Source of the DNA: Abyssibacter profundi
GTDB lineage: Bacteria; Pseudomonadota; Gammaproteobacteria; Nevskiales; OUC007
DNA: 64,000 nucleotides
Assembly: GCF_003151135.1 (NCBI RefSeq)
Contig: NZ_QEQK01000007.1
Span: 144,501 to 208,500 of the forward strand
Direction: 5' to 3'
Below the pieces are notes generated by a model, which did no database searches, was not told the origin of the DNA, and saw nothing but the letters and a program-made list of their open reading frames with translations. A program made the position numbers and the translations under genes. Positions 1 through 64,000 of this stretch are shown in pieces. Within the stretch, counting starts at the first letter, position 1; each line of letters begins with the position of its first letter.

Positions 1-1
1 C

Positions 2-409
2 GCCATGCGCGAGAAGGACAAGGAGCGCCTGGCCACGATCCGCATGCTCACCGCCGCGATTAAGCAACGTGAAGTCGATGAGCGCATCGAGCTCACCGAC
101 GACGACGTGGTGGCCATCGTCGAAAAGCTGGTCAAGCAGCGCCGCGAAGCCGAAGCCCAGTATCGCGCGGGTGATCGTCCCGAATTGGCGGATCAGGAAG
201 CCGCCGAAGCCGCACTGCTGACGCCTTATCTGCCCGCCCAGCTGGATGAAGCGGAGATCGATGCGCTGATCGAACAGGCCATGGCCGACACCGGCGCCGA
301 ATCCATGCGCGACATGGGCAAGGTCATGGGCCAGCTCAAGCCCAAGGTCGCCGGCCGCACCGACATGTCCGCGCTCTCGGCCAAGATTAAAGCCCGCCTG
401 GCGGGCTAA
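2..409 (+). CDS. GatB/YqeY family protein, 5' truncated by window edge
   Basis: This is the C-terminal 135 or so residues of a YqeY-family protein. The family (usually about 148 aa) is related to the tail domain of the GatB subunit of tRNA amidotransferase, and its exact role is unsettled. The reading frame is open back to the first base, and the first visible Met is followed by REKDKERLATIR, which in relatives lies about 15 residues inside the protein, so the true start lies before the window. The conserved segment AAIKQREVDER and the C-terminal GxVMGxLKPKVAGRxD block are present. The next core genes are dnaG and rpoD, the usual gammaproteobacterial rpsU-yqeY-dnaG-rpoD order, although three other genes are inserted here. 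The product name is secure, the function less so. Confidence 0.92.
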   Translation, partial: AMREKDKERLATIRMLTAAIKQREVDERIELTDDDVVAIVEKLVKQRREAEAQYRAGDRPELADQEAAEAALLTPYLPAQLDEAEIDALIEQAMADTGAESMRDMGKVMGQLKPKVAGRTDMSALSAKIKARLAG

Positions 410-482
410 TTCAGCCTGCGCCGGAACACCACCGGCCATCCGCGGTCTTCTGCAGCAGACACCACACGCTGCCGGAGACCGC

Positions 483-668
483 ATGCCCCAACCTGGCCCC
501 AAGCACCCGTCGACCCGAAACCGGGATTCCGACGACGCAGCGGAAAGCCACGCGCCCGACCACGAAGCGAAGGAGGACGCGCTGGCCGATGAAGCCGGCG
601 ACGAATCCTTCCCGGCCAGTGATCCACCGGCCTGGACACCGGGCAAACCCGGCTCACCCGCAGGTTGA
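483..668 (+). CDS. Small acidic protein with ESFPASDPPAW motif
   Basis: A 61-residue hydrophilic, acidic protein with no signal peptide or membrane segment. A GGAG sequence sits 7 bases before the ATG. The second half carries DEAGDESFPASDPPAW, a motif I recognise from many short uncharacterised proteobacterial proteins in which a (D/E)ESFPASDPPA tail is the conserved part. No enzymatic motif is visible and it is probably disordered. It lies between yqeY and a lipoprotein gene on the same strand. Function unknown. Confidence 0.6.
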   Translation: MPQPGPKHPSTRNRDSDDAAESHAPDHEAKEDALADEAGDESFPASDPPAWTPGKPGSPAG

Positions 669-700
669 AGCCCGCCCATCGCCCATCGCATGATCGGCGC

Positions 701-1267
701 ATGAGCTCTACGACACGCCATGGCCGCAACATCGCCCTTGCAATGCTGGCGGCGGCCCTGAGTGCCTGCGTCACCACCGGCGCGGGCGGCGGCTTGCATA
801 CTCCAGTCTCCTTAGGCTCGGCGTCGGAACTGGCGCAAACCCTGAACCACGTCTTCCAGCCCCAGCCCAGCCCTGACGAGGGTCTGCGCAGAGCCACCCA
901 TGTCGCAGACGGCGAACTGGACAACGAATCGGCGGCCCCGGCAGCCGCCACAACGGAACAGCCGGTCGCCCTCGCCACGCAGACCGCATCGCCCGGCAAC
1001 AGCGACACCACCAAAGACGACCCTTGGCGGTGTGCCCGCACGCCGGGGGCGCGTGGCTGCGAGCGTCGCCACGGCGAAGACCTAGTCATCGCTCAACCCG
1101 ACATCCACGCCGCTCCCGGCGGGCTACCCGCCCCAGCCGAAGCCGCCCGCTCTTGCCGCATTCAGTGTGATGGCCAATGGCACAGGGTCAGTTGCGCATC
1201 AGACGCGGAAGCTCGTTGCGACTGCCATGCCGAGCCGGTGGCCCAGTGCGTGGACAAACCGCTCTAG
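701..1267 (+). CDS. Putative lipoprotein, function unknown
   Basis: A 188-residue protein. I chose the ATG at 701 over the in-frame TTG at 665 because it begins a clean lipoprotein signal: a basic n-region (STTRHGRN), a hydrophobic stretch and the lipobox LSAC with the modifiable Cys at about residue 24. The rest is rich in Ala, Pro and Thr and looks extended. The last 40 residues contain six cysteines (CRIQC, RVSC, RCDC, QCVD), suggesting a disulfide-bonded periplasmic tail. I do not recognise the family. The start overlaps no neighbour and there is no obvious operon partner. Confidence 0.5.
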   Translation: MSSTTRHGRNIALAMLAAALSACVTTGAGGGLHTPVSLGSASELAQTLNHVFQPQPSPDEGLRRATHVADGELDNESAAPAAATTEQPVALATQTASPGNSDTTKDDPWRCARTPGARGCERRHGEDLVIAQPDIHAAPGGLPAPAEAARSCRIQCDGQWHRVSCASDAEARCDCHAEPVAQCVDKPL

Positions 1268-1347
1268 ACGGACCCACCCACCTGCTCATCTAAGCCGACG
1301 GGGCCGGGCAGGCTAGAATGCCGGTCCATTTCGCGCTGCGAGCCACC

Positions 1348-1824
1348 ATGTCCATCTACGACTTTTCCGCCCAGACCATTGACGGCACGGAGCAGTCGCT
1401 CGCCGACTACAAGGGCCAGCCGCTGCTCATCGTCAACACCGCGAGTAAGTGTGGCTTCACGCCGCAGTACGAAGGCCTGGAAGCGCTCTACCAGCAGTAC
1501 AAGGACCAGGGCTTTGCGGTTCTGGGCTTTCCCTGCGATCAGTTTGGCCACCAGGAGCCGGGCGACGAAGAGGAGATCAAGTCGTTCTGCTCGCTGACCT
1601 ATAACGTCAGTTTCCCGATGTTCGCCAAGATCGAGGTCAATGGCGACAACGCCCACCCGCTGTACCAGCACCTTAAGCAGGCCAAGCCCGGCGTGCTGGG
1701 CTCACAAGGCATCAAGTGGAACTTCACCAAGTTTCTGGTCGACGGCCAGGGCGAGGTGGTGAAGCGCTACGCCCCCACCGACAAGCCGGCCTCGCTGACC
1801 CAGGACATCGAAGCCCTGCTCTAG
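1348..1824 (+). CDS. Glutathione peroxidase (Cys type)
   Basis: A 158-aa protein of the glutathione peroxidase family, usual length about 160 aa. It reduces hydrogen peroxide and organic hydroperoxides with thiols (glutathione or thioredoxin). The active-site segment NTASKCGFTPQY has cysteine at residue 35 instead of selenocysteine, as in most bacterial homologues. The GFPCDQFGHQEPG block carries the catalytic Gln and a second Cys that may act as a resolving Cys, and the WNFTKFLVD motif with the conserved Trp is present. The ATG at 1348 was chosen because the family starts at MSIYDFSA; the longer frame from 1318 adds unrelated residues. dnaG begins 23 bases downstream on the same strand. Confidence 0.93.
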   Translation: MSIYDFSAQTIDGTEQSLADYKGQPLLIVNTASKCGFTPQYEGLEALYQQYKDQGFAVLGFPCDQFGHQEPGDEEEIKSFCSLTYNVSFPMFAKIEVNGDNAHPLYQHLKQAKPGVLGSQGIKWNFTKFLVDGQGEVVKRYAPTDKPASLTQDIEALL

Positions 1825-1847
1825 CCTCATCACTGCCGAGCCCCCGC

Positions 1848-3566
1848 GTGGCCCGAATCCCGCAAAACTTTCTCGACGACCTGCTGGCGCGGACGGATAT
1901 CGTCCAGCTCATCGACGGCCGCGTGCCGCTCAAACGCCAGGGCAGCGAGTACGCCGCCTGCTGCCCGTTCCACGACGAAAAATCGCCCAGCTTCACGGTC
2001 TCGCCCACCAAGCAGTTCTATCACTGCTTCGGCTGCGGGGCGCATGGCACGGCCATCAGCTTCTTGATGGAGTACGACCGCCTGGAGTTTCGCGATGCGG
2101 TGGACGAGTTGGCCAAGCTGGCGGGTGTCGAGGTGCCGGTGGACGCCGCCGACAGCGGCCCGCGCATCGACCCGCGCATCTGGGAGGCATTGACGACCGC
2201 CCAGCAGATTTTTGCGCGGGCACTGCGGAGCTCGCCCAAGGCCATCGACTACCTCAAGGGCCGGGGGCTTGATGGCCAAACCGCCAAGCGCTTCGGCATC
2301 GGCTACGCACCCGACGCCTGGCAAACCGTTACCGACGCCGTGGGCGACAGCCGCATTGCCACCCAGGCGGGCCTGGCCATCCGCAAGGATGATGGCCGTG
2401 CCTATGACCGGTTTCGGGATCGCGTGACCTTTCCCATCCACGACCTGCGCGGCCGGGTCGTTGGCTTTGGCGGCCGGGCCTTTGGCGACGAAAAACCCAA
2501 GTATCTGAACTCGCCCGAAACCCCGGTGTTCCACAAGGGCAACCAGCTCTACGGCCTGTACGAGGCCCGCCAGGCCAACAAGACGCTGGAACACCTGCTG
2601 GTTGTCGAGGGCTACATGGATGTGGTCGCGCTGTCGCAGTTCGGCATTCACTGCGCGGTGGCCACCCTGGGCACGGCGACCACCACGGAGCACATCAATC
2701 TGATGTTCCGCTCCACCTCGCGCATCGTGCTGTGTTTTGACGGCGACCGGGCGGGCCGCGAGGCCGGTTGGCGCGCCGTGGAGCGCGCACTGCCCGCCAT
2801 GCGCGACGGCCGCGAAATTCGCCTGCTGTTTCTGCCCGACGGCGAAGATCCCGACACGCTGGTGCGCAAAGAGGGGCCGGAGGCGTTCAACACCCGTGTG
2901 GCCGAGGCCGAACCGCTGTCGCAGTTCCTCCTGGACCAGCTGACCGAGCAGGTCGACCTGTCCTCGGTCGACGGCCGCGCCCGATTGGTTGCGCTGGCCA
3001 CGCCGCACCTCGAAGCCCTGGCGCCGGGCGCGTTCCGCAAGGGGCTGGAGCAACAGGTGTCGCAAATTGTTGGCTTCGACATCCACGACATGACCGCCGT
3101 GGCCCCGCCACCACCGCCCCGGGCGCCGGAGCCCACACCCGACGCCGGGGCCGACGAATTCGAAGCCCCCACCCTGACGCCACGCCTGCGCCGCGCCGCG
3201 CGCGCGTTGCTGGAACAACCGGCCCTGGCCGCCGAGCTGCCCGAGATCCCGCGCCTGGCCGATGACCCCGGTCAGCAGTTTCTGGAACAGCTACTGCACG
3301 CGTTTGCCGCTAACCCGCAGCTCACGGCCGCCCAGTACACCGAACGCCTGCGCGGCGAACCGGACGAGGCCACGCTGGACGATGTGCTTGCCGGCCCGCC
3401 GTTTCCACCGGGTTTCGACGCAGCGGCCGACTTTCGGGAAGTGCTGAAACGCATCGTCGCGGACAACGCCAAACAGCGTGTCCAAACCCTGATGCAGCTG
3501 GCACAGGAACGGGAACTGACCCAGGCCGAGCGCGACGAGCTGCGCGCCGGCTACCAGCGTGGATAA
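1848..3566 (+). CDS. dnaG: DNA primase DnaG
   Basis: A 572-residue DNA primase that lays RNA primers for lagging-strand synthesis and works with the replicative helicase. Domains in order: CHC2 zinc-binding domain (C39, H42, C60, C63 in CPFHDEKSPSF...YHCFGC), catalytic core with a TOPRIM fold (VEGYMDVVAL around residue 253 with the catalytic Glu, then FDGDRAGREA with the Asp cluster), a proline-rich linker (APPPPPRAPEP) and a C-terminal helicase-binding domain. The GTG at 1848 is chosen because it gives the conserved N-terminus ARIPQNFLDDLLARTDIV; the frame also extends upstream into gpx, which is not credible. It belongs to the macromolecular synthesis operon arrangement with rpoD, though 387 bases separate them. 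Confidence 0.96.
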   Translation: MARIPQNFLDDLLARTDIVQLIDGRVPLKRQGSEYAACCPFHDEKSPSFTVSPTKQFYHCFGCGAHGTAISFLMEYDRLEFRDAVDELAKLAGVEVPVDAADSGPRIDPRIWEALTTAQQIFARALRSSPKAIDYLKGRGLDGQTAKRFGIGYAPDAWQTVTDAVGDSRIATQAGLAIRKDDGRAYDRFRDRVTFPIHDLRGRVVGFGGRAFGDEKPKYLNSPETPVFHKGNQLYGLYEARQANKTLEHLLVVEGYMDVVALSQFGIHCAVATLGTATTTEHINLMFRSTSRIVLCFDGDRAGREAGWRAVERALPAMRDGREIRLLFLPDGEDPDTLVRKEGPEAFNTRVAEAEPLSQFLLDQLTEQVDLSSVDGRARLVALATPHLEALAPGAFRKGLEQQVSQIVGFDIHDMTAVAPPPPPRAPEPTPDAGADEFEAPTLTPRLRRAARALLEQPALAAELPEIPRLADDPGQQFLEQLLHAFAANPQLTAAQYTERLRGEPDEATLDDVLAGPPFPPGFDAAADFREVLKRIVADNAKQRVQTLMQLAQERELTQAERDELRAGYQRG

Positions 3567-3953
3567 TTTTTTTCGCCCCGCCCCTTGAACTTCGAAAATC
3601 ACCCCCTATCTAACTAGGCCGCGTGAGGGCGCCCGGGCTTTGCGACGACGATTCGCAGTGGCTTGCAGTCCACACCCTCGATGCCGATCGGGCCTTAACA
3701 CGCTGGGACGTCGCCTGAAGACACGCGCAGTTTGCGCCGTCTACGGGCCTGACCGTCCAGGTGCTTTTGCACTGAGCCAACCGGCCTACAAGCCGGCACA
3801 ACCTGCCTGGGCCCGCGCGTGATCGCTGGCCTCGCATCCCTTGTCGATGGCGGCAGGTCTTGCCGCGCCTTGCCTAAGCTGGTAATGGCTCAGTAAAATG
3901 GCGTGTTCTGCCGGCGTCTTAGCGCCGGCTTCCTACTTTTAAGACCGGATCCT
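3567..3953 (+). other. dnaG-rpoD intergenic region
   Basis: 387 bases without a convincing gene. It begins with a T-rich run just after the dnaG stop. A 60-codon open frame at 3640-3822 has no recognisable product or ribosome site and is dismissed. The distal end probably carries the rpoD promoter and leader. Confidence 0.5.
3870..3899 (+). promoter_or_regulatory. Candidate sigma-70 promoter for rpoD
   Basis: TTGCCT (3870-3875) and TAAAAT (3894-3899) are separated by 18 bases, an acceptable match to -35 TTGACA and -10 TATAAT. It lies about 55 bases before the rpoD start. Seen by eye only. Confidence 0.35.
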
Positions 3954-5807
<1,854 letters not shown>

Positions 5808-5829
5808 GCGCCCGACAGGGTAGAATCAA

Positions 5830-5855
5830 CGCCCCGGTCCGCCGGGGCGTTTTCT
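5830..5855 (+). terminator. Rho-independent terminator of rpoD
   Basis: GC-rich hairpin: CGCCCCGG (5830-5837) pairs with CCGGGGCG (5842-5849) around the loop TCCG, followed by TTTTCTT. It starts 22 bases after the rpoD stop. Confidence 0.88.
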
Positions 5856-5902
5856 TGTCAGACCGGGTGGCGTGCAACGCGACCACCCCGCAACAACACG
5901 AT

Positions 5903-5979
<77 letters not shown>

Positions 5980-6063
5980 TATATTTCAAAGAGTTATATC
6001 GCACTGTGACGATCGGCTCATAAGCTGGCCACTCGGCCACATTATGCCGCCACTTACAGTTGG

Positions 6064-6093
6064 GGGTTCTACCCCGTTCTCGCGGACACTTTC
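6064..6093 (+). repeat. Left terminal inverted repeat of the IS3 element
   Basis: Starts GGGTTCTACCCCGTT. Pairs with 7258-7287; 15 of the first 15 positions match, and the internal CGGAC block also matches. Confidence 0.8.
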
Positions 6094-6125
6094 AAGAAGC
6101 CTGATACTGGGCCAAAGGAGTGTTT

Positions 6126-6413
6126 ATGTCGAAGCGTAGGAAGTTCAGTCGAGAGTTCAAGCAAGGGGCTGTGGAGCAGACCTATCAGCCGGGTGTGACG
6201 TGTGCGCAGGTTGCCCGTGAGCTTGAGATTGGCGCCAATCTGCTGACCCGCTGGCGACGGGAAGCCGAGGCAGCTGGTTTGGCGGCATTCGGTGGTACCG
6301 GATCCGCTCGAGATGCCGAGTTGATGCGCCTGAAGCGCGAGCTGGCGCGGGTCAAGAAGGAACGGGATTTTTTAGCAAAAGCGGCAACGTTCTTTGCCAA
6401 GGAATCGTCCTGA
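6126..6413 (+). CDS. IS3 transposase OrfA (helix-turn-helix)
   Basis: 95 residues. It binds the IS ends through an HTH_Tnp_1/IS3-type domain: [17 protein letters not shown], then [19 protein letters not shown], followed by a leucine-zipper-like helix ([20 protein letters not shown]) that drives oligomerisation. An AAAGGAG ribosome site lies 5 bases before the ATG at 6126. Near the end, T TTT TTA at 6368-6374 is a canonical X XXY YYZ slippery heptamer in the right phase for a -1 shift into OrfB, so an OrfAB fusion transposase of about 385 aa is likely made. Confidence 0.9.
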
Positions 6414-6460
6414 GATATCAGGCGATCTGGCGTTGTCGCGATGAGTTTCCAATCCGCATA

Positions 6461-7282
6461 ATGTGCCGCTGTCTGCAGGTTTCGCCGAGCGGCTATTACG
6501 GTTGGGTTGATCGCCCGCCGAGTGCTCGGCAGCGCGACAATGAGCGTCTGCTGGTGCGGATGCGGCAGATGCACGAGGACAGCCAAGGTGCGATCGGCGC
6601 CCCACGCATGTGGGAAGACCTGGTCGAGGAAGGCGAGACAGCGAGCCTAAACCGGGTCGCTCGCGTAATGGCCGCCGATGGCTTGCAGGGTCGGCCGCGT
6701 AAGAAGATGCGTGGCCAGAAGGGTCAACCCAGCTTGCCCGAGCCTGGTGTGGAGAATCTACTGGAGCGTGATTTCACGGCACTGGAGCCGGAAGCCAAGT
6801 GGGTCACGGATATCACCGAGATCCCGACCGGCGAAGGAAAGCTCTTCCTGTGTGTTGTGATTGATCTCTTCAGCAAGCTGGTGATCGGCTGGTCGATGCA
6901 TCACCGTCAGGATCGGCAGATGGTGCTGCGAGCGGTCGAGATGGCGATCTGGCAGCGGCAAGGCAGCAGCTCTGTGATCTTGCATTCGGACCGCGGCAGC
7001 CAATTCCGCAGCGGTGATTACCAACGATTTCTCAAGCGCAATACGCTGATCTGCTCAATGAGTGCCGTTGGCCATTGTGGCGACAACGCCGCCTGCGAGG
7101 GCTTCTTCGGATTGCTCAAGCGTGACCGTGTCCATCACGCGAGGTACCCGAGCCTGGATGCCGCCAAGGCCGACGTATTTGACTACATCGAGCGATTTCA
7201 CAATCCTCGGATGCGGCGCAGAGTCGCCAGGCAAGATCGAAAGTTTTCAGACCTTTTCAAACCGTCCGTGGAAACGGGGTAG
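6461..7282 (+). CDS. IS3 transposase OrfB (DDE integrase core)
   Basis: 273 residues from the first ATG. The frame is open and resembles OrfB further upstream, through [16 protein letters not shown] at about 6410-6460, so translation probably enters by -1 frameshift or a non-ATG start. HTH_21-like region ([21 protein letters not shown]) followed by the rve catalytic core: D in [10 protein letters not shown] in LHSDRGSQF and E in [14 protein letters not shown], i.e. the full DDE triad with the IS3 spacing. No internal stop is seen, so the element may be active. It ends inside the right terminal repeat. Confidence 0.92.
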
Positions 7283-7287
7283 AACCC
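7258..7287 (-). repeat. Right terminal inverted repeat of the IS3 element
   Basis: Complement begins GGGTTCTACCCCGTT, matching the left end. It overlaps the last codons of OrfB, as is common in this family. Confidence 0.8.
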
Positions 7288-7469
7288 AAACCCCTCTATA
7301 GGCGCTTACGCAACTCGCACAGCGACCATTCGGTTGCTTCGCGAGATACGCTGCGGGACCCTACAATTAGCTACGAACGCACGAGCAGTTTCGGCCTCGT
7401 CAGGTTCAAGCGACTCGAGGCTACGACAAAGGCGGAATTGCTGGGCGCTTACCGAAGCATGGCACCTTT

Positions 7470-9275
7470 ATGGTGACCCGAAGTAATCCCACTGCCAGTT
7501 GCGTATTGAGATTGGATGCACTTAGCTCAACTAACATTCCAAAGCGGGAGAACCAACCATGGCAGAAAAGAAGTGAGGGATTCGTCTTGAGAGCAGCTTC
7601 GTTCAGAACAGATGATCGCTTACTTGAGGAACGACGTAAGCTGGGCGCGTTCTACACTCCCGTGGCCCTCAGCCAGATCCTGTCAAATTGGGTCATCCGC
7701 TCGGCGTCTGACACCGTGCTCGAACCAAGTTTCGGGGGTTGCGGCTTCCTGCAAGCGGCTCGCAACCGCCTGTCGGCGCTAGGTTGCGCATCTCCCAAGT
7801 CCCAGATCTATGGATGCGATATCGACCCAGTAGCGTTCGATTATTTGGCCGCCGTGCTGGGTACGCCCGTCGATCTGATACGGTTTTCCCAATCCGACTT
7901 TTTGTCTGTGTCTCCTGGCGCGCCTTGGCCAGATCGCTTCTCAGGCATTCTCGCCAACCCACCCTACATTCCTTACCAAGCCTTGGGCACTAACTTGCGG
8001 AAGAACTTATCAAACCGCGAGTGGCCGATTGCGGGAATTGGCGGTCGCGCAAGCCTTTGGGCCTATTTCATCGCGCACGCTGTATCGTTTCTTGCCCCGA
8101 AAGGACGGATGGCGTGGGTCTTGCCTGGAGCCTTTCTACAAGCCGACTACGCGAAGCCTATCCGGAGGTACCTTGCCTCTTCATTCGAACGTACCTCGGC
8201 AATTGTCCTGCGCGAACGTATCTTCCTTGATGCTGGGACGAACGAGGAGACTGTTGTCCTGCTAGCAGACGGATACGGATCGACTGAAGCCCCAGCACCG
8301 ATCCAGCTCGCTGAAGCAACTACCTTGTCCGACCTGATCCGTATGATCGGCAAGTGGGATGGTGGAAAGCGAGTCGCCTGCCAGATCGAAGAAGCTAGGC
8401 CGGCGTCTTTGAGCCTCAATACCCGTGAGCGTGCGCTACTGACCGCGATCGAGGCTCGTCAAGACTGCATCACCTTCGGCGATATCGCGAACGTACGGAT
8501 CGGCCTCGTTACGGGGGCTAACAAGTTCTTCGTCCTGTCGATAGATGAAGTGGAGGATGCTGGCCTTGATGCGCTCGACTGTACACCCATCCTAGCCAAG
8601 TTTCTTGCCGCTCCGGGGGTCTCCTACACCTCGACGGATCATGAAAATTTAGCAGGTAGCGGTGCCCGGTGTTATCTCGTCGGCCGCCCCGGAAACGAAC
8701 GCTCAGCGCCCTTAGTCGCGTATCACGAAACCTTCGACAAGGCCGCACGGGTGAAAACAAGTACCTTCCGCAAGCGCAAGATCTGGTGGCAGCCCAACGA
8801 CGGCAGGGTTCCAGATGCCTTCTTCCCGGTCATGCACCACTTCGGCCCCAGACTAGTGCTGAACCCAGACGGCCTAACCAACACCAACACAATCCATCGC
8901 GTCTATTTCCGGGAGAACATGTCACAGCTGAGTCGGCGACTGGTTGCGGTCTCGATGCTGACGACATTTGCTCAGGTTTCCGCTGAAATGGTCGGGCGGC
9001 GTTATGGATCGGGGGTGTTGAAGCATGAGCCCCGCGAAGCCGAGCGCATTCGGATGCTAGTGCCAGCAGGTCTGACCGTACGCTCGATTAACACCGCCTT
9101 CGAGAGGATCGATCGTTTGTTGAGGGCAGGCAGGCGGGACGAAGCGACAGCTGCCGCCGACGCCTTGATCATGAAAGCCCCGGGTTTGCCTGACAGTGCG
9201 ACCGAAACCCTCTCGAAGATGCTGCTCGATATCCGTCTGCGGCGGCGGCCGCAATCTCGAACAGCCAGTCGCTAA
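7470..9275 (+). CDS. N6-adenine DNA methyltransferase (Eco57I/TaqI-like class)
   Basis: 601 residues as drawn. An amino-methyltransferase: motif X/I region RRKLGAFYTPVALSQIL and VLEPSFGGCGFL (S-adenosylmethionine binding), an acidic loop GCDIDP, and the catalytic motif IV NPPYIPY at about residue 165. The C-terminal 300 residues (from ITFGDIANVRIGLVTGANKFF) resemble the target-recognition half of TaqI/Eco57I-type enzymes. No nuclease domain is seen, so it is either a stand-alone methylase or the modification arm of a system with the convergent operon on the other strand. The start is uncertain: a TTG at 7587 behind GAGGGA would give 562 aa, and a tiny MAEKK frame begins at 7559. Codon use is less GC-rich than the flanking core genes. 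It ends in a 4-base overlap with the next, convergent gene. Confidence 0.85.
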   Translation: MVTRSNPTASCVLRLDALSSTNIPKRENQPWQKRSEGFVLRAASFRTDDRLLEERRKLGAFYTPVALSQILSNWVIRSASDTVLEPSFGGCGFLQAARNRLSALGCASPKSQIYGCDIDPVAFDYLAAVLGTPVDLIRFSQSDFLSVSPGAPWPDRFSGILANPPYIPYQALGTNLRKNLSNREWPIAGIGGRASLWAYFIAHAVSFLAPKGRMAWVLPGAFLQADYAKPIRRYLASSFERTSAIVLRERIFLDAGTNEETVVLLADGYGSTEAPAPIQLAEATTLSDLIRMIGKWDGGKRVACQIEEARPASLSLNTRERALLTAIEARQDCITFGDIANVRIGLVTGANKFFVLSIDEVEDAGLDALDCTPILAKFLAAPGVSYTSTDHENLAGSGARCYLVGRPGNERSAPLVAYHETFDKAARVKTSTFRKRKIWWQPNDGRVPDAFFPVMHHFGPRLVLNPDGLTNTNTIHRVYFRENMSQLSRRLVAVSMLTTFAQVSAEMVGRRYGSGVLKHEPREAERIRMLVPAGLTVRSINTAFERIDRLLRAGRRDEATAAADALIMKAPGLPDSATETLSKMLLDIRLRRRPQSRTASR

Positions 9276-9958
9276 GAGTCTCGCCAAGCGCTCGCCCACA
9301 TCGTGTTTAGGGTGGTCGTAGAGCTTTGCGACAGAGAACTTGTTAGTCGCTGAGCATAATGCTTATAGCAGAGCTTTTGAAACAGCGTGATCGCCCGGCA
9401 CCAGTTCGGATCATCTCGCATATCCAACCAATTCGCCTCATAGAAGTTTGCCGCGACCAATTCGCTTAGCAAGGCGAGCTCCATCGGCGGATGACACCAG
9501 CGGGGCACTCGAAGCGGATGGTCGAGATGGCCAGCATCGTGGTGATGGCCGCCATACTGAAGGTGAAAGAGAGGACCATTTTGCGCCACGCCGCCGTGTA
9601 CGTTGGCGAGGTCAAGGTGCCATCGTGATACGGGATTGCCTTGATCGTCATCAATCTCCAACGCCAGATCAAGGGAGGCGAACGGCGGAGTTGTTCGCTC
9701 TTTCTGGTCAACCCAGATCTTCTTGGCCGTGATAGCAGGAGCAATTGTCTTGCCACCCCTGTCTTTATGTTTGACGAAACGAATGGGGTCGCCCCGATCA
9801 ACTTCGGTTACCCACGAGACGGCATTCTTGTGCCGCTTCAATTCGCCCGAGATCCGAGACAAAACAGTATAGCCTTCCGGTTCGACAATTTCGCTGTGAA
9901 GCAACTTGTTCGCGACTACGGAGAGCGCGTCACCTGCTGACTCCGCTGTAATCGGCAT
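9272..9958 (-). CDS. Conserved-looking protein of unknown function, third gene of GHKL/REC operon
   Basis: 228 residues, no signal peptide or membrane segment. I do not recognise the family. Notable segments: an acidic/aromatic region (SLDLALEIDDDQGN, RWHLDLANVHGG), a His-rich turn (QYGGHHHDAGHLDH) and a conserved-looking helix PPMELALLSELVAANFY followed by a W/C-rich segment. No PD-(D/E)xK or HNH signature is clear. It is translationally coupled to the response-regulator gene (TGATG overlap at 9958) and its 3' end overlaps the methyltransferase 3' end by 4 bases. Context suggests an effector or accessory subunit of the cluster; this is inference. Confidence 0.6.
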   Translation of the reverse strand: MPITAESAGDALSVVANKLLHSEIVEPEGYTVLSRISGELKRHKNAVSWVTEVDRGDPIRFVKHKDRGGKTIAPAITAKKIWVDQKERTTPPFASLDLALEIDDDQGNPVSRWHLDLANVHGGVAQNGPLFHLQYGGHHHDAGHLDHPLRVPRWCHPPMELALLSELVAANFYEANWLDMRDDPNWCRAITLFQKLCYKHYAQRLTSSLSQSSTTTLNTMWASAWRDS

Positions 9959-11073
9959 CAGTCTTCCCGGTTTTGGTTGTCAGGCCGAGCCCTACCGCGA
10001 ACCTCATGCGCAAGACTTGCATCAATTTCATCGATCACCAACGCAGGTGCAGCTTGAAGATATCGGTCGGTTTGGACACAGTCCCAGCAAATTCGCCGAC
10101 GTCTTGCGAACCTTGGTAAATCGGCCTCGAAAGCCGCCACCGAATGCCTCATCTCAATCCCCCGACGGCATGAAGCACACGCTATCGCGACGAGCTCATC
10201 TTCAGAACCGCTCCAAGGCGAAATAGCCGCCTCGAAGCGCGACCCGAACCGTTCGGTCAGGAGACGGGCTCGCTCGGAAGCCGCTAACCCTGTCGCGCGA
10301 GTCGAAAATACTTCTAAAGCGAAGGCTTCGACACGGTGACTCCACCATCGCGGCCAAGCGTCGCCAAACAGCCCGCGATAATTGGCACGGTGCGACTCGA
10401 GCACCTCCGCAAGCTTTAACCCGCTTTCAAGGCTGACACCCAAGTGGGCACAGACATCGTCCAGATCGAGAAGCGGGCCTGGCCGATCAATTAATTTGTT
10501 CAAGATCAGCTTGACCGCAAGATGCGGTGCTTTAGCCTCTGCCAGATGCAGAGTCAATGCCTGGATGTCGATCGCGTGCCGGTCATCAGGCTCTGCTGAC
10601 ATAAGCTCGGCGAGGTCATAGTGCCCTTGCTTGTGGCGAAGGCAATCGTAGGCGGCGCAAAGACTCAGCAACTCTCGCCTGACCGTGCGGCGTTGGTCGT
10701 TAATTTGATCTTTCACATAGACGCGGTCGAATAAATCGTGAGCCGTCTGATCTGGTTGGAAAAGGGTTCGTATCTTGTCCTCGGCGGATACCAGAACGAT
10801 GGCGAAATCTCGCTCGGGCGCCTCGATTGAGGCATCGCGGAGATGTTGCGCCAGGGCGCTGCCCTTGAAGGTTTGATCGGCTGGAAGACCAGCCGGGGCC
10901 TCGTCCAACCGATAGTCGAGAGCGACTAACATCGGTTGCTTGTCGCGGATTGCGCGGGCCAAGGCTGTCGGCTCCTGTACGGCAAGGAACTCTATCTCAA
11001 GCTGACCGTGGGTCGACAGTTGTTCGGCGAAGACATCATCCTCGTCGTCAACGAACACGCCGTGATAGGTCAT
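9958..11073 (-). CDS. Response-regulator-like protein with C-terminal zinc ribbon
   Basis: 371 residues from the ATG at 11073, chosen because it overlaps the upstream stop (ATGA, 4 bases); a longer frame from 11115 lacks this logic. An N-terminal REC domain has every key residue: D9/D10 (FVDDED), phospho-acceptor D53 (VALDYRLDE), S96 (VLVSAED) and K121 (VYVKDQ). The remaining 240 residues are not an HTH output domain. They end with paired CASC and CWDC motifs, about 30 residues apart, that look like a zinc ribbon. So it should receive phosphate but probably acts by protein or nucleic-acid contact other than classical HTH binding. It is the middle gene of a tight operon with the histidine-kinase-like ATPase. 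Confidence 0.75.
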   Translation of the reverse strand: MTYHGVFVDDEDDVFAEQLSTHGQLEIEFLAVQEPTALARAIRDKQPMLVALDYRLDEAPAGLPADQTFKGSALAQHLRDASIEAPERDFAIVLVSAEDKIRTLFQPDQTAHDLFDRVYVKDQINDQRRTVRRELLSLCAAYDCLRHKQGHYDLAELMSAEPDDRHAIDIQALTLHLAEAKAPHLAVKLILNKLIDRPGPLLDLDDVCAHLGVSLESGLKLAEVLESHRANYRGLFGDAWPRWWSHRVEAFALEVFSTRATGLAASERARLLTERFGSRFEAAISPWSGSEDELVAIACASCRRGIEMRHSVAAFEADLPRFARRRRICWDCVQTDRYLQAAPALVIDEIDASLAHEVRGRARPDNQNRED

Positions 11074-13319
11074 GACGAAGGGGCCTCTGCGAGAATCCGA
11101 AACTCGAACCGACAAGTGAATCCTGCGGAAGGGTCCACAACTACGGCGTTCCCCCCGTAGCTAGCGGCGATGTCTGACACAATTCTTAGACCAAGGCCCG
11201 TCCCGGGCCCGGCGATACCATCGTCATCGGCCGCCATGGTCGTCGTATAGAAGGCGTCGAATACCCGCGCGCGAGATTTCTCGTCGATGCCGAGGCCGTT
11301 GTCTTCAAATCCGATAACAACATGCGCGCCATCGGCGCGGGCGTCCATACGGACCTTACGCTTTGCGACCTTAGCCTGCCGCATCGATTTGATCGAATTG
11401 GTCAGGAAGTTTAGGAGAACAGAGTCGAGTTCGCTTGCGTGCATCAATGTCGTTCGGAGGGTCGACGGTCGGACGTCAATTTGAAAGGCCACTTGTTGCT
11501 TGCGCATGTAGTTCGAGAACTGATCGGCAAACCGATTTAGGGCACCAAGCACGGACAGTGAACGCAGCTCACGGCTCTCGGTGCTAGACATCAGTCCGGC
11601 GATGTATCCTCCGATGTCGAACAGCCTCGCGGATGCTGCTTGGAGTTGGCTTTGCTGTCGCTCGAGGCGGCGTCGCAAAGTTACGTCGCCAACCTCCGCA
11701 ATAGCATCAGCCAGCAAGGCGAGGCGAGCAGACAGAGAAGTCTCGGCACCCTTCACCTCGTGTCCGAATACACTGATCGATAAACCGAGCGACGCCAGAA
11801 GCCTCAACATTTCCTCATATTCAAGTGCTGCTGCGCGCTCCTTCTCGATTTTTTCCTCGTAATCAGAGGCTGCGGCAGCGGCAGCAGCCAAGGCCTCAGC
11901 GGAGACGCCGCCCTTTGTGGCCGCTCCCTGCTCATCGAGCAGCCCCTGCAAGACTTCTGATGGGCGGCGAGGCTGAGCGACAAAGTCCTTTTGTCCGGCG
12001 TCCTGCTTCCGGTTTCGTGTAGCCGCTATCCGCTTCGCCGACCATTCGACCGCGTTGCGCACGAACCTGCGGAGTTCATGAAAGGCTTCGTTCTCCAGCA
12101 AGCCCTCCCGGCTACTCGTCTCCTCAAAGAGAGGGTTGCAGTCGGTTGTCAGCTCGACGTGCCCAAAAAAGTTTCGATTGTTCGCCGGAACCAGCAGATC
12201 GCGGCGTGATACATCGAGATCCAATTGAAGCCAGTCATCCGAGGCCTGACCGTAGGGAAGAACCCGGAAACCATTCCGGTAAATCCTTATGCCACCGAAG
12301 GTCCGGCCCATCTCGGCAGCTGCACTCTGCGTCATTCCAGACAAGGTGCTAGAACTGTATATGAAGTAATGCGTTGTAAATTCTACGGGGCCTGTTAAGA
12401 GATATTGCTCCGGAAAGGTTTGAGCATCATCCACTCCCAACTTAGACGACACCAATCGAACCGTTGCGACGCCCGAGCCGTCTACCGACGCAGTGATTGT
12501 GGCGATAGCCTGGGAGAGGAAAGATTGATCGATCGAGAACTGAACGCTCTTTTCCGCGCGCGACGTGCCATTGATGACAACGGCAAACCCTGGATCCTGC
12601 ACGCGACCCACAACGTCGGAAGCACGGCGAGAAATCGGAAAGGGCGGCTGGAGGAGGAGTACTGATCGCCACACGCGGGAGATGGCCTTATCGTTCCAAG
12701 CATCCCTCAGATCCTCGATCTCGAGCGTGGTGCCGACGTGATCTGGAGCTTTGTCGAATCTTTCAATTCGATTGAACACATCGTGTAGATCGCGCCCTGG
12801 TTGAAATTCCTCATCCCAATTGAAGAAGACTCGGAAACCATCTCGGCTTCCGCGCGGCCGGGTTTCCAATCGCAGCCTCTTTCCCAAGCGTTGCACCGAA
12901 AAACGACCAATCCCTTTCCGCCCAGCACGGACACGACGGAAGATCGGAGACAATGGCTGATCGACTTTTGATGCTGTTGAAATCCGCATCCAGCTGGATC
13001 GGATCACATCGTCGCTCATACCAGACCCGTTGTCGGTGATTGTTAAAGACCCCCCGGCTTGATCTTGATCTTTAAAATCCAATGTCACAGACGTAGCGTC
13101 TGAATCGAAGGCGTTCTTGATCAATTCCGAAAGCGCTGTGTCCTGCTTTCCGACCAGCTCCGCTCCGAGGCGTTGAATATGCCCCGCGTCGACCGTGAAG
13201 CGAACCGTGCTCGGATTACTGTCGACCTGACCGCGGCTAGCGTTTTCGATCAAAGCCCAATCGGGATCAGACTTCTGGAGTTCCAGCTCGATCAGCGCGC
13301 GAATTTTCTTGTCTGTCAC
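11070..13319 (-). CDS. Double-GHKL ATPase / histidine-kinase-like protein
   Basis: 749 residues with two separate GHKL ATP-binding modules. The N-terminal one is Hsp90/MORC/MutL-like: ELIKNAFDSDA (residues 65-75), ITDNGSGM (94-101) and GRKGIGRFS (133-141). A linker with an Ala-rich coiled-coil region (about 470-500) leads to a histidine-kinase transmitter: H-box SVFGHEVKG (His about 520), N-box LLNFLTNSIKSM (about 636-647), EDNGLGID and a GPGTGLGL box (704-711). No transmembrane segment or signal peptide is present, so it is cytosolic and would sense an internal cue. It is the first gene of the operon with the REC protein and the 228-aa protein. Whether the His is truly phosphorylated is unknown. 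Confidence 0.82.
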   Translation of the reverse strand: MTDKKIRALIELELQKSDPDWALIENASRGQVDSNPSTVRFTVDAGHIQRLGAELVGKQDTALSELIKNAFDSDATSVTLDFKDQDQAGGSLTITDNGSGMSDDVIRSSWMRISTASKVDQPLSPIFRRVRAGRKGIGRFSVQRLGKRLRLETRPRGSRDGFRVFFNWDEEFQPGRDLHDVFNRIERFDKAPDHVGTTLEIEDLRDAWNDKAISRVWRSVLLLQPPFPISRRASDVVGRVQDPGFAVVINGTSRAEKSVQFSIDQSFLSQAIATITASVDGSGVATVRLVSSKLGVDDAQTFPEQYLLTGPVEFTTHYFIYSSSTLSGMTQSAAAEMGRTFGGIRIYRNGFRVLPYGQASDDWLQLDLDVSRRDLLVPANNRNFFGHVELTTDCNPLFEETSSREGLLENEAFHELRRFVRNAVEWSAKRIAATRNRKQDAGQKDFVAQPRRPSEVLQGLLDEQGAATKGGVSAEALAAAAAAASDYEEKIEKERAAALEYEEMLRLLASLGLSISVFGHEVKGAETSLSARLALLADAIAEVGDVTLRRRLERQQSQLQAASARLFDIGGYIAGLMSSTESRELRSLSVLGALNRFADQFSNYMRKQQVAFQIDVRPSTLRTTLMHASELDSVLLNFLTNSIKSMRQAKVAKRKVRMDARADGAHVVIGFEDNGLGIDEKSRARVFDAFYTTTMAADDDGIAGPGTGLGLRIVSDIAASYGGNAVVVDPSAGFTCRFEFRILAEAPSS

Positions 13320-13590
13320 TCAGGATATGCCTGCGATATAGAGTTAGAGAACAATAGTATGAGCATCAATCATGTGCCAATCGATCTTCACGACCTTCCG
13401 CACCCGTTCCGAGACCATCGAGGTGCACTTATCGCCATTACGGCTGCTTGGAACCGGTTGCAGACGTAGAGAAGGTCGGAGGGGATGGCCGTATTTGGTT
13501 TCTTCTCATGAGTAAACCGGATCACCACCGACCCGTATTTGCAACGCGCGCCTGCATGTGCGTGGTTGGCATCAGTCATAATCTTGTAGC
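13320..13590. other. Upstream region of the GHKL operon
   Basis: About 270 bases, relatively AT-rich, with no gene I can support. It should contain the promoter of the minus-strand operon. A 36-codon frame at about 13358-13469 has no recognisable features. Confidence 0.4.
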
Positions 13591-13611
13591 GGTGAATGGT
13601 TTACCACCCGT

Positions 13612-13808
13612 TTACACGGAAGGTTTGAACAAGGCTGAAAACTTCTGTTCCTGAGCTTGGAGCCTACGGCGCATTCTCAGGCTGCGGAAGGCCTTGATGT
13701 AGCGAAAAACTTCGGTTCTGGCCTGGTCCTGGCTCTGGTGCCGCTGCTTGTTGTTGCGCTCGCGCTTCAGCACACCTAAAAAGACCTCGCAGGTCAGGTG
13801 ACTCCACC
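13612..13808 (-). pseudogene. IS3-family OrfB remnant (C-terminal about 65 codons)
   Basis: Reading the minus strand gives TCEVFLGVLKRERNN, EVFRYIKAFRSLRMRRRL and EQKFSALFKPSV before a stop. This is the end of an IS3 DDE transposase, from the catalytic-Glu block onward, and matches the layout of the intact OrfB at 6461-7282 ([31 protein letters not shown]) but with clear divergence, so it is a related, different element. The sequence beyond the stop (ACGGGTGGTAAACCA) resembles the tip of the intact element's end. The N-terminal part is missing. Confidence 0.75.
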
Positions 13809-13901
13809 GTGCCCCGTCGAGCCCGAGTCATTCTTCCCGGTACGCCGCTGCACGTGATTCAGCGCGGCAACAACCGATGTGCCTGTTTCTTCGACGATTG
13901 A
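13809..13901 (+). pseudogene. REP-associated (Y1/IS200-like) transposase N-terminal remnant
   Basis: The frame starting at the GTG at 13809 reads PRRARVILPGTPLHVIQRG then NNRCACFFDD before TGA. This is the conserved N-terminus of REP-associated tyrosine transposases (HVIQRGNN with the His-containing strand). Only 30 codons remain; the catalytic HUH and Tyr parts are gone. It abuts the IS3 remnant directly, so the two fragments mark a deletion or recombination junction. Confidence 0.72.
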
Positions 13902-13988
13902 GAACTGAACGACGTAATAGTCCGCTACCGGCACCGGGCAGTCCGTCGCCGGCTTACTAAGAGCAATGCCTGATCCTCAGCACGGTAG

Positions 13989-14303
13989 TTATTCATTGTC
14001 GGAGAGTCTTCGAGGTGCATCCATCCGGTCGTGCATGACACGAATGACGACCAGCTGGTTTTCGTCTGTGCGATAGAAGACCCCGTGGCGACCGACCTGG
14101 TAGCGCTGCACACCAGGACCAACGTGTGAGTAATCCGTCCCTAGGGGTGGATTCTCAGCGAGCAGTGCGAGTCGCTGCTCAATCTGGTCGAGATAGTTGT
14201 CTGCCTGATCGACATTCCGTGATTGGGCCGTGTGGCGCCATATATCTTCCAAGTCGGCAACCGCCAGCGGTCGTAGCGAAACGCTTAGGCTGTTGCCAGT
14301 CAT
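13989..14303 (-). CDS. parE: ParE/RelE-superfamily toxin
   Basis: 104 residues. ParE-type toxins poison DNA gyrase. Family features: SLRPLAVADLEDIWRHTAQ at the start, an LDQIEQRLALLAENPPLGTD middle, and RYQVGRHGVFYRTDENQLVVIRVMHDRMD near the end, all typical of ParE (Pfam ParE_toxin). The start codon follows the antitoxin stop with no gap (TAG ATG), as in parDE operons. Length is normal and no disruption is seen. RelE-like mRNA cleavage is less likely from the sequence. Confidence 0.9.
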   Translation of the reverse strand: MTGNSLSVSLRPLAVADLEDIWRHTAQSRNVDQADNYLDQIEQRLALLAENPPLGTDYSHVGPGVQRYQVGRHGVFYRTDENQLVVIRVMHDRMDAPRRLSDNE

Positions 14304-14552
14304 CTAGGGTGCCGCTTTGCGGCGCGCAGACGCCTTGATCGCATCCATATCAAGCGGGACGGGGTCGCCACTTGCCTCGCCAAGGGCGAGTACTTGTCGG
14401 AGATCTGCCAGTGCCTGCTTTTCCATTCGATCCTGACGGATTAACTCTCGGATGTATTCGCTGTCATTGCCGAATTCGCCGGATTGAATCTGGCTGCGAA
14501 TCCACGACTCTTGTTGGTCAGTCACGGTAATGGTCTTTCTTTTCATTGCCAC
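14304..14552 (-). CDS. parD: ParD-like antitoxin (RHH)
   Basis: 82 residues from a GTG at 14552, 8 bases after an AGGAG ribosome site; the ATG at 14546 is the alternative and gives 80 residues. A CopG/ParD ribbon-helix-helix N-terminus (KRKTITVTDQQESWIRSQIQ) binds the operator, and a C-terminal tail neutralises the toxin. GEFGNDSEYIRELIRQD is the characteristic ParD helix. It precedes parE on the minus strand and should autoregulate the pair. Confidence 0.9.
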   Translation of the reverse strand: MAMKRKTITVTDQQESWIRSQIQSGEFGNDSEYIRELIRQDRMEKQALADLRQVLALGEASGDPVPLDMDAIKASARRKAAP

Positions 14553-14646
14553 GGTTCGATCTCCTGACAGATGTTTGTATGAATTCATCATACCGTTCTG
14601 ACGGAGAGCGGACTCATCAGGTAGTCACCAATGAGGCGTAGTCGTG

Positions 14647-14834
14647 CTCTCTCATCAAGTAGAACCCTGGAACAAGAACAAGCTCATCGGCCAGAAAGCG
14701 CCGCTGCGGCTCAATGAAATAGGGGGACCCGCGTCCGCCTAGAACTCGAAGGCAAGATTCGCGATCTAGCCCTGTTCAACATGGGCGTCGAGGTAGACGA
14801 CGCCCTGCAACTCGCCGAGCAGATGGAAGTTTAA
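14647..14834 (+). pseudogene. Tyrosine-recombinase (phage-type integrase) remnant, internally deleted
   Basis: The plus strand holds pieces of a familiar site-specific integrase: EPWNKNKLIGQKAPLRLNEI in one frame, then TRVRLELEGKIRDLALFNM in another, joined to GVEVDDALQLAEQMEV and a stop. In complete members the first two pieces lie near the N-terminus (KPKEVWAIRVRLxL...RDLALFN) and the last piece is the extreme C-terminus. So a frameshift and a large internal deletion removed the catalytic Arg-His-Arg-Tyr part. It is probably the dead integrase of this island or of an earlier one. Confidence 0.7.
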
Positions 14835-14912
14835 GCGTTCATCTGGCGGCTGCGTTCCGGCGGCACCAGCCCATAGCTGTCACTGCCATGCGTTGACGGA
14901 GGCCAGGCGGCT

Positions 14913-14937
14913 CCTTACTTTACTCAAACAAGTAAGG
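14913..14937. promoter_or_regulatory. Palindromic operator of the AbrB/PIN module
   Basis: CCTTACTT (14913-14920) and AAGTAAGG (14930-14937) are perfect inverted arms around 9 bases, ending 8 bases before the antitoxin start. Toxin-antitoxin operons of this kind are autorepressed at such palindromes. Confidence 0.65.
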
Positions 14938-14945
14938 GATGAGCG

Positions 14946-15176
14946 ATGTCAGAAGCAACCGTCACAAGCAAAGGTCAGATCACCATTCCCGTGGACGTGA
15001 GGACGTCTCTGTCCCTAAAGGCCGGGGAGCGGGTGGAGTTTACGACGCTCGATGACGGCACGGTCATCATGCGGCCCAAAAATCGGTCACTCCTGGAACT
15101 GGAAGGCATGTTGCAGGGCGCCGGCAGGCGGAAGGGGAAGGTTAAGGCCGAGCACATGAACATCGGCGGTAGCTGA
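14946..15176 (+). CDS. AbrB/MazE-type antitoxin (VapB-like)
   Basis: 76 residues. A SpoVT/AbrB swapped-hairpin DNA-binding domain: SEATVTSKGQITIPVDVRTS followed by LKAGERVEFTTLDDGTVIM, with a C-terminal basic tail (GRRKGKVKAEHM) that would contact the toxin. AAGGGATG precedes the ATG. The stop overlaps the toxin start by one base (TGATG). Partnered with a PIN toxin, this is a VapBC module. Confidence 0.9.
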   Translation: MSEATVTSKGQITIPVDVRTSLSLKAGERVEFTTLDDGTVIMRPKNRSLLELEGMLQGAGRRKGKVKAEHMNIGGS

Positions 15177-15586
15177 TGGCGAGTCTGGATACGAATGTCC
15201 TTGTGAGGCTGCTCGTCAAAGATGACGAACGACAGGCAGCTCAGGCAAGAAAACTTGTTCAAGCTGAGTCGGACCGTGGCGAAACGCTGTTTGTCCCGAT
15301 CACCGCGGTGCTGGAACTGGAGTGGGTTCTCCGCTCCGTCTACGAAATGCCGAAGTCGGCCATCCTCGGCGCGTTCGTCGCACTGCTCGAAACGCGGGAA
15401 CTGGTGTTCCAGTCCGAGCCGGCAATCGAGCGTGCGCTTGAGCATTTCCGGAAGGGGTCTGCGGGTTTCGCCGACTGCGTGCATCTCGGCATTTGCGGTG
15501 CTGATAGCGAATTACCCCTCGTGACCTTCGACCGGAAGGCGGCCCGGATGGAGGGTGCTCACCTCGTCGGGGCAGCAATCGGCTAG
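15176..15586 (+). CDS. vapC: PIN-domain ribonuclease toxin VapC
   Basis: 136 residues. PIN fold with the acidic residues expected for a Mg-dependent RNase: D5 in ASLDTNVLVRLL, E44 or so in VLELEWVL, D in GFADCVHLG and D in LVTFDRKAARM. VapC toxins cleave tRNA or rRNA and are neutralised by the co-encoded antitoxin. The start overlaps the antitoxin stop by one base. Complete. Confidence 0.92.
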   Translation: MASLDTNVLVRLLVKDDERQAAQARKLVQAESDRGETLFVPITAVLELEWVLRSVYEMPKSAILGAFVALLETRELVFQSEPAIERALEHFRKGSAGFADCVHLGICGADSELPLVTFDRKAARMEGAHLVGAAIG

Positions 15587-15698
15587 GTCCGCTTTTGGCA
15601 CTTTGCGGACACAGCTCATCGAACTTCTGATCGTCCGGTTCGGGCGCAAAGTGGACCTCAGCCCTGAGTTGACAACAAGCTGAACCCTCTATCAAACT

Positions 15699-15716
15699 CG
15701 TACAATATGCTGTACA
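15699..15716. promoter_or_regulatory. YefM-YoeB operator (TGTACA cores)
   Basis: CGTACA (15699-15704) and TGTACA (15711-15716) with 12-base centre spacing, just upstream of the antitoxin start. The E. coli yefM-yoeB operator also uses TGTACA-core short and long repeats. Confidence 0.6.
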
Positions 15717-15726
15717 AGTCTGCATT

Positions 15727-15981
15727 ATGAAAGTCGTCAACTTTTCAGAAGCGCGGAAGGGCTTGAAGGGCGTCATCGATTCCGTCGTCGAAGATGCCGA
15801 CTACACGGTCATTTCGCGTCGTGACGCGCCTGACGCTGTGGTGATGTCGCTGGACACATTCAACAGCATCATGGAGACGGCTCACCTTCTTGGCTCGCCG
15901 GCCAATGCCGCGCATCTGGCGGAATCGATCGCCCAGCATCGACGCGGCGATGCGGTCGAACAATCGCTGACAGATGATTGA
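15727..15981 (+). CDS. yefM: YefM/Phd-family antitoxin
   Basis: 84 residues. The N-terminal Phd/YefM fold (MKVVNFSEARKGLKGVIDSV, then ADYTVISRRDAPDAVVMSLD) binds DNA, and the C-terminal part (TFNSIMETAHLLGSPANAAH) folds on the toxin. It overlaps the YoeB gene by 8 bases, the standard arrangement for translational coupling. Operator-like TGTACA repeats lie just upstream. Confidence 0.93.
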   Translation: MKVVNFSEARKGLKGVIDSVVEDADYTVISRRDAPDAVVMSLDTFNSIMETAHLLGSPANAAHLAESIAQHRRGDAVEQSLTDD

Positions 15982-16234
15982 AAGGCTCGCGTGGACTCCC
16001 GCCGCCTGGTCTGACTACGAGTATTGGCAAGCCCAAGACAAGAAGACGCTGAGGCGCATCAACAAACTGATTCGAGACACCATGCGGGAGCCGTTCGCAG
16101 GGATCGGCAAGCCGGAGCCGTTGCGTGAGAATCTCAGCGGCTATTGGTCTCGTCGAATCGATGAGAAAAACCGACTGGTCTATGCCGTGGATGACAGCAT
16201 CCTGACGATAGTTTCCTGTCGCTACCACTACTAA
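15974..16234 (+). CDS. yoeB: YoeB-family ribosome-dependent mRNA interferase
   Basis: 86 residues, close to the 84 aa of E. coli YoeB. It cleaves mRNA in the ribosomal A site. Conserved parts: LAWTPAAWSDYEYWQAQDKK at the start, GKPEPLRENLSGYWSRRID with catalytic Glu and Arg, and the C-terminal SCRYHY with the catalytic His and Tyr. All key residues are present, so it should be active when not bound by its antitoxin. Confidence 0.94.
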   Translation: MIERLAWTPAAWSDYEYWQAQDKKTLRRINKLIRDTMREPFAGIGKPEPLRENLSGYWSRRIDEKNRLVYAVDDSILTIVSCRYHY

Positions 16235-16484
16235 TCGGCACGACGCCTTTCGGCACGCCTGAGGGATCTATCTGGAAACGGGAAGGTCGTGCGGGCACTT
16301 TCGAGCTACTTCATCGCAGACGACACTCCGAATGGTTTGCCCACTAGGGTAACGAGCCGCCGGATGCCGGGGGTCATCCCTGACCATCTCGGCGTAGCGC
16401 CCGTGACCTCTGCCTAGATTCCGCCCACTTTGAACACGGTCATCCGATCTGGTCCGCATCCATGCAGGGACACCGACGGTTCAA
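16235..16484. other. Intergenic spacer, no supported gene
   Basis: 250 bases between yoeB and the phosphoesterase. A 63-codon minus-strand frame (16268-16459) is Arg-rich and unrecognised. Possibly decayed mobile DNA. Confidence 0.35.
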
Positions 16485-17246
16485 TCACCGCGGCCCCTGA
16501 CCGCGCGAACGCATCCCCGCCCGCAGCACCCTGCCATCCAATCGCGTGAGCCCACGCAAGCCGACCCCCAGCACCCGCACCGAACCGCCGCAGACTGTGC
16601 CGGCGTAGTCCACATGGTGATGCCCGTGCACCACTGTGGTGGCACCCAGGCGGCGAGCGAGTTCATCAATGCCGGCGAAGCCGTGGGCGTGAGATGTGGG
16701 GGCTTCGTGCGTGACCAGCAGATCTGCCCGGTCGCACGCCAGTTGCGCCCACATGGAATACCAGATGGCCCCTCGCATTCTTCTAGAGCTTCCGGCACCC
16801 GGCCGGTCTTTCTTGGGCAGGGTGCGAATGTAGTCTTCGGGCGAAGGGTACTCGGGCGCGGTCAGACGCTTTTGTGGATACCACATCCGCTGCTTAAAAA
16901 TACCGCCAAGCCCGGCCACCCGCAGCTTGCCGATCTGCAAGACACAACCATGCAGACAACGCCCGGCCAGCGCTGGATCTTCAAGCAGGCACTCGCGATA
17001 CGCCGGCCTGTCGTAATCATGGTTGCCGGGGATGAAGTAGAAACGCTCGAGTACGCCCGGGGGCAGCAGTTCGGAGACGGGCCGATCCACGGGCGCAAAG
17101 TCACCGACGTGGATGATGATGTCGTCCGGAGGTGCTTCTATCAGGTGGTCCAAACAACCGTGCGTATCGCCCGCAAAGGTGATACCCGGATGATTCAAGA
17201 CGCCATGCCTGGCTGCAGCGACCCCGAGTGGCCCTGGCCGCCACAT
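16485..17246 (-). CDS. Calcineurin-like metallophosphoesterase
   Basis: About 253 residues from the ATG at 17246; the frame runs to 17357 but the extra 37 residues look non-native. It has the five metal-binding motifs of the superfamily: FAGDTHG, HVGDFAP, PGNHDYD, VTHEAP and HGHHHVDY. The substrate is unknown; relatives include phosphodiesterases and small-molecule phosphatases. A second frame just upstream reads MKIALIGDIS at about 17290, which looks like the start of another phosphoesterase and suggests a frameshift or rearranged N-terminus. It lies at the right part of the island. Confidence 0.8.
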   Translation of the reverse strand: MWRPGPLGVAAARHGVLNHPGITFAGDTHGCLDHLIEAPPDDIIIHVGDFAPVDRPVSELLPPGVLERFYFIPGNHDYDRPAYRECLLEDPALAGRCLHGCVLQIGKLRVAGLGGIFKQRMWYPQKRLTAPEYPSPEDYIRTLPKKDRPGAGSSRRMRGAIWYSMWAQLACDRADLLVTHEAPTSHAHGFAGIDELARRLGATTVVHGHHHVDYAGTVCGGSVRVLGVGLRGLTRLDGRVLRAGMRSRGQGPR

Positions 17247-17563
17247 TTCCAGCGTTTGAGAGAGATGTCGCCAATAAGCGCGATCTTCATGGTGATTTAG
17301 CCTGCGAAATGACCCTGGATAGGACTGCCGAGCATCGCTAGCGGGGGCATCGTGCACGGCAGGGCTCGGCCCACCGCGGCGCGGGGGCGCTTAATCGGAC
17401 TTGCAGGGTGATATTCGCAGCATGACGTCAGGCTACAGGAATATCGAGGCGCGCCAAGCCCGCGTCCGAATCGAGTGCGATAGGGGCGCGCCAACATCGA
17501 TGATGGCATTCATCGGGCTAGCGGTGGCGTCGCGCTTATCCGGCCGTCGGCGAGTGCGCGCGT

Positions 17564-17957
17564 TCAAAGCCGCCAGCGAATACCCAGCCGCACGGACCGC
17601 GGCTCGACTGGATGAATATGAAAATCATCCACTCCGGAAGCCGGTTCGCCCTGCAGGAGCGACATGTAGAAGTAGGTGATGTCGTTGTCATTTGCATCGA
17701 ACAGGTTGAATACCTCCGTCCGCAGTGTGATGGCTGGCGTCGCCTGGTAAGACAGCTGGGCATTGAAGATCGTCGTGGCATCGGAACGGGCGCTGTTGTC
17801 TTCGATGAGTGGCGCCTCCCCTAGATACCGCACGCGCAAGCCACCTGAGAACGCCGCACGGTCGAGTAAGGTCAGGCCCGCAGACGCGACACGTTCGACA
17901 GCGTTCGGGATACGGTCACCGTTATCGAATCGAGCACGGCTGACAGCGACATCTAGC
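17564..17957 (-). pseudogene. TonB-dependent receptor C-terminal fragment
   Basis: The minus strand reads a beta-barrel end: SRARFDNGDRIPNAVERVAS, then FSGGLRVRYLGEAPLIEDNS, FNAQLSYQATPAITLRTEVF, NLFDANDNDITYFY and the terminal RSVRLGIRWRL. This is the last 130 residues of an outer-membrane receptor; the plug, TonB box and most of the barrel are absent. The similarity stops at about 17957, where an unrelated fragment on the other strand begins. Confidence 0.82.
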
Positions 17958-18254
17958 GAACTCCTTGCGGATTCAGCTCCAGCGCGAATGGATCACACCG
18001 GTCGTCAAACACGGCTGAGCATGGCGAGCGCGCTGCTGGCTGTACAACGCCGCCAGCCTGCCGACGCGAAAACCCCAGATGATCTGGAGCTGCGGGTCCA
18101 AGCCCTGCTGGCCCCCGCTGCACCCACCGATGCCGGCCGCGTTCAAAAACTAGGGCTGTGGACACTTGCCGGTGCCCTGGCCGCGCTGCTGGCCACGGTG
18201 GCCCTCTCCCCTGCTCACGACTTGATCGAGCGCGTGCTGCAGTGGCTGCACTAG
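17955..18254 (+). pseudogene. M56 (BlaR1-like) peptidase C-terminal fragment
   Basis: From about 17955 the plus strand encodes ELLADSAPARMDHTGRQTRL, ASALLAVQRRQ, ELRVQALLAP and a last transmembrane segment LGLWTLAGALAALLATVAL. This looks like the end of a BlaR1/M56-type membrane peptidase (Glu/Ala-Asp helix, ASALL motif, short RVQALL motif, then TM helix). The catalytic HEXXH part is missing. It joins head to head with the TonB-receptor fragment, so a rearrangement point lies at about 17955. Confidence 0.5.
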
Positions 18255-18476
18255 GCGACATCGGGGCAGCACCCGATACCGCCCGGCATCAGCCCCACGC
18301 TCACCCCTGAAGCGCTGCTGTGATGCAAGTGCGCGTCCTTCGCGCGATGCGAAATCGCCTCCGTCGGTCAACGTGACAGCTCCCCGTGCCTGCACGAAAG
18401 CAGCCGAGCGTCGATTGACACCGCTGGTCAGTCCGCCGCGACCTGCGGGAGAGAGACTACGCTGGCTGGGGCAGCG

Positions 18477-19349
18477 CTACCGCGCTGCCGCGTACATCGC
18501 CTCGCCCGCGGCCAGCGGCCCCTGGGCTTGATATGCCTCCACCCATTCCATGTAGTTATGCACGGTGGGCACGTCTTCGGGGTGAAAGCCGGGGCGGTAG
18601 TAGCGGGCGATCATCGGCAAGAGCCGGCCCAACACCTTGCCGAACAGCCAGGGGGTGTTCTGGACGTAGAGCTTAAATGCCTCGGCGGGGCTGTAGCCGT
18701 CCATGCGCAGCATGAACCAGGGTGAAATCAGCGTGTAGAGGCTGAAGGCAAAGGTGGCGTGCGTCATCGCGGCGCAGCGCTTGACGTAGCCCACCTTGGC
18801 AACCTTCTTCATCACGTCGAAGGCAACGGCCTTGTGCTCCATCTCTTCGATGGCATGCCAGGCAAACATGGCGCGCACGCGTTCATCGGCGTCCGCCAAC
18901 ATGGATTTTTCGGCGAAGAACAGGTCCGCCATCATGGCGGTGAAATGCTCCAGTGCGGCGGTCATGGCCAGGTTGTACTCGGGCGAGTACCGCTTGCGCC
19001 GCACCTGCTCCACTCGACGGGTATGCCGGGTGAAGGCATCGGTGACGATGCCCTGCCGGTCCAGGCGCCGGTTGTACTGGGTATGCACCATGCCGTGCTG
19101 GCCTTCCTGGCGCATGAAGTCCTTCACGTCCTGCAGCAGAGCCGGGTCGTCGATGCGATCCCGAAAGGCGCGCACCGAATTGATGAAGTAGCGTTCGCCG
19201 TCGGGGAAGGTGGCCTGCACCGCGTCAAACACGCGGGATTTCAGCGGGTTACCGGCCATCCAGTACTTGGGGATGTCATCGCCGTCCAGCTGAAAATCCA
19301 GTTGTTCGCGCACCACGATGGGTTCCTTGTGCGCTGGGCGCTTGCTCAT
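18477..19349 (-). CDS. Metal-dependent hydrolase, PF10118 family
   Basis: 290 residues of the Metal_hydrol family (PF10118), a ferritin-like di-iron-type helical fold of uncertain reaction. The conserved metal-ligand helices are visible: DFMRQEGQHGMVHTQYNRRL, AALEHFTAMMADLFF and WHAIEEMEHKAVAFDVM with repeated E-x-x-H motifs. No signal peptide; moderately hydrophobic C-terminal half. It is monocistronic, with about 270 bases before the divergent subtilase gene. Name secure, biochemical role open. Confidence 0.88.
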   Translation of the reverse strand: MSKRPAHKEPIVVREQLDFQLDGDDIPKYWMAGNPLKSRVFDAVQATFPDGERYFINSVRAFRDRIDDPALLQDVKDFMRQEGQHGMVHTQYNRRLDRQGIVTDAFTRHTRRVEQVRRKRYSPEYNLAMTAALEHFTAMMADLFFAEKSMLADADERVRAMFAWHAIEEMEHKAVAFDVMKKVAKVGYVKRCAAMTHATFAFSLYTLISPWFMLRMDGYSPAEAFKLYVQNTPWLFGKVLGRLLPMIARYYRPGFHPEDVPTVHNYMEWVEAYQAQGPLAAGEAMYAAAR

Positions 19350-19616
19350 TTTGGTCTCGCTCCGTCGACTGCGGGTGGTTACAGATTAACCAAAGGGGCC
19401 CACCGATGCAGCGCTGGAGACCCCACCCCCCGCCGCTCCGCAGATTGCCACCCTCGGTCAGGCCGCTGCCGGCTGATTTGGCACGCCTATGGCTTATTAT
19501 TCCCACATTCTCCGGTCGACCACCTCGACCGAGCTGGCCGCACGGCGGACCTTGGTGGTAGGCGCAATCGCGCCTGCCCCGCCGTGATCCACTGCGAACA
19601 ATGGGGGTAACACAAG

Positions 19617-22600
19617 ATGCTCAAGCAGCTCTCGGCGCGCCGACGCGTCACACGCAATCTGGCCATTTGCTTGGCCGCAGGTCTGGGTGCGATAACGGCG
19701 CCAGCAGCACTGGCGCAGATGGTGAACTGGGCGCCCGGGCCGGGCGAAGTCGCCTATGAGGACCGCGCGGCAGGCGATACCTACATCGTGCTGCACCAGG
19801 CCGACCCACTGGCGCTTTACGCCGGCGATATCGACGGGCTAGTCGCAACCACGCCGCGGCTGCGGGGCGAACGCCGTTTAGATGTGCATTCAGCCGATGC
19901 CGTGGCCTACCTCGGCTTTCTCGATGCGCAGCATGATGCGCTCATCACCGCAGCCGAGGCGGCGCTAGGACGTGACCTGACGATCCGCCGTCGGCTTCGC
20001 TATGCGCTCAGCGGGTTTACCGCCGTGATGAGCCCCGAAGAAGCCCGTGTGGTCGCAAGCTTGCCGGGCGTGCGGCGCGTCGAAGCTGGCGTGGCGCTGA
20101 CCCTGCAAACCGACAACGGACCGGCCTGGATTGGTGCGGACGGCGCCTATGACGGCACCGGCACCCATGACGGTATCGGCACGCGTGGCGAAGGCATTAT
20201 CGTGGGTGTCATCGACTCCGGCGTGAACCACGACCACCCCTCGTTTGCCGCCACCGGCCCGGTCGACGGTTACGTCCACGAAAACCCGCTGACCGACCCG
20301 ATCACCGGCCTGCCCACTTATGTCGGCGCCTGCGATCCGGTCACCGGCCAGCCGTTCTGCAATGACAAGTTGATCGGTGTCTGGGATTTCACCGGCACCA
20401 CCCCGCATGACGACAATGGCCACGGCAGCCATACGGCGTCGACGACCGCGGGCAATGTCGTGGATGCCGTGCTCACCGCGCCCACCATCGACCTGGACCG
20501 CCGCATCAGCGGTGTGGCACCGCATGCCAACATCATCTCCTACAAGGGCTGCATCACCACCCCGGCCATCGGCACCTGCCTGACCCCCGAAACCGATGCC
20601 GCCATCGATCAGGCCGTGGCCGATGGAGTCGATGTCATCAACTTTTCGATTGGTGGGCCAGCCGGTGACCCGTGGAGCGACTCGGGCGCCCTGGGCTTTC
20701 TTGCGGCACAAGCGGCGGGGATCTTCGTGGCAACCTCGGCCGGCAACGACGGCCCCAAGGCTGCGACCCTGGGCTCACCGGCCGACGCACCCTGGCTGAC
20801 CAGCGTGGCCGCCTCCACCCATGATCGCTCGCTGGGCAACCGCCTGATCGGCATGGCCGGTGGGCAGTCCGCACCGCCGGCAGACATCGCCGGCAAAAGC
20901 CTGACCAGCGCCCTGCCCGAAACCCGCATCGTCTATGCCGGTGACTACGGCGATCCGCTGTGCCAGACGCCCTACACCGCGGGCACATTCAACGGCGAAA
21001 TCGTGGTCTGCGACCGCGGCATCAACGCCCGTGTCGAAAAAGCCGAAAACGTCGAAGCCGGCGGCGCGGGCGGCTTTGTGCTGGCCAATGATTCCGCCAA
21101 TGGCAACAGCTTGGTGGCGGATGGCTATGTCATTCCCGGCGTGCACATCACCTACGATGACGGCGTGGTGCTCAAGGCGTGGCTGGCCGATGGGGGCGAC
21201 GATCATGTCGCCCAGATCGAGGGTACGACGGCCGTTGCGGCCCGCGAGAATGGCGACGTGATGGCCGGCTTCAGCTCGCGTGGCCAGAACCCGTCCGCCC
21301 CCGGCCTAGTCAAGCCCGACATCACCGCTCCAGGCGTGGACATACTGGCCGCCGTGCTCACCGACCTGACCAACCCGTCCACCTCCCCTGAATACGGCGT
21401 CATCAGCGGCACCTCGATGTCCAGCCCCCATACCGCTGGTGCCGCCGCGCTGATCCGGGCGCTGCAGCCCGACTGGACACCCGATCAGGTCAAATCGGCG
21501 CTGATGACCACGGCCTACGTGGTGCGCGGCAAGACCGGCACCGATGGCCTGGTGAAAGAAGACGGCGTGACCCCGGCAGACGCACTCGACCTGGGTGCCG
21601 GTCGGGTCGATCTGACCCAAGCCGCCCGTGCAGGCTTTTTGATGAGTGAGATCGAGGCCAACTACACCGCTGCCGATCCGGCCGCAGGGGGCGACCCGAC
21701 CACCCTGAACCTGCCCAGCCTGGGTCATGGCAACTGCCTGGGCAGCTGTAGCTGGACGCGCACGCTGACGGGTGCTGTGGCAACCGACTGGACCGTGTCC
21801 GTGAGCTCGCCCGACGGCTTGCCCGTGACCGTGGAACCCGCCAGCTTCAGCCTGGGCGCGGGTGAGGACATCACCCTGTCCGTCACCGCCGATGTCGAAG
21901 GCCTGCAAATCAATCGCTGGGCGTTTGCCGATCTGGTCTTCACACCGGCCGACGCCGCCATCCCTGTCGCACACCTGCCCATGGCCGTGCGCATCGGCCC
22001 GATTCCGGAGACCCGCAGCTTCGATATCACCACCTACCAGGGCAGCGTCACGATCGAGGACTTTGTCTCGCAGATCGACATCGCCTCTTTCACGCCCACC
22101 ATCTCGGGCATGCAGCGTGGGCTGACGACCGAGCGCACGATGACCCAGGACCCGACGGTGCTGGATCCCTACGACGGCCCCCACAGCGGCCCGGACGATC
22201 CGGACCCCGCAGCGGGCACATTCTTCGTGCTGGTTGACGTCCCCGAGCCAGGCGGCAAGCTGCTGGATACGCGCATCAGCGAAACCACGTCGGCCGATAT
22301 GGACCTCTTCGTCGGCAAGGACAACAACGGCGATGGCCTGCCGGACGAGGGTGAGGAACTCTGCGCCGCCGCAACGGCAGCCGCCCTGGAACAATGCACG
22401 CTGGTGGCACCGGAAGCCGGCACCTACTGGATTCTGGTGCAGAACTGGCTGACCGGCAGTGGTGCTGATGCCGTGACGCTTTCCACCACCGTGATCCCGG
22501 CTGAAGACCTGGGCAATCTAACGGCCACTGCGCCCAGCCCGGTGGGTGCCGGCGAGCCCTTTGATATCACCCTCGCATGGAGCGAATCCGACTTCGAAGT

Positions 22601-22838
22601 CGGCGATACCTGGGTGGGTCTGGTCGAGGTCAATTCGGGGAGCAGCAGCGTCACCGACGTGGCCATCATGGTGGTCGAGTTCAACGTCACCGACCTCACC
22701 GACACCCCGCCGGATGACGACCCCACACCGGGCGATGACCCCGCTGACCGGAACCCGCCCACAGGCAGTGGCGGTGCACTGGGGTGGGCGACTCTGTTCG
22801 CGCTGCTCGGCGCGTTCCTCAGACGCCGGCGGGTGTAG
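19617..22838 (+). CDS. Secreted subtilisin-like serine protease with PA domain and GlyGly-CTERM
   Basis: 1073 residues. Signal peptide (basic n-region, then LAICLAAGLGAITAPAALAQ), an I9-like propeptide, and a peptidase S8 catalytic domain with D in VGVIDSGVNHDHPS (about residue 199), H in NGHGSHTAS (about 269) and S in ISGTSMSSPHTAGAA (about 600). A protease-associated (PA) domain is inserted between His and Ser (around residues 450-530). Fn3-like and pre-peptidase C-terminal-like regions follow. The end has the GlyGly-CTERM tripartite tail: GSGGALGW, a hydrophobic helix and RRRRV. Such proteins exit by type II secretion and are processed at the cell surface by a rhombosortase. Probably a nutrient-scavenging exoprotease. 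Confidence 0.94.
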   Translation: MLKQLSARRRVTRNLAICLAAGLGAITAPAALAQMVNWAPGPGEVAYEDRAAGDTYIVLHQADPLALYAGDIDGLVATTPRLRGERRLDVHSADAVAYLGFLDAQHDALITAAEAALGRDLTIRRRLRYALSGFTAVMSPEEARVVASLPGVRRVEAGVALTLQTDNGPAWIGADGAYDGTGTHDGIGTRGEGIIVGVIDSGVNHDHPSFAATGPVDGYVHENPLTDPITGLPTYVGACDPVTGQPFCNDKLIGVWDFTGTTPHDDNGHGSHTASTTAGNVVDAVLTAPTIDLDRRISGVAPHANIISYKGCITTPAIGTCLTPETDAAIDQAVADGVDVINFSIGGPAGDPWSDSGALGFLAAQAAGIFVATSAGNDGPKAATLGSPADAPWLTSVAASTHDRSLGNRLIGMAGGQSAPPADIAGKSLTSALPETRIVYAGDYGDPLCQTPYTAGTFNGEIVVCDRGINARVEKAENVEAGGAGGFVLANDSANGNSLVADGYVIPGVHITYDDGVVLKAWLADGGDDHVAQIEGTTAVAARENGDVMAGFSSRGQNPSAPGLVKPDITAPGVDILAAVLTDLTNPSTSPEYGVISGTSMSSPHTAGAAALIRALQPDWTPDQVKSALMTTAYVVRGKTGTDGLVKEDGVTPADALDLGAGRVDLTQAARAGFLMSEIEANYTAADPAAGGDPTTLNLPSLGHGNCLGSCSWTRTLTGAVATDWTVSVSSPDGLPVTVEPASFSLGAGEDITLSVTADVEGLQINRWAFADLVFTPADAAIPVAHLPMAVRIGPIPETRSFDITTYQGSVTIEDFVSQIDIASFTPTISGMQRGLTTERTMTQDPTVLDPYDGPHSGPDDPDPAAGTFFVLVDVPEPGGKLLDTRISETTSADMDLFVGKDNNGDGLPDEGEELCAAATAAALEQCTLVAPEAGTYWILVQNWLTGSGADAVTLSTTVIPAEDLGNLTATAPSPVGAGEPFDITLAWSESDFEVGDTWVGLVEVNSGSSSVTDVAIMVVEFNVTDLTDTPPDDDPTPGDDPADRNPPTGSGGALGWATLFALLGAFLRRRRV

Positions 22839-23039
22839 GCCTGAGGGACAGGCTAGGGCCTGGCGCGCGCGCCGGGCCCTTGCACACACCAGGGACGCAC
22901 TCCAGTGCGATGACCCGGAGCAGGCACCACGCTGCATTCATCCGGCCTACGGCGAGTGGATTGACGATTTGCTGGATGAGATCCCGTTCGCGGCTCGGCA
23001 AATAGAGGTCATCTCCAACGCCCGACGCCCGGTTGGCGA

Positions 23040-23507
23040 TTAATGAGCACCACCCTGGTCAAGCGCTAGCACCCACCGCAGCCCATCCCCACCATCGGCG
23101 TAGTAGCCAGGCAGGCGCTTCGCTTCGATGAACCCATGGCGGGCATACAGCCGACACGCAGCGGTGTTTGATGCAGCCACCTCGAGACTCAGCCGGTCGC
23201 AGTCACCCAGCCGGGCCAGTTGAATGGCGTCATCGACTAGCGCGTCACCCAGGCCCTGCCCGCGGGCTGAGGGCGCCACGACGAGCGAATACAGGCGGGC
23301 GACCCGGCTGCCGCGACGGGTGAGCAGAATCGATGCCCCGGCCAATCCGCCGCTGTGGTCAATCACTCGGATTTGCGCCGTGGGCCGCTGCAGCAGGCGA
23401 CGCATGGCCCGCGGTGAGATGCGGTCGCTGTCGAAGCCCGCCTCCAGCGCCACCAGCGCGGGTAGGTCCGCCGGCATTGCCGAGCGAATCAGCGGCCGAT
23501 GATTCAC
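23040..23507 (-). CDS. GNAT-family N-acetyltransferase
   Basis: 155 residues. GNAT fold with the acetyl-CoA pyrophosphate loop (VVAPSARGQGLGDALVDDA) and the C-terminal block (LEVAASNTAACRLYARHGF) typical of RimI-like enzymes acting on amino groups. The substrate is unknown. It overlaps the upstream ATP-grasp gene by 4 bases (ATGA), so both are made together; this GNAT plus RimK-like pairing recurs in proteobacteria. Confidence 0.9.
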   Translation of the reverse strand: MNHRPLIRSAMPADLPALVALEAGFDSDRISPRAMRRLLQRPTAQIRVIDHSGGLAGASILLTRRGSRVARLYSLVVAPSARGQGLGDALVDDAIQLARLGDCDRLSLEVAASNTAACRLYARHGFIEAKRLPGYYADGGDGLRWVLALDQGGAH

Positions 23508-24961
23508 TGCCGACGCGTCCGCTCATCCAGCCGGTCCAGCATGTGCTGCATGACGATGCGGTAGAGATCATTCCCCAGCACCTGGTCCTCCACGCCAGCA
23601 TCAATGCTTGGGTTGTCGTTGACCTCGATCAGCGCCACTCGTTTGCCGAATTGCTTGAGATCAACGCCATACAGGCCCTTACCGACTGTGGCGGCGGCCT
23701 TCATGGCCACGTCCAGCACCCGCGTGGGCACGGCATCGATCGGCAGCGTCTCGGCATCGCCCTCCTGTTTGCCCGCCTCATCACGCTTGATGATCTGCCA
23801 ATGCGAAGGCGCCATGAAGTAGCGACAGGCGTACAGCGGCTGGCCACCCAACACGCCGATGCGCCAGTCGTACTCGGTGGGCACAAAGGCCTGCACGACG
23901 AGCAGGTCGGAACGCTCCAGCAGCTCACGGGCCACACGACGGAGCTCGGCTTCGTCGTCGATCTTGACCACACCGCGCGAGAACGCGCTGTCAGGTTGCT
24001 TAAGCACACAGGGAAAACCAATCTGCTCCGCCACGTCCTTGAGATTGCCGCGGTGCAGGATCAAGGTCTGGGGCGTGGGCACACCCGCCCGCGTCATACG
24101 CTGTGCCAGCCAGACCTTGTTGGTACAACGCAGAATGGAGTCGGGGTCGTCGATAACCACCAGATCGTCCTGCGCGGCGCGGCGCGCAAAGCGATAGCTG
24201 TGGTGATTCACCGCTGTGGTCTCGCGGATGAACAGGGCGTCAAATTCCAGCAGCCGGCCGAAGTCGCTGCGCTCCAGCATCTCCACGCCAAAACCCAGAT
24301 CTTCAGCCGCGTGTCGGAACAGCTTGAGCGCCTTGGGGTTCGACGGAGGCTCTTTCTCTGCCGGGTTATGCAGAATCGCCAGATCGTAATGCGCGCGCTT
24401 GACCCGCTTGCGTGTGGGCCGCTTGCCCGCGAAGTAATCGCTGGCCGCCGCCTGCATGAAGGCGCGCTGACCCGGCGCGACCTCATCCAAGGCAATGGCG
24501 GACAAGCCGATAATCTCCCAACGCTGCTGTCGCTTGAAGCGTGCCCGAAGCAGCGGGGCGGGAAACAGGTTGAACAAGGCCCGTGCCAGGCGGGCGTGCC
24601 GCTTGGCCTGGCAACGGCCGAAGTACACGTCTAACTCGTAGCTGTCCGACTCCAGCGGCGCCAGGCTGGTCTGCACCAGATCATCGGTTTCCGCGCGAAA
24701 CACCCTGGGTCCATCACGCCCCTTGAGATCCTGGACCGTCGTGATGTCCGGTAGCGGCTGGTGCCCGCGCGCCCCGGCCAGCAGCGAGACGTAGTAACCG
24801 GCGCTCTGATAACGGTAGGAGTCACAAAGATTGTAGACACGACGCCGCCCGCCGCCGGCGTGGCGGTCGTCGGTCAAATAGTCGGCAGCCGTGATGACGC
24901 TCACCTCTGCCGGTGGGTCCGGCCAGTCTGCCAATCGATCCACCACGACCAAACCGGTCAT
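23504..24961 (-). CDS. RimK-like ATP-grasp ligase with RLAN N-terminal domain
   Basis: 485 residues, longer than RimK itself (about 300). The N-terminal 150 residues look like the RimK-like ATP-grasp N-terminal (RLAN) domain: VYNLCDSYRYQSAGYYVSLL. The C-terminal half is an ATP-grasp catalytic core: TNKVWLAQRMTRAGVPTPQT, FPCVLKQPDSAFSRGVVKI with the ATP-binding lysine, and LIEVNDNPSIDAGVED with the metal-binding Glu/Asn. Such enzymes join an amino acid to a carboxylate of a peptide or small molecule through an acyl-phosphate. The coupled GNAT may modify the product. Exact product unknown. Confidence 0.88.
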   Translation of the reverse strand: MTGLVVVDRLADWPDPPAEVSVITAADYLTDDRHAGGGRRRVYNLCDSYRYQSAGYYVSLLAGARGHQPLPDITTVQDLKGRDGPRVFRAETDDLVQTSLAPLESDSYELDVYFGRCQAKRHARLARALFNLFPAPLLRARFKRQQRWEIIGLSAIALDEVAPGQRAFMQAAASDYFAGKRPTRKRVKRAHYDLAILHNPAEKEPPSNPKALKLFRHAAEDLGFGVEMLERSDFGRLLEFDALFIRETTAVNHHSYRFARRAAQDDLVVIDDPDSILRCTNKVWLAQRMTRAGVPTPQTLILHRGNLKDVAEQIGFPCVLKQPDSAFSRGVVKIDDEAELRRVARELLERSDLLVVQAFVPTEYDWRIGVLGGQPLYACRYFMAPSHWQIIKRDEAGKQEGDAETLPIDAVPTRVLDVAMKAAATVGKGLYGVDLKQFGKRVALIEVNDNPSIDAGVEDQVLGNDLYRIVMQHMLDRLDERTRRQ

Positions 24962-25078
24962 CTGACCGTCCCGAACGCAGCAACAGCGGACAACGGACTC
25001 ACGGGCGACGCTCCTGGCAGCAAAGCGCGCATTGTAGGGCCGATGACAGCCACCGAGCGGCCGTCAGTCCCCCGTTGG

Positions 25079-25597
25079 TCAGCTGGATTGCACCCTGTCT
25101 CGCACGACTTGCCAGGCAGTCAGTTTTTGCTCGAAACGCAGGCTGGCATGGGCCGGACTGGTCGAGGGAAGGCGGGTCGCCGGCAGCTGGCGGATGTCGG
25201 TATCGGCCGGATGATGCCGGCGAAACAGCGTGGCGGCTGCACCACCGTTGAAGAACACATGACCGATGCCTGGGCAGCGACGTAGCAGCCCGTCAAGATC
25301 GGTAGGCTGAACCGTGGGCGCCCGGATGGCGGCGTCGAGGCTACCCGGTCGCTGCGCCTGGGCGGCGACATCCCAGACCGCGACGCCTGCCGCCTGCAAT
25401 GCGGCGCATCGCTCGCTGTACTGTGCTGTCGCGTCGAACCCGAACAGGCGCCCCATGATGGGCCAGAAGGCGTTGCGCGGATGCCCGTAATACTGCCCCA
25501 CCAGCACGGACGCCACGCTGGGCAGGGAACCCAACACCAGCACGCTGGCCGTCGCATCGGCCAGCGGCGCGAATCCAATCACAACAGGGTTACCCAT
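25079..25597 (-). CDS. Hypoxanthine-DNA glycosylase (UDG family 6-like)
   Basis: 172 residues, uracil-DNA-glycosylase superfamily. Motif SVLVLGSLPSVASV, the signature YYGHPRNAFWPIMG with the catalytic Asn, and the late STSPAHA segment match the DNA-deoxyinosine (hypoxanthine) glycosylase family rather than Mug. It removes deaminated adenine from DNA in base-excision repair. The ATG at 25597 was chosen (MGNPVVIGFAPLAD); the frame extends upstream into the phosphatase gene. It overlaps that gene by 8 bases, so they are cotranscribed. Confidence 0.85.
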   Translation of the reverse strand: MGNPVVIGFAPLADATASVLVLGSLPSVASVLVGQYYGHPRNAFWPIMGRLFGFDATAQYSERCAALQAAGVAVWDVAAQAQRPGSLDAAIRAPTVQPTDLDGLLRRCPGIGHVFFNGGAAATLFRRHHPADTDIRQLPATRLPSTSPAHASLRFEQKLTAWQVVRDRVQSS

Positions 25598-26069
25598 TGG
25601 GCGGCAACGGCGAATGCCCCTGCTCGACCAGCACCTCATCAATCAAGGCTCGCCAAGGGCCTGTTGGGGTCCACAGGGCGAGCAAATCCGGCAGGGCCAC
25701 CGCCGGTGCGATATGCAGATGCCGAACCCGATGCATGAACAGCATGGCTGACACCCGCATGTTGTAGGCGCAGTGGACGAGCGTACTGGTCTGAGCGTGG
25801 GCCGACAGCGTCTGACCCAGGCGGTCGAGATGAGCCCGCGATGGGGCGTCAAAATCGATGGGTTGATGGCTGTAGACAATGCCCTGTGCCTGCAGGCGCT
25901 GGGCCTCGTCCGGCACGGCATGGTCGGAATCGGTCAGCGCCAGATTGATCACCAAACCGATTCCGGCCTCACCCAATTGATCCAGCTGCGCCGCCGTTGG
26001 CTGGCCGGCGCTGTGCAGGTGCTCGCCGAGGCGACGGTACTGACGGATGGCGGCGAGGGCCTCCGACAT
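25590..26069 (-). CDS. Protein-tyrosine/dual-specificity phosphatase-like protein
   Basis: 159 residues from the ATG at 26069 (a GTG one codon earlier overlaps the preceding stop). DSP-like fold with a beta strand GIGLVINLAL and the P-loop region LVHCAYNMRVSAMLF. The Cys and Arg are separated by four residues, not the classical five (CX5R), a variant I know from a bacterial subfamily with HCxxNxRVS. It may therefore be a specialised or weak phosphatase. It sits between the alpha/beta hydrolase and the glycosylase genes on the same strand. Confidence 0.75.
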   Translation of the reverse strand: MSEALAAIRQYRRLGEHLHSAGQPTAAQLDQLGEAGIGLVINLALTDSDHAVPDEAQRLQAQGIVYSHQPIDFDAPSRAHLDRLGQTLSAHAQTSTLVHCAYNMRVSAMLFMHRVRHLHIAPAVALPDLLALWTPTGPWRALIDEVLVEQGHSPLPPNG

Positions 26070-26071
26070 CA

Positions 26072-27019
26072 CTACATGCCGGCAGGCGTGTGCCGATCGA
26101 TAAACGGCCCGTAGAGCTCCACGGTCGCCCGCGGGTCTTCGATCATCGGCACATGGCCCATGTTCTCCATGACGACCAATTCGGAGTTGGGCAGCAAATC
26201 GTGCATGACGCGCGCGGCTGACACGTGAATCAGCCGATCGGTGTCGCCCCAGAGCACCAGGGCCGGTGTCTGGATCTCGGGCAACAGCGGCTCCAGGCGC
26301 AGCATGTTCTGGCGGTACTCGACAAAGACCTTCTGACGAAAATTGGCGTTCTCGATAGCCCGCTCGGCCAGCGCGTCCACGGCAAATGGCGGCACATAGG
26401 GCTTGTCGACAAACACCATGTCCATCAGGTGGTCGTACTCCTCGCGGGTCCGCGGGATGAGCGATACCTTGCCGGTGGCCTCGTACTCGCGAGCCAGATC
26501 GCTGGGCACCGGCGATTCCACGCCGGCCGCATTGAACAGGCCCAACGACAACAGCTGCTCGGGATAGGCGTGGGCATAGGCCGCCGCGAGATTTCCCCCC
26601 ATGGAATTACCGGCTAGATGAAACCGTTCCAGCCCCATGGCCTGCACGAAGGCCGCAAGCCGCTCGCGCTGCGACGCGATGTCGTAGGCCTGATCCTCGT
26701 GCCGGGCGTTGTCTCCAAAACCGGGCAGGTCGGGCGCGATGACGCGGTGGTCAGGGGTCAGATGGCCCGCGAAGCGGGTCCAGTTGTCCTTGTCGCCGCC
26801 GAAGCCGTGCAGCAACAGCACGACATCGCCGCTACCGCCCTCCAGATAGGGCCAGCGATCTTCGCCCACCTGCACCGACTGCTCGGTCAGCATGGACCGC
26901 TCGCGCTCGGCACTCATGGCCAAGGCCAAGGCTTCCTGCGGGTGGGTCTCGATATAGGCGTAGGTACCGATCCCGAGCACGCCGATCACGATGGCAACGG
27001 CGATCAAGAACTTCGACAT
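26072..27019 (-). CDS. Membrane-anchored alpha/beta hydrolase
   Basis: 315 residues. An N-terminal hydrophobic helix (FLIAVAIVIGVLGIGTYAY) anchors or exports the protein. The alpha/beta-hydrolase core shows the oxyanion region LLHGFGGDKDNW, the nucleophile elbow GNSMGG with Ser, Asp in LVLWGDTDRLI and His in MENMGHVPMIED. Closest to lipase/esterase types (LipA-like lysosomal/abH family). Substrate unknown, probably an ester or lipid. First gene of a minus-strand run with the phosphatase and glycosylase. Confidence 0.9.
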   Translation of the reverse strand: MSKFLIAVAIVIGVLGIGTYAYIETHPQEALALAMSAERERSMLTEQSVQVGEDRWPYLEGGSGDVVLLLHGFGGDKDNWTRFAGHLTPDHRVIAPDLPGFGDNARHEDQAYDIASQRERLAAFVQAMGLERFHLAGNSMGGNLAAAYAHAYPEQLLSLGLFNAAGVESPVPSDLAREYEATGKVSLIPRTREEYDHLMDMVFVDKPYVPPFAVDALAERAIENANFRQKVFVEYRQNMLRLEPLLPEIQTPALVLWGDTDRLIHVSAARVMHDLLPNSELVVMENMGHVPMIEDPRATVELYGPFIDRHTPAGM

Positions 27020-27114
27020 GACATCCCTGCGTTTGAAAAACGTTCCAACTGACCATATTACTCAATGCTGAAGCCAGGACCGACCTGGCCACCAGCCCAG
27101 GGGAAGGCGGGACA

Positions 27115-27618
27115 ATGCGGGAACCGTTGTTCAATCACGTTGGACGGTATTTCTTCGGCTGCTTGCTGTTCATCTCCGCCGTCGCGAAGCTGTTTGATCC
27201 AAACGGCTTCGTGTCAGTCGTCGCCAGCTATCAAATGATGCCGGACTGGGCCGTCCCTCCGGCGAGTTATGCGCTGGTACTACTCGAGGGCGCGCTGGCC
27301 ATCTGGCTGTTCAGCGGGCGCAAGGCCTCACTGGCCACGCTTTGCTTGGTCTGCCTCTATGTCATTTACTGCAGTTGGGTCGGCTTTGCCTTTCTTGACG
27401 GTCGACGTCTGGATAACTGCGGCGCCTTCGGTACGCTGTTCGAGCGCCCGATCACAGCCGGGCTGGTGGTCGAATATCTGGTCTCGCTGGGCGTGGCGTT
27501 TTTCCTGTGGTCGGCCACCACCGCCTACAAGCTGCGGCAGCAGTTGGCGATCACCCCAGAGCTCGGCGCGATTCCGGTGGACGACATGAAACCGCCGCCG
27601 CCCACCGGGACCGCCTGA
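27115..27618 (+). CDS. MauE/DoxX-like membrane protein
   Basis: 167 residues with four predicted transmembrane helices (GRYFFGCLLFISAVAKLF, ASYALVLLEGALAIWLF, LATLCLVCLYVIYCSWVGFA, TAGLVVEYLVSLGVAFFLW). The layout and the DNCGAFG loop fit the MauE/DoxX membrane family, which includes redox-linked electron carriers; here the role is unknown. It converges with fadH, 10 bases apart. Confidence 0.75.
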   Translation: MREPLFNHVGRYFFGCLLFISAVAKLFDPNGFVSVVASYQMMPDWAVPPASYALVLLEGALAIWLFSGRKASLATLCLVCLYVIYCSWVGFAFLDGRRLDNCGAFGTLFERPITAGLVVEYLVSLGVAFFLWSATTAYKLRQQLAITPELGAIPVDDMKPPPPTGTA

Positions 27619-27628
27619 CCTCCGGCGC

Positions 27629-29665
<2,037 letters not shown>

Positions 29666-29818
29666 TTAAGGCGTGGCACGGGCCTTGCTCGCCGGCTCAG
29701 CCGTGCATCGCCCATATCCGGAAACGGACCGCCCTGGGAACCGGGCTGGGGTCGCACTGCCAACGCCGGGTAGTCGCCCGGTGACGTTCTTGGATGAAAC
29801 AACAAAAGGATGTTGAAG

Positions 29819-30013
29819 ATGAAAATCGTGAAACAGGTCATTGCCGCTGCCGCCCTGTCGGCCGCCATGAGCACCGCCGGCGCCGCTGACAGCACACAGT
29901 CCGATCTGGCCATCTGCTTTGCCCCGTCTCCGGTCGGCAAGGTGACCGACGTCATTGGCGTGACGATCGACGCGTTGGCCTGTGTCGTGAACCAGTTGGT
30001 CTCGCCCGAGTAA
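29819..30013 (+). CDS. Small exported protein, unknown
   Basis: 64 residues. Starts at the ATG at 29819, 8 bases after AGGA. The first 22 residues are a signal peptide (KIVKQVIAAAALSAAMSTAGA, cleavage before AD). The mature part is about 42 residues with two cysteines, possibly one disulfide. No family recognised. It is flanked by fadH and a crotonase on the other strand. Confidence 0.55.
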   Translation: MKIVKQVIAAAALSAAMSTAGAADSTQSDLAICFAPSPVGKVTDVIGVTIDALACVVNQLVSPE

Positions 30014-30116
30014 GCGAACCAAGTCGGCATCCAGCGTGGCCGGCAATGCCGCGCTGGATGCCTGATCGCTGCGCCATGCGAGCGCGCAGTGCACCTCATT
30101 CATGCAGCTGGCTCCC

Positions 30117-30938
30117 TCAGCCCAGTTTGCGCGGCTGATAGGGCGTCGAAGCCTCGCCGCGTTCGGACTGAGCCATTTCGGTATTGCGCTTGGCGGCGAT
30201 CCGCTGGTTCTTGCGCCCCATCACCCGGCGCTGCCATCGGCGCTCCGCCGCCAACGCATCTTCATCACTGGCCAGCCAAGCTTCTTGCAGCAAGGCCTTC
30301 CCGGCGGCGACGGCGTCCGGCGAGCGCTGGACGATCTCTGCGACCAGCGCTTCGGCCCGGGCCTGCGGATCAGCGTCGACATGCGTCACCAACCCCAGCG
30401 CGTGAGCGGCCTCGCCGGAGAGCACGCGCCCCGTAAAGGTCAGCTCCTTGGCAACATCCAGCGGTAGCAGCTCACGCAGCGTGACCGTTCCACTCATGTC
30501 GGGCACCAGACCCCACTTGGCCTCCATGACCGACAGCTTGGCGTCCGGCGTGGCAATCCGAATATCGGCCGCCAGCGCGAGCTGAATCCCCGCACCGAAG
30601 CAGTTGCCGTGGATACAGGCGATCACAGGCACCGGTAGCTCGCGCCAGGCCATACCCCATTGCTGGAAAATGTTGGCGACCGGGCTGTGCAACGCGGCGA
30701 AGCCATGCGCCATGCGCTTGGGGTCGGCAAACATCGCCTTGACGTCTAGACCCGAGCAAAAGCTCGGGCCGTTGCCGGACAGCAGCACCGCGCGAATATC
30801 GCGATTCTTCTTGAGCTGCTGCGCGGTCTTGACCACAGCCTTGAGCAGCGCGAAATCCATGCCGTTGTGCTTCTCGGGCCGGTTCAGGCGCACGTAGGCC
30901 ACCGGGCCCTTGATCTCCAGTTCGACGCGATCGCTCAC
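30117..30938 (-). CDS. Enoyl-CoA hydratase/isomerase (crotonase) family protein
   Basis: 273 residues. Crotonase fold: VAYVRLNRPEKHNGMD near the start, the oxyanion-hole segment GNGPSFCSGLDVKAM, the second one IHGNCFGAGIQLALAADIRI, and the substrate pocket EAKWGLVPDMSGT in which the Glu/Asp positions match hydratases or isomerases. Likely acts on acyl-CoA in beta-oxidation; exact substrate unclear. It is transcribed divergently from a PadR regulator, so it may be that regulator's target. Confidence 0.88.
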   Translation of the reverse strand: MSDRVELEIKGPVAYVRLNRPEKHNGMDFALLKAVVKTAQQLKKNRDIRAVLLSGNGPSFCSGLDVKAMFADPKRMAHGFAALHSPVANIFQQWGMAWRELPVPVIACIHGNCFGAGIQLALAADIRIATPDAKLSVMEAKWGLVPDMSGTVTLRELLPLDVAKELTFTGRVLSGEAAHALGLVTHVDADPQARAEALVAEIVQRSPDAVAAGKALLQEAWLASDEDALAAERRWQRRVMGRKNQRIAAKRNTEMAQSERGEASTPYQPRKLG

Positions 30939-30976
30939 GACGCTCCCTCATCCGATGCATGATGGGCTCGACGTTA

Positions 30977-30994
30977 TATGCACCTTGTTGCATA
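30977..30994. promoter_or_regulatory. Palindrome between crotonase and PadR genes
   Basis: TATGCA (30977-30982) and TGCATA (30989-30994) are perfect inverted arms around 6 bases, 10 bases before the PadR start. PadR-type repressors often bind AT-containing palindromes like this in their own divergent promoters. Confidence 0.5.
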
Positions 30995-31003
30995 GTCAAA
31001 CCC

Positions 31004-31540
31004 ATGTCGCTCAAACACGCCATGCTGGTTTCACTGGCCGAACGCCCTGCCTCGGGCTACGACCTGGTCCGTCGATTTGACCGCTCCGTCGGGTATTTCT
31101 GGCGCGCCAGCCATCAACAGATCTACCGCGAGCTACCCAAGCTGGAGGCCGCCGAGTGGGTTTCCGCGGAGGCCGTGGCCCAAACCGGCAAGCCCGACAA
31201 GCGGGTGTATGCCATCACCACACAGGGGCGCGATGCGCTCGAAGCCTGGCTCGCCCGCCCTGTCGGGCCGGAACCGGTGCGCGAAAGCCTGATGGTGAAG
31301 GTGCGGGGTGCCGCGCTACTGGGCGTCGATTCCGTGCTCGATGAAATCCGGCGCCATCGGCAGGTCCACGCGGACAAGTTGTCCCTGTTCAGGAAGATCG
31401 AACAGGAGGACTTTGCCCAGGGGCCGGGAGACAACCGCAAAACGCGATGTCGCTACCTGGCCCTGCGCAGCGGTCTGCTCTACCACGAAAGCTGGGTAAC
31501 CTGGTGCGATGAAGCGCTGGCGCTGCTCATGGAGGCCTAG
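31004..31540 (+). CDS. PadR-family transcriptional regulator
   Basis: 178 residues. The winged-helix N-terminus is characteristic: SLKHAMLVSLAERPASGYDL, FDRSVGYFWRASHQQIYREL and KPDKRVYAITTQGRDALEAW. The C-terminal helical half (Vir_act_alpha_C-type) forms the dimer. The ATG at 31004 is used because the family starts at SLKHA; 15 upstream codons cover the palindrome. It should repress itself and the divergent crotonase. Confidence 0.92.
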   Translation: MSLKHAMLVSLAERPASGYDLVRRFDRSVGYFWRASHQQIYRELPKLEAAEWVSAEAVAQTGKPDKRVYAITTQGRDALEAWLARPVGPEPVRESLMVKVRGAALLGVDSVLDEIRRHRQVHADKLSLFRKIEQEDFAQGPGDNRKTRCRYLALRSGLLYHESWVTWCDEALALLMEA

Positions 31541-31670
31541 GGGGGCCTAGGGAGGCTCTGATTGATTCGCGCCACCAAGACGGTGCCGAACGACGCTCGC
31601 CCCGGCCCAGCCGCCAGGGTTCATACGGACACCCCAGCTCGAACATCCACATCGACCCACCGACACGCTG

Positions 31671-32603
31671 ATGCCACTGCCCATCGTCTATCACCCGATT
31701 TACTCGAATGTGCGGCTACCGGAGCGGCATCCGTTTCCGATGAGCAAGTTCGCCATGCTTCGAACCCACCTCATCGAGACCGGGGTCGCCGGCGATAACC
31801 AGTTCAGCGAGCCCGCGCCCGCAGAGCGCGCCCTGCTGGAGACGGTCCACGACAGGGACTATCTGGACCGTTTCATTCACGGCGATCTGACACAGGCGGA
31901 AATCCGGCGACAGGGTTTCCCTTGGTCCGAAGCCCTGGTGGCCCGATCCATCACCGCCGTCGGTGGCACGCGTCACACCCTGGAATTGGCGTTCGAGCAC
32001 GGCCTGGCCACCCACTGTGCCGGCGGCACGCACCATGCCCATCGCGATTTCGCCTCGGGTTACTGCCTGCTCAACGACCTCGCCGTGGCAGCGGCCTGGG
32101 CGCTGGACAGCGGCCGGGCCAAGCGTGTGCTGATCATCGACTGCGACGTGCATCAGGGTGACGGCACGGCGCGCATTTTCGAACAGCAGCCGGCCGTGTT
32201 CACGCTGTCCTTCCATGCCGGGAGCAACTTTCCGGCACGCAAGGCAGACAGTGACCGGGATGTCGTCCTGCCCCGCGGCGCCGGGGACACCGAGTACGCC
32301 ACCGCCCTGGCCGCCCATATCCCGGCAGTGCTCGACCGCTTCCAGCCCGACTGCGTGTTGTACGACGCCGGCGCCGATGTGCATGCCGATGACCGGCTGG
32401 GGCACCTGAGCCTCAGCGACGCCGGGATGCGGGCGCGGGATCGCTATGTCATCGAACAATGTGTGCGCCGGCGCATTCCGGTCGCCTGCGTCATCGGTGG
32501 CGGCTACGATCGGGATGTTCCGGCGCTGGTACGCCGACACGCCTTAGTCCACGAACAGGCCAGTGCATGCTTCGAGCAGTTCCTTTCCACAGACGCGGCC
32601 TGA
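31671..32603 (+). CDS. Histone-deacetylase-family (class IV/acetoin-utilisation-like) deacetylase
   Basis: 310 residues. Zinc-dependent amidohydrolase of the HDAC superfamily: GGTHHAHRDFASGYCLLND with the paired catalytic His, DCDVHQGDGTARIF with the zinc ligands, FSFHAGSNFP-like loop, and DAGADVHADDRLGHLSL with another zinc-binding Asp. Bacterial members deacetylate polyamines or small acetylated amines. No signal peptide. The stop lies 37 bases inside the next gene. Confidence 0.9.
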   Translation: MPLPIVYHPIYSNVRLPERHPFPMSKFAMLRTHLIETGVAGDNQFSEPAPAERALLETVHDRDYLDRFIHGDLTQAEIRRQGFPWSEALVARSITAVGGTRHTLELAFEHGLATHCAGGTHHAHRDFASGYCLLNDLAVAAAWALDSGRAKRVLIIDCDVHQGDGTARIFEQQPAVFTLSFHAGSNFPARKADSDRDVVLPRGAGDTEYATALAAHIPAVLDRFQPDCVLYDAGADVHADDRLGHLSLSDAGMRARDRYVIEQCVRRRIPVACVIGGGYDRDVPALVRRHALVHEQASACFEQFLSTDAA

Positions 32604-33448
32604 CAGCCACCGGGCGGCTGGTGGCGCTGCTGCTCGGCCTGTCGTTGGCGACCGGCTGCAGCACGGCCACACGCTTTGGCTACAACCACCTCGACTGGTT
32701 CGCCAAGCGCGAAATCGGCAAGTACTTCGACATGACTGCCGAGCAGGAAGACTGGTTCGAGCAACGATTCGACACCTTGTGGCAGTGGCATCGCCGCGAG
32801 CAGTTGCCGCTGTACGCCCGTGACTTGCGCCAGCTGGCCGAACAGGCACGCGCGCCGCTGAGTCGAGACGCCATCGAGCAGGCACTGGCCATGGTCGAGG
32901 CCCATATCAATGAAGCCCTGCGACGCGCGACCGACGACACCGTGACAATGCTCAGCATGCTGAACGATGACCAGGTCGCAGCCGTGCTGGAACGCATCGA
33001 CAAGAACATCGAAGACGCCGCTGAAGAACTCGCCGAGCAGGACGACATTGAACGGCGTGAAGCCGCTGCCAAGCGGGTGCGTAAATGGATGGAAGAGCGA
33101 TACGGTCGCCTGTCACGCGAGCAGCGAAATCTGATCGATGCCTGGGCGGGCGAGCGCGAATACTCGCCCGAGGCTTGGCTTGCCCGCTCTCGTCAATGGC
33201 GCGATGCATTGGCCGAGGCCCTGGACCAACGCCAGAGCAGCGGGTTTGCCGATCGCGTCACCTATCTGCTGTTCGACGATACGGCCCTGGTACCCGAGCC
33301 TCTCGAAGCCGAACGCAGGCGCAACCGACACCGCTGGCTGGACCTGGCCGCCGAGATCAGCGCCATGACCAGCGAGCGCCAGCGCGACCATCTGGTCGAG
33401 TACATCAGCGACTTTGCCGAGGATTTCGAAGCACTCGCGCAGCGCTGA
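32567..33448 (+). CDS. DUF6279-type lipoprotein
   Basis: 293 residues. The ATG at 32567 gives a lipoprotein signal with lipobox ATGC (LLGLSLATGCSTATRFGYNH). The mature part is helical and charged (RFGYNHLDWFAKREIGKYFD, then many Glu/Arg heptads) and matches the DUF6279 family of unknown role. It overlaps the deacetylase gene by 37 bases. Confidence 0.8.
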   Translation: MLRAVPFHRRGLTATGRLVALLLGLSLATGCSTATRFGYNHLDWFAKREIGKYFDMTAEQEDWFEQRFDTLWQWHRREQLPLYARDLRQLAEQARAPLSRDAIEQALAMVEAHINEALRRATDDTVTMLSMLNDDQVAAVLERIDKNIEDAAEELAEQDDIERREAAAKRVRKWMEERYGRLSREQRNLIDAWAGEREYSPEAWLARSRQWRDALAEALDQRQSSGFADRVTYLLFDDTALVPEPLEAERRRNRHRWLDLAAEISAMTSERQRDHLVEYISDFAEDFEALAQR

Positions 33449-33546
33449 TCACCCCCGATAGACCGTGCTGCGCCACGCTGCCTGTCCAACCTCGTTCCTG
33501 GGCGCTTTGCTAAGTTGTGAGGACAGCTTTGAGGAAGGAGCAGCCC

Positions 33547-34926
33547 ATGTCGAAACATCGCATTGGCGCACTGATGGCGCTGGCCCTGGTTGCCTGCGGC
33601 AACCCATCGTCGCCCCCGGCAACCGATCCAACCGCCGGGCCGATTGTCGATCTCGAGCAGATTCGCGACATGGGGGTCTTGCGTGTCGCCACGCGTAACG
33701 CCCCGACCACCTGGTACATCGATCGCACGGATCAACCCGCGGGCCTGGAGTATGACCGAATCCGTGCACTGGCCACGGCTCTGGGGCTTGATCTGGAAAT
33801 CGTCGAAGCCGCCTCCACGCAAGCCGTGCTGGCACTGGTGCGTCGCGGGGAGGCGCACCTGGCAGCGGCCGGTATCACCATCACCCCGGCGCGGCAGACT
33901 TCGCTGCAGTTTTCGTCCCCGACGCTACAGGTCACCGAGCAGCTGATCTGTAACCGGGAAGGCCTGCGCGTCACCGATCGGGCCGAACTCGCCGGGATGA
34001 CGCTCACCGTGGCAGAGGCCACCAGTTATGCCGACACGCTGAACACGCTGAGGGACACCGCGCCGGGGCTCACGGTACGAACCGTCGACACCACAACCGA
34101 GGCCTTGCTGCGCCAGGTTTGGCAAGGGGCACTGGACTGTACCGTGGCCGACTCCCATGTCTTTGCACTGAACCGTCGCTACTTTCCCACCCTGGTGGCC
34201 GAGTTCGACCTGACAGAGACACGCGCGCTGGCCTGGGCCGTGCACCCCGACGCCAGCGAACTGCTGCAAGCCGTCAACCGTTGGCTGGATCAACCCGCCA
34301 CGCAGGCCCTGCTTGCGGAGACCCGTGCAAGGTACTTTGCGCCGGCGGAACGGTTCGACTTTGTCGATTTGCGGGCGTTTACCCACCGCATCGAGCACCG
34401 CTACCCCAAGTACGACCAGTACTTCATGGCAGCCGCGCAAGACCACGACATCGACCCCTTGCTCCTGGCCGCCCAGGGCTACCAGGAGTCGCATTGGGAC
34501 CCTGAGGCAACCAGCCCGACTGGTGTCCGGGGCATCATGATGCTCACGCGACCGACGGCGCGATCGGTAGGCGTGACCGACCGGCTCGACCCGGTGCAAA
34601 GCATCGAAGGCGGCAGCGCCTACCTCGCCAAGATGAAAACCCGATTCTCCAATGAGGTCACCGAGCCAGACCGCACCTATCTTGCGCTGGCGGCCTACAA
34701 CATCGGACGCGCCCATCTGCACGATGCCCAGAAGCTCGCCCGCGAGCTGGGCAAGAGTCCGCACCACTGGGACGACATGAAAACAGTGCTGCCGCTGCTG
34801 TCTGACAAATCGGTTTATCCGAAGCTGAAATACGGCTATGCCCGGGGTCACGAACCGGTGCGATACGTCGAGCGCATTCGCAGCTACCAGGACATTCTGG
34901 CCGCGCACGCACCGACCGAGAGCTAA
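33547..34926 (+). CDS. MltF-like membrane-bound lytic transglycosylase (lipoprotein)
   Basis: 459 residues. AAGGAG precedes the ATG at 33547. Lipobox VAC (residue about 18), a solute-binding-like SBP_bac_3 domain (GVLRVATRNAPTTWYIDR and onward, residues 45-270), then an SLT transglycosylase domain with the catalytic Glu in AAQGYQESHWDPEATSPTG and TGVRGIMMLTRPTAR. It cleaves peptidoglycan glycan strands at the outer membrane's inner face. A complete MltF is about 480-520 aa, so it is slightly short. Confidence 0.9.
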   Translation: MSKHRIGALMALALVACGNPSSPPATDPTAGPIVDLEQIRDMGVLRVATRNAPTTWYIDRTDQPAGLEYDRIRALATALGLDLEIVEAASTQAVLALVRRGEAHLAAAGITITPARQTSLQFSSPTLQVTEQLICNREGLRVTDRAELAGMTLTVAEATSYADTLNTLRDTAPGLTVRTVDTTTEALLRQVWQGALDCTVADSHVFALNRRYFPTLVAEFDLTETRALAWAVHPDASELLQAVNRWLDQPATQALLAETRARYFAPAERFDFVDLRAFTHRIEHRYPKYDQYFMAAAQDHDIDPLLLAAQGYQESHWDPEATSPTGVRGIMMLTRPTARSVGVTDRLDPVQSIEGGSAYLAKMKTRFSNEVTEPDRTYLALAAYNIGRAHLHDAQKLARELGKSPHHWDDMKTVLPLLSDKSVYPKLKYGYARGHEPVRYVERIRSYQDILAAHAPTES

Positions 34927-35128
34927 CGCCACGGGCGGCAACCACCGCCGGGCCCGGGGTGGTCACCGTTGGTCCGCCACGACTGTAGTGTTCCTGCAGA
35001 TGGCCGATGACCCCTGACTTGGTCGGGCGCCTGCCGGCGCTTGGCACAGAACCAAACTCGCGCCTGCGCTCGTCGCTCGCGTTGCCGCCTGAAAACAAGA
35101 CCGCCCCGGGACACCGACGCTGGATACT

Positions 35129-36880
35129 TTGTACAGAATTGGTTGGCGACGCCCGCCACGTCGCCTTGAGACCCAGCTCAGCCTGGCGCTGACACTGCTG
35201 GCGATGGGCGTGGCCACCATCGTGGCGGCCATGATGCTGCGCGTGCTGCATTCAGCACATGAGCAATCGCTGCGGTCATCGCTGCAAGATGCCGCTCACG
35301 TCACGGCTGATGCAGTGACGCGCTTTGTCGAGGACCACCGCCGCGCGGTGGCGGCGGCGGCGATCGCCATTGAGCACGGCACCGACCAGGCCACCCTACT
35401 GCCCGCGCTGCATCAGGCGTATCCCGGCCTGTTAACCATGGCCGTCACCGATGCGACCGGTACGGTTGTCGCAGCCTCTCCAACCCTGACGCCCTCCGGG
35501 CAACCCGTCACCCAGCAGGGCTTCAACATTGCAGATCGCCCCTACTTCGTCGCTGCCCGGCAGAGCACCGACGTGCATGTCTCCGAGGTGTTCCGTGGGC
35601 GGGGGCTGGGTGACGATGTCATCGTGGCCCTGGCGGTCGCCTTGCAGGACGAACAGGGGGCGTTTTCCGGCGTGCTTCAGGCTGCGCTGGATCTGACGCA
35701 ACTCGGCGAGATACTCGGCGACACGGCTGATGACCCCTACAGCTACGTGGTGATCGACAACCACGACAGAGCCATTTTTGCCTCGAGCAACCAGACCATT
35801 CAGCCCTTGGACTCTGTCGCGGACCGCGATTGGTTGGCCACGGGGCGCTCGGTCCCGAGCGGGGACATTTTCACGCTGGAAGAAGCCGATACGGACTGGC
35901 TGGGCATTTTCATGCCTTCGGCGCAGGGGTGGACGGTCGGCATCGGCACACCCAAGGCGCGCCTGTACCAGTACGGACCGGGCACGCTCGTCGCGACTGG
36001 CCTGCTGCTCATCGCGGTTTCGCTGATGGCCTGGCTGCTGGCACGTTGGCTGGCACGCCGGGTGTCTCGCCCCGTTGCCCATGTCGCCCGCGCCATGGCA
36101 AAGGCCGACCTGGACGACCCGTCCCCTTCCATTCAGCTGCCGGCAAGCGGATCCAGCGAGGTGCAGGACCTGGTCCAGAGCCTGCAGACCTTGCTGACCC
36201 GACTGGCGGACTCGCACACCCGGTTAAAGGAAGCGCTGACGCGTGAATCCAGCGCGCGCGAATTGCTGCAGATCGAAATGGAAGATCGCGAGCAAATCAT
36301 CAAGGCGCGAACGCTGGAATTGCATGAGGCCAATATGGCCCTGGAGCAACTCAGTCGCCAGGACGGGCTGACCGGCCTGGGCAACCGGAGACTGCTCGAC
36401 GAACGCCTCGAACTCGCCTGGGAAAACTGCGCCCGTGACGGCGAGTGGCTTACGGTGGTTCTGGTGGACATCGACCACTTCAAGGCATTCAACGACACCT
36501 ATGGGCATCAGGCCGGCGACCAGGCACTCAAGCAGGTGGCCCGTGCACTACAGCGTTGCACCCATCGCGCCAGTGACCTGGCCGCGCGTTACGGCGGGGA
36601 AGAGTTCTGCATTCTGCTACCTCGGACCGCGCAGGACGGCGCCGAGCGGTTCGCAGAGCACATCGTCGAGGCCGTTCGACAGCTGGCTATCATTCATGGC
36701 GGCGGCATCAATGGTCTGGTGACCATCAGCGCCGGCGTGGCCACCCAGCGGCCGGAGTCCAGCGGCAGCGCCACCGACCTGATCGGGCGAGCTGACGCGG
36801 CGCTATACCAAGCCAAAGCCCGCGGCAGAGACCGCTGGGTTTGCGCCAAGAGCCTGCAGCTGGTCGCGGGACGAGACTAA
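35129..36880 (+). CDS. Membrane diguanylate cyclase (Cache-HAMP-GGDEF)
   Basis: 583 residues from a TTG; no ATG lies upstream in frame and the next Met is inside the first TM helix. TM1 (SLALTLLAMGVATIVAAMML), a periplasmic Cache domain to about residue 285 (YPGLLTMAVTDATGTVVAAS, GFNIADRPYF), TM2 (GPGTLVATGLLLIAVSLMAW), HAMP, a short coiled coil and a GGDEF domain with an intact RYGGEEF active site and inhibitory RxxD (RASD) five residues before it. It should make cyclic di-GMP in response to an extracellular ligand. Confidence 0.93.
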   Translation: MYRIGWRRPPRRLETQLSLALTLLAMGVATIVAAMMLRVLHSAHEQSLRSSLQDAAHVTADAVTRFVEDHRRAVAAAAIAIEHGTDQATLLPALHQAYPGLLTMAVTDATGTVVAASPTLTPSGQPVTQQGFNIADRPYFVAARQSTDVHVSEVFRGRGLGDDVIVALAVALQDEQGAFSGVLQAALDLTQLGEILGDTADDPYSYVVIDNHDRAIFASSNQTIQPLDSVADRDWLATGRSVPSGDIFTLEEADTDWLGIFMPSAQGWTVGIGTPKARLYQYGPGTLVATGLLLIAVSLMAWLLARWLARRVSRPVAHVARAMAKADLDDPSPSIQLPASGSSEVQDLVQSLQTLLTRLADSHTRLKEALTRESSARELLQIEMEDREQIIKARTLELHEANMALEQLSRQDGLTGLGNRRLLDERLELAWENCARDGEWLTVVLVDIDHFKAFNDTYGHQAGDQALKQVARALQRCTHRASDLAARYGGEEFCILLPRTAQDGAERFAEHIVEAVRQLAIIHGGGINGLVTISAGVATQRPESSGSATDLIGRADAALYQAKARGRDRWVCAKSLQLVAGRD

Positions 36881-36904
36881 AGAGCAGCTCGACCAGCCTG
36901 TTGG

Positions 36905-38377
36905 CTACAGCCCCCCGCGCGACAGCGACTCCGTGTAGGCCCGGCAGGCGGCGAAGATGTCCGCTGCCCGGGGTCCGGCGGACTCCACGATCTCCCGAAG
37001 GCAATACGCCGGCTGCGGCAAATAGTCCCCCATCACCTCGATCGGTGGCGTGCCCTGCGGCACGTTGTGGATGGCCTGCTCGAAACGCGTGTCGGGCAGC
37101 ATGTGCCGGTAGATCAGCAGGGCATCCACGTAGGGCCCCCAGGGCATCCAGTCGATTGCGTTCTCGGCGACCGCATTGGTGGGTCGGTCCGCTGCATCGG
37201 AGACCATCATGGTGAAGTAGCCCTGCTCATCGAGATGAGCCTGATAATCCGCCACGCAGCCCACGTAACGCTGGGTGGGCAAGTCGTTCTGACACACTGA
37301 CCAATAACGTAGCTGTTCGTCGCCCAAGGCAACGCCGGGCTGCTCCCGGAATGTGGGTGCCTTGGCCCGGATCATCACGATATTCCCGTAGGTGCGGCTG
37401 AACAGGTTGGTGGAATAGGCATTGTGGATGTTGGACAAGAAGCCGCCGCCGGCCGGTAACGCGGTTTCCACGCCCTCCGGTACGGGTAGCCCGAATACGC
37501 CACGCAAGACGTTCACGACCGTACTGGGTAGACCGTAGAACACGCGGGAATCCGACTCAGGGTCGCCGATCGGCACGGTGCCGGGGCGCGCCAGAAACGG
37601 ATCGTCGATGAAATCGGCGTCTTCCAGCACGTCGTTGAAACCCAGCGATGGCACGGTGTCACCCAGCGTCGGCAGCAACGGTTCCACGCAATCGGCGGTC
37701 GGCAGCAATTCGATATCGCCATCGCGGGTCTCGAGCGTCAGGATGGGCAGTCCCACGCCACCGTCGAAATCCAGACCCTCGTCAGGGATGTACACACGAT
37801 AAATCAGCGCGGTCAGGGCCGGCTGGGGCACAGGCAGGGGGCCGAGCGAGGTCTCGCCGGCATAAAGCGTGTTCGGCGAGGGCGAATCGGGTTGTCCGGT
37901 AAACTCCACATACGCCGTGTAGGGGTCACCCCAGGCATCCGCGGCCGGCCGGCGCGTCTGGACGAAAGGATTGAGCCCGCCTGTCACCGGCGCGATCTCG
38001 CGATCCGCCAGGGCATCGGTCGGCCGTAGAATCGGATCGTAGACGTTGTACGAGAAGTAGCGTGCCTGGGGGTAGGCGCCGTCGATGCGCAGTCGGGTCT
38101 CCGGCAGCATGGGCACCAACGCCACCCAGTACTTTGCGGATTCATCGGGAAAAGCGATGTTGGCGGTGTCGATGTTACTGGCCGCCTGCCAGCCGCAGGC
38201 CACGCCAAACGGGTACTGATCTCGAACAGGTCCGCTCGCTGGCTCACCGGACGCCCCGCCTGCTGCTGATTGGGTTTCGCCAGCCGGCTCGGAATCCGAA
38301 CCGGCACAGCCAACCAAGCCTAGGCTTAGCAGCAACGCCAGACCGGCCGCGCGCATCGAGTCGATCGTCTTGTCCAT
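36905..38377 (-). CDS. Putative secreted lipoprotein, unknown function
   Basis: 490 residues. Signal with lipobox VGC (LALLLSLGLVGCAGSDSEP). The mature protein has a folded look with W/Y/P-rich motifs (KYWVALVPMLPETRLRIDGA, YFSYNVYDP, DWMPWGPYVDALLIYRHMLP) and eight or so cysteines. I recognise no enzyme family with certainty, though relatives with a similar YW..LVP..P region occur in actinobacteria and gammaproteobacteria. It follows the TetR gene by 60 bases on the same strand, so they may form an operon. Confidence 0.6.
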   Translation of the reverse strand: MDKTIDSMRAAGLALLLSLGLVGCAGSDSEPAGETQSAAGGASGEPASGPVRDQYPFGVACGWQAASNIDTANIAFPDESAKYWVALVPMLPETRLRIDGAYPQARYFSYNVYDPILRPTDALADREIAPVTGGLNPFVQTRRPAADAWGDPYTAYVEFTGQPDSPSPNTLYAGETSLGPLPVPQPALTALIYRVYIPDEGLDFDGGVGLPILTLETRDGDIELLPTADCVEPLLPTLGDTVPSLGFNDVLEDADFIDDPFLARPGTVPIGDPESDSRVFYGLPSTVVNVLRGVFGLPVPEGVETALPAGGGFLSNIHNAYSTNLFSRTYGNIVMIRAKAPTFREQPGVALGDEQLRYWSVCQNDLPTQRYVGCVADYQAHLDEQGYFTMMVSDAADRPTNAVAENAIDWMPWGPYVDALLIYRHMLPDTRFEQAIHNVPQGTPPIEVMGDYLPQPAYCLREIVESAGPRAADIFAACRAYTESLSRGGL

Positions 38378-38437
38378 GTTGTCGTCTCCAGTCGTTGCAA
38401 CCCGCCGCTCTAGTGGCCGTGGTGTTGCGGGCTTAGG

Positions 38438-39115
38438 TCACAGGGCCGAGGGCGCCTGCAGGCCTGCTGATACGTATTCGATAAAGCCTTCGGCCAGGGT
38501 GGCCTCGTCCAGGGTGTAGCGACGCTCGCCGTCGGCGGTGTCGGGCAGGCGCCACAACAGGGTCTGGTCCACCATGCCGTTGACGACGCTGTTAATGGCC
38601 AGAAAAACGTGCAGCCGCAGCGCCCGGGCAGACTTGTGCGGCAGCAGCGTTGCTAGCTGGGCTTCCATACGCCAGATCAGTGGACCCATGTGCCTCAGCA
38701 GCAGGTCCTGTCCGACCTCGCCCTCTTCCCGGATCAATCGCGCCAGCAGCCAGACTGCGCGCTCGTGACGTTGCAGCAAACCGTGCAGCGATAACACCAG
38801 CGCCGTGACCACGTGGCTGACCTTTAGTCGCCCCTCGGCCTCGATCGCGTCGACCTCCGCCCAAGCTTCGTCCGCCAAGGGTTCATGCCACTGGGCGATT
38901 CGAGCGACGCAGGCGTCCAGCAGGCCCTGCTTGTTGCCGAAGTAGTAGCGGACCGCGGCCTCGTTGAGCACGCCTGCCTCACGCTGGATCTGCCGCGCGG
39001 ACACCGCATGGCAGCCCCGCTGGCCGTACATCGCAATGGCTGTGCTCACCAGCCGGTCTGGCACGCTGCCGCCGGCCTCGGCATTCCGCTCTGCAGGTTC
39101 TGCTCGGTCGAACAC
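38438..39115 (-). CDS. TetR-family transcriptional regulator
   Basis: 225 residues. N-terminal HTH: LVSTAIAMYGQRGCHAVSAR, QIQREAGVLNEAAVRYYFGN and KQGLLDACVARI, the TetR signature. The C-terminal half has a TetR_C-like helical ligand domain with Trp-rich helices (VWLLARLIREEGE). A 30-bp palindrome immediately upstream is its likely operator, so autorepression and control of the lipoprotein gene are expected. Confidence 0.9.
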   Translation of the reverse strand: MFDRAEPAERNAEAGGSVPDRLVSTAIAMYGQRGCHAVSARQIQREAGVLNEAAVRYYFGNKQGLLDACVARIAQWHEPLADEAWAEVDAIEAEGRLKVSHVVTALVLSLHGLLQRHERAVWLLARLIREEGEVGQDLLLRHMGPLIWRMEAQLATLLPHKSARALRLHVFLAINSVVNGMVDQTLLWRLPDTADGERRYTLDEATLAEGFIEYVSAGLQAPSAL

Positions 39116-39156
39116 GCGGTCTCCAGGTCCAATGCGAGAGCTTGCAGTCTAGCGGT

Positions 39157-39186
39157 TAACCCGATTGAGTCAACTCAGTTGGGTTA
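39157..39186. promoter_or_regulatory. TetR operator palindrome
   Basis: A near-perfect 30-bp palindrome centred between 39171 and 39172: TAACCC (39157-39162) pairs with GGGTTA (39181-39186) and TGAGT pairs with ACTCA around a central CA. It lies 41 bases upstream of the TetR start. Confidence 0.75.
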
Positions 39187-39230
39187 GCAATGGCGCAGGA
39201 CTGGAATCGACGCCAAGACCGGGTTGAAAT

Positions 39231-40160
39231 CTAAGCTGCGGAGGACACCGCACAGGCGGACAACAGGCGCTCCGTCGCACCCGTGCCCAGCCCGGTGGCG
39301 AGCAGTGCTGGGCTGACTGCCGGTGTCGGCCGCTGCCAGACCAATTGCGAAGCCGCGTCTTCCAGCGGAATGGTCGTGACAATGCGAGCCAGTTGGCGGG
39401 ATCGCTCGGCGGCTTCGCGCTGCTCTTCGAGCAAGCGGCGCAGGCGCTTAGCGCCCCGAACCGGGAGGTCCAACACCTGATCCAGGTCGGCGTAAATCGC
39501 ATCGAGCGAGCCGAAGTGCGTCAGCAACGCGACCGCCGCCTTGGGGCCGATACCGGCAATGCCCGGAATATTGTCCACGGTGTCACCAACCAGCGCCTGG
39601 TAATCGAGCATCTGCGCCGGTGTCACGCCGAACTTCTCGATGATGGCCGAGGCGTCCAGCCAGTCGTTCTTTGCGAAATCCCAGATCACGTCATCGTGGT
39701 CCAGCAATTGGGCCAGGTCCTTGTCGGGGCTGACAATGACCCCCGGCAAGCCCAGCCCCCGCGCCACATGCAGCAAGGTGCCGATGTAATCGTCGGCCTC
39801 GTATTCCTCGCAGGCCAGGTTGTACAACCCGATGGCATCGCAGACTTGGCGGGCCATGCGGAACTGGTGCTTGAGCTCCTCTGGCGCCGATTCACGGTTG
39901 GCCTTGTAGGCCGGGTCAATGCGATTGCGGAACGAGGAGGTCAGGCTTTCATCAAACGCCACGGCGATGTGAGTCGGCGACTGCGATCGGATCAGCCGGG
40001 CCAGCATGTCGGCAAACCCCGTCAGGGCATTGATCGGCCGGCCCGATGCATCGGTCATCGAGTCGGGCAGAGAGAACCACGCACGGAAGATGTAAACGGA
40101 TGCATCGATCAAGTAGACTCGCCGGTCCATCGATTCGACGGTCTGATTTGCCTGCTTCAT
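39231..40160 (-). CDS. 5'-3' exonuclease (PolA N-terminal / Xni-like nuclease)
   Basis: 309 residues from the ATG at 40160. Stand-alone 5'-nuclease of the FEN/Pol I type: VYLIDASVYIFRAWFSLPD, HIAVAFDESLTSSFRNRIDP, EEYEADDYIGTLLHVARG, IVSPDKDLAQLLDHDDVIWD with the metal-binding Asp/Glu cluster, and a helix-hairpin-helix PGIAGIGPKAAVALLTHFGS. Roles: DNA repair and primer/flap removal. The start is 11 bases from the divergent next gene. Confidence 0.9.
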   Translation of the reverse strand: MKQANQTVESMDRRVYLIDASVYIFRAWFSLPDSMTDASGRPINALTGFADMLARLIRSQSPTHIAVAFDESLTSSFRNRIDPAYKANRESAPEELKHQFRMARQVCDAIGLYNLACEEYEADDYIGTLLHVARGLGLPGVIVSPDKDLAQLLDHDDVIWDFAKNDWLDASAIIEKFGVTPAQMLDYQALVGDTVDNIPGIAGIGPKAAVALLTHFGSLDAIYADLDQVLDLPVRGAKRLRRLLEEQREAAERSRQLARIVTTIPLEDAASQLVWQRPTPAVSPALLATGLGTGATERLLSACAVSSAA

Positions 40161-40171
40161 ATGGATTCCTG

Positions 40172-40921
40172 ATGCGCACCCTGCTGTTTGCCTGCGTCGC
40201 GAGCGTAGCACTGCCCGCTGCTGCGGATACCGTGCTGTCGTTCGACACGACGGACCAGCAAACCGCGTCCACCGTTCGAATGGTGGATGGCGCGGTGCGT
40301 ATTGATGGCCAGCAAGCGGGGGAATGGATGCTCTATCAGGCAGACGAGAACGCCTTGTTCATCGTCAGTCCGCGCGACCGCAGCTATACCCGCATGGATG
40401 AGGCTGGCATTCGCCAGTTGGGCGGCCAGATGGATGCCGCCCGCTCCGAGTGGGAAGCCGAACTCGCGAAGCTGCCTCCCGAGCAGCGCGCTATGGCAGA
40501 GCAGATGATGCAACGCATGACCGGCGGACGATCACTGGAAAAAACCGCACCACCCGAACCACAGCCGACTGGCTCCTCCCAGACTGTGGCCGGCGTGCAG
40601 TGCGCGAACTATGTCGTGAAGCAAGGCGGCGCCAGCGAATCGCTGTGCGTGGCCAAACCGGAAGCTCTCGGCTTGTCTGAAGAGGAGTACGCCACGGTCC
40701 AGGCAATGTATCGCCTGCTGGCCAAGCTCAGCGAAGCCACAGGCTTTGCGGGCAGTGCGGCGCCTCGTGCGGACAAGCTGCCGGGCGTACCGGTGCTCAT
40801 CGAACGTGAAGGCGGCAAGAGCAGGCAGCGACTCACCGGGGTCACACACCCCAATCTGGAGTCCAGCGTGTTTGCGCTACCCAGCGGTTACACCGAACGG
40901 GACCCGAGCAGCTTGCGCTAG
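40172..40921 (+). CDS. Exported DUF4412-like protein
   Basis: 249 residues. Signal peptide RTLLFACVASVALPAAADTV. Then a domain typical of DUF4412: repeated short beta strands (VRMVDGAVRIDGQQAGEWML, LFIVSPRDRSYTRMDE) and an E/R-rich helix (SEWEAELAKLPPEQRAMAEQ). Two conserved Cys (GVQCANYVVK, SLCVAKPE). Unknown envelope or periplasmic role. Its promoter must overlap the 5' end of the divergent nuclease gene. Confidence 0.7.
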   Translation: MRTLLFACVASVALPAAADTVLSFDTTDQQTASTVRMVDGAVRIDGQQAGEWMLYQADENALFIVSPRDRSYTRMDEAGIRQLGGQMDAARSEWEAELAKLPPEQRAMAEQMMQRMTGGRSLEKTAPPEPQPTGSSQTVAGVQCANYVVKQGGASESLCVAKPEALGLSEEEYATVQAMYRLLAKLSEATGFAGSAAPRADKLPGVPVLIEREGGKSRQRLTGVTHPNLESSVFALPSGYTERDPSSLR

Positions 40922-41133
40922 CCCGGTCGGTGTTCGACGACACACAGGGAGACATGAATCGACTTGTCCGGCAACCACGCCCAGGGTGGGGTTTGTCCGC
41001 GACAACAGGAGGAGAGCATGGTGGCCCCGCCACAGGCACGAGCACTGACCGGACCAGGCCTGAGTGGCCTGTCACTTCGGTTTCGATCCAGCCCATCCAC
41101 ATTCAATTTGTTTGATCCGAGGAGCGCTTCCAC

Positions 41134-42270
41134 ATGACTGTGAAGCTGTTTGTACCCAAGGAGTCTGCGAGCGGAGAAAAGCGCGTGGCCATGGCCCCGG
41201 CCGTGGTGGATCGCGTCGTGCGTTTAGGCACGGAACTCTCTGTCCAGGCCGGTGCCGGCGCGGGTAGCCGGATTCCTGACGCCGCGTTCGAAGCCAAGGG
41301 CGCCAAGATCGTCAAGACCAAGGCCTCGCCGCTGAAGTCTGCAGATGTTGTGTTGCGCGTGGCGCCGCCGACGGCAGCCGACATCAAAGGCATGAAGGCC
41401 GGCTCGATTCTCGCCAGTTTCGTCTACACGAACCGCAACCCGGATGTGGTGAAAGCACTGGCCGAGGCCAAGGTCACCACCCTGGCCATGGAGCTGATTC
41501 CCCGCATTACCCGCGCCCAGGCCATGGACGCCCTGTCCTCGCAGGCCGCAGCGGCCGGCTACAAGGCCGCGCTCATTGCTGCCAGTGAGCTGGAACGCTT
41601 TCTGCCCATGCTGACCACGGCGGCGGGCACGATCCGGCCGGCCAAGGTGCTGGTCATTGGTGCCGGTGTCGCCGGCCTGCAGGCCATTGCCACCGCCCGC
41701 CGCCTGGGTGCGATGGTCGAGGCCTACGATGTGCGGACGGCCGCCAAGGAACAGGTCGAATCGCTGGGCGCCAAGTTCGTGATGGCCGACATCAAGGCCG
41801 ATGCCGAAGGCGGTTACGCCCGTGAGCTCACCGATGAGGAAAAGGCCGCGCAGCAGGCGATGCTCGAAAAGCATGTCGCGGCAGCCGATGCCGTCATTAC
41901 CACGGCCGCGATCCCCGGTCGGCCGTCGCCGAAGATCATCTCGAAGGCGATGGTCGAGTCGATGAAGTCCGGCGCGGTCATCGTTGACCTGGCCGCCGAA
42001 GGCGGCGGCAACTGCGAGCTGTCCGAGCCCGGTAGCACGACCACGGCCGGTGAGGTGACGATCTGCGCCCCGCTGAACGTGCCGTCCATGTTGTCGGAAC
42101 ACGCCAGCGAAATGTACGCCCGCAACCTGCTGAACCTGATGGAATTGTTCATCAAGGATGGCGAGCTGACGCTGGATCTCGAAGACGATGTCATCAAGGG
42201 CGCGCTGCTGACCCATGATGGCGAAGTCGTCAACGAACAAGCCAAACAGATTCTGGAGGGCTCCAAGTGA
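41134..42270 (+). CDS. pntAA: NAD(P) transhydrogenase alpha subunit 1 (soluble domain I)
   Basis: 378 residues. NAD(H)-binding domain I of the proton-translocating transhydrogenase: KLFVPKESASGEKRVAMAP at the start, VLVIGAGVAGLQAIATARRL nucleotide-binding fold and AMVEAYDVRTAAKEQVESLG. With pntAB and pntB it couples proton flow to NADH + NADP+ giving NADPH. The stop overlaps pntAB by 4 bases. An intergenic stretch of 212 bases upstream should hold the promoter. Confidence 0.96.
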   Translation: MTVKLFVPKESASGEKRVAMAPAVVDRVVRLGTELSVQAGAGAGSRIPDAAFEAKGAKIVKTKASPLKSADVVLRVAPPTAADIKGMKAGSILASFVYTNRNPDVVKALAEAKVTTLAMELIPRITRAQAMDALSSQAAAAGYKAALIAASELERFLPMLTTAAGTIRPAKVLVIGAGVAGLQAIATARRLGAMVEAYDVRTAAKEQVESLGAKFVMADIKADAEGGYARELTDEEKAAQQAMLEKHVAAADAVITTAAIPGRPSPKIISKAMVESMKSGAVIVDLAAEGGGNCELSEPGSTTTAGEVTICAPLNVPSMLSEHASEMYARNLLNLMELFIKDGELTLDLEDDVIKGALLTHDGEVVNEQAKQILEGSK

Positions 42271-42566
42271 CACCCGAACTTGCACTCACGGGCTTTGTCG
42301 CCCTGTACATCTTCATGCTGGCCGCGTTCACCGGCTACGAAATCATCGGCAAGGTGCCGGCGATTCTGCATACCCCGCTGATGTCCGGCTCCAACTTCGT
42401 GCACGGCATCGTGCTGGTCGGCGCCATGGTGGCGCTGGGCCATGCCGACACCATTCTGGAACAGGTGATTGGTTTCGTCGGGGTGGCACTGGCCGCGGGC
42501 AATGCGGTCGGCGGTTATGTCGTCACCGAGCGCATGCTCGAAATGTTCAAGTCGAGCAAGGACTAA
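42267..42566 (+). CDS. pntAB: NAD(P) transhydrogenase alpha subunit 2 (membrane)
   Basis: 99 residues with three TM helices (ALTGFVALYIFMLAAFTGYE, SNFVHGIVLVGAMVALGHAD, FVGVALAAGNAVGGYVVTER). The split PntAA/PntAB form is common in alpha- and gammaproteobacteria. Together with PntB it forms the proton channel. Confidence 0.94.
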   Translation: MTPELALTGFVALYIFMLAAFTGYEIIGKVPAILHTPLMSGSNFVHGIVLVGAMVALGHADTILEQVIGFVGVALAAGNAVGGYVVTERMLEMFKSSKD

Positions 42567-42575
42567 GGGGGCCAC

Positions 42576-43949
42576 ATGTCATTTCTGATTCAGGCGAGCT
42601 ACTTCGTCGCCGCCGTCCTCTTCATCCTGGGCCTCAAGCGCATGGCCTCGCCCAAGACCGCTGTCAGCGGCATCAAATGGGCGGGCATCGGCATGGTCCT
42701 GGCCGTGCTGGCGACGTTCTTCTACCCCGACCTGCATAACGTCGGGCTGATCGTTACCGCCATCGTCATCGGTAGTGCCGCGGCATGGATCTCCGGCAAG
42801 AAGGTCGAGATGACCGACATGCCGCAGATGGTCGCGCTGTACAACGGCATGGGGGGCGGCGCCGCCGGTGCCATCTCGGCCGTGGAGCTGTACTCCGGCA
42901 ATGCCACGGCGCATGGATCCGGCCTCGCATCACTGGCCGTGATCGGTGGTGTCATCGGCGCCGTCTCGCTGTCCGGCTCCTGCATCGCCTACGCCAAGCT
43001 CCAGGGGTTGATGAAAAAGGCCTGGTCGGCACCGATGCACCAGGGGCTGAATGCGTTGATGGTCATTCTGCTGTTCGGCATCGGTCTGGCCCTGGCGACG
43101 TCCGTGGAGCCCGGTCCGTTCTGGATTACCGTGTTCTTCCTGATCGCGCTGGTGCTCGGCATTTTCATGACCACGCCGATTGGCGGGGCCGATATGCCGG
43201 TGGTGATCTCGCTGTACAACGCCCTGACCGGCTTGGCAGTCGCCTTCGAAGGCTTCGTGCTGGGCAACGCCGCGATGATCATTGCTGGCACGGTTGTCGG
43301 CGCCGCCGGTTCGCTGCTGACACTGTTGATGGCCAAGGCCATGAATCGCTCGCTGGCCAACGTGCTGTTCTCAGGCTTCGGCGCCAGCGACGAAGCAGCC
43401 GGTGATGGCCCGTCCGGCACCATGACCTCGGTCGAGGCCTCCGATGCCGCCATCTCGATGAGCTATGCCGGCAAGGTCATCATCGTGCCGGGTTACGGCA
43501 TGGCCGTGGCCCAGGCGCAGCACAAGCTCTGGGAGTACGTGCAGATGCTGACCAAGGCCGATGTCGAGGTGAAGTTCGCCATTCACCCGGTGGCCGGCCG
43601 CATGCCCGGGCATATGAACGTGCTACTGGCCGAAGCCGGCGTGCCCTACGACATGATCTTCGATCTCGACGAGATCAACGAGGAGTTTGCACAGGCCGAC
43701 GCAGCATTGGTCATCGGTGCCAACGATGTGGTGAACCCGGCGGCTCGGACCAACGAGTCCAGCCCGATCTACGGCATGCCCATCCTCAATGTGGATCAGG
43801 CCCGCGAAGTCTTCGTGATCAAACGCGGCAAGGGCACGGGCTTCTCCGGCGTGGAGAACGAGCTGTTCTTCGGCGAGAACACCAACATGGTGTTCGGAGA
43901 TGCCAAGGAAGTCTGCAACCAGATGATCACGGGCCTCAAAGAGCTCTAG
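42576..43949 (+). CDS. pntB: NAD(P) transhydrogenase beta subunit
   Basis: 457 residues. Membrane domain with about eight or nine TM helices followed by soluble domain III that binds NADP(H): VIIVPGYGMAVAQAQHKLWE, AIHPVAGRMPGHMNVLLAEA and VIGANDVVNPAARTNESSPI. Gap to pntAB 9 bases. Complete operon ending at a strong terminator. Confidence 0.97.
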   Translation: MSFLIQASYFVAAVLFILGLKRMASPKTAVSGIKWAGIGMVLAVLATFFYPDLHNVGLIVTAIVIGSAAAWISGKKVEMTDMPQMVALYNGMGGGAAGAISAVELYSGNATAHGSGLASLAVIGGVIGAVSLSGSCIAYAKLQGLMKKAWSAPMHQGLNALMVILLFGIGLALATSVEPGPFWITVFFLIALVLGIFMTTPIGGADMPVVISLYNALTGLAVAFEGFVLGNAAMIIAGTVVGAAGSLLTLLMAKAMNRSLANVLFSGFGASDEAAGDGPSGTMTSVEASDAAISMSYAGKVIIVPGYGMAVAQAQHKLWEYVQMLTKADVEVKFAIHPVAGRMPGHMNVLLAEAGVPYDMIFDLDEINEEFAQADAALVIGANDVVNPAARTNESSPIYGMPILNVDQAREVFVIKRGKGTGFSGVENELFFGENTNMVFGDAKEVCNQMITGLKEL

Positions 43950-44002
43950 ATCGTCATCGAACGCCGGCCGCGCGACCGCGCGGTCTGGCCTTCGTGATTC
44001 AG

Positions 44003-44029
44003 CGGCCCGCCTTGTGCGGGCCGTTTTTG
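44003..44029 (+). terminator. Rho-independent terminator of the pnt operon
   Basis: CGGCCCGC (44003-44010) pairs with GCGGGCCG (44016-44023) around CTTGT and is followed by five T. It ends 13 bases before the stop of the convergent LysR gene. Confidence 0.88.
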
Positions 44030-44041
44030 TTGGAGCGGCGA

Positions 44042-44917
44042 TTAATTCGACGCCGGCCAGGCGATCTCCTCGGTCAGCTGGCCGCGGCGCTGAATCAGCC
44101 ACAGCGACATCTCCACGGTTGGCATTTCACCCAGGGTCACCAGTCCCATCTGCGCATGCACGGTATCCGTGATGACGGCGGGCACCGGCGCCGCGCCCAG
44201 ACCCGAGGCACAGAGGCTTTTCATCAGCGCAGTATCCACACAACGGGCCGCGATTCTTGGTCGCACCCCCCGCTGGTCCAACCATGCGGACACCTGACTG
44301 GACATGACCGACCCCGCCTGCCAGAGGATGACCGGTTGTTGATGCAAATTGGCGGGAAACCCATCGGCGAGTCGATCGGCGAATGCCTCGGTCGCAACCC
44401 AGGCCAGCGGCGAGCGGACCAGCAGCCGGATGTCGAAATCGCTCAGGTCACCGGTCGCGGGCTCTCGGTCGGACACGATGGCGTGCAGCCGACCCGACAG
44501 CAGCCGACCCTGCAAGTCGTCCAGCGGGCCCTCGACGAAAATGGCCTCGCGCCGCTGATCACCGCGGATCAACGCTGCCGTGCAAGCCACCGCCATCGAT
44601 TTGGGCACGCTGTCGGTGAGACCGATGCGGCAGGGAATGGCCAACTCGCCCGGATGGTCGACCAGCACAGCCGCCAGCTCATCCCCCAGCTCGAAGATCT
44701 GGCGTGCATAGGCCATCGCCATCGTCCCGGCATCCGTCGGCCTCAGCGCGCGGCCGTGGCGTGCCAGCAGTGGCTGCCCCGCCTGCGCCTCTAGCTGCTT
44801 GAGCTGCGCACTCACCGCCTGCGGAGAAACATGTAGCGCAACGGCAGCCGCCTGTACGGAACCCAGCCGAACCGTCTCGTAGAGGTAGCGAAGGTGCTTG
44901 TAATTAATCTGCGCCAC
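44042..44917 (-). CDS. NhaR-like LysR-family transcriptional regulator
   Basis: 291 residues from a GTG at 44917; a TTG at 44923 is also possible. The HTH INYKHLRYLYETVRLGSVQA, ALHVSPQAVSAQLKQLEAQA matches NhaR, which activates nhaA in response to sodium in E. coli. The C-terminal substrate domain is complete. A HPF-like gene and nhaA follow divergently, consistent with a NhaR role. Inference on the inducer. Confidence 0.8.
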   Translation of the reverse strand: MAQINYKHLRYLYETVRLGSVQAAAVALHVSPQAVSAQLKQLEAQAGQPLLARHGRALRPTDAGTMAMAYARQIFELGDELAAVLVDHPGELAIPCRIGLTDSVPKSMAVACTAALIRGDQRREAIFVEGPLDDLQGRLLSGRLHAIVSDREPATGDLSDFDIRLLVRSPLAWVATEAFADRLADGFPANLHQQPVILWQAGSVMSSQVSAWLDQRGVRPRIAARCVDTALMKSLCASGLGAAPVPAVITDTVHAQMGLVTLGEMPTVEMSLWLIQRRGQLTEEIAWPASN

Positions 44918-45013
44918 GATCAATCCATAGTTGATAAAGACTCAATATTAATGTGCTTTTATTTGATTTTTTGCTCCGTACACTGCTGAGTCTCATCCTG
45001 ATGAGGCATAGCC

Positions 45014-45388
45014 ATGCAACTGGATATACAGGCGCTGTACTTCGACATGACGCCCGGCATTGAGGGTGCGATCACCCGCGCAGCCGAGCAGCACATGGAC
45101 CGCTTCGACCATGCGGTCAAGAAGCTCACGGTGCGCGTCTATGACACCAACGGCCTCCGCGGGGGCGTGGATAAAGGCTGCCGCATCCATTCCGATCTCG
45201 GGCGGGCGCGGGCACTCGTGGTCGAAGCTGTCGATGAGGATCTTTACACGGCGATCAGCCGCGCCTTTGAAAAGGCCGAGCGGGCGACCAGCGGCCGGCT
45301 GCAGCGTCAGCGCAGACCCACCGACCGACGGCTACGCGCCACCATTCGCCGCGGGCTGGAGCCCATGGTCGCACAGCCCCTAGGCTAA
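45014..45388 (+). CDS. HPF/RaiA-type ribosome-associated protein
   Basis: 124 residues. Sigma-54-modulation/S30AE fold: QLDIQALYFDMTPGIEGAIT, AAEQHMDRFDHAVKKLTVRV, RARALVVEAVDEDLYTAISR and AFEKAERATSGRLQRQRR. Such proteins bind the decoding region of 30S subunits and cause hibernation. Here it stands between a NhaR-like regulator and nhaA, an unusual setting that suggests a salt- or pH-stress function. AT-rich DNA precedes it. Confidence 0.75.
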   Translation: MQLDIQALYFDMTPGIEGAITRAAEQHMDRFDHAVKKLTVRVYDTNGLRGGVDKGCRIHSDLGRARALVVEAVDEDLYTAISRAFEKAERATSGRLQRQRRPTDRRLRATIRRGLEPMVAQPLG

Positions 45389-45412
45389 ACCGCTCCCCAC
45401 ACCATCTACGAC

Positions 45413-45446
45413 AAGCCCCGCCCGGCCCCTGCGCCAGGCGGGGCTT
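45413..45446 (+). terminator. Hairpin between HPF-like gene and nhaA
   Basis: AAGCCCCGCC (45413-45422) and GGCGGGGCTT (45437-45446) form a perfect 10-bp stem around 14 bases. No strong T tract follows, so it may be a weak terminator or an attenuator-like element. Confidence 0.5.
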
Positions 45447-45462
45447 GCTGCCGAGAGCCCCC

Positions 45463-46632
45463 ATGAACTGGAAAGCCCTGCAATCCAACGAAGCCGCCCC
45501 CGGCATTTTGTTGATGATCTGCGCCGTCGCCGCGTTGCTCATCGCCAACTCGCCCCTCTCAGCGCTCTACGACCGCCTGATCCAGACCCCCCTGGCGATC
45601 ACCCTGGGCACGGCCGGACTGGAGAAACCGCTGCTGCTCTGGATCAACGATGGCCTGATGGCGTTGTTCTTCCTGCTGGTCGGCATCGAACTCAAGCACG
45701 AGTTGCTATTCGGGCACCTGCGTAACCGCCGACAAATCGCGCTACCCGCCGCGGCCGCTGTGGGCGGCATGCTGGTGCCCGCGGCTGTGTACCTGGCCTT
45801 CAACTGGCAGGACCCGATCGCGCGAAACGGCTGGGCGATCCCGGCGGCAACCGACATTGCCTTTGCACTGGCGATCTTCGCCATGCTGGCCAAGCATTTG
45901 CCCAGCGAGGTCAAAATCTTCCTCCTGGCAATCGCCATCATCGACGATATCGGCGCGATTCTGATTATCGCGCTGCTCTACACCGCAGACCTCAGCCTGT
46001 TGTCCCTGTTGATGGCCGCCGGCCTGACGGCCCTGCTGTTCCTGCTCAATCGAAAGGTTCAATCGTCCGCCGCCCCCTTCATCATCGTCGGGACCGTGTT
46101 GTGGGTAGCGACGCTAAAGTCCGGCGTCCACGCCACATTGGCCGGCGTGGTCGTCGGGTTAATGCTGCCCCTCCGGGTCAAGAGTACGGATCAGGTGTCT
46201 GCGGGCTATCGGGTGGAGCATGGCCTCAAGCCCTGGGTGTACTTCCTGGTGTTGCCCCTGTTCGCCCTGGCCAATGCCGGAGTCAACCTGCAGGGCACCG
46301 CCATCGGTGATGCCTTCACACCCGTCGTGCTGGGGATTGCAGCCGGCCTGCTGATTGGCAAGCCCCTCGGGGTCATGGGGGCGGTCTGGCTTGCTGAAAC
46401 CTGCCTACGGATCAAGCGCCCCGCCCTGCTCACCTGGCCGGTCGTGCTCGCCGTTGGCTGTCTCTGCGGGATTGGCTTCACCATGAGCCTGTTCATCGGG
46501 TCGCTGGCTTTCGAGCATGCGCCCTCCATGAATTTGGGGGACGAGCGGGTAGGCATTCTGGCCGGATCCACGCTGTCCGCTGCCCTGGCTGCATGCGTGC
46601 TCAGCCGGACCCGGGCCACCTCTTCCAACTAA
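45463..46632 (+). CDS. nhaA: Na+/H+ antiporter NhaA
   Basis: 389 residues, full length. Twelve or so TM helices. The unfolded-helix motif and transport-site residues are present: AIPAATDIAFALAIFAMLAK and FLLAIAIIDDIGAILIIALL with the paired Asp (IIDDI) that binds Na+/H+. The cytoplasmic start (MNWKALQSNEAAPGILLM) and the last helices match. It swaps external protons for internal Na+ or Li+, important at alkaline pH and high salt. Confidence 0.97.
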   Translation: MNWKALQSNEAAPGILLMICAVAALLIANSPLSALYDRLIQTPLAITLGTAGLEKPLLLWINDGLMALFFLLVGIELKHELLFGHLRNRRQIALPAAAAVGGMLVPAAVYLAFNWQDPIARNGWAIPAATDIAFALAIFAMLAKHLPSEVKIFLLAIAIIDDIGAILIIALLYTADLSLLSLLMAAGLTALLFLLNRKVQSSAAPFIIVGTVLWVATLKSGVHATLAGVVVGLMLPLRVKSTDQVSAGYRVEHGLKPWVYFLVLPLFALANAGVNLQGTAIGDAFTPVVLGIAAGLLIGKPLGVMGAVWLAETCLRIKRPALLTWPVVLAVGCLCGIGFTMSLFIGSLAFEHAPSMNLGDERVGILAGSTLSAALAACVLSRTRATSSN

Positions 46633-46648
46633 TCCATTTGCGACCATC

Positions 46649-47593
46649 ATGACACTCGACGCGCTCGCCAATCTCCCATTTCTGCTCTTCATCCTGGGTG
46701 CGCTGCTGGCTTTTTTCGGGCGGATGATCGCGATCCCGGTGGATGCGAACAGCTGGTTGGGGACTCTGCTCGTTCTGCTGCTGGGGCTTAAAGGCGGCGT
46801 CGGGCTGGCGCAGACGGAATCGCTCACCGTCGGCGGGGCGGCCATCATCGCCGGCCTGCTTGCGGCCGTGATCGTGCCCCTGCTCTGTCACCCGGTGCTG
46901 CGCAGGCTGGGCGGTTGGCCCCGGGAACTCTCTGCGGCCGCCGCCGGGCATTATGGTTCGATCAGCGTGGCCACGTTCGTCGCGATGATGGCCTACCTCG
47001 AGTCTCGTGGGGCGCAGGTCGACTCGGTCATGATTGCCGTGATGGCCCTCATGGAGGCGCCGGCACTGCTGATCGGATTGATGCTGGCCAGCCCACAGGG
47101 GGCCGACCACCGCAAGACATTCAAAGCGGCGCTGAGCAATGCCCCGATGCTCTTGCTGCTGGGCAGCATGGCCATTGGCTGGACCGTGCATTCGGTCCAG
47201 CCGGACGCAGCCGATGTGCAATCGATTCTGGGCTGGATACCCGGCCTGCTCAGCATCTACCTGTTGCTGCTGGGCCAGAAGGCTGGCCTGTTGCTGGCCC
47301 GTGAGCGCCTACCCGTCGGCGACCTGAGCTTTGCAATGGTCTGGCCATTCGTCAGTGGCACGCTGGCCTTTGGTATCGGCAGCCTGTTTGGGCTGGAGCC
47401 CACGAGTCTGGCCTTGCTCTGCATTCTGTCGGCGAGTGCAAGCTATATCGTTGCGCCCGCCGTGCTGTCACTGGCGATGCCCACGCTGGAACTGACCCGC
47501 ATCCAGGTCATGGTCATCGGTGTGACCTTCCCGGTGAACCTGCTGGTCGGCATTCCACTGTGGACCTGGGCGACTGGCGCCGCCGCTGGTTAG
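46649..47593 (+). CDS. SbtA-like sodium-dependent bicarbonate permease
   Basis: 314 residues, about ten TM helices. Matches the sodium-dependent bicarbonate transporter family (DUF897/SbtA): the repeated helix pairs with LAAVIVPLLCHPVLRRLGGW and the HYGSISVATFVAMMAYLE loop. It begins 16 bases after nhaA and is probably cotranscribed, so NhaA could maintain the Na+ gradient it needs. Substrate assignment is by similarity. Confidence 0.78.
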   Translation: MTLDALANLPFLLFILGALLAFFGRMIAIPVDANSWLGTLLVLLLGLKGGVGLAQTESLTVGGAAIIAGLLAAVIVPLLCHPVLRRLGGWPRELSAAAAGHYGSISVATFVAMMAYLESRGAQVDSVMIAVMALMEAPALLIGLMLASPQGADHRKTFKAALSNAPMLLLLGSMAIGWTVHSVQPDAADVQSILGWIPGLLSIYLLLLGQKAGLLLARERLPVGDLSFAMVWPFVSGTLAFGIGSLFGLEPTSLALLCILSASASYIVAPAVLSLAMPTLELTRIQVMVIGVTFPVNLLVGIPLWTWATGAAAG

Positions 47594-47639
47594 CGCGCCG
47601 TCGGCCCAGGGAAGCGCTGATCGATTCCCTCGATACCTG

Positions 47640-48611
47640 TCAGGCAGATGCCATGCTGTTCGGTAATCGCCGGGTCGGCGGCAGTCGCACCTGCACAGAA
47701 TTACCACCGCTGCGCTGCGCCTGCTCCAGCGCTGCCTCGGCCATCGACATCAGACGATGCACGGACAGCTCATCGATCTGAGCCTCGTGCTCGATGGATG
47801 TCAGGCCGACGGAAACCGTGACGCGACGTTGCGAGATGCCGCAGGGCATGGCCGCGACGGCCTGACGAATCGACTCGGCATGCCGCTGCGCCTTCTCATC
47901 CTGCATGCCGCGCAGCGCCACGGCGATGCGCCCGCCACCGAAATGGTAGCTGGTATCGCCCGAGCGCCGCGTCCGCTCCGAAATAACGCGCGCAAGGGCC
48001 TGCAGCAGGTCTTCCACGTCACCGTCCTGATCAAAGGCGTCAAACTCATCAACGCCGATGAGCAACAGACTGAATGGCAACCGGGCGCGCAGCCCACGAC
48101 CCCACTCGCTGACGAACTGTTCCTCGAACAGGCGGCGAGTGAACAAATCGGTTGCCGGGTCACGCACGCTGCGGTGCCGCATCAACAGGGCGTCTTCGAT
48201 GAGGCGCGCACCATCCACCAAGGCACGCCGAACGACGGGTGTACCCAGATCAAGCCGGCGCGAGGAATACACGCTCAGAACCCCCACCAGTGCACCGGTG
48301 GCGTCAACAACGGGCTCTCCTGCGCAGACCTGCGCCAGCGGCACACGTGGTCCGGCGGATTCGCTCGTCGAGTCCGGCGCCCAGATCACGGTTTCTTCGG
48401 CCTGCCGCACGCGCTGACTCAGCGCGTGCTCGGGATCAATGCTGGCCACCCCGCCTCCGTGTGCGGCCGCGATCATCCATTGAGGCCCCTCGGCCATCGT
48501 GAGCGATGCGTATTCGCAGCCGGTCGCCAGCGCCGTCATACGAACCACGCGCTCAAGCGTGAAGTCTTTGTGCGCGTTGCCCCCGATTTGTGCCTCCGGT
48601 TGGCTCTGCAT
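47640..48611 (-). CDS. GAF domain protein with degenerate GGDEF domain
   Basis: 323 residues from the ATG at 48611; the frame extends to 48677 without family support. N-terminal GAF domain (VRMTALATGCEYASLTMAEG, then VVDATGALVGVLSVYSSRRL). The GGDEF domain has lost its catalytic sequence: HFGGGRIAV in place of GGDEF, so cyclase activity is not expected. The RxxD inhibitory-site residues are still there (RSGD, five residues before the GGG). It may sense cyclic di-GMP. Confidence 0.8.
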   Translation of the reverse strand: MQSQPEAQIGGNAHKDFTLERVVRMTALATGCEYASLTMAEGPQWMIAAAHGGGVASIDPEHALSQRVRQAEETVIWAPDSTSESAGPRVPLAQVCAGEPVVDATGALVGVLSVYSSRRLDLGTPVVRRALVDGARLIEDALLMRHRSVRDPATDLFTRRLFEEQFVSEWGRGLRARLPFSLLLIGVDEFDAFDQDGDVEDLLQALARVISERTRRSGDTSYHFGGGRIAVALRGMQDEKAQRHAESIRQAVAAMPCGISQRRVTVSVGLTSIEHEAQIDELSVHRLMSMAEAALEQAQRSGGNSVQVRLPPTRRLPNSMASA

Positions 48612-48855
48612 TACGGCCACTCCCTCGTTTGGTCCCTGGCTCCATCGTGACCGCTGCCCTGCTCGCAGCGCAACCATGCGTAGGACAGCTAACCAATCCG
48701 CTGGCCGAGCGTTTACTCTCTGGACATGGATGGGATTTATCTCCCTTTACCCGGCGGATTTCAAGGCTCGTTGAATGGTGTAGGGTCCGGTGAAACCGGC
48801 TTTCCCCCTTTGGACCCCTCCGTGCTTTCGCATCGAGTTCGTTAAAACATCACCG

Positions 48856-50025
48856 ATGCCCAAACGCCTGCCTCAGTGGTTCCAAACGCATTTTCTGCAG
48901 ATCGACGCGGATCGGGAACACGCGTTCAAGCGTTCGTTTCTGCACTCGGGCCGTGGCCGCCGCGAGCTCGGCATCGTGCTGTTGCTGCTCCTTGTCCCCA
49001 CGCTACCTTGGTACGGCCCGCACCTACTTGCCATACCCGAGTCGGTGTTCGCCGCCCTGCCCGTCGCGCTTCAGTGGGCAAGCCTGATCACCGCTTTGCT
49101 TGCGCTGGTGGTCAACCGCCTCGCCCGCGGTCATCTGCGCGTGGTGCTGACCGTGGCGACGATGAATCTGGTCGCCATCATCTTTCTCACCGCACTGCGC
49201 GTGGTGGGCAGCCACCAGGGGTTCGAGATTCCGATTGCGATTCAAGCCACCCTGGTTGTGGGTGTCGGCGTGATGGCCGGCATGACCGCCCGCCACAATC
49301 TGGTGTTCTTCGGTACCGTGCTGCTGGGTATGACCGTGGCCGAGCTGTGGTGGGTGGAGAACCCCAGCAACCAAGTCATCGAAATCTACGCCATTGTGAT
49401 GATCAGCGGAATCAGCCTGATCGGCGCGCTGGCTGTGGAACATGCCGCGCGCGGCGCCTGGAAAGATCAGGCCTCGCTGGCCTACCGCGCCAACTACGAT
49501 GATCTCACCGGCCTGGCCACGCGGGCATTTTTTAGAGAACAAATCGAGTCGCTGTTAAGAGCCGCCCGCCGCGACGAGCGACCGGTGGCGCTGGCCATTG
49601 TCGATATCGACCATTTCAAGGCCATCAACGACACCCACGGGCATCTGGTCGGTGATGAGGTCATCCGTAGTGTCGCCGAGGAAATACGCCTGCTCTGCCG
49701 CCGATCCACCGATCTGGCCGCACGATTGGGAGGAGAGGAATATGCGCTGTTTCTCTACGGTGCGGATGCGCCCGATGCCCAGCGACTGCTCACCGAACTG
49801 CTCGATCGCATCCGCGCCTTGCGGTTTCACGACACCAACGGCCGCCCCCTGTCCCTCAAAACCACGGCAAGCTGTGGTCTGGTGACCGCGCCGCCGGGCA
49901 TGACGGTGACGCGCAACGGCCTGCTGCTGTCTGCCGACAGTCAGCTCTATGTGGCCAAGCGGTCCGGCCGCGATCGGTTGAGCTGGGAACTCTACAAAGG
50001 TGAAACCATCAGCCACACCCGCTAG
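48856..50025 (+). CDS. Membrane diguanylate cyclase (GGDEF)
   Basis: 389 residues. About six TM helices in the first 200 residues (ELGIVLLLLLVPTLPWYGPH onward), then a GGDEF domain with LGGEEYALF as active site and RSTD as RxxD inhibitory site. Other conserved parts: DDLTGLATRAFFREQIESLL and VDIDHFKAINDTHGHLVGDE. Should be catalytically competent. Divergent from the degenerate GAF-GGDEF gene. Confidence 0.93.
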   Translation: MPKRLPQWFQTHFLQIDADREHAFKRSFLHSGRGRRELGIVLLLLLVPTLPWYGPHLLAIPESVFAALPVALQWASLITALLALVVNRLARGHLRVVLTVATMNLVAIIFLTALRVVGSHQGFEIPIAIQATLVVGVGVMAGMTARHNLVFFGTVLLGMTVAELWWVENPSNQVIEIYAIVMISGISLIGALAVEHAARGAWKDQASLAYRANYDDLTGLATRAFFREQIESLLRAARRDERPVALAIVDIDHFKAINDTHGHLVGDEVIRSVAEEIRLLCRRSTDLAARLGGEEYALFLYGADAPDAQRLLTELLDRIRALRFHDTNGRPLSLKTTASCGLVTAPPGMTVTRNGLLLSADSQLYVAKRSGRDRLSWELYKGETISHTR

Positions 50026-50040
50026 GGAAGCCCCCGACGA

Positions 50041-51174
50041 CTAGCGCGGCTCCACCACCACCCGATCGCCGCCCTGCTGCCGGGCCAATGCCAGCGCATG
50101 CTCCGCTTGCAGCAGGACGCGCTCCAGTCGGTCCGACTGGCGTCCCTCGTAATCGCTGATGCCGATGCTTGCGGTCAGCACGTCACCCTCCAACGGAATC
50201 ATGCGCAGACGGTATTGCAGCCGGGCGGCGTGCTGGGCGGCGGATTCACGGGAGGTGTCGGGCAGCAACATGACAAATCGCTGCCCAGCCCAGCGGGCGG
50301 CCAGATCGGAACTGCGTGCCTGCGTATGCATGACCTCACCGATAGCACGGAGCAACGCGTCGGTCGCGTCCGGGCCCAGCCGGTCGGCGAGCCCGTCGAA
50401 CTGATCCAGCTCGATGGTCATGACCGCCAGCGGGTGACCATTGCGTCGCGCCTGGTTCAGACAGCGCTCAGCCTGATGCATCAGCTCACTGCGATTCAGC
50501 AAGCCGGTCAATGCATCGGTCACGGCCAGGCCGGCCAATGCGGCATTCGCCTGTTCCAAGGCCTCAGATCGGGCATCGAGATCGGCACCTAGCGCGTCCA
50601 GTACATCCAGCCGCTCCATGACCAAGGCGGTGAACTCGGCCAGCGTGCCCAGCAGCCAGCGCTCGTGTGGCCGGGGTGTCCGCGGCGTCGACCAATAGCA
50701 GCCGATCGCGCCCACAGGCGCGTCAAGCTGGATCGGGGTCACCACCAGCCCGCGGACGAAGGTGGAGCGGTAAAGCGTCTGCGGCACCCGATCATCGGCA
50801 TGCGCATCGGGAATGATCACGACCTCGCCCTGCAGCATGGCCCAACCGCTGACGCAGGCCCTGAGTGGAAATCGCCGCCCTTTCCAAAGCGGCGCGACCG
50901 CGTCTTCCTCGACGTAGCAGCATTGGCCCTCTGCGCGCATGACAAAGCAAGCACCCTGCGCATCCAGGCAGGTACGCACCGATCGACAGACCGCGGTTTG
51001 CAGGTCGGCCAATGTTGGGGCCTGGAACAAGCGGGGTACGGCCTGCAGCAAGGTCTGCATGGATCGCAGGCAGGCGGGCTGATCGGCCGCCGGCACCTCC
51101 GGTGGCATCAACCGAGTTGGACTGGCAGCGACGGTTTTCAATCCCACCTCCCCGCGCGCGTTGGCTGCGTCCAT
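50041..51174 (-). CDS. GAF domain protein with degenerate GGDEF domain
   Basis: 377 residues. N-terminal GAF-like region (residues 35-190), then a GGDEF domain: VTDALTGLLNRSELMHQAER and IELDQFDGLADRLGPDATDA. The active site is WAGQRFVML, so the GGDEF motif is lost, but RSSD (RxxD) remains five residues before it. Predicted to bind rather than make cyclic di-GMP. It is 16 bases from the convergent cyclase gene. Confidence 0.8.
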   Translation of the reverse strand: MDAANARGEVGLKTVAASPTRLMPPEVPAADQPACLRSMQTLLQAVPRLFQAPTLADLQTAVCRSVRTCLDAQGACFVMRAEGQCCYVEEDAVAPLWKGRRFPLRACVSGWAMLQGEVVIIPDAHADDRVPQTLYRSTFVRGLVVTPIQLDAPVGAIGCYWSTPRTPRPHERWLLGTLAEFTALVMERLDVLDALGADLDARSEALEQANAALAGLAVTDALTGLLNRSELMHQAERCLNQARRNGHPLAVMTIELDQFDGLADRLGPDATDALLRAIGEVMHTQARSSDLAARWAGQRFVMLLPDTSRESAAQHAARLQYRLRMIPLEGDVLTASIGISDYEGRQSDRLERVLLQAEHALALARQQGGDRVVVEPR

Positions 51175-51262
51175 GCAGCAATGCTGCCGAGCTTAGTCCG
51201 CCCTGAGTCCTGAGCAAGCCGCAACGGGGAGTTTCCGACAAACGCGCGACCGAGGCCGACCC

Positions 51263-52189
51263 CTACCGCAAGCTGGCGCCCAGAAAATCGAGCAACATGT
51301 CCCAGGACCGACCACCGGGCAGCACCGCGTCGAAGTGTCCCTCGCCGGCGACCACCCGCAGCTGCACCGGATCGTTCTCGAGCATGGCGGCATGCGCAAA
51401 CGCCTCCACGGACTCGGGCGCCACGATCTCGTCCTGCCCTCCGCTGATCAACAACACCGGCACGCGCAGGGGCAATCGGTCCATGGGTGAAACCGCCGCG
51501 TAGCGATCTCCGACAGTCGCGGGCGTACCGCCCATCACCCTGTCCACTGCAGCGTGGCAACTGCGCTCCGGGCCGACACGGTAGGCCGCCAGGTCGGTAA
51601 TCGGCGCGATCCCGACCACCGCGCGAACCGGCAGCGGCGCATCGGCGGGTAGCGGACCATGCGGGTCGTCGCGCGTCGCGGCCCACAGCGCCATCTGCCC
51701 GCCTGCGGAGTGACCCAGTACGGCGACGCGTGACAGATCCAGTGGCTGGCTGTCACCCAGTGTCTGCAGGTGATCGATCGCAGCACCCGCATCCAGGAAC
51801 GTGCCCGGCCACCCTCCATCCGGATCGCCAATGCGTCGGTATTCGATGGACCAGGTGGCATAGCCGGCGTCGGTGAGACCAGCGGCCAGATGACTGAAAT
51901 ATTCCAGGCTGAACTGGGACAGCCAACAGCCTCCGTGTATCAGGACCACGACCGGATGCGGCCCGGCACCGGCCGGCAGTCGGAGTTCACCGAACTGCTG
52001 TGGGGCCGGCCCGTACGCCAGCCGTTGACCAGGGGGCGGCTGCGGCATCGCCGATAAGACAGACCAGGCCAGGGGTGTTGCGGTGGCGGGCGCCGCCGTC
52101 TCGGCAACCGGCGCCACGGGCGTGCGGCTGGCGCAGCCCACCAGCCCGAACAGGAATAGGCCCGCGGCCAGAGATCGGATCCAGGACAT
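51263..52189 (-). CDS. Lipoprotein alpha/beta hydrolase (possible kynurenine formamidase)
   Basis: 308 residues. Lipobox VGC (LFLFGLVGCASRTPV). BD-FAE/esterase fold: VVVLIHGGCWLSQFSLEYFS, nucleophile GHSAGGQMAL, Asp in SGGQDEIVAP and His in GEGHFDAVLPG. It begins 3 bases after the kynureninase stop, so it is cotranscribed with it. A BNA7/KynB-like formamidase activity is plausible, but the lipoprotein signal would place it outside the cytoplasm, which argues for caution. Confidence 0.8.
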   Translation of the reverse strand: MSWIRSLAAGLFLFGLVGCASRTPVAPVAETAAPATATPLAWSVLSAMPQPPPGQRLAYGPAPQQFGELRLPAGAGPHPVVVLIHGGCWLSQFSLEYFSHLAAGLTDAGYATWSIEYRRIGDPDGGWPGTFLDAGAAIDHLQTLGDSQPLDLSRVAVLGHSAGGQMALWAATRDDPHGPLPADAPLPVRAVVGIAPITDLAAYRVGPERSCHAAVDRVMGGTPATVGDRYAAVSPMDRLPLRVPVLLISGGQDEIVAPESVEAFAHAAMLENDPVQLRVVAGEGHFDAVLPGGRSWDMLLDFLGASLR

Positions 52190-52192
52190 ACG

Positions 52193-53428
52193 TCAGGTGA
52201 CTCGTTGTTGTGCTTGAAACCGGGCATCCCGCCACCGGCCAGATGCCATGATCTGCGCCAGACGTGCCCCCGCATCCCAGACATCGACATGGCGCAGGTA
52301 CAACGGCGTCAGCCCGAAGCGCAGTATGTCCGGGGTGCGGAAATCGCCGATCACACCCGCCTCGATCAAGGCCTGGCAGATCGGCCAAGCATCCGGATGA
52401 CGACAACTGACCTGGCTGCCACGACGCACCGGATCGCGGGGGGTCACCAGTTCGAATCCAGCATCGGCCAGCGGCCCGTCGATCCACGCTGCCAGCCCAT
52501 CGAACAAGGCGGCGGACTTCTCCGCCACATCGGAGATCGACACCGAATCCCAGACCGACAACGCGCCTTCCAGACTCCGCATCCCGATGACGCCGGGCGT
52601 GCCCACCTGCCAGCGATCCACCCCCGCCGCAGGTTCGTAAACATCATCGAATTCAAATGGCCGCGCATGACCAAACCAGCCACAAATCGGATTCTCGAGC
52701 ACGGGCTGTAGCCCCGGCGCCACATAGAGAAATGCCGGGGCACCTGGGCCACCATTCAAGAATTTGTAGCCGCAGCCAATCGCGAGATCGACGTCATCGC
52801 CGGCCAGATTCAGCGGGACGGCACCGGCCGAATGGGCCAGATCCCACAACACCAGAGCGCCGCATGCGTGGGCGCGGCGGGTCACGGCGGCCATGTCATG
52901 TCTTGCCCCCGTCCGATAATGCACGTGGCTGAGCACCACCACGGCCACCGTCTCGTCGATGGCCTGCTCGATCTCATCAAACGCAACCCGTCGCACTCCA
53001 TGCGTTGCACCTGCCCGGGTCGCCGCGTCGGTGATGTACAGATCGGTGGGAAAGTTGCCGGCCTCGGTCAGCACCGTGCGGCGCCCGGACTGGAGGGCTA
53101 GCGCCGCCACAAGCAGTTTGTAGAGGTTGATTGACGTGGAATCAGCCACCCGTATGTCCTGTTCGGCGGCGCCGAGCAGGTCCGCCAAGCGCCGACCGCA
53201 ACGCTGAGGCAGGTCAACCCATCCAGCGGTATTCCAGCTTCGGATCAGGCCACGGCCCCACTCGTCTCCGATACAGGTCTGCGCCGCATCACGCGCCGCG
53301 TGAGACAGCGGACCCAGGGAGTTGCCATCGAGATAGATCATGCCTTCGGGTAGCTCGAACTGGTCCCGATGGGCGCGCAAGGGATCGACGGCGTCGAGCG
53401 CCGCCGCTTCTTCTCGACTCATCAGCAT
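52193..53428 (-). CDS. kynU: Kynureninase KynU
   Basis: 411 residues from the ATG at 53428. PLP enzyme that splits kynurenine (or hydroxykynurenine) to anthranilate and alanine. The family motifs are all present: IYLDGNSLGPLSHAARDA, VADSTSINLYKLLVAALAL, ALVLWDLAHSAGAVPLNL and the PLP-lysine region IGCGYKFLNGGPGAPAFLYV. No other tryptophan-catabolic gene is in the window except perhaps the neighbouring hydrolase. Confidence 0.95.
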   Translation of the reverse strand: MLMSREEAAALDAVDPLRAHRDQFELPEGMIYLDGNSLGPLSHAARDAAQTCIGDEWGRGLIRSWNTAGWVDLPQRCGRRLADLLGAAEQDIRVADSTSINLYKLLVAALALQSGRRTVLTEAGNFPTDLYITDAATRAGATHGVRRVAFDEIEQAIDETVAVVVLSHVHYRTGARHDMAAVTRRAHACGALVLWDLAHSAGAVPLNLAGDDVDLAIGCGYKFLNGGPGAPAFLYVAPGLQPVLENPICGWFGHARPFEFDDVYEPAAGVDRWQVGTPGVIGMRSLEGALSVWDSVSISDVAEKSAALFDGLAAWIDGPLADAGFELVTPRDPVRRGSQVSCRHPDAWPICQALIEAGVIGDFRTPDILRFGLTPLYLRHVDVWDAGARLAQIMASGRWRDARFQAQQRVT

Positions 53429-53535
53429 TCGCGAAAGATGCGGCGGCCTGCGTGCCAGCGCAAGTCTGCGCACCCCACGGTTCGCCGCAGTAGGAGTCCG
53501 TGCGTGGTGAATCCCGCTTCGGCGATACTGGCCGC

Positions 53536-54729
53536 ATGCACCTCGACCCGCTCATGCTGAAACTGGTCGCCGCGCTGCTGGTTATTCTGGTGGTGGGTTT
53601 GGGGTTGCGTATCTTGAAACAGCCCCATGTCGTCGGTTATCTGCTCGCGGGCGTCATCCTCGGACCGCATGGACTAAGCCTGGTTGCCGACCAGCATGCG
53701 GTCGCGCGCCTGGGCGAGTTCGGGGTGATCTTCCTGCTCTTCTTCATCGGGATGGAGGCTTCACCCAAGCGGCTGATCGCCAACTGGCGGGTCACCGTCA
53801 TTGGGACTTTCATCCAGATCAGCGCATCCGTCGGCATGATCTGGATCGTCGGCGCCATGGTCGGCTGGTCCATCGCGCGCATCGTCCTGCTGGGCTTTGT
53901 CATCAGCCTGTCCAGCACGGCGGTGGTGCTCAACTATCTGCACGACTCCGGGCGGCTGCGCACCAAAGTCGGCGAGGACTCCATCGGCGTGCTGCTGGCA
54001 CAAGACCTGGCCATCATCCCCATGCTGGTGGTCATCGGCATTCTCGGCGGCGGGCAGCCCGACCCGCACACCATCTCGCTGCAGGCCATCGGCATCGTGC
54101 TGGTCGCCGGGTTACTCGTGTGGATGGTTCGCAGCGACCGTGTCCGGCTGCCGTTGGGCGCCCGGTTGCGGGCAGATAAGGAACTGCAGGTCTTCGTCGC
54201 GGTGCTGATCTGTCTGGGCCTGGCCCTCATTACCGGTCTGTTTGACCTGTCGACCGCGCTGGGTGCATTTCTGGCTGGCATGCTGGTGGGCGCGGCCAAG
54301 GAAACCCACTGGGTTCATCAGCGACTGGAACCGTTTCGTGTGGTCTTCGTCGCGATATTCTTTGTCTCGATCGGCATGCTGCTCGACCTCGGATTCGTTC
54401 TTGAGCACTGGGCCATGGTGGTAGCGCTGCTCCTCACCGTGCTGGTCACCAAGACCGGCATCAATGCGGTCATGTTCCGCTCGCTGGGCGACACTTGGCG
54501 GCATGCCGTTCTGGCTGGCGCCGTACTTGCGCAGATCGGCGAGTTCAGCTTTGTGCTGGCTGCAGCCGGTGCTCGCACAAACCTGATTACCGACTTCGCG
54601 TACCAGGTCGCAATCTCGGTCATCGCGCTCAGCCTGCTGGTGAGCCCGGCGTGGATTGGAGGCACCCTGCGACTGCTGAAGCGGAACAAGGCCAGGGCGG
54701 CGCAACGGGCAGCAAACGCCCAAAATTGA
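53536..54729 (+). CDS. CPA2-family monovalent cation/H+ antiporter (KefB/GerN-like)
   Basis: 397 residues, about 12 TM helices. Na+/H+-exchanger domain of the CPA2 type: QPHVVGYLLAGVILGPHGLS, GEFGVIFLLFFIGMEASPKR, VISLSSTAVVLNYLHDSG and GEDSIGVLLAQDLAIIPMLV, which holds the cation-site QD/A pattern of Kef/GerN. There is no C-terminal TrkA-N/RCK domain, so it is a short form. Could move K+ or Na+ against protons. Confidence 0.88.
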   Translation: MHLDPLMLKLVAALLVILVVGLGLRILKQPHVVGYLLAGVILGPHGLSLVADQHAVARLGEFGVIFLLFFIGMEASPKRLIANWRVTVIGTFIQISASVGMIWIVGAMVGWSIARIVLLGFVISLSSTAVVLNYLHDSGRLRTKVGEDSIGVLLAQDLAIIPMLVVIGILGGGQPDPHTISLQAIGIVLVAGLLVWMVRSDRVRLPLGARLRADKELQVFVAVLICLGLALITGLFDLSTALGAFLAGMLVGAAKETHWVHQRLEPFRVVFVAIFFVSIGMLLDLGFVLEHWAMVVALLLTVLVTKTGINAVMFRSLGDTWRHAVLAGAVLAQIGEFSFVLAAAGARTNLITDFAYQVAISVIALSLLVSPAWIGGTLRLLKRNKARAAQRAANAQN

Positions 54730-55131
54730 ACAACCTCAATATGAACAACCCTCGCTCATTGCCCGATCTTGTCCAAATCACCTCGACCTGCTTGCGCCAT
54801 GGCGGGGCTTGGCAATCCCCCGTCACAACAGGCGATGTCGCTGATCAGCGACAACCCGCCTCGTCGCTGACGATGCGTGCACAGGCCGCGCAGATCTTTC
54901 AATGGACACTGAATGGGTTACTCACATTACGACCCTGCTTGCAAGCATTTCAGCAGCGCGGCCAATTAATATTAAATTCTTGTGAAGAAGCCACCTAACG
55001 TGCTGATTTTTATATCAATGCTGCGGAGCAAAAAGGTCACATTTTGTTCACATGGGTAGAAATCACCTCTTGACTTTCTCGCTGGCCAAAACTTTTCCCC
55101 AAAGTTATCCACAGCCTGTGTGGATTGCCTG
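54730..55131. other. priA upstream intergenic region
   Basis: About 400 bases; the second half is clearly AT-rich compared with its surroundings. An 85-codon frame from 54741 has no recognised family or ribosome site and is left out. DnaA-box-like sequences lie at the end, next to priA. Confidence 0.5.
55105..55127. promoter_or_regulatory. Inverted pair of DnaA boxes before priA
   Basis: TTATCCACA (55105-55113) matches the consensus DnaA box exactly. TGTGGATTG (55119-55127), 5 bases on, is a 7-of-9 inverted copy. The pair ends 4 bases before the priA start, so DnaA could control priA. Confidence 0.6.
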
Positions 55132-57303
55132 ATGTCCACGGGAGAATCATCCCGCACCGTCCAGGTGGCGGTCCCCACGCCGCTGTACCGATGCTTCGAC
55201 TACGACCTGTCAGCCGGTCAGTCCGCCCCTCCTGGCACACGTGTTCAGGTGCCCTTTGGACGCCGGCGCCTGGTCGGCGTCGTCACAAGCCAGGATGCGG
55301 CGGCGGATCAGCGGCCACGCAAGTGCGTCGAGGCTGTGCTCGATGACACACCGATTTTCGGCGCCGAGGATCGCGCGCTCATCGAATGGACCGCGCGCTA
55401 CTTCGCCGCCCCCATTGGCGAGGTGTACTCGCTAGCGCTGCCCGTACGTCTGCGCGCCGGTCAGTCCGCCGCCTGGTCAGCACCCCAGGCCTGGCGCCTG
55501 CGCGATGACCACCCCACCCCTGCCCGGCTGGGCCGCCGGCAACAGGCCGCGCTGGATGCCCTGCGGGATGGCGCATTGGGTGAAGACGAACTTCGCGCAC
55601 GCAGCGGATTGGACCGACGCGGCGTCGAGCGGCTCAGCGCCCTCAAGCTGATCACGGCCGCCGAAGACGCATCTCCCGCGGCCGCGGGCACCGCGGCGCG
55701 GCTCAGCGATGCCCAGGCCGCCGCCGTCGCCTCCCTGACCGCGCGCCTCGGTCAGTTCAGCGCCAGTCTGGTCGATGGTGTGACGGGGAGCGGCAAAACC
55801 GAGGTGTATCTGGCCGTAGCCGCCGAGGTCATCGCGCGGGGCGGCCAGGTGCTGGTGCTGGTGCCCGAGATCGGTCTGGTCAACAGCATGGCTGATCGCG
55901 TCCGGGCGCGTCTGGGACGGTCACCGCGTGTCCTGCACTCCGGCCTGTCAGACGGCGAACGGGCTGAACAATGGCTGGCGGCCCGTGCTGGGGCCGCCGA
56001 CGTGGTGATCGCCACACGTTCGGGTGTGTTTGTCCCGATGCCACGCCTCGGCCTGATCGTCGTCGATGAAGAACATGATGGCAGTTACAAACAGGAAGAC
56101 GGCTGTCGGTACTCGGCACGGGCCGTGGCGGTTTGGCGCGCCCGGCAGCGGGCGATTCCCATCGTGCTGGGCTCGGCAACGCCCAGTCTGGAATCGCTGC
56201 AACTGGTCCAGGCCGGCCAGTGCGAGCGTCTGGTTCTGCCGGGACGGGCAGGCGCCGCAGTCCTGCCCAGCGTCCGCCTGGTGGATGTCCGGGCCCATCA
56301 GCTTGAACACGGGCTGTGCCACGAATCGCTGACAGCCATGACCGAGCACCTGCAGGCCGGCGGGCAAGTGCTGGTCTTTCTCAATCGGCGCGGCTACGCA
56401 CCGGCCGTTCTTTGCCACAGCTGCGGCTGGGTTGCCGACTGCCATCGCTGCGACGCGCATCTAACGCTGCATCGCGCGCGCAATCGGCTGTGCTGCCACC
56501 ACTGCGGATTGGAAGCCGCCCCGCCGGACCGCTGTCCCGACTGTGGCGACCGCAACTTCGTCGGAGCCGGCGCAGGCACGGAACGCCTGGAGCACGCGCT
56601 GGCACGACGCTTTGCCGGGTTTCCGGTACTCCGCATTGATCGCGATACCACCCGACGGGTTGGCGAACTCGACGCCCGCCTGGCCCGGGCGGCCTCTGGT
56701 GAGGCGCGGATTCTGGTGGGCACGCAAATGTTGGCCAAGGGTCACAACTTTCCCAATCTAAGCCTCGTCGTCATCGTCGATGCTGACCAGGGCCTGTTCA
56801 GCGCCGATTTCCGTGCCGGCGAACGTATGGCGCAGGGAATTTTTCAGGTGGGTGGTCGTGCGGGCCGCGCGCAACGAGCGGGGGAAGTGCTGATCCAGAC
56901 ACACCACCCGGACCATCCACTACTGCAACAACTGGTCCGCGGCGATTACGGTGGATTTGCCCGGATGGCCTTGGCAGAGCGGCACGAAACCGCCCTGCCG
57001 CCGGCCAGTCACCTCGTCTTGCTGCGCGCCGAATCCACCGACACCGATCGACCGCTGGAGTGGTTACGCGAGGCGGCGACCGTGGGTCGACAGCTGTTTC
57101 ATGATTCCGTATCGATTTGGGATCCCACCCCCGCGCCGATGGCGCGTCGGGCCGGCCGACACCGTGCCCAGCTGTTGCTGGAATGTGCCCGCCGCGCCCC
57201 ATTGCAAAGCGGTTTACCCGCGTGGATTGAGGCCTTGGCCAACCTGCGCAACAGCCGCAAGCTGCGATGGAGTCTCGACGTCGATCCGCAGAGCATGCTC
57301 TAG
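55132..57303 (+). CDS. priA: Primosomal protein N' (PriA helicase)
   Basis: 723 residues. Replication-restart helicase. N-terminal DNA-binding domain (VQVAVPTPLYRCFDYDLSA), DEAD/DEAH-type helicase with Walker A GVTGSGKTEVYL and VVDEEHDGSYKQ, and the zinc-binding cluster CHSCGWVADCHRCDAHLTLH, CCHHCGLEA and CPDCGDRNF. The ATG at 55132 fits the family start; the TTG at 55120 is weaker. It is followed by argS and a SPOR protein, a known cell-division/replication neighbourhood. Confidence 0.96.
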   Translation: MSTGESSRTVQVAVPTPLYRCFDYDLSAGQSAPPGTRVQVPFGRRRLVGVVTSQDAAADQRPRKCVEAVLDDTPIFGAEDRALIEWTARYFAAPIGEVYSLALPVRLRAGQSAAWSAPQAWRLRDDHPTPARLGRRQQAALDALRDGALGEDELRARSGLDRRGVERLSALKLITAAEDASPAAAGTAARLSDAQAAAVASLTARLGQFSASLVDGVTGSGKTEVYLAVAAEVIARGGQVLVLVPEIGLVNSMADRVRARLGRSPRVLHSGLSDGERAEQWLAARAGAADVVIATRSGVFVPMPRLGLIVVDEEHDGSYKQEDGCRYSARAVAVWRARQRAIPIVLGSATPSLESLQLVQAGQCERLVLPGRAGAAVLPSVRLVDVRAHQLEHGLCHESLTAMTEHLQAGGQVLVFLNRRGYAPAVLCHSCGWVADCHRCDAHLTLHRARNRLCCHHCGLEAAPPDRCPDCGDRNFVGAGAGTERLEHALARRFAGFPVLRIDRDTTRRVGELDARLARAASGEARILVGTQMLAKGHNFPNLSLVVIVDADQGLFSADFRAGERMAQGIFQVGGRAGRAQRAGEVLIQTHHPDHPLLQQLVRGDYGGFARMALAERHETALPPASHLVLLRAESTDTDRPLEWLREAATVGRQLFHDSVSIWDPTPAPMARRAGRHRAQLLLECARRAPLQSGLPAWIEALANLRNSRKLRWSLDVDPQSML

Positions 57304-57402
57304 CGAACGCCCACGCAGTCCGTCCGGGGTCCCAGGCGCCACGCCGCGGAACCTGCGCTCAGGTTAGAATGCGCGGCCTTTTTTGAATGTTCGGGCACTT
57401 CG

Positions 57403-59160
57403 ATGCAGGACCAGATTGTCGAGCTATTGCGCGCCGCCCTGAAGCAGGTTGCGGCCGGTCCGTTTCCCACGCTGGAGGTGCCCGAACGCATCGGCATCGA
57501 GCGCACGCGTGACGCCAGCCACGGCGATTTTGCGACCAATGTCGCGATGGCCTCTGCCCGGAGTGCGCGGGCCAACCCACGCCAGATCGCCGAGGCGATT
57601 GTGGCGGCCCTGCCCAATGATCCGCAGGTCGAGAAGGTGGAGATCGCCGGCCCCGGTTTCATTAATTTTTTCCTGACCCGTGATGCCGCCACGGCGGTTG
57701 TGGGCCGCGTGCTCGACGCAGGCGACCGCTACGGCCACGCCGCTGAACCCAGCGGCCGCAAGGTCATGGTCGAATTCGTGTCGGCCAACCCCAATGGCCC
57801 GCTGCATGTCGGTCATGGTCGCGGGGCTGCCCTGGGCGACTGCATCGCCAATCTGCTGGCCGCCGCCGGCCACACGGTGGCGCGTGAGTACTACGTCAAT
57901 GACGCGGGCCGGCAGATGGACATTCTGGCCGCCAGTATTTGGGTGCGCTATCTCGAACAGCAGGACCAGGCCATGCCCTTTCCCACGGGTGGGTATCAGG
58001 GCGCCTATGTCCGCGATATTGCCAGCGGGCTGATCACAAACCATGGCGACCGCTTCCTACACCCGGCCGCCGAGGTTCAGGCCGATCTCGGCCATGACGC
58101 CCCGGCTGGCGATAAGGACGCCTATGTCGACGCCCTGATTGCCAAGATGAAAGCCCTGCTGGGTGATGATTTTGCGCTGGTTCATGCCGCAGGCCTGGAC
58201 AGCCAGCTCAGCGATATCCGCGAGGACCTGGAAGGCTTCGGCATCGTCTACGATCGCTGGTTCTCCGAAGCCAGCCTGGTGACCGATGGCGCCGTTGAGC
58301 ATGCCCTGGAACGGCTCCGCGCCTCCGGCCACACCATCGAACGAGATGGCGCACTGTGGTTGAAGTCGTCCGAGATGGGCGACGAGAAAGACCGCGTCCT
58401 GGTCCGTGCCAACGGCGCGTACACCTATTTCGCCACCGACATTGCCTACCACCTGAACAAGCTGGAGCGGGGATTCGACACCCTGGTCAATGTCTGGGGT
58501 GCGGATCATCACGGCTATATCGCGCGTATGCGTGCGGCCATCGAGGCGCTGACCGGCAGCGATGACGCACTGGTGGTCCGGCTGTCGCAGTTCGTCAGCC
58601 TGTTCCGGGCGGGCGAGAAGGTCGGCATGTCCACGCGTGCGGGCGAATTCGTCACCCTACGAGAGCTCCGGGACGAGGTCGGCCGGGATGCCGCGCGCTT
58701 CTTCTATGTGATGCGCTCCTCGGATCAACCGCTGGACTTTGACCTGGCACTGGCCACGTCCCAGTCCAACGACAACCCGGTGTATTACATCCAATACGCC
58801 CACGCGCGAATCTGCAGCGTGCTGCGACAGGCCACCGATGCCGGTGTGACCGTCAACCCGCAGGCCGGCCGTGCAGCGCTGGGGCGACTGACCGAGTCGC
58901 ATGAAACGGCCTTGATGGGCTTGTTGGCCACCTTCCCGGAGCGCATCGAACAGGCGGCCGCGCAGTACGCACCGAACATCGTGGCCAACGCCCTGCGCGA
59001 CGTGGCTGACCAGTTCCACAGCTACTACAACGCCCACCGTTTTCTGCTCGATGACGATGCCGAATTGACCCAGGCCCGCCTCACACTGGTATTGGCTGTG
59101 CAGCAGGTCTTGGCCAATGGGCTGACCCTGTTGGGCGTCACCGCGCCGGAGACCATGTAG
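57403..59160 (+). CDS. argS: Arginyl-tRNA synthetase
   Basis: 585 residues. Class I synthetase with the ArgRS-specific N-terminal domain (residues 1-100), the HIGH-type motif as NPNGPLHVGHGRGAALGD, a KMSK-like loop KVGMSTRAGEFVTL and the DALR anticodon-binding domain near the end. It is about 100 bases after priA and directly followed by the SPOR gene. Confidence 0.97.
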   Translation: MQDQIVELLRAALKQVAAGPFPTLEVPERIGIERTRDASHGDFATNVAMASARSARANPRQIAEAIVAALPNDPQVEKVEIAGPGFINFFLTRDAATAVVGRVLDAGDRYGHAAEPSGRKVMVEFVSANPNGPLHVGHGRGAALGDCIANLLAAAGHTVAREYYVNDAGRQMDILAASIWVRYLEQQDQAMPFPTGGYQGAYVRDIASGLITNHGDRFLHPAAEVQADLGHDAPAGDKDAYVDALIAKMKALLGDDFALVHAAGLDSQLSDIREDLEGFGIVYDRWFSEASLVTDGAVEHALERLRASGHTIERDGALWLKSSEMGDEKDRVLVRANGAYTYFATDIAYHLNKLERGFDTLVNVWGADHHGYIARMRAAIEALTGSDDALVVRLSQFVSLFRAGEKVGMSTRAGEFVTLRELRDEVGRDAARFFYVMRSSDQPLDFDLALATSQSNDNPVYYIQYAHARICSVLRQATDAGVTVNPQAGRAALGRLTESHETALMGLLATFPERIEQAAAQYAPNIVANALRDVADQFHSYYNAHRFLLDDDAELTQARLTLVLAVQQVLANGLTLLGVTAPETM

Positions 59161-59733
59161 ATGGCGCGCGACTACGCCAATCGCAAGAAATCGCCCCCTC
59201 GGCGGGGTGGACAAACCAAATCGACCCAGCCGGGCTTGCCTGGCTGGGTCTGGCTCATGGTGGGCGTCACCGCCGGTCTGGTCATCGCCGTGGTGCTGTA
59301 CATCATCAATGGACCAGAACCTGCGTCCCGCCAGCCCCAGGCACAGCCCGTCGAACAACAGGCCGAGACGCCGGAACCTGCCAAGGAGCTACCGCCCAAG
59401 GAAGAGGCCCGGTTCACGTTCTACGAGATGCTGCCCAATTTCCAGCTGGTCCCCCGCACCGAGCAGTACACACCGCCGCCGGAGCCTGAATCCAACCTGC
59501 GTTACGCGATTCAGGCGGGGAGCTTCGGCCGTCAGGCCGATGCCGAGGCCCGTCGCGCAGAAATCGCGTTGCTGGGCATGCAATCCCGGGTGGAAACGGC
59601 CAAGTTGGATGACGGTCGGACCGTGTATCGGGTCATCATCGGGCCGGAGTCCAGCTTCAAGCGGGTCAAGAATCAAATGGCTCGGCTCTACGACAACGGG
59701 ATCGAAAGCTTCTTTCGCCGTATCGATTCCTGA
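59161..59733 (+). CDS. SPOR-domain membrane protein (FtsN-like)
   Basis: 190 residues beginning immediately after argS. Basic N-terminus (ARDYANRKKSPPRRGGQTKS), one TM helix (GWVWLMVGVTAGLVIAVVLY), a Pro/Gln-rich periplasmic linker and a C-terminal SPOR domain (RYAIQAGSFGRQADAEARRA ... YRVIIGPESSFKRVKNQMAR), which binds denuded glycan at the septum. The priA-argS-ftsN order is common, so it is probably a short FtsN-type divisome protein. Confidence 0.9.
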   Translation: MARDYANRKKSPPRRGGQTKSTQPGLPGWVWLMVGVTAGLVIAVVLYIINGPEPASRQPQAQPVEQQAETPEPAKELPPKEEARFTFYEMLPNFQLVPRTEQYTPPPEPESNLRYAIQAGSFGRQADAEARRAEIALLGMQSRVETAKLDDGRTVYRVIIGPESSFKRVKNQMARLYDNGIESFFRRIDS

Positions 59734-59812
59734 CCAAGAGACATTGCGCGTCGCCCACCGCCCGGGCCGCTCGATGCGCAGTGCTCGTCTGCGCGAGATG
59801 GGTCTTCGACGC

Positions 59813-60307
59813 CTAGGGCAGGCAGCCAGTATCAACCGTGATTCCGTCGCAGTCCGGTTCGTCCGGTGTGTCATCCGGGTCGTCACCGTCAGGCGTGACC
59901 TCCTCCGCCAGCGACTCGCCCAAGGCCCCGAACGCATCGTCGAGCACCCAGCCCACGACGACAGCGGTGATCAGTACGCCCCCAACAACCGTCCAGCCAT
60001 AGCGGGAGAACCACCCGGCCTCGCCTGACGCCTCGCCACCCGCCCGCGCAGCTGACGACTGACCCATCACGGACCATTGGCCTGATGTCATGCGGCCATC
60101 GCGCTGGTAGCGTAGCAACGGAGCGCCGGTCATCGGCGCGGCTGCAGGCAACAGGTCCGGCGAATCCGGCAGCCATTGCAGGCGCAGCTCGGCCTGCTGG
60201 GTCTCGCCACCAAAGTGAATCTGCGCCTGCAACCAGGCCGCATCTGCGCTGGCGACAGCCGGCAAACAAGCCACCAACACCGCCAGAACTGGACGGAGCC
60301 GGTTCAC
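59813..60307 (-). CDS. Secreted/envelope protein, unknown
   Basis: 164 residues from a GTG at 60307 whose GTGA overlaps the preceding stop. Signal peptide (RLRPVLAVLVACLPAVASADA), a beta-rich middle, a TM-like helix (YGWTVVGGVLITAVVVGWVL) and an acidic tail with cysteines (DEPDCDGITVDTGCLP). No family recognised. Confidence 0.6.
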   Translation of the reverse strand: MNRLRPVLAVLVACLPAVASADAAWLQAQIHFGGETQQAELRLQWLPDSPDLLPAAAPMTGAPLLRYQRDGRMTSGQWSVMGQSSAARAGGEASGEAGWFSRYGWTVVGGVLITAVVVGWVLDDAFGALGESLAEEVTPDGDDPDDTPDEPDCDGITVDTGCLP

Positions 60308-60552
60308 GACGGCATGTCCTCCAAGACAGCCGCGCTTGCAACGGACGCCGGGGGATATTGCTTGACGCCGCGGGCGGTGATCCAACGCCCGCCATGCCGC
60401 CGCAACAGCGCTTCGGCAATGTCTTCACGCACCGCGCGGCCGCCCAGCAAAGGGCTGAGCAGTGGCGACTGCATCGGCGCGCCGGATTCGCCGTCCACCG
60501 TGTCTACGGCAAGGATGGTCCGGCGATCATTCAGGTAGAGATTGGTTGGCAT
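60304..60552 (-). CDS. Small hypothetical protein
   Basis: 82 residues from the ATG at 60552, behind AAGGG. Begins PTNLYLNDRRTILAVDTVDG and ends VKQYPPASVASAAVLEDMPS. It overlaps the downstream gene by 4 bases (coupled translation). No recognised domain; cytoplasmic in appearance. Confidence 0.5.
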   Translation of the reverse strand: MPTNLYLNDRRTILAVDTVDGESGAPMQSPLLSPLLGGRAVREDIAEALLRRHGGRWITARGVKQYPPASVASAAVLEDMPS

Positions 60553-60695
60553 GGTGACCCTTATTCCAGTCATGCCCCTCAAGACGGCAAGTCGCGACAA
60601 AAGCGGACACGCCACCGTTCGGCACCGACCAGCGGCGCTTGTAAATGCGAACGATTCGCAATAGCGTATCTGCATCACGCCCATCAGAGCTTCGT

Positions 60696-61376
60696 ATGCA
60701 CCTCGTCGCCGATCTTGAAAACCTGTTGCTCGACCCGCTGCCGGCCATCGAATACTGCCTGCGCACGACCCTGTTGGAGATGGGTTATGCGCCATCACCC
60801 GACCGGGATTTGTCCTGGGTGGTCAACGTGCCGTTCTCCGACGCCGCCATCACCCTGCTGGCCGATGATGCGCCCGCCCGGCTGGACGAGTTCACGGCGC
60901 GGTACCAGCGGCTGTTCGCCTGCCGAGGTCGCCGAGCATTTGGCTTGTACCCCGGGGCGCGCGCCGCTGTGGCCAGCTTGCAGGCTACACACAACCGCCA
61001 CCTGCACTACTTGACGCACATCGGCCCGGACAGCGCCAAGGCATTGCTGGAGCACTACGCGTTTAGGCAAGCGGTGGACAGCATTTTCACCGCGCCGGCT
61101 CCGCAATGCCGGATGTGCCGCCCCAGCCTGTTGGAGAAGCTTTCCGGCAAGTTGCGGGAGCAGTCCGGGGAGGCGATTGCCTTTGCCTCGGACGACCCGG
61201 CCGAGCTGGCGCTGGCCCGGCGCATGGGGATTCACACCATCGGCCTGCTCTACGGCCGGTCGCCTGCTCCGGTCATTCGCCGCGCCCAACCCGATCTACT
61301 CATCGAATCCGCCGCAGGTTTGCCGACCGCCTTGGCAACGCTGGTCGCAGAACCCGGGCGGGCCGGAGCACATTGA
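60696..61376 (+). CDS. HAD-like hydrolase (degenerate catalytic motif)
   Basis: 226 residues. HAD fold similar to pyrimidine 5'-nucleotidase/phosphoglycolate phosphatase proteins: cap-like helical part and a late AFASDDPAELALARRMGIHT motif. Motif I is ADLENLLLD where DxDxT is expected, so the first Asp is present but the general-acid Asp is Glu. Activity may be altered. Coupled to the next small gene by a TGATG overlap. Confidence 0.75.
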   Translation: MHLVADLENLLLDPLPAIEYCLRTTLLEMGYAPSPDRDLSWVVNVPFSDAAITLLADDAPARLDEFTARYQRLFACRGRRAFGLYPGARAAVASLQATHNRHLHYLTHIGPDSAKALLEHYAFRQAVDSIFTAPAPQCRMCRPSLLEKLSGKLREQSGEAIAFASDDPAELALARRMGIHTIGLLYGRSPAPVIRRAQPDLLIESAAGLPTALATLVAEPGRAGAH

Positions 61377-61594
61377 TGTCGCTGCGCGTCCATGCCCGCC
61401 TCGTGGACGGCTGCCCCTGCGTCGAGCTGCGCGATGAGCACACCGGCCAGGCCCGCTACCGCTGGCATCGCTGCGTCCCGGCCGCCGACATCGACGGCCA
61501 CGCAGTGCAGGACCTGATCCGCATGTTACTGCTGGCCAGCGCCCAGCCCGACACGCCGCAGACTAGGGCTGCCAGTCCACCTGCAAACCGATGA
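61376..61594 (+). CDS. Small hypothetical protein coupled to the HAD gene
   Basis: 72 residues. Starts in the overlap with the HAD stop, so translation is coupled. Content: SLRVHARLVDGCPCVELRDE, AADIDGHAVQDLIRMLLLAS. Four cysteines or so. No family recognised. Its 3' end overlaps the convergent receptor gene by 32 bases. Confidence 0.5.
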   Translation: MSLRVHARLVDGCPCVELRDEHTGQARYRWHRCVPAADIDGHAVQDLIRMLLLASAQPDTPQTRAASPPANR

Positions 61595-63875
61595 CACGCG
61601 ATTCGCCATACCGCCGCGCCTGCCGGCCACGCAGAATGAACTGATCCTGCACATTCACGTCATCGGTGAGATTGCGCCCGAAAACGGCCAGTGTGAAATC
61701 GCCGATCTGCCGGGCCACTCGGGCGTTGACAAGCGTCCGCGACGGGATGGTGCGATCCGCCGTATTCCCGGGGTCACCGTAGTAGCGCCCGGTATGCGTG
61801 ACGTTGAGTTGCAGACGGGTGGTCCGCCAGGGGTGCCAGGTTCCGGTCACTCCGCCGGAGACGCCCGGCGCGTAATTGAAGTCATTGCCAGCGTAGTCCT
61901 CATCGACATTCTGGAACCGGTCGTACTCGGTCTCCAGTAGGCCCAGCGAGGCGGACAGTTCGAACGCGCGCCCGGGCCGCCACTGTACGGCGGTCTCCAG
62001 ACCGTAGAGATGCGACTCGCCGGCGTTTTCGATGATGGTGTAGTAATCCGTACTGACGCCGGTTTCGACCTGCTGATTCTCCCAGCGAGTGGCGAAGATG
62101 TTCGTCTGCAGGCTCAGACCCCAGTCGGCAATCCGGTTCCGTAAGGCCAGTTCGAGCGTATGGGTGGTTTCCGGCTGGTAGTCGTTGACGGTGCCGCCGA
62201 AGAAGCTGACCGAGGTCCCGCCGGAACGATAGCCCTCCGAATACGTCAGCGACAGCAATTGATCGGGCCAGTACCGCCAGCTCACGCCCAGCTTGGGCAA
62301 CCAAGCCGTAAAACGCGTATCACCCCGCTCATCGTAGTCCTGGGGCAGCGGGTAAAACCCGGTGGACTCCAGGGCGTCAACCACCGAGGCAGGCAATAGC
62401 GGGCTCTCGCCCACGGCGTTCAAAGCCTCGATGACCACATCGGGGATGGGCACGCCGCCGGTACCGCTGGCATAGCTCACATCGCTGACGTTGTGCCGCC
62501 GAAAGCGTTCGTACTGACGCCGAAGCCCCACGGTGACCGACCAATCGTCGACAAACCACCACTCCAGCTCACCAAAGCCGGCCAGGGACTCGACCGACCG
62601 GTTGTACTCAACAAAGCCATCCAGCGAAACGGTGCCACCACCGATGAGCACATCGTCGCCGGTGACCAAGGAGTACTGCTGTAGACGGCCGCCATACACA
62701 CCGACCACCGCGCGCAGTGCATCGGCGCGATACTCCAGCCGCAGTTCCTGCGACAGACTTTGATCATCGAGATCGTAGGTGCTGACGCCGCCTTCGTCCT
62801 CGGTGCGATCGAAATCCGAGACCCGGTCATCCTGTCCCTCGGCATAACCACTGGCACTGACCAGCGTCCAGGCCTCGCCCAGGGTTAGCGCTTGGTTCAG
62901 GCCGTAGATCTCGGTGGCATAGGTCTCGACATAGCGGACATTGGCGGTCTCGGTGCGATCGCCATAGGTGGAATCAAAGACGTTGTCGCCGAACTCATTG
63001 TCACTGTAAACAGCCAGTAGCTGCGCCGAGTAAGGCCCGCCGAGCGGCGCGAATCGGAGCTTGAGCCGAGCCATATCGGACCATTCGCGCCCGGCATCAT
63101 CGAAGTTGACGATGGGCGGGGCGGTTTCTGTCTCTTCGCCGGTGATGGGGTCGGATTCGGTCTGTGGCGTGATGTTCACGACATCGCCGTCGCTGTGGTG
63201 GTGGTCCACCGCCACACGAAATGCAAAGTCGTCGGACCAGAGCGGACCACCCACGGCCGCCGCCAACTGCTCGCCACCCTGCTGGGCCAGCCCACCGCGC
63301 AACTTCGCCTCCCAGAACGGTTCGGCATCCCGTGTTTGGATGAACACGGCGCCGCCCAGGGCATTGCGACCCTGGCTGGTGGACTGCGCCCCACGCAGCA
63401 CCTCGATCTGCTCCACATCGAAACCATTGAGCGGCCCGCCGAAGTTGGCTGCGCGCTGCGGCAGCGGAATGCCGTCGAGATACACGGAAATGGTCTCGGA
63501 ATCGCCCCCGCCATTACCATTTTGCAATACGCCCCGAATGGCGATTTGCCGGTTACTCTGCGCCTGGGTCACGTTACCGAGACTGCCCAGCAGCTCGTGG
63601 AAGTCCTGGGTGCTGCCTTGCTCGATGTCTTCCCCGGTCACAATCGCGGTGCTGGCGCTGGCGCCATCCAGGTCGCGGCCCAGGCGATCGCCGCGAACCG
63701 TGAGTGCCTCCAGCGCAATGGCATCGGCGGGCGAGGCCGCCCCCGCTGGCACTGCCGCGTCGTCGTCGGACTCCACGACGATGACGTCGTCATAGGGCTC
63801 CACCGACTCGGCGGCGGCAGAGGACAAGACCAGCAGACAGCAGGGCAGCGCAAGCCCACGCAGAACAGGGGACAC
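61563..63875 (-). CDS. TonB-dependent outer-membrane receptor
   Basis: 770 residues from a GTG at 63875. Signal peptide (RGLALPCCLLVLSSAAAES), a TonB-box-like DDVIVVE segment, a plug domain (IAIRGVLQNGNGGGDSETIS, VEQIEVLRGAQSTSQGRNAL) and a beta-barrel ending in RQARRYGESRVIGLQVDWQP with a terminal aromatic-rich strand. Imports a siderophore or other ligand, powered by TonB. A Fur-box-like sequence lies just upstream, supporting iron regulation. Confidence 0.93.
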   Translation of the reverse strand: MSPVLRGLALPCCLLVLSSAAAESVEPYDDVIVVESDDDAAVPAGAASPADAIALEALTVRGDRLGRDLDGASASTAIVTGEDIEQGSTQDFHELLGSLGNVTQAQSNRQIAIRGVLQNGNGGGDSETISVYLDGIPLPQRAANFGGPLNGFDVEQIEVLRGAQSTSQGRNALGGAVFIQTRDAEPFWEAKLRGGLAQQGGEQLAAAVGGPLWSDDFAFRVAVDHHHSDGDVVNITPQTESDPITGEETETAPPIVNFDDAGREWSDMARLKLRFAPLGGPYSAQLLAVYSDNEFGDNVFDSTYGDRTETANVRYVETYATEIYGLNQALTLGEAWTLVSASGYAEGQDDRVSDFDRTEDEGGVSTYDLDDQSLSQELRLEYRADALRAVVGVYGGRLQQYSLVTGDDVLIGGGTVSLDGFVEYNRSVESLAGFGELEWWFVDDWSVTVGLRRQYERFRRHNVSDVSYASGTGGVPIPDVVIEALNAVGESPLLPASVVDALESTGFYPLPQDYDERGDTRFTAWLPKLGVSWRYWPDQLLSLTYSEGYRSGGTSVSFFGGTVNDYQPETTHTLELALRNRIADWGLSLQTNIFATRWENQQVETGVSTDYYTIIENAGESHLYGLETAVQWRPGRAFELSASLGLLETEYDRFQNVDEDYAGNDFNYAPGVSGGVTGTWHPWRTTRLQLNVTHTGRYYGDPGNTADRTIPSRTLVNARVARQIGDFTLAVFGRNLTDDVNVQDQFILRGRQARRYGESRVIGLQVDWQP

Positions 63876-63885
63876 GGCAAGAACA

Positions 63886-63909
63886 AGTAATGATAATCGT
63901 TCCTATTAT
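63886..63909. promoter_or_regulatory. Fur-box-like sequence upstream of the receptor
   Basis: AAGTAATGATAATCGTTCCT and the following ATTATC resemble the Fur consensus GATAATGATAATCATTATC (about 13 of 19 in the best phase). It is 11-34 bases before the start codon on the minus strand. Confidence 0.6.
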
Positions 63910-63915
63910 CCTTGT

Positions 63916-64000
63916 ATGTTGGAAGCAGGTACAGCCACGGCCCTTGTCCGGATGTTGCTTCGGATCTCGTTATTCAAGCTGACCGGCGTATTCACGCCGG
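63916..64000 (+). CDS. Start of an unidentified gene cut by the window end
   Basis: An ATG at 63916 opens a frame of 28 codons to the last base (LEAGTATALVRMLLRISLFK at the start). Divergent from the receptor gene. Too short to identify. Confidence 0.3.
   Translation, partial: MLEAGTATALVRMLLRISLFKLTGVFTP

Follow-up and report, generated by a model that had tools for sequence, protein, structure and literature searches.

Two degenerate GAF-GGDEF proteins that flank a diguanylate cyclase in Abyssibacter profundi: candidate c-di-GMP receptors of separate descent

In Abyssibacter profundi, a gene for a diguanylate cyclase (P0002) lies between two genes whose products (P0001 and P0003) have lost the GGDEF motif and kept an I-site-like RxxD motif. 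This arrangement raises the question of whether the two degenerate proteins are c-di-GMP receptors, and whether they serve the cyclase that they flank. The locus was analysed within a stretch of 64,000 nucleotides (the window, to which coordinates refer unless another stretch is named). P0001 (47640–48677, minus strand; 345 aa) was recognised from its open reading frame and Pfam as a soluble protein with a GAF-like and a degenerate GGDEF domain. P0003 (50041–51174, minus strand; 377 aa) is a soluble protein composed of a GAF domain, a long helix and a degenerate GGDEF domain, as judged from its reading frame, Pfam and AlphaFold2. P0002 (48790–50025, plus strand; 411 aa) is a membrane diguanylate cyclase with six hydrophobic segments and an intact GGDEF domain, and translation may begin further downstream than the annotated GTG. 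The Pfam GGDEF model matched all three proteins (E 2.1e-19 for P0001, 7.4e-37 for P0002 and 4.5e-32 for P0003); the GAF match was clear in P0003 (1.7e-10) and below the cut-off in P0001 (E 0.024). A hydropathy scan of P0001 and P0003 found no hydrophobic segment above threshold and predicted no transmembrane helix (top 19-residue values of 1.33 and 1.24, compared with 2.39 in P0002). GC content by codon position was the same in both degenerate frames as in the adjoining genes; the frames therefore look like genes in use.

GGDEF is replaced by GGGRI in P0001 (47925–47939, minus strand) and by AGQRF in P0003 (50275–50289, minus strand), as the first-pass annotation had stated, and the damage goes further. 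The position of the metal-binding Asp (PleD D327) is occupied by Gly in P0001 and by Glu in P0003; neither protein has the substrate-binding Asn (N335), and P0001 also lacks D344. P0002 has kept the metal Asp, the substrate Asn and the active-site motif GGEEY (49729–49743, plus strand), which is also GGEEY in both congeners; together with its RSTD I-site (49702–49713, plus strand), this agrees with the earlier description of an intact cyclase between the two degenerate proteins. The spacing of the I-site-like motifs RSGD of P0001 (47955–47966, minus strand) and RSSD of P0003 (50305–50316, minus strand) had also been read correctly: each of the pairs RSGD/GGGRI, RSTD/GGEEY and RSSD/AGQRF occurs once, with a constant gap of five residues. 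P0001 kept one of the six catalytic positions and 14 of 25 other conserved columns, and P0003 two of six and 18 of 25. Pooling the two proteins (3/12 versus 32/50 kept, P 0.02) showed heavier loss at catalytic positions than at other conserved columns. As shown by these broken active sites, P0001 and P0003 are predicted to be catalytically dead GAF-GGDEF proteins.

Aligned to PleD, P0003 keeps the residues at R359, D362 and R390 (PleD numbering). The last of these, the accessory I-site Arg (R794 in SgmT), is present in the AARLQ segment of P0003 (50215–50229, minus strand) and is replaced by Ser in the AESIR segment of P0001 (47865–47879, minus strand). This residue is a weak discriminator, because in this alignment the Arg is seen in only 10 of the 23 intact RxxD domains of the same genome and is missing from the other 13.

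The AlphaFold2 model of P0003 (mean pLDDT 90.8) comprises the GAF domain, a 50-residue helix and the GGDEF domain, with GAF and helix confident; in the model of P0001 (mean 69.5) the GGDEF domain alone was confident. Among the best 50 of 99 and the best 50 of 524 fold-search matches (E up to 0.001), the best of those listed were canonical cyclases, some of them c-di-GMP-bound. The GAF-GGDEF cyclase Dcsbis (PA2771; 4zmu) ranked third among the matches listed for P0003, over the full length; it shares the GAF–helix–GGDEF layout but, unlike dead P0003, is a highly active cyclase by its title. PelD was not among these best 50 of either set, although lower ranks may hold it.

How do the two proteins compare with known receptors that carry degenerate GGDEF domains? 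PelD has a GAF domain, and the sensor domains of PopA and CdgA differ from those of P0001 and P0003. The two proteins had been described as being of the PelD type, and this holds loosely, in that they combine GAF with a degenerate GGDEF domain and RxxD. The degenerate GGDEF domain with RxxD is shared with PelD of Pseudomonas aeruginosa and Bacillus cereus, in which RxxD is described as binding c-di-GMP (PMC7112168). A closer equation with PelD was rejected: no PelD-named family was matched in Pfam (E up to 0.1) or NCBIfam (E up to 0.01), PelD was absent from the PDB sequence matches, no N-terminal membrane helix is predicted in either protein, and no pel gene that would mark a pel operon was found among the ten proteins scanned between 44042 and 54729. 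SgmT of Myxococcus xanthus is reported as a cytoplasmic protein with a GAF and a degenerate GGDEF domain (GGGVF, RHPD) whose I-site binds c-di-GMP (PMC3509222). P0001 and P0003 share this cytoplasmic combination of GAF, degenerate GGDEF and RxxD; they lack the kinase domain of SgmT, a hybrid histidine kinase that also has a receiver domain. PopA of Caulobacter and CdgA of Bdellovibrio, like P0001 and P0003, have a degenerate A-site and a retained RxxD, and are presented as c-di-GMP receptors with an intact I-site (PMC3509222, PMC3974145). The features of the PopA/SgmT class that were found in both P0001 and P0003 are the degenerate A-site and RxxD five residues before it. The receptor idea is plausible and of a known kind, and P0001 and P0003 may bind c-di-GMP.

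Close orthologues of P0001 or P0003 were found in neither congener genome. In a search of 60 relatives and the own genome, the two congeners gave no full-length match to P0003, and matched P0001 at 30–39% only; the full-length P0001 matches were members of an intact-cyclase family (33% and 31%) and one degenerate protein (L162, 30%), which matches proteins other than P0001 better. Class-wide searches (369 genomes each) returned no close orthologue either, a silence that is weak given the strict limits and the five candidates at most per genome. P0001 is most closely related to GAF cyclases in which GGEEF is intact and accompanied by an RAGD-type motif; its broken cousins are L158 (DDTRF, RPGD) and L162 (EDQRF, PNRD, in which the R is lost). 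Of the seven P0003-type GAF + GGDEF proteins among the loci examined, the A-site is intact or nearly so in six, and six have RxxD, the exception being L003 (PPDA); other relatives of the P0003 GAF domain mostly lack a GGDEF domain in the same frame. The one dead P0003-like homologue, from Richelia sinica (L106), is 37% identical over P0003 residues 36–303 and combines a broken A-site (EGNKF) with RTSD and the accessory Arg. It differs from P0003 in being cyanobacterial and in another gene neighbourhood, and is a homologue by sequence only. P0001 and P0003 come from different GAF-GGDEF lineages, and are therefore not the product of a local duplication. Independent broken members of the P0001 GAF-cyclase clade in G001 and G050 (L184 4536–5720, minus strand, EDQRF; L185 5942–6979, plus strand, DDTRF) suggest that decay has recurred within the clade.

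RxxD at this place is not to be expected of random sequence, yet the fair null hypothesis is descent, under which R and D were assumed to decay like other well-conserved columns. In the own genome, 45 GGDEF matches correspond to 45 distinct domains, 29 intact and 16 broken; RxxD was present in 23 of the intact and 5 of the broken ones, 4.8 of the latter being expected to keep both residues. The expected probability of keeping R and D was 0.52 for P0003 and 0.31 for P0001, or 0.16 jointly, and the I-site residues of the two proteins did not stand out from other conserved columns (P 0.19). RxxD in P0001 and P0003 alone is therefore unsurprising and constitutes weak evidence.

A survey of five genomes, comprising the own genome and the low-scoring GGDEF domains (below about 126 bits) of four more, so that high-scoring degenerate domains would be missed, gave 58 broken domains in 32 clusters, eight fragments or contig-edge pieces being omitted. 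In stand-alone clusters (no EAL), RxxD was kept in 8 of 13 when 3.2 were expected (P 0.003), a count that becomes 7/12 without the partly or poorly aligned L104. In EAL-fused clusters it was kept in 2 of 19 when 5.6 were expected (P 0.03), L165 being counted in the EAL-fused cluster of its relatives. The two classes differ (Fisher 0.005), in a split that was chosen after seeing the own-genome table and then repeated with four more genomes, and with relatedness of clusters handled by a 42% identity cut alone. The excess in the stand-alone class adds weight to the receptor reading. A Xanthomonas survey reads similarly: it reports a conserved I-site in several single-GGDEF proteins for which it does not list a conserved active-site motif, and a degenerate I-site in most GGDEF-EAL proteins (PMC6637768). 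Another source counts RxxD in 44% of GGDEF proteins (PMC3974145). In our survey set, 96 of 111 intact domains had RxxD, so that the ancestors of the degenerate domains very probably had it too.

We give an even chance to the view that P0001 and P0003 are separately derived, dead GAF-GGDEF proteins that act as I-site c-di-GMP receptors on either side of an older, independent cyclase. The GAF domains would be ligand sensors. The dead GGDEF domain, which in P0003 is most likely dimeric via the long helix, would bind intercalated c-di-GMP at the I-site. Neither protein has an output domain, which, like the loss of R in the degenerate P0001 cousin L162, counts against this view; the signal would be passed on by protein contacts with a target, in line with what is described for SgmT (PMC3509222) and PelD (PMC7112168). 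With 45 GGDEF matches in the genome, the input would be the general c-di-GMP pool and not a private signal of P0002. From the aligned residues, receptor function appears likelier for P0003 than for P0001, since R, D and the accessory Arg are kept in P0003 while P0001 has Ser.

The main competing explanation, to which we give a lower though still substantial probability, is that RxxD is a leftover of descent, and that P0001 and P0003 are GAF-driven pseudoenzymes that act by contacts, for example by forming heterodimers with cyclases, without binding c-di-GMP. It accounts for the own-genome retention at the expected level and for the joint value obtained for the two proteins, and it agrees with the frequency of RxxD in intact domains and with the missing accessory Arg of P0001. 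It does not account for the retention beyond expectation in the stand-alone class, or for a small family, described below, that retains its motif in all ten members at low identity; moreover, SgmT and PelD show, in the sources cited above, that such sites can bind. That P0001, P0003 or both still make c-di-GMP despite an odd motif is highly improbable. VCA0965 is reported to be active with AGDEF, but it keeps D, E and F (PMC3974145), whereas P0001 and P0003 have changed at both acidic positions of the motif and also at the metal Asp and the substrate Asn.

The first-pass annotation had also suggested that the three genes form a local signal-and-receptor module, in which P0001 and P0003 read the c-di-GMP made by P0002. 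The genes are adjacent: a gap of 112 bases (48678–48789) separates the divergent P0001 and P0002, and P0002 and P0003 converge with stops 15 bases apart. Three genes in such divergent and convergent orientations are not one operon. P0003 runs in the same direction as an esterase–kynureninase pair and lies 88 bases downstream of it, and a promoter scan found no sigma-70-like promoter in the region, the 112-base gap included. Both congeners have the order pntA–pntB–cyclase–esterase–kynureninase, with neither P0001 nor P0003 at the locus; their P0002 orthologues are 61.8% and 61.1% identical to P0002, and 75.6% to each other. The pntB–cyclase gaps are 142 and 139 bases and the cyclase–esterase gaps 411 and 6 bases. 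In the window, the pntB–cyclase interval instead contains P0001 and the genes for LysR, an S30AE/HPF-like protein, nhaA and an Sbt_1 transporter, and the cyclase–esterase interval contains P0003. Because the two congeners are sister taxa, a gain on the side of A. profundi and a loss on theirs are equally short explanations among the three genomes; either way, the cyclase was kept without the supposed receptors. The module was therefore not supported and is improbable, and, judged by gene order, the three genes do not resemble a long-established and fixed signalling unit.

Other differences were noted in this neighbourhood. The stretch 43950–48789, with genes for LysR, the S30AE/HPF-like protein, nhaA and Sbt_1 (bicarbonate transporter superfamily), is missing there in both congeners, and together with P0001 it may represent one insertion. 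A terminator-like hairpin was read by eye 3' of pntB in both congeners. Between kynureninase and priA, the window has a CPA2-type antiporter gene (53500–54729), which is also present in G002 (L062) and absent from G001 (L061).

Conservation of RxxD had been named at the outset as a check on the receptor reading, and it was encountered in another protein. The same genome encodes a 197-aa degenerate GGDEF protein (G000:C1:164167-164757; L070 4165–4758, minus strand). RR(A/G)DF is present in each of the ten best-matching members of its family that were examined, which come from nine genomes of four families; all ten also have Arg where GGDEF has its first Gly, and the other A-site positions vary among them. 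Their frames are of 190–254 aa (L070, L067 8280–8915, L066 8150–8911, L182 3171–3773 and 4171–4806, and L186–L190). The RRxDF protein adjoins an active GAF cyclase in all three genus members; no cyclase neighbour was seen beyond the genus in the stretches inspected, and comparison of neighbours revealed no common partner gene. In two genomes of one family it adjoins a CoA-transferase. On the strength of the invariant motif, the RRxDF protein is a better candidate c-di-GMP receptor than P0001 or P0003.

A broader proposal, which we hold tentatively and consider rather unlikely, is that stand-alone dead GGDEF proteins of this order form a wide and mostly undescribed set of I-site receptors with many separate origins from active GAF cyclases; P0001 and P0003 would be young members, and the RRxDF family an old and fixed one, its invariant Arg possibly lying in a rebuilt c-di-GMP site. 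If the receptor reading is true, cyclase decay that spares the product site would be a repeated route to c-di-GMP receptors in this genome, and whether a degenerate domain is stand-alone or EAL-fused would be a simple rule for choosing which to assay. If it is wrong, RxxD retained by a dead GGDEF protein does not by itself signify binding. Whichever holds, adjacency to a cyclase should not be taken here for a module.

Finally, three stand-alone degenerate GGDEF clusters were common to the three genus members, with I-site letters unchanged across the genus: RPYD (L083/L152/L153), DERA (L094/L137/L141) and RSNE (L102/L167/L169), the last of which (R..E) is a candidate variant I-site.
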